A stretch of 36,767 nt of DNA from an uncultured Pseudomonadota bacterium (GTDB taxonomy: Bacteria; Myxococcota_A; UBA796; GCA-2862545), in the NCBI GenBank assembly GCA_903861005.1, contig CAIOSP010000022.1:1-36767 (forward strand), read 5' to 3'. The notes beneath the pieces are model-generated. The model saw nothing but the letters and a program-made list of their open reading frames with translations. It did no database searches and was not told the origin of the DNA. The translations under genes were made by a program, and so were the position numbers. The first letter of the stretch is position 1, and each line of letters opens with the position of its first letter. This document shows, in pieces, positions 1 through 36,767 of the stretch.

Positions 1-143
1 AGTCCGCCAGCGACGAAGACATCGACCACCTCCGAGGTGGCCCGAGTATGATCCGCCAGATCGGCGCCGGTTGCCAAGACACCGCCAAGCCGGGAAAGCT
101 CAGCTTGGCCGATCCTCAGCGCCCTATCTGATCGGCATTGGGC
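1..143. other. left edge; possible 3' tail of a plus-strand gene
   Basis: A plus-strand frame is open from the window edge (base 3) to a TGA at 129-131 and would give 42 residues ending KLSLADPQRPI. It would converge on glgA. Its third-position GC is lower than in the clear genes here, and a minus-strand frame is also open across most of the same bases, so this may be intergenic. I recognise no family in either frame. Confidence 0.25.
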
Positions 144-1604
144 CTAGAACGGAAGCGAGGCGCAGACCGTGTCGTAGACCGTGAGGTAGCGCCGCGCCGA
201 CTCTCGCCAAGAGAAGTCGCGCTGCATGCCGGCCCGGGTGATCCGCCCCCAGGCGCCTGGATCCCGGAGCGCGGCGAGCGCGCGGTCGCAGGACTCCATC
301 AGATCGCCCGCGGTCGGTGCGTCGAACACGAAGCCGGTGGCGGCGCCGCGCGCGACGGCCTCGGGCTGCGCGTCGACCACAGTGTCGGCCAGGCCGCCCG
401 TGCGCCGCACGATGGGCGGCGTTCCGTAGCGTTGGCTGTACATCTGGTTCATACCGCACGGCTCAAAGCGCGACGGCATGAGGAACGCGTCGGAGCCGGC
501 CTCGATGAGGTGGGCCATGCGCTCGTCGAACCCGACGTACACGCCGACCTTGCCTGGGTAGGCGGCCGCGATCCCGTGCCAGCGAGACTCCTCGGCGTGG
601 TCGCCGCTGCCGACGATCGCCACCTGCGCGCCGCGCGAGAGCAGTCGAGGGATGACCTCGGCGACCAAGTCCAGGCCCTTCTGCCACGTGAACCGCGCCA
701 CGGTGCCGAACACCGGCGCGTCCGCGCGGACCTCCAGGCCGAGCGCGCGCTGGAGCTCCGCCTTGGACGCCTGCTTCCCCGAGAGGTCGGACACGCTGTA
801 GGTGGCCGGGAGCAGCGCGTCCGTCGCCGGATCCCACGCGTCCTCGTCGATGCCGTTCACGATCCCGTGTAGGCTGCCTGACCGGTAGGAGAGCAGCCCC
901 TCCAGGCCCATGCCGCCGAGCGGTCGCTGGATCTCCCAAGCGTAGGTGGGGCTGACCGTGGTGATGGCGTCGGCGTAGTACAGCGCCGCCTTGAGGAACG
1001 AGAAGCGGCCGTAGAATTCGACGCCGTGCATGTCGTAGGCTGCGGCCGGCAGACCCACGGCGGTCACCAGGTCCGGCGAGAACGCGCCCTGGTACGCCAG
1101 GTTGTGGATGGTGACGACGCACGGGACGTGGTGCTTGCCCCACCACTTGAGGTACGCGGGCGTCAGGCCGGCCTGCCAGTCGTGCGCGTGGACCACGTGA
1201 GGCTTCCAGCCTTCCAGTCCCCGCTCGGCGATGTGGGCCGCGACGCACCCGAGCAGCGCAAAGCGCCACGCGTTGTCCTTGAACTCTTGGCCATCCGCGT
1301 CCACGTACGGCCCGCCGGGGCGAACATACAGTTCCGGGGCGTCGATGGCGATGACCGGCACGCCATGGGGCAGGGTGCCCATCGCGAGCCGCACGTCGCC
1401 GAACGGGCCGACGTCCGGCAGGACGATCCGCTCGGGGCCGACGATCGCGAGCACGCTCGCGTAGCCGGGGATGAGCACCCGGGCGTCCGTGCCCGTCGCG
1501 CGGAGCGCGGCCGGGAGCGCGCCGACCACATCGCCGAGACCGCCGGTCTTCACGAGGGGGGCGCACTCGGACGTCACATGGAGGACGCGTCGACCGCCGT
1601 CCAT
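144..1604 (-). CDS. glgA: glycogen synthase (ADP-glucose type), GT5
   Basis: Transfers glucose from ADP-glucose to the non-reducing end of growing alpha-1,4-glucan in the cytoplasm. The 486-residue length is normal for bacterial GlgA. The N-terminal K19-TGGLGD loop is the ADP-glucose binding signature. The GT-B C-terminal half has the RFEPCGMNQMYSQRYG segment with the conserved Glu and the RRTGGLADTV loop. I chose the ATG at 1604 because GGAG sits 5 bases upstream; an in-frame GTG at 1625 adds seven residues but has no ribosome binding site. The gene is divergent from glgC, its substrate supplier, and the two share the 1605-1785 promoter region. Confidence 0.96.
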   Translation of the reverse strand: MDGGRRVLHVTSECAPLVKTGGLGDVVGALPAALRATGTDARVLIPGYASVLAIVGPERIVLPDVGPFGDVRLAMGTLPHGVPVIAIDAPELYVRPGGPYVDADGQEFKDNAWRFALLGCVAAHIAERGLEGWKPHVVHAHDWQAGLTPAYLKWWGKHHVPCVVTIHNLAYQGAFSPDLVTAVGLPAAAYDMHGVEFYGRFSFLKAALYYADAITTVSPTYAWEIQRPLGGMGLEGLLSYRSGSLHGIVNGIDEDAWDPATDALLPATYSVSDLSGKQASKAELQRALGLEVRADAPVFGTVARFTWQKGLDLVAEVIPRLLSRGAQVAIVGSGDHAEESRWHGIAAAYPGKVGVYVGFDERMAHLIEAGSDAFLMPSRFEPCGMNQMYSQRYGTPPIVRRTGGLADTVVDAQPEAVARGAATGFVFDAPTAGDLMESCDRALAALRDPGAWGRITRAGMQRDFSWRESARRYLTVYDTVCASLPF

Positions 1605-1672
1605 CAGGGCTCCGGATTTTGTCACGCGCTATCGCCCGGATGGACTTGGCGCGAGGGCTCGCTCGTGGGATG

Positions 1673-1687
1673 TGGCACGAGGCTTGC
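1673..1687 (+). promoter_or_regulatory. sigma-54 (-24/-12) promoter for glgC
   Basis: The bases TGGCACG-AGGC-TTGC match the sigma-54 consensus TGGCACG-N4-TTGC at every specified position, with GG and GC separated by exactly ten bases. The site lies in the glgA/glgC divergent region and points to glgC. Transcription would start near 1699, which excludes an upstream GTG at 1672 as the glgC start. An enhancer-binding protein would be required; none is encoded in the window. No expression evidence is available from sequence. Confidence 0.65.
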
Positions 1688-1785
1688 GACCGGCGTGCTC
1701 CGGACGATGCAACGCGGATGATGGGGGGCTCTTGGACGAACTGCTCACAGGCACAGGCGACGGAGGATCCACCCGAAGCGGTCGG

Positions 1786-3048
1786 GTGCGCGCCTCGCAG
1801 CACGCGCTGGCCCGTGACACGGTCGCGCTGGTGCTGGCTGGGGGGCGCGGATCGCGCTTGTACGAGCTGACCGAGTGGCGCGCCAAGCCCGCCGTGCCGT
1901 TCGGTGGAAAGTTCCGCATCATCGACTTCGCCATGTCCAACTGCGTGAATTCTGGGATCCGCCGTATTGGCGTGCTCACGCAGTACCAGTCGCAGAGCCT
2001 CAACCAGCACGTGCAGCGCGCCTGGTCGTTCATGGACAGCCGCTTCGGCGACTTCGTCGAGCTGCTCCCCGCGCAGGAGCGCGCCACCACGTCCTGGTAC
2101 CTGGGCACCGCCAACGCCGTGCACCAGAACATGGAGTACCTGGCGCGCATCGGCAGCGAGTACGTGCTCGTGCTGGCGGGCGATCACGTCTACAAGATGG
2201 ACTACGCCAAGATGCTGGAGGATCACGTCAACCGCGGCGCGGAGCTGACGATCGCCAGCGTTGACGTGCCGCTGGACGAGGCCCGCGGCTTTGGCGTGAT
2301 GAGCGTCGACGACGATCAGCGCGTCGTGTCCTTCGCCGAGAAGCCCGCCGTGCCCACGCCCGCGCCGGGCCGTTTGGACGTCGCGCTCGCGAGCATGGGC
2401 GTCTACGTGTTCAACCGCCGCTACCTGCAGGCCGTGCTTGAGGCCGACGCCGTGGATCCGGACTCCAGCCACGACTTTGGCAAGGACGTGATCCCCAAGC
2501 TGATCGCGAACGGCGCGCGGGTGTTCGCGCACCGCTTCGTCACCAGTTGCGTGAACATGGCCGACGGTCGACCATACTGGCGCGACGTGGGGACGCTCGA
2601 CGCGTACTGGGCGGCCAACATGGAGCTGACCGCGATCAAGCCCGACCTGAACATCTACGATCAGGCCTGGCCGATCTGGACGTTCCAGGAGCAGCTGCCG
2701 CCCGCCAAGTTTGTGTTTGAGTGGGAGCACCGCAAGGGCTTCGCGGTGGACTCGATGGTGGCGTCGGGCTGCATCGTCAGCGGCGCCACGGTGCGTCGCT
2801 CCATGCTGTTCAGCCGCGTGATCGTCCACAGCTACTGCACGGTGGAGGACTCGGTGCTGCTCGCGGGGGTGGACCTCGGGCGCGGCTGCATCGTGCGGCG
2901 CACCATCCTCGACCGCGGCTGCCAGCTGCCGCCCGGCATGCACATCGGCGTGGATCCGGACTTCGACCGCAAGTACTTCCGCGTGACCGACAAGGGCGTG
3001 GTGCTGGTCACGGCAAGAATGCTGCAGGCGGCGATCGAGCGTCGCTAA
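1786..3048 (+). CDS. glgC: glucose-1-phosphate adenylyltransferase
   Basis: Makes ADP-glucose and pyrophosphate from glucose-1-phosphate and ATP, the committed and usually allosterically controlled step of bacterial glycogen synthesis. The N-terminal nucleotidyltransferase fold has VALVLAGGRGSRL, then KPAVPFGGKFRIIDF, the WYLGTANAVHQN loop and the LAGDHVYKMDY metal/substrate motif. The last ~120 residues form the left-handed beta-helix regulatory domain. About 420 residues is the usual length. The start is uncertain: GTG 1786 gives a short leader before ARDT; TTG 1732, after a run of six G, would add 18 residues. Transcription probably comes from the sigma-54 site at 1673-1687. It converges on glk. 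Confidence 0.95.
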   Translation: MRASQHALARDTVALVLAGGRGSRLYELTEWRAKPAVPFGGKFRIIDFAMSNCVNSGIRRIGVLTQYQSQSLNQHVQRAWSFMDSRFGDFVELLPAQERATTSWYLGTANAVHQNMEYLARIGSEYVLVLAGDHVYKMDYAKMLEDHVNRGAELTIASVDVPLDEARGFGVMSVDDDQRVVSFAEKPAVPTPAPGRLDVALASMGVYVFNRRYLQAVLEADAVDPDSSHDFGKDVIPKLIANGARVFAHRFVTSCVNMADGRPYWRDVGTLDAYWAANMELTAIKPDLNIYDQAWPIWTFQEQLPPAKFVFEWEHRKGFAVDSMVASGCIVSGATVRRSMLFSRVIVHSYCTVEDSVLLAGVDLGRGCIVRRTILDRGCQLPPGMHIGVDPDFDRKYFRVTDKGVVLVTARMLQAAIERR

Positions 3049-3111
3049 GCCTGCCGCGGGCGCGGCGAACGGCGTGTGCCTCGGCCCCCGCGTACCGCCG
3101 CGGCCCGTGGA

Positions 3112-4047
3112 TCAGACGAGCGTCGCCTCAAGCGCGCGCGCGGCGCCCACCAGCCCTGGCTCAGCCAGCGTCAGCCTGGACGTCGGGACGTCCGTGAGCC
3201 ACGCGGTCATCGGCGCCTTCGCCTCAAACGCGGCGCGGAATTCGTCGTCGTGGATCCAGCGCGCCAGGTGCCCGAGCACGCCGCCCGCCAGGAACACGCC
3301 ACCGCGCGCGCCGGTCGCCAGCGCCAGATCTCCGGCGTGCGCGGCGAGCCAGCGCAGGAAGATCCGAACCGTGCCGAGCGCGTCATCGTCGCCGCTCGCG
3401 GCGGCCGCGGACAGCCCGTTGGGGGAAGAGTAGGGGCGCGCGCCCGCGCGCAGCGCCGCGTGCAGCCGCAGCAGCCCCGGACCGCAGAGCACAGACTCAG
3501 CCGACACCCGCGGAAGGTCCATCCGCAGCGCGTCGAGCGCGCCCGCCTCAGTGTCGTCGTGCGCGGCGAGCGTCGCGTGTCCGCCCTCCGTCGCGACCAC
3601 GACCGCACCGGTGGCGGTCGGCACCACCAGCGACACGCCGAGCCCGGTGCCCGGCCCCAGCACGAGCTTGGGCGCGCCGGCGACCGGGGCGCGCGCGCCG
3701 CCGATCGTCGCCGCGTCGCCGTCCTGGAGCGCCGCGACCGCCCAGCCGACCGCCTCGAAGTCGTTCAGTACGAGCAGCGTGTCCAACCCGAGCGCGTCGC
3801 GGAGCGCGTCGGGCGCGAAGGACCACGGCCGGTTCGTCATGGTGACCGTCGCGCCGCCGACCGGGGCCGCGATCGCCAGCGCGAGCGCGGTGGGGCGACC
3901 GTCGACGCGCGCGAGGCCCTGGCGCAGCAGCTCGACGAGCGAGCCGGCGTCGTCCGCGTGCACCGTCCACGGATCGACCGGGCGGCCACCGCGCACTGCC
4001 GCGAAGCGCGCATGGGTCCCGCCCAGATCGACCGCGACCCGGACCAC
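3112..4047 (-). CDS. glk: glucokinase (Glk family)
   Basis: Phosphorylates glucose to glucose-6-phosphate with ATP. The protein (311 residues, GTG start) follows the E. coli Glk pattern rather than the ROK pattern: N-terminal VDLGGTHARFA phosphate loop, TNRPWSF, LNDFEAVGWA with the expected catalytic Asp at about 96, GPGTGLGVSLV, EGGHATLAA and the SAESVLCGPGLL segment. It is the last gene of the glgB > GH57-MalQ > glgP > glk operon, starting 3 bases after the glgP stop codon, which suits recovery of free glucose released by MalQ and the hydrolases during glycogen turnover. Confidence 0.93.
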   Translation of the reverse strand: MVRVAVDLGGTHARFAAVRGGRPVDPWTVHADDAGSLVELLRQGLARVDGRPTALALAIAAPVGGATVTMTNRPWSFAPDALRDALGLDTLLVLNDFEAVGWAVAALQDGDAATIGGARAPVAGAPKLVLGPGTGLGVSLVVPTATGAVVVATEGGHATLAAHDDTEAGALDALRMDLPRVSAESVLCGPGLLRLHAALRAGARPYSSPNGLSAAAASGDDDALGTVRIFLRWLAAHAGDLALATGARGGVFLAGGVLGHLARWIHDDEFRAAFEAKAPMTAWLTDVPTSRLTLAEPGLVGAARALEATLV

Positions 4048-4050
4048 GAC

Positions 4051-5697
4051 CTAGCCCGCCTTGGGCTGGCGAAGCGGGGAGTACAGGTGCGTCTCGTAGT
4101 CGAGCAGCATGCGCTCGCCGGAGAAGTCCTTCACGGCCATGGAAATCGCCGCGCGCATCATGCGGATCCAGCGGGGGCGGTCCTTCTCGTAGGTGGGCAG
4201 CACCTCGTAGGACAGGACGTGCTCGAGCGCGCCCAGGTCCTTCATGTCGTCGCCCTCGTGGCGGGCCTCGCGGCGGTCGCCGAACTGCCAGCCGTTCACG
4301 CCGTGCTCGCAGGCCTCGTCCCACCAGCCGTCGAGCACGCTCACGTTCAGCGCGCCGTTCGCCGCGGCCTTCATGCCCGACGTGCCGGACGCCTCCAGCG
4401 GGCGACGCGGCGTGTTCAGCCACACGTCACAGCCGCGGGTCAGCAGGCGGCCGAGCGCCATGTCGTAGTCGTCCATCCACACGATCGCGCCCGGTCGGCG
4501 CCGCGCGAAGGTGGCGATCTCCTGCACCATCGCGTGGCCGGACTGGTCGGCCGGGTGGGCCTTGCCGGAGAACACGAGCGCCATCCGACCCGACTCCAAC
4601 AAGGGCGCCAGCCACTCCACGTCGCGCAGCACCAGCGTGGCGCGCTTGTAGGCGGTGGCGCGCCGCGCGAAGCCGACGAGCAGCACGTCAGGCTTCACCT
4701 TCGCTCCGTTGCGCACGTAGATCTCATCGAGGAGGCGCTGCTTGAGCGCCTGGTGCGCGTCCCACAGCGCGGCGTCGTCGCCCTGCGCCGCCGCAGCGAT
4801 CGTCGGATCCTGCCAGGTGCCCATGTGCACGCCGTTCGTGATCGCCGTGATCGGCGCCGCGCCGTCGACGTGCGCCCACATGGTGCGCGCGGTGCGGCCG
4901 TGAAGCTGCGCCACCGCGTTCGCGCGGCCCGACAGGCGCAAGGCGGCCGGGGTCATCTCAAACGGCTCGCCGCCGATGCGGTGGAGCACCTCGCGATCGA
5001 TCGGGCCGCCGGTCACGCCCTGCTCTTCGAGGCGGTCGAGCGGGTGGCACTCGTTGCCGGCCTGCACCGGCGTGTGCGTGGTGAAGACCACCTGCGCGCG
5101 CACGGACGGGAGCGCCTCGTCGTAGCTGGCGCCGCCGAGCATCTTCAGGCGCAGCAGCTCCACCCCCGCGAACACCGCGTGGCCCTCGTTGAAGTGGTAG
5201 AGCGACACGTCCAGGCCGAGCTCGCGCAGCACGCGCACGCCGCCCACGCCGAGCAGGAGCTCCTGCGCAACGCGATCGTCCCCGCTGCCGCCGTACAGGC
5301 GCCGGGTGATCCAGCGGTCCCACTCGTCGATCGGCTCCAGCAGCAGCAGCGGCGCGTTGCCGTGAATGTCGACCCGGTAGGCGGTGACACGCACCTCCTT
5401 GCCGCGGATCCGCACGGTGACCTCGACGCCCGTGGGGCGGAGCGCCTGGCGCGGCGTGGGGAGCCACGCGTCGATCGGGCGGCCGTGCTCGTCGAGCACC
5501 TGGTGCGTGTAGCCCTCGCTCCAGAAGATGCCGATGCCGACCATCGCCTTGCCCTGGTCGTGCGCCGACTTGAGTACGTCGCCCGCGAGCACGCCCAGGC
5601 CGCCCGCGTAGGTGGGCAGGCGCTCATCCAGGCCGAATTCCATGCAGAAGTACGCCACCACGTCGTTGAGATCGGCGAGCGGGTCGACTGGGATCAT
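4051..5697 (-). CDS. glgP: alpha-glucan phosphorylase (GT35, short form)
   Basis: Releases glucose-1-phosphate from alpha-1,4-glucan ends using phosphate and pyridoxal phosphate. The EASGTSGMKAAANGAL motif holds the PLP-binding Lys (about 443); the N-terminal AYFCMEFGLDERLPTYAGGLG and YHFNEGHAVFAG segments and TNGVHMGTW are typical of the short bacterial/archaeal alpha-glucan phosphorylases (TIGR02094-like), much shorter than the ~800-residue E. coli enzyme. The start is ATG 5697, with GAGG 6 bases upstream; an upstream open stretch to 5814 overlaps the preceding gene and is low-complexity. It begins 17 bases after the fusion gene ends. 548 residues; nothing is missing that I can see. Confidence 0.93.
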   Translation of the reverse strand: MIPVDPLADLNDVVAYFCMEFGLDERLPTYAGGLGVLAGDVLKSAHDQGKAMVGIGIFWSEGYTHQVLDEHGRPIDAWLPTPRQALRPTGVEVTVRIRGKEVRVTAYRVDIHGNAPLLLLEPIDEWDRWITRRLYGGSGDDRVAQELLLGVGGVRVLRELGLDVSLYHFNEGHAVFAGVELLRLKMLGGASYDEALPSVRAQVVFTTHTPVQAGNECHPLDRLEEQGVTGGPIDREVLHRIGGEPFEMTPAALRLSGRANAVAQLHGRTARTMWAHVDGAAPITAITNGVHMGTWQDPTIAAAAQGDDAALWDAHQALKQRLLDEIYVRNGAKVKPDVLLVGFARRATAYKRATLVLRDVEWLAPLLESGRMALVFSGKAHPADQSGHAMVQEIATFARRRPGAIVWMDDYDMALGRLLTRGCDVWLNTPRRPLEASGTSGMKAAANGALNVSVLDGWWDEACEHGVNGWQFGDRREARHEGDDMKDLGALEHVLSYEVLPTYEKDRPRWIRMMRAAISMAVKDFSGERMLLDYETHLYSPLRQPKAG

Positions 5698-5714
5698 CAG
5701 AAACCTCGAGGCGA

Positions 5715-8700
5715 TCAGGAGAGTTGGTGGGGGAGGAGGCGGCCGGACTGCATGACGGCGTCGCGAACGCGCCGCGCGAGGGCGGCGTCGAGCTGGCCTG
5801 GGCGGAGGCGCCACGTCCAGTTTCCGGTGGAGGTGCCGGGCACGTTCATCCGTGCCTCGCTCCCTAGCCCGAGCACGTCCTGCGCGGAGAGAACCGCCCA
5901 GATCGACGCCGAGTGGAGCGCCAGCTGGATGATCTCCCAGACCACCGCCCCGCGCGGATCATGCAGCGCCTGGCGCGCGACGGCGCGCGCTTCGGGCGTG
6001 AGCTGGTTCCACCAGCCGAGCAGCGTGTCGTTGTCGTGGGTGCCGGTGTAGACCACGCTGCGGACGGGGTGGTTGGACGGGCGGTGCGGGTTGGCGCGGT
6101 CGCCGTCCAGGCCGAACTGCAGCACGCGCATGCCCGGGTAGCCCATGCCCTCCTGCACCGAGGACACGTCTGGACCGACGTCTCCAAGGTCCTCCGCGAT
6201 GATCGGCATCGCGCCCAGCCTCGCTTCGATCGACTCGAAGAAGGCGCGGCCAGGGCCCTGGATCCAGCGACCGTGGCGGGCGTCGGGCGAGTCCGCGGGC
6301 ACGGACCAGTACCGCACGAAGCCGATGAAGTGGTCGAGCCGTAGCGCGTCGACCTGGCTGAACGCACGACGCAAGCGCCCGCGCCACCACGCGAAGCCGT
6401 CCTTCGCCATCGCGTCCCAGTCGAAGAGCGGGTTGCCCCAGCGCTGGCCCAACTCCGAGAAGACGTCGGGAGGCACGCCCGACACCGCCTTGGCGATGCC
6501 GTCCGGATCGAGTTGGAACACCTCGCGTGAGGCCCAGGCGTCGGCGCTGTCGTGGCCCACGTAGATCGGCACGTCGCCGAGGATCCGGACGCCGCGGGCC
6601 GTCGCGTAGTCGCGCACTGCGCGCCATTGGCGCTCGAAGATCCACTCGCGCGCGATCCACAGTTCGATCGCGGGCTTGAGGCTCTGCCGGGCTTCGGCCA
6701 GCGCGTCCGGCGTGCGACGGCGCAACGGATCCGGCCAGGACCACCAGGGGAGGCCGCCCTGCGCCTCGTGGAGCGCGGCGTACAAGGCAGCCTCACGCGC
6801 CCACGGGTTGGCGTCGGCGAAGCGCTGAACCGCGTCGTGCCAGGGATGCGCGACATCGGCGAGCAGCGCCTTGGCGGCGTCGAGCACGCGCGCCTGCTTC
6901 CAGGTCGCGGCGAGGACCGGATCGACTTGGCCGATCGGCGGCTCGGGCGACACGCGGTCGCGTGAGGTCAACAGGCCGGCCTCGACCAGCGGACCGAGGC
7001 CGATCAGCTCGAAGCTCCCGGAGAGCGCGGAGCCGCTGCTGTAGGGCGATCCGCCCAGGCCCGGAGGGCAGAGCGGGAGCACCTGCCACACGCCAAAGCC
7101 CGCGTCGTGCATCCAGTCGATCGCGTCGTAGGCGGCGTCCAGATCCCCGACGGGACCGTCTCCCGGCAGCGACGTGACGTGCAGGAGCATGCCCGCGGCC
7201 CGCGGAAACGAGGCGGGCACCGCGGGTTGGCGCAAGGGGCCGAGCGCTTCGCCCTCCTCGGCGAGGGTGTCGAGGGCGGCGCGCTGGTGCGGCGCGTGGA
7301 CGGGGTTCGGCACACGCCGCGCGTGATCCACGTCCGCGACGAGGTCCGTCACGTCTTCATTCGATGGGAAGGCGGCCACCGCCTGCAGCAGCGGCCCCGA
7401 GAGGTCGACCCCGAACACCTCTTGCAGCAGCCCGACCGCGCACGCCGCGTGGCGCAGCAGAAGCCGTGACTCCAGGCCCGTCACCTCGTCGAAGAACCAG
7501 CCGCAGCTGGTGTACATCGCGAGCAGGTGGCGGTGGATCTCCAGCGCGGCGTGTGCCTCGTGCAGCTCCACCAGCGTGGGCTGGGCGAGCCCGCCGTGCT
7601 CGTGGAGCCAGGCGTGGAAAGCCTCATTCGAGCGGTCCTGCAGCAGCTCCACGTAGGCGTCGCGCGCGGCGTCGAAGTCGCGGAACGTGGCGCTGACCAC
7701 CGGCGCGAGCGCCTCGCGGGCGCTGTCGCGCAGGGCGTCCAGCGCGGCCCGCAGCGGCGCGCGCCACCGCTGGTGGGTGCCAGGCGTGAAGTGGCACCCG
7801 CAGTCTGACCGCCAGCGCTCCACGCCGTGCGCGCACGACCACGAGGTCTGCTCGAAGATCTCGGCTTCCCAGCTCGGAGGCACCCGATCGAGGTGCGCGC
7901 CGTAGGTGGTGAGCCGCACGCGCCCGTCCTGCTCGACCACCTCCATCGCTCGCGCGAGCGCCATCTCGCCGAACTTGTGGTGGTGTCCGTAGGACTCTCC
8001 GTCGGTGGCGAAGTGCGTGAGGCTGTCGCCGCCGGCGCGCAGGGCTTCGTCGATCAGCCGTCGGCCAAGCGCCTCTCCGTCCCTCAGGCCGTCGCCGAAC
8101 GCCACGTCCTGCGCCAGCGTCGCGTCGTAGGCGAACACGGCGATCGTGCGACCGCTGGGCAGCGTGACCCGCAGCGCGCGGCGCGTGGTCTCGTCGACCT
8201 CGGAGGCCTCAAGCCAGGTCTCGGACCCGATCGGACGGACGCGCCGAACCTGGCGCGGCGCCAACACCACGAAGCGGATGCCTGCGTCCACGAGCGCGTC
8301 GAGCGTGGGGCTGTCGACCGCGGCCTCGGGCAGCCAGAAGCCGTCAGGGGGGCGCCCGTAGCGCAGCGCGAAGTCGCGAACGCCCCACATGATCTCGGTC
8401 CGGCGATCGCGTGCGTCGCACAGCGGCAGGATGGCGTGGTGGTAGCCCTGCGCCATCGCGGGGCCGCGGCCGCGCTCGCGGGCGCACTCTTGGTCGGCGC
8501 GGACGAGCGCGTCGTGCACGCCGGCGCGGTTGGCCGCCAGCCACTGCAGCAGGGTGGGGCCGACGTCGTAGGACAATGACGCGTAGTTGCTGCGCACCGC
8601 GCGCCGCTTCCCGTGGCCGTCGAGCAGCCGCGCGGCGGCGTTGGGCGCGTAGCACTCGTCGGTGATGCGCTCGTTCCAGTTGCGCCAGGGCGTCGCCGTG

Positions 8701-8780
8701 GGCTCGTCGGGCCACACGCCGGTCCACGGATCTTCCCGGGTGGGCTGGTAGAAGTGCGCGTGCAGGCAGAGATAGGTCAC
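5715..8780 (-). CDS. GH57 (DUF3536-type) + 4-alpha-glucanotransferase (MalQ) fusion
   Basis: A 1021-residue two-enzyme polypeptide. Residues ~1-480 are a GH57 family glycosidase with a DUF3536-like helical tail: HAHFYQPTRED at the N-terminus, WNERITDECYAPNAAARLLD, likely nucleophile E152 in FWLPEAAVD and likely acid/base D260 in TDGESYGHHH. Residues ~505-1021 are a complete GH77 amylomaltase: MLLHVTSLPG, SPYSSGSALSG, nucleophile D816 in LRLDHFIGF, E863 in AEDLGDVG and D916 in THDNDTLLGWW. MalQ disproportionates maltodextrins; the exact GH57 substrate is unknown but is presumably alpha-glucan. The start is GTG 8780, 7 bases after glgB, with its GAGGA site overlapping the glgB stop. No internal start or stop separates the halves. 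Confidence 0.92.
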   Translation of the reverse strand: MTYLCLHAHFYQPTREDPWTGVWPDEPTATPWRNWNERITDECYAPNAAARLLDGHGKRRAVRSNYASLSYDVGPTLLQWLAANRAGVHDALVRADQECARERGRGPAMAQGYHHAILPLCDARDRRTEIMWGVRDFALRYGRPPDGFWLPEAAVDSPTLDALVDAGIRFVVLAPRQVRRVRPIGSETWLEASEVDETTRRALRVTLPSGRTIAVFAYDATLAQDVAFGDGLRDGEALGRRLIDEALRAGGDSLTHFATDGESYGHHHKFGEMALARAMEVVEQDGRVRLTTYGAHLDRVPPSWEAEIFEQTSWSCAHGVERWRSDCGCHFTPGTHQRWRAPLRAALDALRDSAREALAPVVSATFRDFDAARDAYVELLQDRSNEAFHAWLHEHGGLAQPTLVELHEAHAALEIHRHLLAMYTSCGWFFDEVTGLESRLLLRHAACAVGLLQEVFGVDLSGPLLQAVAAFPSNEDVTDLVADVDHARRVPNPVHAPHQRAALDTLAEEGEALGPLRQPAVPASFPRAAGMLLHVTSLPGDGPVGDLDAAYDAIDWMHDAGFGVWQVLPLCPPGLGGSPYSSGSALSGSFELIGLGPLVEAGLLTSRDRVSPEPPIGQVDPVLAATWKQARVLDAAKALLADVAHPWHDAVQRFADANPWAREAALYAALHEAQGGLPWWSWPDPLRRRTPDALAEARQSLKPAIELWIAREWIFERQWRAVRDYATARGVRILGDVPIYVGHDSADAWASREVFQLDPDGIAKAVSGVPPDVFSELGQRWGNPLFDWDAMAKDGFAWWRGRLRRAFSQVDALRLDHFIGFVRYWSVPADSPDARHGRWIQGPGRAFFESIEARLGAMPIIAEDLGDVGPDVSSVQEGMGYPGMRVLQFGLDGDRANPHRPSNHPVRSVVYTGTHDNDTLLGWWNQLTPEARAVARQALHDPRGAVVWEIIQLALHSASIWAVLSAQDVLGLGSEARMNVPGTSTGNWTWRLRPGQLDAALARRVRDAVMQSGRLLPHQLS

Positions 8781-8787
8781 GCGGTCC

Positions 8788-10665
8788 TCATGCCGGAGTC
8801 AGGAAGACCGCGCCCAGCGGCGGCAGGTCGAGCGCGAACGAGGCGGCCATGCCGTGCGCGGGGATCGCCTCCGCGACAAACCTGTCGCGGCCGAGCAGGC
8901 CTGTGCCCCCGTAGCCCGGGAAGTCCGTGTCCAAGAGCACCTTCCATGCGCCGCCGATCGGCACGCCGATCCGGTAGCCGGGGCGCGGCGTGGCCGTGTG
9001 GTTGGCGACGAACGCGACCGGCGCCTTGCCCGCCGTGTCCCAGCGCAGAAACGCGAGCACGCTCTGCTTGGCGTCGTCGGCGTCGATCCACTGAAAGCCC
9101 AGCTCCTCCGCGTCGCGCTCGTGCAGCGCGGGCGAGGCACGCATCAGCGTGAGCAGGTCACGCACCAGCAGCGCGACGCCCGCGTGCGCCGGCTGCGCCT
9201 CCAGCCCGGTCCAGTTCACGCCCCACTCCAGGCTCCACTCGTGATCCGGCGCCAGCTCGTCGCCCATGAACAGGAGCTTCTTGCCCGGCTGCGCGAACAT
9301 GGAGGAGAGCAGCAGCCGCACGTTCGCGAAGCGCTGCCAGGGGTCGCCCGGCATCTTGCCGAGCAGCGAACCCTTCCCGTGCACCACCTCGTCGTGCGAG
9401 AGCGGCAGCAGGTAGTTCTCAGCGGCGCGGTACAGGCTGCGGAAGGTCAGCTCGTTGTGGTGGTGGGGGCGGTAGATCGGCTCGCGCGCCAGGTAGCGCA
9501 GCGTGTCGTTCATCCAGCCCAGGTCCCACTTCATGTCGAAGCCCAGGCCGCCGTCCGACACCTTGCGCGTCACGCCCGGCCAGGCCGTCGACTCCTCCGC
9601 GATTCGCAGCACGCCTGGGAAGCGCGCGCCCAACAGCTCGTTGAGCTCCGACATCAGGCTGACCGCCTCGTCGTTGGTGTTGCCGCCCCGCACGTTGGGG
9701 AGCCACTCGCCGGCCTCGCGGGAGTAGTCCAGGTAGAGCATCGACGACACGGCGTCGACGCGGATCCCGTCTACGTGAAACCGATCGATCCAGCAGCACG
9801 CGGACGACAGCAGGAAGCTGCGAACCTCCGGGCGGCCGTAGTCGAAGATGGCGGTGGTCCAGTCGGGGTGCCAGCCGCGGCGCGGGTCCGGGTGCTCGAA
9901 CACGGGGCCGCCGTGCAAGCGGTACAGCCCGTGCGCGTCGGTGGGGAAGTGGGCGGGGACCCAGTCCAACACCACGCCGATTCCCGCCGCGTGGAGCGCG
10001 TCGATCATCCACGCCAGATCCGCCGGGTCACCCCAGCGCGAAGTCGGCGCGAAGAAGCTGGTGACCTGGTAGCCCCACGACGGCCCGTAGGGGTGCTCCA
10101 TCACCGGCATCAGCTCGACGTGCGTGAAGCCCAGCGCCTTCACCCGGGCGATCAGGTGCGGCGCGACCGTGCGGTAGAGCGGGCCGTCGCCCAGCTTGAG
10201 CCCCGCCGCGAACGAGCCCAGGTGAACCTCGTACAGCGCGATGGCGTCGCGGCGCGCGTCGACCATGGGCCGACGCTTCATCCACGCCGCGTCCGCCCAG
10301 CGGTGCGCCTTGGGGCCAAGCCGGGACGCGGTGAGCGGCGGCGTTTCGGTCCAGGTCGCGAACGGGTCCGCCTTGTCGCGCCACACGCCGTCGATCCCGT
10401 GCACGCGCAGCTTGTAGCGGTCGCCCGCGCGGGCCTCATCGATCGTGGCCTCCCAGATGTCGTCGGCCACCTGGGTCATGGGGACGGGCCGCGCGGTCCA
10501 GTCGGTGAAGTCGCCGATGACGCTGACCGCGTCCACGTCAGGCACCCAGGCGCGAAACTGGCCGCCGCGCCCTTTGGCGCCACAGTCCGCGCCCAGCACC
10601 TCATGCAGTCGGTCGTGCCGTCCGCCGTGAAAGTGCCAGGAGTCGTCGGCGGTCCAGCTTCGCAT
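8788..10665 (-). CDS. glgB: 1,4-alpha-glucan branching enzyme (GH13)
   Basis: Cuts alpha-1,4 chains and rejoins them as alpha-1,6 branches in glycogen. The 625 residues contain an N-terminal CBM48 module (~25-110: FRAWVPDVDAVSVIGDFTDW) and a GH13 barrel with VHLGSF, VELMPVMEHPYGPSWGYQ, nucleophile D304 in GIRVDAVSSML, acid/base region E357-E358 in IAEESTAWPGV and the third Asp in LSHDEVVHGKGSL. A C-terminal beta domain ends the protein. It lacks the extra N-terminal domain of the longest GlgBs. First gene of a minus-strand operon with the GH57-MalQ fusion, glgP and glk; divergent from the heme lipoprotein gene at 10810. The ribosome binding site before ATG 10665 is weak. Confidence 0.96.
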   Translation of the reverse strand: MRSWTADDSWHFHGGRHDRLHEVLGADCGAKGRGGQFRAWVPDVDAVSVIGDFTDWTARPVPMTQVADDIWEATIDEARAGDRYKLRVHGIDGVWRDKADPFATWTETPPLTASRLGPKAHRWADAAWMKRRPMVDARRDAIALYEVHLGSFAAGLKLGDGPLYRTVAPHLIARVKALGFTHVELMPVMEHPYGPSWGYQVTSFFAPTSRWGDPADLAWMIDALHAAGIGVVLDWVPAHFPTDAHGLYRLHGGPVFEHPDPRRGWHPDWTTAIFDYGRPEVRSFLLSSACCWIDRFHVDGIRVDAVSSMLYLDYSREAGEWLPNVRGGNTNDEAVSLMSELNELLGARFPGVLRIAEESTAWPGVTRKVSDGGLGFDMKWDLGWMNDTLRYLAREPIYRPHHHNELTFRSLYRAAENYLLPLSHDEVVHGKGSLLGKMPGDPWQRFANVRLLLSSMFAQPGKKLLFMGDELAPDHEWSLEWGVNWTGLEAQPAHAGVALLVRDLLTLMRASPALHERDAEELGFQWIDADDAKQSVLAFLRWDTAGKAPVAFVANHTATPRPGYRIGVPIGGAWKVLLDTDFPGYGGTGLLGRDRFVAEAIPAHGMAASFALDLPPLGAVFLTPA

Positions 10666-10783
10666 CAGGGCTCGTTTGCGCGTTGTCCGAGGGGGGCGCA
10701 GTGAGGACGGTCCGGAGAGGCCGTCGCCATTGCAAGGCTCTTACGTCAGGATTTCGGGTTCCCCAAACCTGCTCGAGATCCGC

Positions 10784-10789
10784 TACACT
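10784..10789 (+). promoter_or_regulatory. possible -10 element of heme lipoprotein operon
   Basis: TACACT lies 20 bases before the ATG at 10810 and matches TATAAT at four of six positions. I see no convincing -35 element at the usual distance, so this is a weak call within the 144-base divergent region that must also drive glgB. Confidence 0.25.
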
Positions 10790-10809
10790 GCGATCGTCTG
10801 GAGTGTGCA

Positions 10810-13257
10810 ATGCGTGTATCGTGGATCCTTCTGGGATTGCTCGCGGGCTGTGGTCCTTTCAACGACGTCCGGTGGTGCAAGAGTCACCCGGAGGCCTGCC
10901 TCACCGGCGGTGGCGGAGACGACACCGACGTGGCGGCGGACGACGAGCTGCCCAAGGCGGCGAAGAAGGTGATGCAGGAGAACTGCTACAAGTGCCACGG
11001 AGACGGAGGCACCGCGAACGGCGGCTTCAACTTCAGCTTGGTCGTGCCGCGCCTGATCGAGACCGGGAAGGTGACGCCCGGTCAGCCGGACGCGTCGCGG
11101 ATCTACGCGCGCGTTCGCGACGGGAGCATGCCACCTGGGCCCGACAAGCCCTCGGCGGCCGACCTGGAGACGCTGCGCCGCTGGATCGAGGCTGGCGCCA
11201 AGGATTGGGATCCGGACTTCTGCGCGGTGCGCGATCGCATGACGCCGGAGGAGGAGCTTGCCTACATGGTGGACGCGGTCACCAGCCTGCCCGTGTCCGA
11301 GCGCCGCAACGCGCGCTTCTTCGTCCTGTCCTACCTGTGGAACGACTGCGTCTCCAACGACGAGCTGGAGACGCTGCGCTTTGGCCTGTCCAAGGCGATC
11401 AATAGCGTCAGCATGGGCCCGCGCGTCATCCAGCCCGTGCCCGTGGACCCCGACAAGCTCATCTACATGGTGGACGCGAGCGACTACGGCTGGGACGAGC
11501 CCAATGCCAACGGGGTCGACGCCTGGGAGCAGGCGGTCAAGGAGATCCCCGTGGTGCAGACGCGCCCCGGTGGCCAGCAGCTGCGCACGCTCACGCACTC
11601 GCGCCTGCCGTACATGCCCGCGGACTGGTTCGTCCGTCACGCCACGCAGCCGCCGCTGTACAACGCCATCCTGCGCCTGCCGCCGACCGAGGACGAGTTC
11701 CTCGACGGCAACCCGGGCTTTCGCGGCTTTGGTGTCGACCGGGCCGCGGATCTCCAGGCGCACGGCGGCGACCCGGCTGCGGTGCAGGTGATGCGCGCGG
11801 GCTTTGTCGCCAGCGGCGTGTCGGTCAGCAACCGCCTAGTCGAACGGCATGACGCGGACACGCGCACCTCCGGCGCCTTCTGCTGGGTCAGCTACGACAT
11901 GGCGTCCGAGGCCGGCGACGCCAACCTGCTCGCGAACCCGCTCTCGCCGGCCGACGGCATCGAGCTGTTCCGCCCCGAGCCCGACTGCCAGGTGGCGCCC
12001 GACTTCACCTTCCGCCATGACGGCGGCGAGTTCATCTGCACGCTGCCCAACGGCCTGAACGCCTACTACCTGGCCAAGAGCGACGGCACCCAGCTCGACG
12101 TGGGGCCGCTGTCGATCGTGCGCGACCTGGAAGGGCCGACCGCGCCCCTGGTCACGAACGGCGCCAGCTGCATGTTCTGCCACGCGCGCGGCATCATCGA
12201 CAAGGCCGACGTGATCGGCGCGCACTGGGCCGACCACCGCGAGGAGCCCGAGTACAGCGCGCTCTTCCCGTCCTGCATCGCGGACTTCGTCGAGGCGATG
12301 TACCCGGGCAAGGACACCGTGCTCGCTCAGATGGCCGAGGATCGCTCGGTGTACCAGGACGCGCTCTACGAGGTGGGCATCCCCGACAAGCAGGAGACCG
12401 AGCCGGTGTTCGTGCTGACCCGCGCGTACGAAGACGACCTCAAGCTGCAGCGCGTGGCGGCCGAGCTAGGCCTGCGCACCGACGCCGACGGCGCGCTCGC
12501 CGACATCTCCGCGTGTACCGCCGAGATGGTGTCCGTGGATCCCGCGGTGTCGTTCGCGCTCACGCCACTGCTGAGCCGCGAGACCATCTCGCGCGCGGCC
12601 TTCATCGACGTCGCGGCGGACGTGATCTGCGGCTGCTCGATCGTGCCGCACGACATCAACCAGTGCGCCGCGTTCGCCGCCGCGAAGGCGCCGCCGGTGA
12701 TCCGTCGCACCTACGCGCTGCCGCCGTCTGGCCCCTGCGGACAGGGCACGCCGGACTTGGACTGCGACGGCCTGACCGACGCCGAGGAGCGCCTGCTCGG
12801 CACCTCGCCCGACCTGGCCGACACCGACTTCGACGGCCTGACCGACGAGGAGGAGGTGAACGTTTGGCGCACAGACCCGCTGGTGTTCGACACCGACGGC
12901 GACGGCCTCCCCGACGGCCGCGAGGTCACGCTGGCGCTCAACCCGCTGTCCGCCGACACGGACGGGGACCGCCTCACCGACGGCGCCGAGCTCAACGGCG
13001 GACAGTCCGCCGGGTTCGGGCAGCCGACCTCGCCCTGGAACGCCGACACCGACGGTGGTGGCGTGCCGGACGGTGACGAGGTGGACGCGGGCACGGACCC
13101 CAACGATCCGCGCGACGACGGCGGCCTGAAGTACACCGACCTGTCGTGCGGCCCCGCGGGGATCGCGTGCTTGCCGGACCAGCGCTGCCTGCTCGCGGAC
13201 CACAACCCCTACGACACCGTCAACGACGTGGGCGCGTGCGTGGACGTGGCGCCATGA
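10810..13257 (+). CDS. di-heme lipoprotein with type-3 calcium-binding repeats
   Basis: An 815-residue predicted lipoprotein (lipobox LLAGC, Cys14). An N-terminal planctomycete-type cytochrome c domain has C59-YKC-H and SRIYARVRDGSMPPG. A central region carries HDGGEFICTLPNGLNAYYL and then C454-MFC-H within VTNGASCMFCHARGI, a pattern I recall from large myxobacterial and planctomycete heme proteins of unknown function. Residues ~649-760 contain five thrombospondin type-3/calcium repeats (such as DTDFDGLTDEEE), probably a stiff extracellular stalk. Function is unknown; electron transfer at the cell surface is inference. Its stop overlaps the next start (ATGA), so the three genes to 14569 look translationally coupled. 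Confidence 0.9.
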   Translation: MRVSWILLGLLAGCGPFNDVRWCKSHPEACLTGGGGDDTDVAADDELPKAAKKVMQENCYKCHGDGGTANGGFNFSLVVPRLIETGKVTPGQPDASRIYARVRDGSMPPGPDKPSAADLETLRRWIEAGAKDWDPDFCAVRDRMTPEEELAYMVDAVTSLPVSERRNARFFVLSYLWNDCVSNDELETLRFGLSKAINSVSMGPRVIQPVPVDPDKLIYMVDASDYGWDEPNANGVDAWEQAVKEIPVVQTRPGGQQLRTLTHSRLPYMPADWFVRHATQPPLYNAILRLPPTEDEFLDGNPGFRGFGVDRAADLQAHGGDPAAVQVMRAGFVASGVSVSNRLVERHDADTRTSGAFCWVSYDMASEAGDANLLANPLSPADGIELFRPEPDCQVAPDFTFRHDGGEFICTLPNGLNAYYLAKSDGTQLDVGPLSIVRDLEGPTAPLVTNGASCMFCHARGIIDKADVIGAHWADHREEPEYSALFPSCIADFVEAMYPGKDTVLAQMAEDRSVYQDALYEVGIPDKQETEPVFVLTRAYEDDLKLQRVAAELGLRTDADGALADISACTAEMVSVDPAVSFALTPLLSRETISRAAFIDVAADVICGCSIVPHDINQCAAFAAAKAPPVIRRTYALPPSGPCGQGTPDLDCDGLTDAEERLLGTSPDLADTDFDGLTDEEEVNVWRTDPLVFDTDGDGLPDGREVTLALNPLSADTDGDRLTDGAELNGGQSAGFGQPTSPWNADTDGGGVPDGDEVDAGTDPNDPRDDGGLKYTDLSCGPAGIACLPDQRCLLADHNPYDTVNDVGACVDVAP

Positions 13258-13649
13258 GGTGGGCCCCGATGCTGCTCTTGCTGTGCGCGTGTGACGACCA
13301 CCTGTTCCTGCCTGAGGGCGGGGAGATCGCCCCGGGCTGGTGCGGCGTGGAGCCCATACTCAATTCATCGTGCGCGCTGGGCGGCTGCCACGACGCGGCG
13401 ACCGCCACCGGCGGCCTCGACCTGGAGACCGACGCGCTCACCGCGCTGGTGGGCGTGGAGAGCGCCAACTACCCCGGTCAGACCTACGTGGTCGACGGCG
13501 ACTCCGCGACGTCGCTGCTCTACCTGAAGGTGGCGGGGACGGACGCGGGATCACGCATGCCGCTCGGCTCGCCGCTCGGCGCGACCGAGATCGCGGCCAT
13601 CCAGGCGTGGATCGACGACGGCGCGACTGGCTGCGAGGTGGCTCCATGA
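13254..13649 (+). CDS. small heme-type lipoprotein with CX4CH motif
   Basis: 131 residues; signal peptide with lipobox LLLCAC (lipid Cys13). The mature protein resembles small planctomycete-type cytochrome domains: WCGVEPILNSSCALGGCHD, then SLLYLKVAGTDAGSRMPLG and EIAAIQAWIDDGA. The candidate heme motif is C40-ALGG-C45-H46, spaced CX4CH instead of CxxCH; CX4CH binds heme in tetraheme cytochromes c3, so attachment is possible, but the cysteines could also pair as a disulfide. ATGA overlap with the large heme lipoprotein upstream and again with the barrel protein downstream suggests one complex. The start is fixed by this overlap and by the signal peptide. Confidence 0.85.
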   Translation: MRWAPMLLLLCACDDHLFLPEGGEIAPGWCGVEPILNSSCALGGCHDAATATGGLDLETDALTALVGVESANYPGQTYVVDGDSATSLLYLKVAGTDAGSRMPLGSPLGATEIAAIQAWIDDGATGCEVAP

Positions 13650-14569
13650 TCGGCCTGCTGCTCTGGGTGGGCGCCGCGCTCGCGGGCTTTGACCCCAAGT
13701 GTGATGGGCTCGCCAAGCCCGCCGACTACGACGACGTCGTGCAGTCGGACTTCTTGCAGAACTTCTTCGCGCTGTCGGCCACGTTGAGCCCCGTGCACGG
13801 CGTCGTGCCGCACGTGCCAGGTCGCGGCGCGCTCGGCGTGGACGTCGGCATCATCCCGCCGCTGAACTGCTACCAGCGCGCGGCCTACAACTACACCAAG
13901 ACCGAGGACACCAACGCGAGCCCGTTCCTGCCCAGGCTGCGGGCGACGTTCGCATTCCCGACGCGTGGCCTGGTCGCGCCCTATTTGGGCGTCGCCTACA
14001 TGGGCCCGATCCCGGTGGGTGGGCTGTACAACGTGACGTTCGGCGCTGAGCTGGGTGTGGCGTTCCGCGTGCTGGCGCCGGTGCAGCCGGGCCTGCGCGT
14101 TCACGGCAGCCTGCTGCGCTCCGTGGGCGAGATCGCCGGCCCGGTGAAGGACGGCGATCCGGTGGTCCAGGACCTGTACGTGGGCTCCACGGTGGGCGTG
14201 GACGCGATGATCGCGGCGACGCCGTTCACCAAGGTCGACCTGTCGCCGTACCTGGCGGTGGGCTTCACGGACGCGAGCACGTCGTTCGTGGTGGGCGACG
14301 ACGGCGTGATCGTCGCCAACCAGCACCCGTACTTCGGGCCGACGATGTCGGTCGGCGTGGACGCGCTGATCGTCGACCACGTCCGCATCGGCGCTGAGAT
14401 CTACATGGCGCCCGGCGGCTTCTCGCGGCCGAAGGGCCTGGGCCCGGAGACGTCGGATCGCGGATTTGGCGCCTACGGCCACCTGTACACGGGGCGCTTG
14501 CGCATCGCGTGGGAGTTCGGCGGGGCCAAGGTCAAGCTCGGCAAGAAGCACGCCGAGTCGGGGAGCTGA
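13646..14569 (+). CDS. probable outer-membrane beta-barrel protein
   Basis: 307 residues with a short signal peptide (IGLLLWVGAALAG). The rest is alternating hydrophobic strands rich in Gly and aromatic residues, such as LVAPYLGVAYMGPIPVGG, ELGVAFRVLAPVQPGLRVH, VDLSPYLAVGFTDA and GRLRIAWEFGG, consistent with a porin-like barrel of the OmpW/outer-membrane beta-barrel type; no exact family is recognised. ATG 13646 overlaps the preceding stop by four bases. Its coupling to two heme lipoproteins raises the possibility of a barrel-heme conduit, which is inference. It converges on the acyltransferase gene with a single base between the stop codons. Confidence 0.82.
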   Translation: MIGLLLWVGAALAGFDPKCDGLAKPADYDDVVQSDFLQNFFALSATLSPVHGVVPHVPGRGALGVDVGIIPPLNCYQRAAYNYTKTEDTNASPFLPRLRATFAFPTRGLVAPYLGVAYMGPIPVGGLYNVTFGAELGVAFRVLAPVQPGLRVHGSLLRSVGEIAGPVKDGDPVVQDLYVGSTVGVDAMIAATPFTKVDLSPYLAVGFTDASTSFVVGDDGVIVANQHPYFGPTMSVGVDALIVDHVRIGAEIYMAPGGFSRPKGLGPETSDRGFGAYGHLYTGRLRIAWEFGGAKVKLGKKHAESGS

Positions 14570-14570
14570 C

Positions 14571-16529
14571 TCACAGGCCGGCGGTCACCACCGGCTTGAG
14601 CAGGAGCGACGCAGCCGCGCTGATGTGGTTGTCGTCGCGGTACATCCAGACGCCGTCGTGCTTGGCCTCGCACCGCGGCGTGCAGACCACCGGCGCCGGA
14701 TCGACCACGCTCACGTCGGGGTGCGCGGCGACGATGCCGTCGATCAGGCCGTCCGCGAACACCGTCGCCGCCCGGTACTCGTCGAGGGTGGGCTCGTAGC
14801 CGAGCGGGCCGCGGTGGCCCGGCTCCTTGGTGGCGGGGTCGAGCTGCGGCCACTCGCGCAGGAGGGTCACCTTGGCGAACGAGCGGATCGCGTCGACCGT
14901 GGCCGGGAGCTGGCGCGTCATCGCGGCCTGACTCGACTCGCGCGTGGCGGGCCCGTTTTCGGACTCGGTCAGGAAGTGGGTGACCGGCTCCTGCACGCCG
15001 CCGTGCGACCAGCCGTTCGCGTACAGGCTCCAGCGCGCGACCAACACGACACGCTCGGGCGCCATCGCGCGGATGTCGTCGAGCACCTTCTGGCCGTAGC
15101 CGGGCTTGAGGCACTCCGCGGGTGACGCGACCGGGTCGTTCCCGTTGCGCACGCCGACGATCGGCGGACAGCTCGGCGCCGCGAGCAGGATCACGTGGAC
15201 GCCGTGCTCCTCGCCGTAGACTTTCCACGCAGGCCCCCACGAGTCCGCATGGCTATCGCCCCACACCACGATCTTGCGTAGGCTGCTCACGTCGCCGCCG
15301 TGGTGGCAGATGCGCGCGGTGATCTCGTCCAGGTTGGGGAAGCCGCACATGTTCATCGCGTGCTTCTGCGAGAGCGCGGCGTCGATGCGCATCTGCACGC
15401 GGACCTCGTCGACCCCTTCACCCGGGCTGCGCGCGGGCAGCGCGCCGGTCTTGAGCAGCGCGGCGGCCGCTGCGACGACGAGCGTCGTCATCACCAGGCC
15501 CGGCATCACGCCCGCACGTCCGACAAGTCGCCCCCGTATCGGTCGCTCGAGCAGCGCCCAGGTGAGCGTCGCGAGCATGGTGGACGCGGCGATCAGGCCC
15601 ACGCGCGTGGTGGGCTCGTCTGGGTTGAGCGCGAGCATCGCCGCGAAGGAGAACAGCGGCCAGTGCCAGAGGTAGAGCGGGTAGCTGATCCGCCCCAGCG
15701 CTTCGAGCGGCGTGGAGCCCATCACCACGCGGTTGAGCCAGCCGTCCGACCCCGCCGCGATCAGCAGCGCCGCGCCCACGGTCGGCAGCAGCGTCCACGG
15801 GCCTGGCCACGCCTCGCCGCGGCCCGACCCCACGAAAGCGGCGCCGACCATGCCGAGCCCGAGCCACCCCGCGACGGCGCGCAGGGGCCGCGGCGGCGGA
15901 CCGACCAGCGCGAGCACGCCGCCGATCGCGGGCTCCCACAGGCGCGTGTGCAGCAGGTAGAACGCCTCGGTCGCGTGATCGCCGGCGCGCGTGACCGCGA
16001 GGCCGAACGACGCCAGCGCCACGAGCGCGGTGACCCAGGGGAGGCGACGACGCGGCGTCCACAGCAGCAGCGCCGGCCACACCAAGTAGAACTGCTCCTC
16101 GACGCCCAGCGACCACAGGTGGAGGAGCGGCTTCTGGTTGGCGCCCTTGTCGAAGTATCCGGCGTCGGACCAGGACAAGAGGTTCGGCACAAACGCAGCG
16201 CCCGCGAGCGTGTGGCGCGCGACGGCGGCGACGTTGATCGGGGAGAGCAGCGCCCACGCGGCGACGAGCACCGTCGCGAGCACGAGCGTGAGCGCGGGCA
16301 GCAGGCGCCGCGCGCGGCGCGCGTAGAAGTCGGCGAAGGTGAACGTGCCGCGATCCCGCGCGTCGACCACCAGCGTGGTGATCAGGAAGCCGGAGATCAC
16401 AAAGAACACGTCCACGCCCGCGAACCCGCCCGGCGCGGCATCGGGGAACGCATGGAAGAGCACGACCGCGGCCACGGCCACGCCGCGCAGGCCGTCCACA
16501 TCACGCCGGATGGGGTGCGCGCCGCTCAC
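14571..16529 (-). CDS. acyltransferase 3 with SGNH domain (OafA/YrhL type)
   Basis: 652-residue membrane O-acyltransferase. The N-terminal ~350 residues form the AT3 membrane domain: RRDVDGLRGVAVAAVVLFH, GGFAGVDVFFVISGFLIT, YARRARRLLPAL and LLHLWSLGVEEQFYLVWPALLL, followed by roughly ten hydrophobic helices. The C-terminal periplasmic SGNH domain has S426 in VWGDSHADSW and the D633-N-H635 motif. Such proteins acetylate O-antigen or other surface glycans; the acceptor here cannot be told. The start is GTG 16529, overlapping the upstream stop by four bases (GTGA); the longer upstream reading frame lies inside the neighbouring gene. Confidence 0.92.
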   Translation of the reverse strand: MSGAHPIRRDVDGLRGVAVAAVVLFHAFPDAAPGGFAGVDVFFVISGFLITTLVVDARDRGTFTFADFYARRARRLLPALTLVLATVLVAAWALLSPINVAAVARHTLAGAAFVPNLLSWSDAGYFDKGANQKPLLHLWSLGVEEQFYLVWPALLLWTPRRRLPWVTALVALASFGLAVTRAGDHATEAFYLLHTRLWEPAIGGVLALVGPPPRPLRAVAGWLGLGMVGAAFVGSGRGEAWPGPWTLLPTVGAALLIAAGSDGWLNRVVMGSTPLEALGRISYPLYLWHWPLFSFAAMLALNPDEPTTRVGLIAASTMLATLTWALLERPIRGRLVGRAGVMPGLVMTTLVVAAAAALLKTGALPARSPGEGVDEVRVQMRIDAALSQKHAMNMCGFPNLDEITARICHHGGDVSSLRKIVVWGDSHADSWGPAWKVYGEEHGVHVILLAAPSCPPIVGVRNGNDPVASPAECLKPGYGQKVLDDIRAMAPERVVLVARWSLYANGWSHGGVQEPVTHFLTESENGPATRESSQAAMTRQLPATVDAIRSFAKVTLLREWPQLDPATKEPGHRGPLGYEPTLDEYRAATVFADGLIDGIVAAHPDVSVVDPAPVVCTPRCEAKHDGVWMYRDDNHISAAASLLLKPVVTAGL

Positions 16530-18106
16530 TCGGGCTCCGCACGGTCGGCGGGCTCGACGAAGCGCTGCACACCACCGACGATCGGAGTGTCGGTCGCGAA
16601 GCCGTGCACCAGCCCGAGCAGCGTCACGTAGAGCGAGCCGTCCTCGCCCACGGTGACGGTGCTGGCGCTGTCGTCGGTGACCGGCGCCGACCAGACCAAC
16701 TCGCCTGTGGCGCGGTCGATCATCACGACGTCGCTGGACGCGGTCGCGGGTAGCTCGATCGAAAGCAGCGACTGGTCCGACGCGGTGAGCCGCGTGGTGG
16801 TGCCCAGGATGTGGTGGTCGGTGAGCGTGACGACGCTCGTCCACTGTGCGTCGTCGGGCAGGCGCGTCTCCCACACCACCTGGTCGCCGTCGAGCCTGCG
16901 GAGGTCAGCGTGTTCGGTCTCCAGCAGATCGGCGAGCTGTACGTCCCACAGATACTGCTCGCCGCCGTCCAGCACCGGCGAGGCGCCCAGCGCGGGCCCG
17001 CTCACGAGCGGCACGACGATCGCGGGCGCGCACACCGTTGGGTCGGCGTCGCCGTCGGTGTTCTGATCGCAGGCACCGATGTCCACGAGGCGCGCGCTGG
17101 CCTCCGCGGTAGCGGGGTTGAGCACCGCGGCCGAGGCGTTTCCGTCGGTGACCTTCACCCAGCGGCCGTCCGGGCTGATCGACGGGCTGGAGGCGCTGCC
17201 CTCCACGGTGCGCACGAACCAGCCGGGGGTGAGTGTGGGCGCGTCCGAAGGGCCGCCCCGCTTCACTTGCACCAGCGCGCCGGTGTGCGCGTCCGGACCG
17301 TAGCCGATCACGTACATCGTGCCGTCTGGGGCGACGCCGACGGTGTTGTCGGTGTAGTTGCCGCTCGACCCGGTGAACACGCTGAGCAGCTGACCCGCCC
17401 CGCCGAACACCCGCGCGAGGTCGGCTGAGATCGACTCGGGGAGCAGAGACCCCAAGTCGATCGGCGCTGAGGTGGCGCCGGGCTTGGGGAAGCCAAACGC
17501 GCTCGGTAGATCGAGCGTTGCGCGCGCCGCACCCGTGGCGCGGTCGAGCAGCAGCAGCGCGCCGTCCGCCGTCACCGTCGCGACCAAGCCATCTGGCGTG
17601 AACTGCGTCCCGTAGGCGAGCGACGGGGCGCCTAGGGCGTCGATGACGTCGTGGCTCCACCGCGTGCCGCCGTCGGCGTCCAGCGAGCGGACCGCGCCGG
17701 TGGTGGTCAGGTAGAGGTCGCCGTCCTCGTCGACGCTGACCGCGGCGCCGAGCGCGCCGGGCAATCGGACGCACCAGCGCGTCTCGCCGGTGGCGACGTC
17801 GAGCGCGAACACCGTGCAGGCGTCGGGCGTGGGCTCGCTGGTGGTGACGTAGGTGGTCTGCCCGTCTGGCGAGAAGGTGTTGGGCTGGGCGACGCCGTAG
17901 CCCTCCAGCGCGTGCCAGGCGGGCTCGTAGGCGTCGGCGAGATCGCAGGCGACTAGGTCGTTCTGCTGCGGGCCCGCGTGCACGCCAAGGTAGGGCGACG
18001 ACGCGGGGTAGGGCGATCGATCCGTCGGGCGACAGGTGGCCTGGTGGACGGCCGCGTCGGACGAACAGGCCTGGACCACCAGCAGCAGGATCAGGGACCG
18101 CAACAC
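16526..18106 (-). CDS. PQQ-like beta-propeller lipoprotein
   Basis: 526 residues, GTG start with GGAGG three bases upstream. The signal peptide ends in VVQAC (Cys14; Gln before the last position is unusual but tolerable). The rest is propeller repeats of the PQQ/quinoprotein type: ALDVATGETRWCVRLPG, VDEDGDLYLTTTGAVRSLDA, LLLDRATGAARATL, VMIDRATGELVWSAPV and VGEDGSLYVTLLG. This is the shape of periplasmic scaffold proteins (as in BamB) or quinoprotein domains; no dehydrogenase catalytic residues are evident, so enzyme activity is doubtful. Cotranscribed with the AT3-SGNH acyltransferase (GTGA overlap); divergent from the sigma factor gene. Confidence 0.86.
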   Translation of the reverse strand: MLRSLILLLVVQACSSDAAVHQATCRPTDRSPYPASSPYLGVHAGPQQNDLVACDLADAYEPAWHALEGYGVAQPNTFSPDGQTTYVTTSEPTPDACTVFALDVATGETRWCVRLPGALGAAVSVDEDGDLYLTTTGAVRSLDADGGTRWSHDVIDALGAPSLAYGTQFTPDGLVATVTADGALLLLDRATGAARATLDLPSAFGFPKPGATSAPIDLGSLLPESISADLARVFGGAGQLLSVFTGSSGNYTDNTVGVAPDGTMYVIGYGPDAHTGALVQVKRGGPSDAPTLTPGWFVRTVEGSASSPSISPDGRWVKVTDGNASAAVLNPATAEASARLVDIGACDQNTDGDADPTVCAPAIVVPLVSGPALGASPVLDGGEQYLWDVQLADLLETEHADLRRLDGDQVVWETRLPDDAQWTSVVTLTDHHILGTTTRLTASDQSLLSIELPATASSDVVMIDRATGELVWSAPVTDDSASTVTVGEDGSLYVTLLGLVHGFATDTPIVGGVQRFVEPADRAEPE

Positions 18107-18224
18107 GCGCCTCCGGCGTGCGTCGACACTACCACGCGGGTGCCTTCCTCGGTGCCGCCCCGTGCATCGGGGCCCAGGCAGGTCGCGGCCGGGTTAGTAG
18201 GCGGGACGCGAACACCGGCGTCAG

Positions 18225-18235
18225 GGGTTGAACCC
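18225..18235. promoter_or_regulatory. short inverted repeat upstream of the ECF sigma gene
   Basis: GGGTT-g-AACCC is a perfect five-base inverted repeat about 20 bases before the sigma factor start. It could be an operator or a small hairpin, but at this length and GC content chance is quite possible. Confidence 0.2.
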
Positions 18236-18255
18236 TGGAGGCCGCGGAGGAACGG

Positions 18256-18921
18256 ATGGCGGATGTGCACACCCTCGTGACCTGGATGTCCCACGCTTGG
18301 CCGTTTGGCTTGGCGCTGCTGGGCATGGTGCGGGTGGCCGACGATCGGGACGCGGACATGGCGCTGGTCGACGCGGTCCGCGCAGGAGACGCCACCGCCT
18401 ACCGGGGCCTGGTCGAGAAGTACCAGACTCGCGTGTACCACGTCGTCTACGGCATGGTCCGCAACCAGGAGGACGCGCAGGAGCTGACGCAGGAGTCGTT
18501 CGTCAAGGCCTACCGCAACCTGCACGCCTTCCGCGAAGACAGCCGCTTCTACACCTGGCTGTACCGGATCGCGATGAACCTCGCGATCGACTTCACCCGC
18601 CGCCGCGCGCGCGCCCCGGTGACCGGCTTGGACGAGGACGTCGCCGCCCGCGACGCCGACGGCGGCATCTCCGAGGCCCACCATGCCGACAACCCTCGCA
18701 AGGCGCTGGAGCGCAAGCAGCTCCACACCGCGATCATGAACGCCGTGGCCGAGCTCCCCGAAGACCAGCGGCAGGTCATCCTGCTCCGCGAGGTGGACGG
18801 CCTGTCCTACAAGGAGATCGCCGACGTGCTCGAGATCGCCGAGGGCACCGTGATGTCGCGCCTGTTCTACGCCCGCAAGAAGCTCCAGAAGGTCCTGGCG
18901 CCGCTTCAGGGCGGGGCGTGA
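18256..18921 (+). CDS. ECF-type RNA polymerase sigma factor (RpoE-like)
   Basis: 221 residues. Region 2 runs from DATAYRGLVEKYQTRVYHVV through NQEDAQELTQESFVKAYRNL and FYTWLYRIAMNLAIDFTRRR (-10 recognition). Region 4 is ELPEDQRQVILLREVDGLSY then KEIADVLEIAEGTVMSRLFY (-35 recognition helix). The first ~35 residues (to MALVDAVRAG) are an extra leader with WPFGLALLGM. ATG 18256 is chosen because GGAGG lies five bases upstream; internal Met codons (24, 35) would give a more standard length. The next genes encode a membrane protein and a secreted protein, the usual layout for a sigma factor held by a membrane regulator. Confidence 0.94.
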   Translation: MADVHTLVTWMSHAWPFGLALLGMVRVADDRDADMALVDAVRAGDATAYRGLVEKYQTRVYHVVYGMVRNQEDAQELTQESFVKAYRNLHAFREDSRFYTWLYRIAMNLAIDFTRRRARAPVTGLDEDVAARDADGGISEAHHADNPRKALERKQLHTAIMNAVAELPEDQRQVILLREVDGLSYKEIADVLEIAEGTVMSRLFYARKKLQKVLAPLQGGA

Positions 18922-18979
18922 TTTTCGTTCGAATGGATTGCGTCACCAACCGTCGTAGGGACACTGGAGAGGACACGGC

Positions 18980-19957
18980 ATGACCGACCGCCTGCTGCCG
19001 CTGCTCGTCCGACTGGCCGCTGGGGAGAACGACCCCGCGCTGATCGCACAGATCCGGGCCGGGCTGGCGACGGGGCCGCTGGCCGCCGCCATGGACGTCG
19101 ACGTGCTGTTCGTGGACGACGTGACGGGCGACGCGGCCGCGCTGATCGACATGCTGTCGCCCCCGGGCGGTCTGCTGGGTGAGGCCATCGCGCGTGAGGC
19201 CGGTGAGCCTGCATCGCTCGGTGAGCCGTTCGCGCCGGGTCTGCCGATCGGCGACGCGCTCCGCGCTGAGGCGGGCACGGTCGAGGTGGCGGCGGGCGTG
19301 CTGGTCGCGGTCGGCGTGACGCCCGTCGACGCGCTGCCGGAAGGCTGGATCTCGGCGCTGCTGGACCGCGCGCTCCCGACCCAGCTGCACGTGCTCGCGG
19401 CGGAGCGGGTGATGCGGGAGCCGACGCTGCGGCACACGCTCCGTCAGATGGCGGACGTGGGCCGTGAGGTGCGTGAGGGCATCACGCGTGAGGCGGGCCC
19501 GACCGTGTCGCTGTGGGCGGGCGTCGCCAAGGAGATCGGCCTGCCCGACGCCGAAGAGGTCGTGGGCTGGGACGGGTCACTGATCCGGGAGGCGGTGGTC
19601 ACGACCGCCGGTCGCGTGGACGTCACGACCAAGGTGATGGACACGATCCGCAGGGACGCGCGCGCCCCGGAGCTGCTCGACGAGGAGCCCGCCAACTCGG
19701 TGAACTGGCCCGTGATGCTGGTGCTGGCCTTCGCCGCCGCCGCGTTGATGGTCCTGCTGCCCAGGCTGACGGCGGTGGTGCCCGCGGTCGCGCCGGACCT
19801 GTCGGGGTTCGTGGCGCAGCCGGTCGCCTTCGCCGCCGCCGACGAGATCAACGTCGACCGCATCCAGTACGGCGGCAACGCCACGGTCTACGTCGAGACG
19901 CCGGAGTCCGCGGACGCGCCGCTCATCCTGTGGATCGACGATGGAGCGAACCTGTGA
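18980..19957 (+). CDS. single-pass membrane protein, putative anti-sigma partner
   Basis: 325 residues, no cysteine, hence no zinc-binding ZAS motif. A cytoplasmic part of ~240 residues precedes one strong transmembrane helix (~243-260, WPVMLVLAFAAAALMVLL) and a ~60-residue outer tail ending PLILWIDDGANL. The cytoplasmic part carries four degenerate ~20-residue repeats (about 67-87, 91-112, 166-187, 203-224) around the pattern [E/D]AI..EAG.V.V. Position right after the sigma gene and the topology make an anti-sigma role likely by inference; no recognised anti-sigma domain is visible. GGAGAGGA six bases before ATG supports the start. Its stop shares a base with the next start (TGATG). Confidence 0.85.
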   Translation: MTDRLLPLLVRLAAGENDPALIAQIRAGLATGPLAAAMDVDVLFVDDVTGDAAALIDMLSPPGGLLGEAIAREAGEPASLGEPFAPGLPIGDALRAEAGTVEVAAGVLVAVGVTPVDALPEGWISALLDRALPTQLHVLAAERVMREPTLRHTLRQMADVGREVREGITREAGPTVSLWAGVAKEIGLPDAEEVVGWDGSLIREAVVTTAGRVDVTTKVMDTIRRDARAPELLDEEPANSVNWPVMLVLAFAAAALMVLLPRLTAVVPAVAPDLSGFVAQPVAFAAADEINVDRIQYGGNATVYVETPESADAPLILWIDDGANL

Positions 19958-20451
19958 TGCGCTGGCCAACCCCCATCCGCTGGATCCTGCCGCTCGCGCT
20001 GTCGCTCGCCGCCCCCGCGTCGGCCTTGGCGCAGCAGCCGCCGCCCGCGCACCCCGCGCCGGTGATGCCATCCGAGGTCCCGGCCAAGGTCGAGATCCGC
20101 GTGCAGGTGATCCGCGCGACCAAGGGCGGCGCGGGTGTGGACCCCAAGCTGTCGAGCCTGGCCGCCACGCTGGCCAAGTTGCCGTTCGACTCATTCACGC
20201 TGGTGCAGGAGGAGTCCTACCGGATCGCCGACGGCGCCGCGGTGGAGCTGCCGATCTCGTCCAAGCGCGTGGTGCGGCTGCGGCTCGGTTCGCACAACAG
20301 CACCGAGGCGCGCGTCGAGGTCACCTACACCCACGAGGACGCGGATCCGGTGGACATGCAGGTGTCGATCAAGCGCAATCGCGCCTTCCTGTCGGTGCTG
20401 AAGGGCGGCGACAACGGCGCGCTGCTGCTCAAGATCGACGTGGGCTACTGA
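19957..20451 (+). CDS. secreted protein of sigma-factor operon, unknown function
   Basis: 164 residues with a clear Sec signal peptide (WILPLALSLAAPASALAQ, cleavage after ALA). The mature part starts with a Pro-rich linker (QQPPPAHPAPVMP) and has a beta-rich fold: VEIRVQVIRATKGGAGVDP, LAKLPFDSFTLVQEES, then VELPISSKRVVRLRLG and RVEVTYTHEDADPVDMQVSI. I recognise no named family. Linked by TGATG to the membrane protein upstream, so probably the third member of the sigma-factor operon and possibly the envelope sensor or the regulated output; that is inference. An in-frame GTG just before the ATG is an alternative start. Confidence 0.82.
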   Translation: MRWPTPIRWILPLALSLAAPASALAQQPPPAHPAPVMPSEVPAKVEIRVQVIRATKGGAGVDPKLSSLAATLAKLPFDSFTLVQEESYRIADGAAVELPISSKRVVRLRLGSHNSTEARVEVTYTHEDADPVDMQVSIKRNRAFLSVLKGGDNGALLLKIDVGY

Positions 20452-20506
20452 CGCGCTGACCCCGCGGGTTGGCCGGCGTTAAGGGCCGCGCAGGAGCGGC
20501 TCGACC

Positions 20507-20830
20507 ATGCGCCTCGTTCTGTGTAACTGTCCGCCTTCGGACGCCGATCGGATCGCCCGCGCCGTGGTGGAGGAGGGGCTCGCCGCGTGTGTGAACGCGT
20601 GGCCGTTGACCTCGACCTACCGCTGGGAGGGCGCGGTGTTGTCGGAGCCCGAGACCACGCTGTGGATCAAGACCGCGGCCGATCGCGTCGACGCGCTCCG
20701 CGAGCGGCTGCTTGCCCTGCACCCGTACACGCTGCCCGAGGTCCTGGTGCTCGACGTGGACCCGGCGGCGAGCCATCCTGCGTACCTCGCGTGGGTGCAC
20801 AGCAGCACCCGCGCCTCGGAGACCCGATGA
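20507..20830 (+). CDS. cutA: divalent cation tolerance protein CutA
   Basis: 107 residues, the family's normal size. CutA1 signature: LVLCNCPPSDADRIARAVVE, EGLAACVNAWPLTSTYRWEG, WIKTAADRVDALRERLLALH and PYTLPEVLVLDV. CutA forms very stable cytoplasmic trimers related in fold to PII proteins; a role in copper tolerance was proposed for E. coli but remains unsettled, so metal handling should be taken as a family label. The stop overlaps the HIT gene start (ATGA). It follows the sigma-factor operon by 55 bases. Confidence 0.94.
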   Translation: MRLVLCNCPPSDADRIARAVVEEGLAACVNAWPLTSTYRWEGAVLSEPETTLWIKTAADRVDALRERLLALHPYTLPEVLVLDVDPAASHPAYLAWVHSSTRASETR

Positions 20831-21165
20831 CGATCTTCCAGATGATCCTCGACCGCAAGATCCCCGCCGACATCGTGTACGAGGACGAGCACGCGATCGC
20901 CTTCCGCGACATCAACCCGCAGGCGCCCACGCACATCCTGGTGATCCCGCGGCGCGCGATCTCGGGCGTGTCGTCCGCCAGCCCGAGCGACGCGGCGCTG
21001 CTCGGCCACCTGCTGATCGCGGCGGCGGAGATCGCCCGGCAGGAGGGGATCGCCGGGTCGGGCTACCGCCTGGTGATCAACGACGGCAACCACGGTGGGC
21101 AGAGCGTGAACCACGTGCACGTGCACCTGCTCGGCGGGCGCATGCTCGGCTGGCCGCCCGGCTAG
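20827..21165 (+). CDS. HIT family nucleotide hydrolase (HinT-like)
   Basis: 112 residues. The histidine-triad motif HVHVH in VNHVHVHLLGGRMLGWPPG is intact, and the N-terminus (FQMILDRKIPADIVYEDEHA, AFRDINPQAPTHILVIPRR) matches bacterial HinT proteins, which hydrolyse adenosine phosphoramidates and acyl- or aminoacyl-adenylates. The ATGA overlap with cutA indicates cotranslation. Physiological substrate unknown. Confidence 0.95.
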   Translation: MTIFQMILDRKIPADIVYEDEHAIAFRDINPQAPTHILVIPRRAISGVSSASPSDAALLGHLLIAAAEIARQEGIAGSGYRLVINDGNHGGQSVNHVHVHLLGGRMLGWPPG

Positions 21166-21231
21166 GCGACCTGCACAGTTTGGCTGCGCAATCCGTGACG
21201 CCGTGTCGCAGGCCGCCACGGGACGGAGCGG

Positions 21232-21241
21232 AATAGGGGAG
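21232..21241 (+). promoter_or_regulatory. AATAGGGGAG element upstream of mbnP
   Basis: A ten-base element about 25 bases before the MbnP start; the same ten bases occur twice before plsX (33867, 33880). The AT-rich AATAGG core could serve as a -10 element, but no good -35 is seen. Confidence 0.25.
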
Positions 21242-21266
21242 ACCCTCTTCCTTCGCAGGGGACTGG

Positions 21267-22070
21267 ATGTCTTCGACCGTCCGAACGCTGGCTTTTTTGC
21301 CGTGTCTGCTGGGCGTGGCCTGCTCCTCCGGTCAGCCCGTTGAGGTGCGGTTCGCGGCGCGCTTCGGCGACGCCGACGCGGCCTGCGGTTCGACCTACGA
21401 CGCGATCGGAACCACCGCGTCATCCGTCGAGCTGCTGGATCTGCGCGCGTACATCAGCGGCCTGAAGATCGACGGCGCGGGCACCATCGACGCGGAGGAG
21501 CCCTGGCAGTCCCAGGACGTCGCGCTGCTGGACTTTGAGGACAAGACGGGCGCGTGCACGGGGAACGCCGACCTGCGCGCCGTGGTGCGCGCCCACGCGC
21601 GGGCCGACTCCGGCACGCTGGAGTTCGACCTGGGCGTGCCGGAGTCGCTCAACCACCTCGACCCGGCCAAGCTCACGTCGCCGCTCAACGTGTCGTCCAT
21701 GTTCTGGGGTTGGACGGCCGGCTTTCGCTTCCTCAAGCTGGACCTGGCGACCACCGGTCAGCCCGCGGGCTGGGTGGTGCACATCGGCAGCTCGGGCTGC
21801 GCCGGCGTGACGGGCGGCAACGCCGCGTGCGTCGAGCCGAACCGCGTCCACGTGACGCTGGAGGGCTGGACGCCGGACAGCACGGTCGTGATGGACCTGT
21901 CCAAGCTGGTGGCGGGCGCAGACGTCGACACGAACACCGAGAACACCGGCCCGGGCTGCATGTCCGAGCCGAACGACCCTGAGTGTGTGGGCGTGTTCGA
22001 GGCGCTCGGACTGCCGCTCGGCGACGCGCCCGCCGGGGAGCAGACGGTGTTCTCGGTGGAGGCGCCGTGA
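21267..22070 (+). CDS. mbnP: MbnP family copper-binding lipoprotein
   Basis: 267 residues; lipobox LGVAC (Cys19). The mature protein follows the MbnP / 'metallo-mystery pair four-Cys motif' family: VEVRFAARFGDADAACG, VELLDLRAYISGLKI, MFWGWTAGFRFLKLDL, VVHIGSSGCAG and GPGCMSEPNDPEC, with three likely disulfide pairs. In studied members a Trp is oxidised to kynurenine by the partner MbnH, creating a Cu site; the FWGW Trp residues and His in VVHIG are candidates here, but I cannot assign which. The partner gene overlaps by four bases (GTGA). Periplasmic or surface copper binding is expected; no methanobactin genes are in the window. Confidence 0.9.
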   Translation: MSSTVRTLAFLPCLLGVACSSGQPVEVRFAARFGDADAACGSTYDAIGTTASSVELLDLRAYISGLKIDGAGTIDAEEPWQSQDVALLDFEDKTGACTGNADLRAVVRAHARADSGTLEFDLGVPESLNHLDPAKLTSPLNVSSMFWGWTAGFRFLKLDLATTGQPAGWVVHIGSSGCAGVTGGNAACVEPNRVHVTLEGWTPDSTVVMDLSKLVAGADVDTNTENTGPGCMSEPNDPECVGVFEALGLPLGDAPAGEQTVFSVEAP

Positions 22071-23458
22071 ACGCCGCGTCGCTGCTGCTGGTCACGCTCG
22101 CCGCCTGCAAGACGGACGCGCCGCCGACGACGCCCTACACGTGGGACCTGCCGCCTTCGCTGCCCGAGCCGGCCGTCCCCGACGACAACCCGATGACCGC
22201 GGAGAAGGTGGAGCTGGGTCGCCACCTGTTCTACGACAAGCGCATGAGCTTCAACGGGACGCGGTCGTGCGGCACCTGCCACAGCCAGGCGGAGTCGTTC
22301 TCGGGCGGGGCGGCGTTCTCGCTCGGCGCCACCGACGAGCCCAGCGCGCGCAACGAGCCCAGCCTGCTCAACGTCGCCTACAACGCGGTCTACACCTGGG
22401 CGGATCCCGTGCCGGTGACGCTGGAGGAGCAGATGCTCCTGCCCATGTACAGCGAACACCCGGTCGAGCTGGGCCTCACCGGCCACGACGACGCGCAGTT
22501 CGCGCTGCTGCGCGCGGACAAACGGCTGGGCGAGCTGTTCTCGGCCGCGTACCCGGACGAGGAGGACCCGGTCGACCTGACGAACATTGTCAACGCGATC
22601 GCCAGCTTCGAGCGTACGATCCTGTCGGGTCGGTCGCCGTACGACAAGTACTTCGTCGAGGGCGACGTGTCGGCGATCCCGCCCGAGGCGGTGCAGGGGA
22701 TCACGCGCTTCTTCTCGGAAGACCAGGAGTGCTACCACTGCCACGGCACCTACAACTTCACCGACTCGGTGACGCAGAAGGGCGCGGCGTTCGTCGAGAC
22801 GCCCTACCACAACACCGGCCTGTACAACGTGGACGGGGCGGGGGCGTACCCGGCGTCGGACCAGGGCCTGGCGATGTTCACGCATGACCCGGCCGACATG
22901 GGCAAGTTCAAGGCCCCGACGCTGCGCAACATCGCGCTCACGGGGCCGTACATGCACGACGGCAGCGTGGCGGATCTGGACGGCGTGATCGATCACTACG
23001 CGAGCGGCGGGCGCGTGATCGCGGACGGACCCAACGCGGGCGACGGTCGCGCCAACCCCTACAAGGATCCGCTGCTCAAGGGGTTTGTGCTCGACGACAC
23101 CCTGCGCGCCCAGCTCAAGGCGCTGATGCTGGCGCTGACCGACGAGACGGTGCTGCACGAACCGAACCTGTCGCCCGCCTTCGACTGCCCCGCCGACGTG
23201 CTGCCTGCGTGCCCCGCCACGCCGCCGAGCTTCATGGCCGACGTCGCGCCCCTCCTACGCGACAGCTGCGTCACCTGCCATGACGTCGGCCGGGGCGCCA
23301 CGACCGAGCTGATGTCCACCTGGGAGCAGGCGCACGCGCTGCACGACAAGCTGGTCGAGCAGATCCACGCGTGCACCATGCCCGCGGACTCGCGCCTGCC
23401 GGACGCTCAGCGCGCGACGCTGCTCGAGTGGCTCGCCTGCGATGACCCAAACAACTGA
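22067..23458 (+). CDS. mbnH: MbnH di-heme enzyme with extra C-terminal heme domain
   Basis: 463-residue member of the MauG/bacterial cytochrome c peroxidase superfamily, with lipobox-like LAAC near the N-terminus. Heme sites are C68-GTC-H and C222-YHC-H; W111 in YTWADPVPVTLEEQ occupies the inter-heme Trp position of MauG-type enzymes, and MLLPMYSEHPVELG and LRNIALTGPYMHDG are typical. MbnH oxidises a Trp of MbnP. Unusually, about 85 C-terminal residues add a third CxxCH (C401-VTC-H) and a C..MP...L...QR.TLLEWLACD segment that closely matches the lipoprotein encoded at 23489-23854. GTG start, overlapping mbnP. Confidence 0.92.
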   Translation: MNAASLLLVTLAACKTDAPPTTPYTWDLPPSLPEPAVPDDNPMTAEKVELGRHLFYDKRMSFNGTRSCGTCHSQAESFSGGAAFSLGATDEPSARNEPSLLNVAYNAVYTWADPVPVTLEEQMLLPMYSEHPVELGLTGHDDAQFALLRADKRLGELFSAAYPDEEDPVDLTNIVNAIASFERTILSGRSPYDKYFVEGDVSAIPPEAVQGITRFFSEDQECYHCHGTYNFTDSVTQKGAAFVETPYHNTGLYNVDGAGAYPASDQGLAMFTHDPADMGKFKAPTLRNIALTGPYMHDGSVADLDGVIDHYASGGRVIADGPNAGDGRANPYKDPLLKGFVLDDTLRAQLKALMLALTDETVLHEPNLSPAFDCPADVLPACPATPPSFMADVAPLLRDSCVTCHDVGRGATTELMSTWEQAHALHDKLVEQIHACTMPADSRLPDAQRATLLEWLACDDPNN

Positions 23459-23488
23459 CGGGTGACGCTGGTCAGGTCGCGAGTGGGA

Positions 23489-23854
23489 TCAGCGCGGCGC
23501 GTCGCACACGAACCAGTTCAGCAGCGTGCGGCGCTCCTCGTCGGACAGCAGAACGCCGTCCCTGGGCATCGCGCAGGTCGAGACAAGCTTCTCAGCCGCG
23601 TCACGGCGCGCGAACACCGCCTCGTAGGTGTCGAGAGGGAGGGTGGACAGCTGCGCGTCAGGCGCATGGCACAGCACGCACGCGTGTCCGAGGATCGGCT
23701 GCACCTGGGCGTAGGTGGGCGGGTTGGGCGGGCAGGAGGTTGGCGCGTCCGCGAGGCACGAGCCGCCGAACATCTGGCAGCCCGCGGAGGCGACGACCAT
23801 GAGCGCGAGGACGGCGCGGGAGGTCCCGGTCCGAAAGCTACGGGACGTCGACAT
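23489..23854 (-). CDS. mono-heme c-type lipoprotein
   Basis: 121 residues; lipobox ASAGC (Cys26). One heme motif, C59-VLC-H, within VQPILGHACVLCHAPDAQL, and a tail CAMPRDGVLLSDEERRTLLN leading to WFVCDAPR. The whole mature domain aligns with the C-terminal extension of the MbnH encoded opposite (23267-23458), including the CxxCH, the C-x-MP element and the WxxCD ending. It is likely an electron carrier for, or detached copy of, that domain. Its start lies 17 bases inside the upstream YtkA-like gene, implying translational coupling. It converges on mbnH with a 30-base gap. Confidence 0.85.
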   Translation of the reverse strand: MSTSRSFRTGTSRAVLALMVVASAGCQMFGGSCLADAPTSCPPNPPTYAQVQPILGHACVLCHAPDAQLSTLPLDTYEAVFARRDAAEKLVSTCAMPRDGVLLSDEERRTLLNWFVCDAPR

Positions 23855-24368
23855 AGAACGCGACCTGCCCGTGCGGCGAGCTGGCGCCGAGCGCGCAGTC
23901 CTCAAACAGGTGGAAGCGCACCGTCCAGCGGCCCTTCTTGTCGAACTGCACCGGGCCGACGGTGTAGGTCCCGGCCGGGCCCTCCACCGTGGTCGCGCCG
24001 GTGTCGGGCGCGGCGTGGGTGTCGTCGAGGAACACGTCGGCGCGGATGGTGGCGCCGGTGACCGTCGCCCCGCCGTCGAGCGCCCACGCGGACACGGTGA
24101 AGGTCACGTCCTTGTCCCGCTCGATCGTCGAGTTGGTGAACGACAGGTGGTACTTGCAGGCGTCGTCCTGACCGTCGGAGTTGTAGAGCGTGTCGCCGAA
24201 CACGTCCGCGCCGTCGTCGGCGCCCTCACACACGGACGGATCGATGGCCTGCACGGTCTCGCCGCAGTGGGTGTCGGGGTCACCTGCGACCACGCCGCCC
24301 GTCCCGCCGCACGCCGCGGCGAGTGCACAGAGCGCGAGCTGTCCGACACGAGCAGGGAGACGAGCCAC
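23838..24368 (-). CDS. YtkA-like domain lipoprotein
   Basis: 176 residues from GTG 24368, chosen because AGGAGG lies five bases upstream; a longer reading frame to 24440 has no such site. Lipobox LAAAC (Cys20). Four Cys occur in the N-terminal third (HCGETVQAIDPSVCEG, DACKYHLSF). The C-terminal half is an immunoglobulin-like fold resembling YtkA/FixH domains: KDVTFTVSAWALDGGATVTG, TYTVGPVQFDKKGRWTVRFH and PHGQVAFYVDVP. Function is unknown; proximity to mbnPH and to the heme lipoprotein suggests a common copper or heme-related task, which is inference. Confidence 0.8.
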   Translation of the reverse strand: MARLPARVGQLALCALAAACGGTGGVVAGDPDTHCGETVQAIDPSVCEGADDGADVFGDTLYNSDGQDDACKYHLSFTNSTIERDKDVTFTVSAWALDGGATVTGATIRADVFLDDTHAAPDTGATTVEGPAGTYTVGPVQFDKKGRWTVRFHLFEDCALGASSPHGQVAFYVDVP

Positions 24369-24479
24369 GGAGACCTCCTGGAGAACGCGACGGCGGGTGG
24401 AGGAATAATCCATGTCTCGCGCGACGTGCAGGGGCAGCATGTCGCAACCGGACGAATCGGGGCACGCGGTGCGGAGCCG

Positions 24480-26000
24480 TCAGGCGGTGGCGAGCAGATC
24501 CAGGTCGGCGATGCGACGCGAGTTCATGTCCGCCAGGGCCATGATGGTGGCCTGAGGGTTGACCGCGGACGGGCTGGGGAACACGCTGGCGTCCATCAGC
24601 CACAGGCCCTCCGTGCCGTAGACCTTGCCGTTCACGTCGACCACGCCGCGATCGGCGCGCCCGCTCATGCGGCAGGACCCGAAGGTGTGATTGGCGGTCA
24701 TGGTGACATCGCGCGCCTGGATGTCGTGCGACAGCAGGCTCATCGCCTGCTCCTTGGTGCGGATCTTGGGCGGTACGCCGCGGACGCCCGTGTAGACGTA
24801 CTCAGCGCCCAGGTCGAGCATGGAGTCGACGACGCGCTTGAGCTCGCTCAACACCACCCACATCTCCTCGTTCGGCACCCAGAGCTGGGCGTCCGGCATG
24901 CCGTCGAGGCGGATGCCGACCTTGCCCGTCACCTTGGCCCGGTAGACGATCGGGATCATCAGCGCGCGCTTGAAGTCGGGGAGCATCTCGTACATGTCGG
25001 GGCCGACGCCGCCCCACTGCCCGCCGATCAGCGCCGACGGCGCCCAGAGCGACTCGAACTTCAGGCCGCGCACCCGGTCGCTGAACGCGCCGTAGCCCTG
25101 GGTCGCGCCGATCCACGGATCCACGGTGTGGTTCATCACGCCCATGGCGAAGCTGGAGATGTGCGCCAGGAACGTGCCGCCCACGCGCCCGCCCGCGGTC
25201 ACGCCGCTGCGCTTGAGGATCACGGGCGTGTGCAGCGTGCCCGCCGACACGATGACGCGCGGCGCGCGCACCGTGAAGCGCGCGAGCTTGGCGTGGCCGT
25301 CCGGGTCGACGATGTGGCCCTCGACGCCGACGGCGCGGGTTCCGTCCATCAAGATCTTGTGGACCACGGCGCAGGTGTAGACCTCCGCGCCGTCTTGCAC
25401 GGCGCCGGGCAGGTAGCTGCGGTCGACCGACTGCTTGGCGCCGACCGCGCAGCCGGTGAGGCAGTCGCCGGTGCCCTCGCAGCCCTTCACGGCGCGCGGG
25501 AGCGGCGCGCCCTTGAGCCCCGCGTGGTCGAGGATCTCGCGCGTGAGCACGTTGCGGCGACCGAACACCGACTCGGGCGTGGGCGCGGTGTGTGTGCGCG
25601 CGAACACGCGCTTGTAGGCGGCGTCGAGCTCGGGCCCGCGCAGGGCGTCGAGGCCGTCGGCCGCGGCCCAGTCCTCGCGGACCCAGTCGGGCAGCGGGAA
25701 CATGATCGCCGAGTTGATGACCGTGCTGCCTCCGAGGATTCGGCCGGACATGGTGGGCCAGGCGCCGGTGCCGCGCAGCAGGCGCAGGCCGCCCTCCCAG
25801 TAGTGGCGCGCCATGAACGCGGGCCCGTCGCGGGTCATGTCCTTGGCGCTGATCTGGGGGCCGGCCTCCAGCAGCACGGTGCGCAGCCCGGCGGCCGCGA
25901 AGTTGGTGGCGGCGACGGCGCCACCCGCGCCGGAGCCGATGATCACGACGTCCGCGTCGACCTCGAAGCCCTGCCGGAGCGAGTCCAGGTGGTGAATCAC
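24480..26000 (-). CDS. GMC family FAD oxidoreductase (system 1)
   Basis: 506 residues. N-terminal FAD site VVIIGSGAGGAVAATNFAAA, GRILGGSTVINSAIMFPLP, and the C-terminal GMC_oxred_C part with NHTFGSCRM and SAVNPQATIMALA, which contain the usual active-site His and Asn. Residues 174-184 (C-EGT-GD-C-LTG-C) correspond position for position to the four-Cys motif of the second GMC protein in this window, but Thr177 replaces one Cys. Substrate unknown; relatives oxidise long-chain alcohols or sterols. GTG start overlaps the stop of its small partner gene (GTGA). No signal peptide is evident. Confidence 0.93.
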   Translation of the reverse strand: MIHHLDSLRQGFEVDADVVIIGSGAGGAVAATNFAAAGLRTVLLEAGPQISAKDMTRDGPAFMARHYWEGGLRLLRGTGAWPTMSGRILGGSTVINSAIMFPLPDWVREDWAAADGLDALRGPELDAAYKRVFARTHTAPTPESVFGRRNVLTREILDHAGLKGAPLPRAVKGCEGTGDCLTGCAVGAKQSVDRSYLPGAVQDGAEVYTCAVVHKILMDGTRAVGVEGHIVDPDGHAKLARFTVRAPRVIVSAGTLHTPVILKRSGVTAGGRVGGTFLAHISSFAMGVMNHTVDPWIGATQGYGAFSDRVRGLKFESLWAPSALIGGQWGGVGPDMYEMLPDFKRALMIPIVYRAKVTGKVGIRLDGMPDAQLWVPNEEMWVVLSELKRVVDSMLDLGAEYVYTGVRGVPPKIRTKEQAMSLLSHDIQARDVTMTANHTFGSCRMSGRADRGVVDVNGKVYGTEGLWLMDASVFPSPSAVNPQATIMALADMNSRRIADLDLLATA

Positions 26001-26473
26001 AGCGACTCCTGGACGCGCGGCATGTCGGGCGAGTCGTGAATGGGCATGTCGAGCTTGTCGTCGAGGTAGGCGACGGTCTTGTACTCGCCCATGTGGCGCA
26101 GGACGCTCGGGTGCGAGAGGTACATCATCTGGAGCGTGGCGCGCAGCGCGTCTCCGAGGCCGCGGAGCGCGAAGATGCGGCCCTCACGCCAGGACGTGAT
26201 CAGCGCGGCGCGGGCCTGGGGCGTGCGTCGCGAGAAGCGCCCCGACCACGGCGCCAGCGCCAGCGGCAGCAGCTCGATCCCGAAGAAGAGCAGCGGCAGC
26301 AGGAAGCGGTGGCTGGGCGGCAGCGAGCGGATGTAGGCGAGGTGCCGCGCGACCAGATCGGTGGTCACGCCGTCCGGCGCGCCGCCCGGGTCTGGGGGGT
26401 ACAGGCCCTCCACCGCAGCGCGAAGGCCGGTGTGCCAGACGTTCTCGATCCAGATGCTGAAGGGCCAGGGCAT
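25997..26473 (-). CDS. small partner subunit of GMC oxidoreductase (system 1)
   Basis: 158 residues, no signal peptide; one hydrophobic segment (RFLLPLLFFGIELLPLALAP). The core LPPSHRFLLPLLFFGIELLP, RFSRRTPQARAALITSWREG and LQMMYLSHPSVLRHMGEY lines up with the Tat-exported small protein before the second GMC gene, so both belong to one family, resembling gluconate 2-dehydrogenase subunit 3. Such subunits accompany a flavoprotein and help maturation or membrane delivery. ATG 26473 directly follows a palindrome (26474-26495). The GTGA overlap puts it first in a two-gene operon with the GMC enzyme. Confidence 0.85.
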   Translation of the reverse strand: MPWPFSIWIENVWHTGLRAAVEGLYPPDPGGAPDGVTTDLVARHLAYIRSLPPSHRFLLPLLFFGIELLPLALAPWSGRFSRRTPQARAALITSWREGRIFALRGLGDALRATLQMMYLSHPSVLRHMGEYKTVAYLDDKLDMPIHDSPDMPRVQESL

Positions 26474-26495
26474 ATTCTGTCCAACGGGTCAGAAT
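26474..26495. promoter_or_regulatory. TetR-type palindromic operator before the GMC-1 operon
   Basis: ATTCTGTCC-aacg-GGTCAGAAT is an inverted repeat with eight of nine arm positions paired, immediately before the ATG of the minus-strand gene. On that strand TACACA (26495-26500) could be the -10, which would place the transcription start inside the palindrome. Length and arm spacing fit TetR-family operators. No regulator gene is adjacent in the window. Confidence 0.5.
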
Positions 26496-26624
26496 GTGTA
26501 GCACGCCGATGGGGGGCGAGTCTCCCACGAATCGTCGTGCTGCACCTGCCTCAGGCTGTGCGCGCGCCGCGGCGTTAGCGGAGCGCGGTCATCGCGGATC
26601 GGCCCGCGGACTTGGGGAGGTCAG

Positions 26625-28145
26625 GTGGCGGTTCGCAAGCTGGAGTGGGCGCTCGGGATCGTGTTGGCGGTCGGGGGCTGCAAGCCCGCCAAGGACGCCC
26701 CGACGGACACGGACGACGCCGAAGTGGTGGTCGACACCGACGTGGCCTCCACGGTGGAGTCCTTCTGTCTCCGCTTGAGCGCGGAGATCTGCGGCGGCCT
26801 GCAGGCGTGTGACTGTCGGTTCGACGTGCGGCCCTACACGGCCGACGCGTGCGTGGCGACGCGCGCCCAGGAGTGCGAGACCTTCCTGGCCACCGCGCTG
26901 CAGGCCGACCTCGACGCGGGTCGAGTGACGCTGGATTCGGACCGCGTCAACCGCTGCGTGGAGGGCGTCCGGGCCATGGCGGACAGGTGCTCGGTGACAT
27001 GGACGGGCGGGCTCCCGGAGGTGTGCGCGTTGACGTTCACGGATGCCGCGGAGCTCTCGGCGCGGTGCGTCGCCCAGGGCGACGGGGCGGCGTTCTGCGC
27101 GGGCGGCGCGGGCCTCTGCACGTACTCTGAGCGTGAGCAGGCGGCGGTGTGTGTGGCGCTCCCGCTCCAAGACGAGGCCTGCCCGCAGGGTGTCTGCGCC
27201 GAGGACTTCCGCTGCGCCCAGGGCCGCGGCGTGTGTGTGGCGCCGGGTGGACAGGACCACCCCTGCTCGGAGAGCGCCGACTGCGGGGATGGCTTGGTCT
27301 GCGGCACCGGCCGGACGTGCGGAGCGCCGATCCCGGTCGGCGGACGCTGTGACGCCACGCCGCAGTGCGAGGAGGGGCTGTCCTGCGACGACGGCACCTG
27401 CGCGGCCTCGGTCCCGCTCGACGGCGGCTGCTACGGTCCGGTCGAGTGTGGCGCCGCGCGGTCTTGCGGGCGCGCGCCGGAGTCGCGGACCTGCGGCGCG
27501 CCGGACGGCTTCGGCCAGGAGTGTCGTGACGGCACCTGCGGCGACAGCCTGGCGTGCGCGTCGGCCACGCAGACCTGCGTGACGCTGCCCGGCGCCGACG
27601 AGACCTGCCTGGACGGGTTCGCGTGCGGCGACGGCCTGACCTGCGCCGACGGGCTCGGCGTGTGCGCGGTGCTCCCGGGCCTGGGCGACACCTGCGCGTC
27701 GGGGAGCCGCTTCTGCGACGACGGCCTCGGCTGCGACTTCAACACGAACACTTGTCAGGCTGGCCCGGGCGAGGGCGAAGACTGCCTGCTCAACCCGCCG
27801 GACTACGTGTGCGCGGAGGGCCTGGGCTGCGACTTCGGCACGATGGGCAGCGTGTGCGTGTCAATCGGCGGCGCGGGGAGCGTCTGCAACACCGATCGCA
27901 CCTGCGCGTCCGACACCTTCTGCGACTTCACCACGCTGCTGTGTACCGACCGGTACGCGGACGGCGCGCCGTGCGCTCAGGGCGGCGAGTGCGCGGTCGG
28001 CTCCAGCTGCTCGCCGCAGCCTGAGGGCTACGTGTGCACGCCGATCCCCGCGCGGGGCGAGGTGTGCGTGGACGCGTGCGACCAGGGCAGCGTGTGCAAG
28101 GGCCCAGGCGGTCAGTGCGTGCAGACGTTCTGCGTCATCCCGTAA
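26625..28145 (+). CDS. Cys-rich repeat lipoprotein
   Basis: 506 residues from GTG 26625 (GGAGG five bases upstream). Lipobox AVGGC (Cys19), then an Asp/Thr-rich linker and a ~100-residue Cys-containing helical domain. Residues ~147-506 contain about twelve units of ~28 residues with four Cys each, such as CSESADCGDGLVCGTGRTC and CLDGFACGDGLTC, reminiscent of Dickkopf-type Cys-rich modules common in myxobacterial surface lipoproteins. The units should be disulfide-bonded knots forming an elongated surface rod. Function unknown. The 3' end overlaps the convergent HD gene by 11 bases. Confidence 0.88.
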   Translation: MAVRKLEWALGIVLAVGGCKPAKDAPTDTDDAEVVVDTDVASTVESFCLRLSAEICGGLQACDCRFDVRPYTADACVATRAQECETFLATALQADLDAGRVTLDSDRVNRCVEGVRAMADRCSVTWTGGLPEVCALTFTDAAELSARCVAQGDGAAFCAGGAGLCTYSEREQAAVCVALPLQDEACPQGVCAEDFRCAQGRGVCVAPGGQDHPCSESADCGDGLVCGTGRTCGAPIPVGGRCDATPQCEEGLSCDDGTCAASVPLDGGCYGPVECGAARSCGRAPESRTCGAPDGFGQECRDGTCGDSLACASATQTCVTLPGADETCLDGFACGDGLTCADGLGVCAVLPGLGDTCASGSRFCDDGLGCDFNTNTCQAGPGEGEDCLLNPPDYVCAEGLGCDFGTMGSVCVSIGGAGSVCNTDRTCASDTFCDFTTLLCTDRYADGAPCAQGGECAVGSSCSPQPEGYVCTPIPARGEVCVDACDQGSVCKGPGGQCVQTFCVIP

Positions 28146-28677
28146 GCGCGGCCAGCCGACGCTGCGCGCGCGCCAGCAGATCCACCAGCGCTGGGTCGGT
28201 GATCGCCGCGGCGGCGCTGGCCAGGAACTCGGGCATGCCCTGCTCGCCGCGCGCCGCGTAGGCGGTGGCCTGCAGCGCCATGTCGAGCCGGTCGAGCTGG
28301 CGGACGAAGCGCGCCTCGTCGTCGGCCTGGGCCTCGTAGGCGTGCCAGGCAGCCGCGACGTGACTGGGCAGGCTGGCGGTCATCGCGGCGATCGCGTCGG
28401 ACTCGCGGCGCGCCTTCTCGTGCGCGGGCACGCCGTCGTGTGGGGTCAGATCGCCCACGGTGGCCTCGGCCAGATCGTGCAGCACCGCGTAGGTCAGGGC
28501 GCGGGCGCGGTCCAGGTGCGCGGGCGCCAGCACGATCACCAGCCAGGCGACGCCCCAGCTGTGCGCGGCGACGGACTCGGGCCGGGGCACGCCCTTGCGA
28601 ACCCAGCCTGCGCGATCGACGTCCTTGAGCTGGAGCGCGGTGAGCAGCGCGTCCAGCGTCGGATCGTCAGCCGGCAT
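28135..28677 (-). CDS. HD domain hydrolase (YfbR/HDDC2-like)
   Basis: 180 residues. The motifs RPESVAAHSWGVAWL, YAVLHDLAEATVGD and QLDRLDMALQA give the H...HD...D metal ligands of the YfbR / HDDC2 group, whose characterised members are 5'-deoxynucleotidases; the substrate here is not proven. The start ATG 28677 lies 11 bases inside the ppx gene with GAGG six bases upstream, so it is translated with ppx and the helical-repeat protein. Its end overlaps the convergent Cys-rich lipoprotein gene. Confidence 0.9.
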   Translation of the reverse strand: MPADDPTLDALLTALQLKDVDRAGWVRKGVPRPESVAAHSWGVAWLVIVLAPAHLDRARALTYAVLHDLAEATVGDLTPHDGVPAHEKARRESDAIAAMTASLPSHVAAAWHAYEAQADDEARFVRQLDRLDMALQATAYAARGEQGMPEFLASAAAAITDPALVDLLARAQRRLAALTG

Positions 28678-30223
28678 CCCGCGCCTCGGCGAGGGCCGGT
28701 CGCACGCCGATGCGGATCTCGCGGCCCAGCGCGCGGGCGAGCAGCTCGGTGCGACGCTCGGCCTCCCAGCGCTCCAGATCGGCGCCCTCGGCGGTCAGCG
28801 CGTCGATCTGCACGCGCTTGCGACCGACCAGCACGGCGATGTCCGACACGGCCTGGCTGTGGGAGCGGTCGAACGCGTCGGCGACCTTGAGGATGCCGGC
28901 GAGCACGCGCACGCGATCCTGATCGACCTTGTTCAGCTGCGTCCAGTCCGGGTGCGAGAGCTTGGGCTGGCTGCGGCTGTGGTAGCGCACCACGTTGGAC
29001 AGGATGGCGATCTCGGGCGTGGTGAAGCCGGGCATGGGCACGTACTTGAGCAAGTACTGGCCGTGCTTGTGGTGGCTCTCGTCGGCGATGTGGTGGCCGA
29101 TGTCGTGCAGCATGGCGGCGGCGTGAAGCAGCCCGCGATCCGCGACCGGGAGCTGGTGCAGCGATGCGGTGGCGTCGAACAGCGTGTCGGCGAGCCGGGC
29201 GACGTGGCGGCCGTGCTCCTCGTCCGCGCCGAAGCGTCGGAGGATGAGGAGCACCGCGCGCTCGCGCGGGTCGGCGACGCTGCCTTCCAGGTCCAGCTCC
29301 GGGCGGTGGCGAAGCATCCAGTCCACGACCAGACCGTCCCGCAGGGAGCGCTCGGAGGTGGTGAGCTTGTCGACGTCGAAGGCGCGCAGGATCTCGCGGA
29401 CGATGACGGCGCCTGCGCCGATGGTGCGCTGACGGCGTGAGTCCAGGCCGGGCAGGGACGCGAACCCGTCTCCCAGGCGCATCCGCTCGATGAGCTTCTC
29501 GAGCTCCTTGCGGTGCAGCACCAGACCTTGGTCGTGCTCGGGCGGCACCAGGCCCGCTTGGAGCATGCACATGCGGGCGAGGGTTCGAACCGTGCCGCTG
29601 GTGCCGACGATCCCGCCGACGTCCGACGGGCGCACGCGGCGCAGCAGCGGCTCGAGGTCGCGGCGGATGCTGCGACGGAGCGCGCGGGAGGCGTCCTCGT
29701 CGGCGGTGGCGCCGAGCGGGTGGGTCTCGGCGGCGCGGATGTGACCGAGCGGCAGCGACTGGATGTGCCGGGCGTCCACGCCGTCGCACAGGACGAACTC
29801 GGTGGAGCCGCCGCCGACGTCGAACAGCAGCACGGGGCCGCGTCGGAAGTCGAGCTCACCGCGCGCGCCGAGCCAGATCAGGCGGCCTTCCTCGTGACCG
29901 GAGATCACGCGGACGTGGATGCCGGTGGCGAGCTTGACCGCGTCGCAGAACTTGGCGCCGTTGGTCGCCTCGCGCACGGCGGAGGTGGCGGCCGCGTGGA
30001 TGTCGACCACGCCGAGCGAGTCGGCGACCTGCTTGAACGACTTCATCGCCTCGACGCCGCGGGTGAACGCGTCCGGCGCGATACGGTGCTGGGCGATGCC
30101 GCCGGAGCCGAGCATCACCTGCACGCGGGCGCGCTCGATCGTCGTGAGGCGGCCGTTCGGGTCGACCTCGGCGACGAGCAGGTGGAACGAGTTGGTCCCA
30201 CAGTCGATGGCCGCGACCCTCAT
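28667..30223 (-). CDS. ppx: Ppx/GppA exopolyphosphatase/pppGpp phosphohydrolase
   Basis: 518 residues, the full-length form. The ASKHA-fold phosphatase part has VAAIDCGTNSFHLLVAEV, IHAAATSAVREATNGAKF, EEGRLIWLGARG, LLFDVGGGSTEFVL and GIVGTSGTVRTLARM. The C-terminal HD-like domain has LHAAAMLHDIGHHIADESHH and PDWTQLNKVDQDRVRVLAGI. Family members degrade polyphosphate and/or pppGpp; sequence alone does not separate the two. ATG 30223 overlaps the preceding stop by four bases (ATGA); a longer open frame to 30409 lies inside the upstream gene. Confidence 0.94.
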   Translation of the reverse strand: MRVAAIDCGTNSFHLLVAEVDPNGRLTTIERARVQVMLGSGGIAQHRIAPDAFTRGVEAMKSFKQVADSLGVVDIHAAATSAVREATNGAKFCDAVKLATGIHVRVISGHEEGRLIWLGARGELDFRRGPVLLFDVGGGSTEFVLCDGVDARHIQSLPLGHIRAAETHPLGATADEDASRALRRSIRRDLEPLLRRVRPSDVGGIVGTSGTVRTLARMCMLQAGLVPPEHDQGLVLHRKELEKLIERMRLGDGFASLPGLDSRRQRTIGAGAVIVREILRAFDVDKLTTSERSLRDGLVVDWMLRHRPELDLEGSVADPRERAVLLILRRFGADEEHGRHVARLADTLFDATASLHQLPVADRGLLHAAAMLHDIGHHIADESHHKHGQYLLKYVPMPGFTTPEIAILSNVVRYHSRSQPKLSHPDWTQLNKVDQDRVRVLAGILKVADAFDRSHSQAVSDIAVLVGRKRVQIDALTAEGADLERWEAERRTELLARALGREIRIGVRPALAEARDAG

Positions 30224-30921
30224 GCGGGCTCCGCGTGGGGGCCAGCGTGCTTGGGCATCAGGACTCCGGCCAGGTCGGCCGCGCGGGCGATGGTGGAGAT
30301 CAAGTTGAACTCGCCCGCCTCCTCCGCGCGACGGTGCGCGCCGACCAAGTGGTCGACGGCGTGCGCCGGATCCAGCCGCGCGAGCGCCAGACCGGCCAGC
30401 ACGGACCACTGCGGGCTGCCGTGCGCGTCCGCGAGCGCTTGCGCTTCGGCGGCGAGCGGGGCGCCCTGCTCGAGCTCGCCCAGGTCCGCGTAGGCGGTGG
30501 CCTTCTTCACGAGCTTCTCAGCGCGGACGAGCGGATCGGTCACGCCCTTGAGCAGGTCGGCGAGGGGGGCTTCGGCCACGGCGCGCTGCTCGACCAGCCG
30601 CTGGGCGTGCTCGGCGTCGCGCGCGATGGCGGTGACGATCTGGTCTTGTAGGGTGCGGACCTCCTCCAGGCCCGCGCGGTCGCCGAGCTTGCGGAGGATG
30701 CGGAGCACGTCGCGACAGACCTTGTCGGCCACGTCGCGGGACCCGGACTCCAGCGCGGCCTGCGCGTAGAGCGAGCCCACCCGCGCGCGGATGTCGGCCA
30801 AGTCCGTGGCGGCGGCCAGATCGGCGTCCTCCCAGACCACGCTCAGCGAAACGCAGGCGTCCGCCGGACGCCCGGAGCGCAGCGCGAGCAGCCCTTCAGC
30901 GATGCGTTCGTGGAGATCCAT
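30220..30921 (-). CDS. alpha-helical repeat (TPR-like) protein, unknown function
   Basis: 233 residues, almost entirely helical, with TPR-like stretches (ARVGSLYAQAALESGSRDVA, EKLVKKATAYADLGELEQGA, WSVLAGLALARLDPAHAVDH). No signal peptide or membrane segment, so probably cytoplasmic. First gene of the operon with ppx and the HD hydrolase (ATGA overlap with ppx), suggesting an adaptor in polyphosphate or (p)ppGpp metabolism; this is inference from position only. Divergent from the second GMC operon. Confidence 0.8.
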   Translation of the reverse strand: MDLHERIAEGLLALRSGRPADACVSLSVVWEDADLAAATDLADIRARVGSLYAQAALESGSRDVADKVCRDVLRILRKLGDRAGLEEVRTLQDQIVTAIARDAEHAQRLVEQRAVAEAPLADLLKGVTDPLVRAEKLVKKATAYADLGELEQGAPLAAEAQALADAHGSPQWSVLAGLALARLDPAHAVDHLVGAHRRAEEAGEFNLISTIARAADLAGVLMPKHAGPHAEPA

Positions 30922-31004
30922 TCAGGGCTCGCGACGTGGTGGCAGCGGGTAACTCGGCGTGCGACGATCGCAAAAAACGACTCGCGGGTCGGTTTGGGGC
31001 GGGG

Positions 31005-31010
31005 TAGGCT
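31005..31010 (+). promoter_or_regulatory. possible -10 of the GMC-2 operon
   Basis: TAGGCT lies 22 bases before ATG 31033, and an A6 run at 30972-30977 stands out in this GC-rich divergent region. No clear -35 is visible, so this is weak. Confidence 0.22.
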
Positions 31011-31032
31011 TTTGGCACATGGGAAGGTCGCG

Positions 31033-31539
31033 ATGGAGACGCGTCTGATCAGCCGTCGGGCGCTGATTCGAGGCGGGCTGGCGGTGGGGGCGGCGCTTGG
31101 CGTGGCCGCCACCGTCCGCCTGCCGCCGGTGGCGTCCGGCTACACCACGTTCTCCTGGCGCGAGATCGAGATCCTCGGCGCCATCGCCGACGCGATGTTC
31201 CCGGCCGGGCCGGTGCTGATCTCCGGTCGTGACGCGGGCGTGGTCGAGGAGGTCGACCGGATCATCGGGACGGGCTTCCCGCCCATGCACGCCATGGGCT
31301 TTCGCTACCTGCTGCGCACGCTGGAGTGGGGGACGGTCGCCACGTTCGGCACGTCGTTCTCTCGGCTGTCGGTGGAGGACGCGCGCGCCGTGCTCGACAG
31401 CTGGGGAGACCCGGGCCTGCTGCCGCGGCGCATCGCGTCCGACGTGCTGCGGACCGTGTTCGGGATGGCCTACTTCGCCAACCGCGAGGTGCAGCGCGCC
31501 ATGGAGTGGCGGTCGCTGTGCGGGTCGGGGGCGGCGTGA
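31033..31539 (+). CDS. Tat-exported small partner subunit of GMC oxidoreductase (system 2)
   Basis: 168 residues. The N-terminus carries a twin-arginine signal (SRRALIRGG followed by LAVGAALGVAATV). The remainder (ILGAIADAMFPAGP, FPPMHAMGFRYLLRTLEWG, SFSRLSVEDARAVLDSWGD, LRTVFGMAYFANREVQRAME) resembles gluconate 2-dehydrogenase subunit 3 and aligns with the system 1 small subunit. Since the GMC partner has no signal of its own, the two may be exported together through this Tat signal, as known for some flavoprotein dehydrogenases; that is inference. AAGG precedes the ATG by five bases. GTGA overlap with the GMC gene. Confidence 0.88.
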   Translation: METRLISRRALIRGGLAVGAALGVAATVRLPPVASGYTTFSWREIEILGAIADAMFPAGPVLISGRDAGVVEEVDRIIGTGFPPMHAMGFRYLLRTLEWGTVATFGTSFSRLSVEDARAVLDSWGDPGLLPRRIASDVLRTVFGMAYFANREVQRAMEWRSLCGSGAA

Positions 31540-33068
31540 GCGCGCTGTTTACCCCGGGGCGTCATCGCTCGGCTGAGGTCACCGGGGACCACCTGGAGAT
31601 CGACGCCGACGTGGCGATCCTGGGCGCGGGCGCGGGCGGCTGCGCGGCGGCGGCGGCGCTGGCGGAGAGCGGGGTTCGCGTCGCCGTGCTGGAGGAGGGC
31701 CAGTTCTGGAACCCGGCGCAGTTCCGGCAGTCCTCGTCGTGGGCGCTGCGCAACCTGTACCAGGAGCGCGGCACCCGCTCGATGCGCGGCAACTCGGTGA
31801 TCCCCATCCCGGGCGGGCGCGGCGTGGGCGGCAGCACGCTGGTGAACTCGGCCATCTGCTTTCGCTGTCCGGACCCCATCCTGGACCGATGGCACGACGA
31901 GTTCGGCTGCACCACGGTCACCAAGGAGCGCTTCCACCCGTACTTCGACCGCATCTGGGAGACGCTGGGCGTCACCACGCAGAGCGCTGAGATCCAGCGG
32001 CTGAACAACACCACCTTCAAGAAGGGCGCTGAGGCGCTGGGCCTCAAAGGTCACTTCCTGGCGCGCAGTGCGCCGGGGTGCGTGGGCTGCGGGATCTGCC
32101 AGTACGGCTGCCCGTCCGGCGGCAAGTCGAGCGTGGATCGCACCTTCCTGGTCGAGGCGCTGAGCCACGGGAACGTGGCGGTCTACGCCGACTGCATGAT
32201 GACCGGGGTGGAGAAGTCCGGAGATCGGATCCTAGCGGTGACCGGCGATCTGCTCGACGCGGAGAGCCAGGCGCCGCGCGGCACGGCGCGGGTACGGGCC
32301 GACGCGTTCATCGTCAGCTCCGGCCCGATCATGTCGCCGTCCTTCCTGCTGCGGAACCACCTGTCGGACCCGGCGCACTGCGGTCAGCACCTGTGCGTGC
32401 ACCCGGGGCTCGCGGGGATGGGGCGTATGCCGTTCGAGATCCGGCCCTGGCATGGCGTCACGCAGGGCTACTACGTGGACTGCTGGGACAAGGGCTACCT
32501 GCTCCAGACCTTCTCGGTCACGCCGGACCAGTACTACGGGCTCATGTCGACCAAGACCGGGGCCGAGTCCATGGAGTGGATGGCCAACCTCAAGTACATC
32601 TGCAGCGCGGGCCCGCTGGTGCACGACGAGGACAGCGTCGGGCACGTCACCTGGACGCCGTTTGGGCCCGACATCAGCTACTTCATGGGCGACGGCGACA
32701 AGCGCAAGCTCATCGATGGGCTGCGCATGACTGGTCACGTGATGTTCGCCGCGGGCGCCGAGCGCTTCATGCCGGCCGTGGTCCAGGGCCCGATCGTCCT
32801 CAAGGCGGGCGACATCGACGCGGCGCTGCCGCACAGCCTGCCGGCCAGCCACCTGCACGCCTACGCGTCGCACCCCATGGGCACCTGCCGCATGGGCAAT
32901 GACGCCGCCACGTCGGTGGTCGACCCGCACGGCAAGGTGTGGGGCTGGCAGAACCTGCGCGTGGCGGACGCCAGCGTGTTCCCGACGAGCCTGGGCGTGA
33001 ATCCGCAGGTCACCACCATGTCGATGGGCCTGATGATCGGGCACAGCTTGGCGGGGAAGATCCCGTAG
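31536..33068 (+). CDS. GMC family FAD oxidoreductase with four-Cys cluster motif (system 2)
   Basis: 510 residues. FAD-binding VAILGAGAGGCAAAAALAES, GGRGVGGSTLVNSAICFRCP, and C-terminal ASHPMGTCRMG and SLGVNPQVTTMSMG with the active-site His and Asn. Residues 182-192 read C-VG-C-GI-C-QYG-C-P, the spacing of a ferredoxin-type [4Fe-4S] site (CxxCxxCxxxCP), which also occurs in a subset of bacterial GMC proteins. It could pass electrons from FAD toward a respiratory carrier instead of oxygen (inference). GTG start overlaps the small-subunit stop. A strong hairpin follows the gene. Confidence 0.93.
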   Translation: MSALFTPGRHRSAEVTGDHLEIDADVAILGAGAGGCAAAAALAESGVRVAVLEEGQFWNPAQFRQSSSWALRNLYQERGTRSMRGNSVIPIPGGRGVGGSTLVNSAICFRCPDPILDRWHDEFGCTTVTKERFHPYFDRIWETLGVTTQSAEIQRLNNTTFKKGAEALGLKGHFLARSAPGCVGCGICQYGCPSGGKSSVDRTFLVEALSHGNVAVYADCMMTGVEKSGDRILAVTGDLLDAESQAPRGTARVRADAFIVSSGPIMSPSFLLRNHLSDPAHCGQHLCVHPGLAGMGRMPFEIRPWHGVTQGYYVDCWDKGYLLQTFSVTPDQYYGLMSTKTGAESMEWMANLKYICSAGPLVHDEDSVGHVTWTPFGPDISYFMGDGDKRKLIDGLRMTGHVMFAAGAERFMPAVVQGPIVLKAGDIDAALPHSLPASHLHAYASHPMGTCRMGNDAATSVVDPHGKVWGWQNLRVADASVFPTSLGVNPQVTTMSMGLMIGHSLAGKIP

Positions 33069-33094
33069 GTTTCGACGCCGTGGGGCGAGGGCCG

Positions 33095-33122
33095 CGCGCG
33101 CCTCCGACCGTCGGGGCGCGCG
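33095..33122. terminator. GC-rich hairpin between convergent GMC-2 and cysC
   Basis: CGCGCGCC (33095-33102) pairs perfectly with GGCGCGCG (33115-33122), and inside the loop CCGA pairs with TCGG, giving a stem of about twelve pairs with one bulge. It sits between two converging stop codons (33068 and 33137). There is no T-tract, so intrinsic termination is plausible but not certain. Confidence 0.5.
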
Positions 33123-33136
33123 TCGGGCCGGCGAAC

Positions 33137-33745
33137 CTACTTGATGAAGCCGTGGGCGCGGAGGTGGGCGAGGACCTGCTCGGCGGACTCGTCGACGGTC
33201 TTGCCTTCCGTGTTCACGATCAGCTCAGCGGCCTCGGGGGCCTCGTACGGGTCCGAGATGCCCGTGAACTCCTTGATCTCGCCGGCGCGTGCCTTCTTGT
33301 AGAGGCCCTTCGGGTCGCGGGCCTCGCAGGCCTCGAGCGACGTGGCGACGAACGCCTCAATGAAGCGGCCGGCCGGGAGGAGGGCGCGCGCGGCGTCGCG
33401 GTCGGCGCGGTACGGCGAGATGAAGGCCGTCAGGACGATGGCGCCCGAGTCCGCGAAGAGCTCGGCGACGCAGCCGACGCGGCGGATGTTCTCGGCGCGA
33501 TCCGTGGCGCTGAAGCCGAGGTCCTTGTTGAGCTTGAAACGGAGGTTGTCGCCGTCGAGAACGTACGTGTAGACGTCCTGCTCGAGCAGGAGCTGCTCGA
33601 CGCGGCGGGCGATGGTGGACTTGCCGGAGGCGGAGAAGCCCGTCAGCCACACCACGCAGCCGCGCTGGCCGAGGATCGCCTCGCGCTCGTCGCGGGTGAC
33701 GTTGGCGCCATGGAAGTGGATGTTCTGCGACTTGGTCTCGGCCAT
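33137..33745 (-). CDS. cysC: adenylylsulfate (APS) kinase
   Basis: 202 residues, normal for a free-standing CysC. Phosphorylates APS to PAPS with ATP for sulfate assimilation or sulfation. P-loop GFSASGKST (36-44), DGDNLRFKLNKDLGFSATDR, ENIRRVGCVAELFADSGAIV, SPYRADRDAARALL, KGLYKKARAGEIKEFTGISD and PYEAPEAAELIVNT. The start at ATG 33745 fits the family length; the nearest GGAG is 9 bases upstream, rather far. No sulfate adenylyltransferase gene is in the window. Divergent from plsX. Confidence 0.95.
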   Translation of the reverse strand: MAETKSQNIHFHGANVTRDEREAILGQRGCVVWLTGFSASGKSTIARRVEQLLLEQDVYTYVLDGDNLRFKLNKDLGFSATDRAENIRRVGCVAELFADSGAIVLTAFISPYRADRDAARALLPAGRFIEAFVATSLEACEARDPKGLYKKARAGEIKEFTGISDPYEAPEAAELIVNTEGKTVDESAEQVLAHLRAHGFIK

Positions 33746-33866
33746 GGGGGTGATCTCCGCGCTGCGGGTCTTCCGCAACAGCCCGCGCGGGTATCCGATC
33801 GCGCGCGGCAAAGCCAAGACCGTTCGGTGAGATCGGGCGTGGTTCTACCTTTGTCGAAGGCGACGA

Positions 33867-33889
33867 AATAGGGGAGTCGAATAGGGGAG
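33867..33889 (+). promoter_or_regulatory. tandem AATAGGGGAG elements before plsX
   Basis: The ten bases AATAGGGGAG occur at 33867-33876 and again at 33880-33889, 13 bases apart; the second merges into the GGGGAGG ribosome binding site of plsX. The same ten bases occur before mbnP at 21232-21241. Possibly a duplicated promoter or ribosome-binding element. Confidence 0.3.
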
Positions 33890-33894
33890 GATCC

Positions 33895-34947
33895 GTGTCT
33901 GGACGCATGATCACGATCGCGCTCGACGCGATGGGCGGTGACCACGGGGTCCGCGAGGCCATCGGGGGCGCTGCACGCCTCTCCCTCGAAGACACCGACA
34001 TCCACGTGCTCTGCGTGGGTGACGTGGGCGCGATGGACGCCGAGTTCGCCTGCGTTCGCCACGATCCGTCTCGTCTGACGTTGGTGTCGGCCGGATCGTG
34101 GATCCCGATGGACTGCAAGCCGCGCGAGGCGCTCGACGCCCACCCGGACGCGTCAATCCTGGTCGCGGCGGCCCTGGTCAAGGATGGGTCTGCCGACGCG
34201 CTGGTCAGCGCGGGCCACACCGGCGCCACCGTGCTCGCCGCGGCGCGCACCTTTCGGCGGCTGCCGGGCATCCGCCGCGCCGCGCTCGCGTCGGTCTACC
34301 CGACCGCCCAGCGGCACGGGCCGCACCAGGATCCGTTCGCGCTCATCCTGGACGTGGGCGCCACCGTGTCCGCCAGCGCCGAGGATCTGGTCGGGTTCGC
34401 GGTGATGGGGTCGGCGTACAGCGCGATCGTGTCCGGCATCGCGCGGCCGTCGGTGGCGCTGCTGTCGAACGGGACGGAGGCCACCAAGGGCACGCCGGCG
34501 ATCGTCGAGGCGCACGCGCGCCTGCGCTCCGGACCGCTGAACTTCGCCGGCAACATCGAGGGCCTGGACCTGCCGAAGGGCTCGGCCGACGTCGTGGTGT
34601 GTGACGGCTTTTTGGGCAACGTCGTGTTGAAGATGCTGGAAGGCGTGGGCGAGGTGCTCGCCAACGTCGCCGTCGAGGCCAGCGCACGCAGCCTGCAGTG
34701 GCGGATCGGCCTGTCGATGCTGGCCAACGGCCTGGAGCAGCTGCAGAAGCTGACGGACTTCAAGGTCTACGGCGGCGCGCCCATGCTCGGGCTCGACCGG
34801 GTGGTGATCAAGGCGCACGGTCGGTCCGAGGCGGGCGCCATCCGAAACGCGCTCAAGGTGGCCGCCAAGTCCGTCCGCGGTGACCTCATCGGTCGAATTG
34901 AAGCCGGCGTTCGCGAGATGCGCCTGGACACGGAAGGGGACACATGA
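33895..34947 (+). CDS. plsX: phosphate acyltransferase PlsX
   Basis: 350 residues. Converts acyl-ACP to acyl-phosphate for phospholipid synthesis by PlsY at the membrane. Signature segments: ITIALDAMGGDHGVREAIGG, DALVSAGHTGATVLAAARTF, FALILDVGATVSASAEDLVG, VALLSNGTEATKGTPAIVEA, FAGNIEGLDLPKGSADVVVC and DGFLGNVVLKMLEGVGEVL. GTG 33895 has GGAGG five bases upstream; ATG 33907 is an alternative. The usual plsX neighbours (rpmF, fabH, fabD) are absent; instead it overlaps a transporter gene by four bases (ATGA). Confidence 0.95.
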   Translation: MSGRMITIALDAMGGDHGVREAIGGAARLSLEDTDIHVLCVGDVGAMDAEFACVRHDPSRLTLVSAGSWIPMDCKPREALDAHPDASILVAAALVKDGSADALVSAGHTGATVLAAARTFRRLPGIRRAALASVYPTAQRHGPHQDPFALILDVGATVSASAEDLVGFAVMGSAYSAIVSGIARPSVALLSNGTEATKGTPAIVEAHARLRSGPLNFAGNIEGLDLPKGSADVVVCDGFLGNVVLKMLEGVGEVLANVAVEASARSLQWRIGLSMLANGLEQLQKLTDFKVYGGAPMLGLDRVVIKAHGRSEAGAIRNALKVAAKSVRGDLIGRIEAGVREMRLDTEGDT

Positions 34948-36068
34948 GCGGTGGCTGGTCTCGGGAGACACGCGATCGTGCGTTCTACACGGCGCTGGCG
35001 GCCGCAGCGGCGTCGGTGGTCTGGCTGTTCTGGCCGTTCATGGAGGTGCTGGCGTTCGCGGCGGTGACCGCGGCGGTGGCCAGTCCCATCCACGCGGCGC
35101 TCACCCGTAAGCTCGGCGGTCGGCGCATGCTGGCGTCGCTGCTGATGGTCGGGCTGCTGCTGGTGGTGGTCGTGGTGCCGGCCGGCGCGCTGCTCTACCG
35201 AGCGACGCAGGAGGCCGTGTCGATGGCCAGCAGCTGGCTGGCGTGGATCAGCTCGCCGGCGTTCGACACGTGGCTGGCCTCGGCGCGGCTGGAGGTCCGG
35301 CAGGCGGGCTGGGTGCCGCGCGGCTGGCTGCCCGAGGGCGCGGATCCAGTCGACGTGCTGATCGAGCCGCTTCGCAACACCGCCACCACCTTGCTCGGTG
35401 ACGTCAGTGGCAGCTTGCCGGCGGTGCTCAACCAGGTCGCGTTCGGCGTGCTCGACACGCTGCTCTTCGTGTTCACCGTGATCATCTTCCTCGCGGAGGG
35501 CCCCAAGATCGCGGACTTCGTGGAGCCGCTCGTCCCGCTCGACGCGCGGTACCAGCGCAGGCTGTTCGAGGTGTTCAAGCAGTTCGCGCTCGCGTTGGTG
35601 ATGGGCACCAGCGTGACCGCCGTGCTGCAAGGCGTGGTGGCCTCGGCCGGCTACGCGGTTGCGGGGCTCCCCAACCCGCTGGTGTGGGGGGTCGCCACGT
35701 CGGTCGGCGGGTTCGTGCCCATCATCGGGACTGCGGTGGTGGTGGTGCCGGCCGTCGTGACGGTCGCGCAGACGCAGGGGATTGGCTGGGGCCTTGGCCT
35801 GATGGTGTACGCCATCGCGGTGGTCGGCACGGTCGACAACCTAGTCAAGCCGCTGATCATGTCGGGCCGCTCCAACGTGCACCCGCTGCTGATCTTTCTG
35901 TCTGTGTTCGGAGGCATGTACTGGATGGGCCTGACGGGCGTGTTCATTGGCCCGGTGCTCTCCAGCTTCTTCCTCGCGCTCGCGACGATCCACGCCGAGG
36001 ACTACGGCGCGTTGCCGTCCGGGCCCGGGACCACAACCGCTGAGGATCAGCCGGTCACGATCGCGTAG
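34944..36068 (+). CDS. AI-2E family (PerM-like) transporter
   Basis: 374 residues, about eight membrane helices: paired helices at the N-terminus (AFYTALAAAAASVVWLFWPF, FAAVTAAVASPIHAALTRKL, LLMVGLLLVVVVVPAGALLY), an amphipathic middle section of ~100 residues, then a C-terminal bundle (LDTLLFVFTVIIFLAEGPKI, VGGFVPIIGTAVVVVPAVVT, IFLSVFGGMYWMGLTGVFIG). This is the AI-2E_transport family, whose members include autoinducer-2 exporters and Na+/H+ antiporters; the substrate cannot be read from sequence. Coupled to plsX by an ATGA overlap. Confidence 0.92.
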   Translation: MSGGWSRETRDRAFYTALAAAAASVVWLFWPFMEVLAFAAVTAAVASPIHAALTRKLGGRRMLASLLMVGLLLVVVVVPAGALLYRATQEAVSMASSWLAWISSPAFDTWLASARLEVRQAGWVPRGWLPEGADPVDVLIEPLRNTATTLLGDVSGSLPAVLNQVAFGVLDTLLFVFTVIIFLAEGPKIADFVEPLVPLDARYQRRLFEVFKQFALALVMGTSVTAVLQGVVASAGYAVAGLPNPLVWGVATSVGGFVPIIGTAVVVVPAVVTVAQTQGIGWGLGLMVYAIAVVGTVDNLVKPLIMSGRSNVHPLLIFLSVFGGMYWMGLTGVFIGPVLSSFFLALATIHAEDYGALPSGPGTTTAEDQPVTIA

Positions 36069-36126
36069 CAGCCCTCGAGGGGCCGCACGCTCATGTCTGC
36101 AGAGTCAGGACCGCGGCGAAGACCCG

Positions 36127-36152
36127 GGGCGCGCCGAACATGCGGCGCGCCC
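36127..36152. terminator. strong hairpin between convergent genes
   Basis: GGGCGCGCCG (36127-36136) and CGGCGCGCCC (36143-36152) form a perfect ten-pair stem with the six-base loop AACATG. It lies between the stops of the AI-2E transporter (36068) and the Gly-rich gene (36161) and could act for both strands; no T-tract follows. Confidence 0.55.
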
Positions 36153-36160
36153 GCTCGGGC

Positions 36161-36767
36161 TCATTCGTCGTCGTCGTCCTCGACTTCCCACTGACGCCAC
36201 GACTTGCCGGACTCGCGCTTGGGACGGTCGTCCTTGGCCGCGGCCAGGCGAAGCTCGGCTTCGCGCTCGGACTCCTTGTCGCGCTTGGGGGCCGCGACCT
36301 GCTTGCGCGGGCTGCGGGCCTCGTCCCAGGCGCCCTCGTCGGCCGCCGCAGGCGGACCGCCGAAGCCACCGCCAGGAGGACGGCTGCCAAAGCCACCGCC
36401 CGCAGGACGGCTGCCGAAGCCACCGCCCGCAGGACGGCTGCCGAAGCCGCCACCGGGACCGCCAGGGCCACCGGCGCCGCCGCCACCGAAGGGACGACGC
36501 TCGCCAGCGCCAGCGCCGCCGCTGAACGGACGACGCTCGCCCTCACCGCCGCCGAAGGTGCGGCGTTCGCCGCCACCGCCGCCGCCGCTGTAGCCGCCAC
36601 GATCACCGCCGCCAGCGCCGCCGTAGCCGCCGCCGCTCGGGGCGCCACGACCACCGCCGTAGCCGCCGCCGCCGCCGCCGCCGCCGTAGTAGGACGACGA
36701 CCCGCCGCCGCCGTAGCCGCCGCCGCCGCCGCCATCGCGCGCGCCAAAGCGCTGCCCGTAGCCTCCG
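36161..36767 (-). CDS. Gly-rich, acid-tailed protein (3' end; 5' part beyond window)
   Basis: Reading the minus strand from the right edge, 202 codons are open without a start codon and end in TGA at 36161-36163. The visible part is a long Gly/Tyr/Arg-rich region (GGGGGGYGGGG, GERRTFGGGEGERRPF, three FGSRPAGGG-like repeats), then a charged segment (RSPRKQVAAPKRDKESEREA) and a tail WRQWEVEDDDDE. Low-complexity RGG/GY-type tails are typical of RNA-binding proteins (RRM, cold-shock, DEAD-box helicases, SSB-like), but the folded domain is outside the window, so the family is undetermined. Ala-rich and Pro-rich open frames on the same bases are shadows. Confidence 0.8.
   Translation of the reverse strand, partial: GGYGQRFGARDGGGGGGYGGGGSSSYYGGGGGGGGYGGGRGAPSGGGYGGAGGGDRGGYSGGGGGGERRTFGGGEGERRPFSGGAGAGERRPFGGGGAGGPGGPGGGFGSRPAGGGFGSRPAGGGFGSRPPGGGFGGPPAAADEGAWDEARSPRKQVAAPKRDKESEREAELRLAAAKDDRPKRESGKSWRQWEVEDDDDE
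36362..36442. repeat. three tandem 27-base repeats inside the Gly-rich gene
   Basis: Three 27-base units (36362-36388, 36389-36415, 36416-36442) differ at only a few bases. They encode nine-residue units of the type GGGFGSRPA on the minus strand and keep the frame, so this is a coding repeat that can expand or contract, not an intergenic element. Confidence 0.85.

Follow-up and report, generated by a model that had tools for sequence, protein, structure and literature searches.

The DNA that we analyzed, referred to here as the window, is a 36,767-nucleotide stretch of contig CAIOSP010000022.1 (GenBank assembly GCA_903861005.1) from an uncultured bacterium of the GTDB lineage Myxococcota_A; UBA796; GCA-2862545. 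On its forward strand, an mbnP gene (21267-22070) encodes a predicted copper-binding lipoprotein that is the presumed substrate of MbnH. The MbnP protein scores 223 bits against TIGR04052 (cut-off, 140 bits) and 112 bits against PF20243, and it carries, as FWGW, the WxW motif that is invariant in the 50 MbnP sequences that we aligned. An mbnH gene with a C-terminal extension follows on the same strand (22067-23458), and its GTG start codon at position 22067 overlaps the mbnP stop codon as GTGA. Facing mbnP and mbnH from the reverse strand are two overlapping genes. One encodes a stand-alone mini-cytochrome lipoprotein (23489-23854); this gene is convergent with mbnH and ends 30 bp away from it. 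The other encodes a YtkA/FixH-like lipoprotein (23838-24440) and overlaps the start of the mini-cytochrome gene; its match to PF13115 is weak, at 22.4 bits, below the gathering threshold of 25.9 bits. Directly upstream of the YtkA-like gene, and also on the reverse strand, lies a gene for a GMC-type FAD oxidoreductase (24480-26000; PF00732/PF05199).

An MbnH protein with a third heme-binding motif

The window's MbnH protein is 463 amino acids long and has a lipobox, LAAC, at residues 11-14. The NCBIfam model for MbnH, TIGR04039, matches residues 37-370 with a score of 437.5 bits against a cut-off of 362.85 and is covered over its full length (model positions 1-334 of 336). The best solved structure is that of MbnH (6e1c; E = 7e-103, residues 6-376). 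When aligned with 6e1c, the core of the window protein displays two CxxCH motifs, CGTCH (C68-H72; 22268-22282, forward strand) and CYHCH (C222-H226; 22730-22744, forward strand), together with a tryptophan, W111, in a TW(A)xP segment. We also considered MauG, the methylamine dehydrogenase maturation enzyme, and rejected it given a TIGR03791 score of 151.3 bits against a cut-off of 443.85.

The protein has three CxxCH motifs in all (C68, C222 and C401), the last of which lies outside the core. An original prediction, made from the sequence alone, had described an MbnH with a third CxxCH at this position, and translation and motif scanning confirmed its coordinates and motifs. The third motif belongs to an extension of approximately 90 residues (C374-N463; 23186-23455, forward strand) that starts almost directly after the MbnH core. 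Within the extension we find CVTCH (C401-H405; 23267-23281, forward strand), CTMP (C436-P439; 23372-23383, forward strand), and a WLAC ending with the last cysteine at C458. Pfam's monoheme cytochrome family PF13442 matches residues 394-456 at 29.1 bits, just above its gathering threshold of 27. By these motifs, a third c-type heme would be attached at C401-H405, M438 is probably its distal ligand, and C436 may take part in a disulfide. Structure prediction of the full protein from an 8-row alignment reached a pLDDT of 48, which is too poor for reading heme-heme distances. Prediction of the extension from a 2-row alignment was likewise poor, with a pLDDT of 62, and a fold search of the PDB with that model returned no match with an E value below 0.001.

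Since the source assembly is a draft genome of 223 contigs, an assembly or frame artefact has to be considered. The reading frame is uninterrupted, the extension matches a Pfam family above threshold, and two other genomes have the identical architecture. Together these rule out chance and leave very little room for misassembly, and we regard the likelihood of an artefact as negligible.

The extension resembles the neighboring mini-cytochrome

The stand-alone mini-cytochrome begins with MSTSRSF, has the lipobox SAGC and a single CxxCH, and is kept beside the YtkA-like gene in other genomes. Its mature form is 39% identical to the MbnH extension, and the two share two N-terminal cysteines, the CxxCH, the CxMP, a tryptophan and the last cysteine, which bears out the predicted match between the extension and the convergent lipoprotein 30 bases away. 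Searching the whole genome with the extension finds no close match other than the mini-cytochrome, at 52 bits, with the next match at 18 bits. We compared 12 such domains, drawn from nine genomes: the first two cysteines, a CP, the CxxCH and the CxMP are invariant, and the last cysteine is kept in all except one truncated sequence. Other monoheme domains in the window's class are without the extra cysteines and score at most 57 bits against a model of the subfamily, compared with 141-150 bits for the four domains from which that model was built, a gap that is biased by this choice. These observations support placing the extension and the neighboring lipoprotein in one subfamily of small cytochromes. 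The four extra conserved cysteines probably give the domain a compact, disulfide-stabilized fold.

A fold of this kind would also suit a docking module: by binding either MbnP or the YtkA-like protein, the domain would place the enzyme next to its substrate, and its heme would be mainly structural. A lipobox is present in every product, and the genes lie together, as such a role would have it. The invariance of CxxCH and CxMP in 12/12 domains is instead what is expected of a working redox heme, and we consider a docking role improbable.

C-terminal cytochrome extensions are rare among MbnH proteins

We surveyed MbnH proteins in the 71 genomes of the window's class, in an even draw of 379 genomes from the phylum (112 with MbnH), in 318 genomes from a second class of the phylum (135 with MbnH; this sample overlaps the phylum draw), and in 398 genomes of Pseudomonadota (17 with MbnH). 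An MbnH was counted as extended when its alignment reached the end of the query without stops. Among well over 200 MbnH matches in the phylum and Pseudomonadota, only three are extended, all of them in draft genomes: that of the window, one in a genome of the window's order but of a different family (G030), and one in a genome of a different class (G878). None of the 54 other MbnH genes whose DNA we read encodes a CxxCH in its tail, which spans 0-27 residues after the core. For the remaining MbnH matches, absence was judged from the end of the alignment, a procedure that unrelated types of extension could escape. Four genomes (G930, G984, G956 and G085) gave partial matches past the MbnH stop codon, and these were rejected because no mini-cytochrome follows. 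The original prediction that ordinary MbnH enzymes carry two hemes and that the domain seen here is an addition thus stands, and the extension is rare rather than a general feature of the family. In the open-access literature that we searched, we found no description of an MbnH-cytochrome fusion; key MbnH papers lie outside that literature, and an earlier mention is possible.

Extended MbnH genes are linked to a YtkA-like/mini-cytochrome pair

The two other loci with an extended MbnH contain orthologues of the window's YtkA-like gene beside a mini-cytochrome gene. The G030 locus (L031) reads YtkA-like (5150-5803, forward), mini-cytochrome (to 6150, forward), a lipoprotein gene, MbnP (6645-7457, forward) and extended MbnH (7473-8879, reverse). 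In G878 (locus L157), the YtkA-like, mini-cytochrome, MbnP and extended MbnH genes occur in that order on one strand throughout. Near both of these loci, we also find a histidine kinase with a Fis-type response regulator and a second YtkA-like protein, which were not seen in the window. Considering the 22 MbnH neighborhoods with at least 6 kb of total flank, the YtkA-like/mini-cytochrome pair is adjacent in 3/3 cases with an extended MbnH and in 0/19 with an ordinary one (Fisher p ~6.5e-4, relatedness neglected).

At least six further genomes in the phylum carry the same pair at a locus without MbnP or MbnH (loci L142, L145, L139, L147 and L151 are among these). The association of the stand-alone cytochrome with the YtkA-like protein is therefore an older one, and the extension is a member of this cytochrome family that became joined to MbnH. 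Loci with the pair only would represent an uncharacterised redox module. Near several of them lie a second YtkA-like gene, a gene for a Phenol_MetA_deg-like outer-membrane protein, a c554-type multiheme cytochrome, or a histidine kinase/Fis-type response regulator.

The GMC-type oxidoreductase gene is a neighbor and a candidate member of the module; besides the window, it occurs beside the YtkA-like gene only in the congeneric genome G006 (locus L138, contig C108, 7884-8540). There, the contig carries the GMC and YtkA-like genes and ends 18 bp past the YtkA-like frame, at the very point where genes for the mini-cytochrome and MbnH would come next. The window itself holds two related GMC-type FAD oxidoreductase genes within 7 kb, the one described above and another at 31326-33068 (forward strand). 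Between them, at 26625-28145 (forward strand), lies a gene for a 506-residue cysteine-rich lipoprotein with repeated cysteine-containing segments and a weak match to DUF7107.

Origin of the fusion

When the cores of 58 MbnH proteins are placed in a tree, that of G030 falls with two unextended MbnH proteins from its family, including one from its genus (supports 98/88 and 100/99), and apart from the core of the window. A single clade of the window and G030 extended cores is rejected (p-AU 7e-7), and with it a common origin for these two extended enzymes. The MbnP tree concurs, with the G030 MbnP grouping with the same two genomes (100/99). When G878 is added to the core tree, the three extended proteins occupy three separate positions, and a grouping of the window with G878 is not rejected (p-AU 0.33). 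Since the window and G030 cores do not form one clade, the extension has been gained at least twice or has moved by recombination between MbnH genes. The fusion of a cytochrome domain to the C terminus of MbnH, linked to the YtkA-like/mini-cytochrome pair, is thus real, rare and recurrent, with two or more independent origins apparently behind it.

A tree of the cytochrome domains resolves nothing, the domain being too short, and groupings of all extensions together and of each extension with its own neighbor are both not rejected. The identities are flat: the window extension is 40-41% identical to domains of other genomes and 39% identical to its own neighbor. The original prediction had proposed a recent domain duplication or split. 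Because 39% identity is also what separates these domains between genomes, a recent duplication in the window genome is unsupported. The lipoprotein type belongs to an older family that accompanies a YtkA-like gene in genomes lacking mbnP and mbnH at that locus.

Given that the pair adjoins mbnP and mbnH in all three cases, accidental fusions with the adjacent cytochrome gene are possible, and the extension could then be neutral or vestigial. Against this, three divergent genomes all keep an intact extension, at 40-47% identity and with every motif present. Moreover, the stand-alone gene of the window is convergent with mbnH, so read-through cannot have fused the two. We consider a neutral or vestigial fusion quite improbable.

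A possible electron inlet for MbnP maturation

MbnH-type enzymes use a high-valent diheme state to oxidize a tryptophan of MbnP to kynurenine, and the modified MbnP then binds copper. By homology, the window's MbnH would probably act in the cell envelope on the conserved tryptophan of its MbnP, creating a copper site. We favor, with a probability of roughly 0.55, the reading that the gene specifies a diheme enzyme of the MbnH type whose C-terminal third c-type heme domain serves as a built-in electron inlet. The domain would have been drawn from a family of small lipoprotein cytochromes that are normally separate proteins encoded beside a YtkA-like protein. Once fused, it may take electrons from the periplasmic pool, perhaps by way of the stand-alone cytochrome, and pass them to the six-coordinate heme; in this way the diheme centre could be activated by reduction or be recharged with O2 or peroxide. 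An inlet of this kind would let the reaction run on O2 and electrons, or it would keep the enzyme active.

That one and the same type of domain has been joined to MbnH repeatedly suggests that the two exchange electrons as a pair, and the fusion points to the mini-cytochrome as the natural electron-transfer partner of MbnH. The direction of transfer proposed here is favored by analogy within the superfamily: classical peroxidases receive electrons from small monoheme cytochromes, and in triheme non-classical peroxidases such as YhjA the third heme serves electron supply (PMC10301912). A point against an inlet is that, with H2O2 as the oxidant, the conversion of tryptophan to kynurenine requires no outside electrons. 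The third heme might instead be an outlet, draining electrons from MbnP oxidation, or quenching bis-Fe(IV) holes, toward the stand-alone cytochrome and the respiratory chain. The anatomy of the protein fits either direction, and multiheme cytochromes do lie near the YtkA-like/mini-cytochrome pair in other genomes. However, the enzymes of this superfamily shed oxidizing equivalents via peroxide or O2, and the known third heme donates electrons (PMC10301912); an outlet thus seems unlikely.

More tentatively, the electron inlet may be one element of a conserved copper-protein maturation module composed of the YtkA-like protein, the mini-cytochrome, MbnP and MbnH. Such a module would have joined its own type of cytochrome to MbnH at least twice, revealing the natural redox partner of the enzyme, and kynurenine formation in it would be tied to delivered electrons rather than to free peroxide. 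A cytochrome that is fused to MbnH in unrelated lineages, and is in every case encoded next to its stand-alone counterpart and a YtkA-like protein, provides a concrete candidate for the electron partner. The single-chain enzyme would make electron delivery during the tryptophan-to-kynurenine conversion measurable, and the fusion suggests a function for a YtkA/mini-cytochrome pair that is widespread and uncharacterised.

Comparison with known systems

The locus resembles known MbnH/MbnP pairs (TIGR04039/TIGR04052; 6e1c) in its diheme core, its WxW-containing MbnP partner, the order of MbnP followed by MbnH, and the GTGA overlap, but differs from them in the extra C-terminal monoheme domain and in the presence of the YtkA-like and mini-cytochrome genes. 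The triheme peroxidases YhjA, PerC and QPO are likewise enzymes of the CCP_MauG superfamily with an extra monoheme domain, one that is thought to supply the two core hemes with electrons (PMC10301912). In those enzymes the third heme lies at the N-terminal end, after a membrane helix, and is fed by quinol, whereas that of the window would lie at the C-terminal end of a predicted MbnH-family lipoprotein. A YhjA-type triheme peroxidase is ruled out for the window, where the extra domain is C-terminal and the N terminus is a lipobox. MauG belongs to the same superfamily and, by homology, would share bis-Fe(IV)-type protein modification chemistry with the window's enzyme, but it has no third heme.

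The SACCP/MopE and CorB/CorA systems of methanotrophs are alike in pairing a diheme enzyme with a copper protein. A tryptophan of MopE becomes kynurenine, and MopE/SACCP parallels MbnP/MbnH, although the partner proteins MopE and CorA are not markedly similar to MbnP; a C-terminal cytochrome extension of SACCP or CorB is not described in the same report (PMC3621798). We also considered a methanobactin operon and rejected it, as no MbnB/MbnC-type genes lie beside mbnP and mbnH. The genome (G000) has two PF05114 (MbnB/TglH/ChrH-type) genes, and these are located on other contigs, unlinked to the locus described here (C11:42455-43228 and C93:14791-15579).
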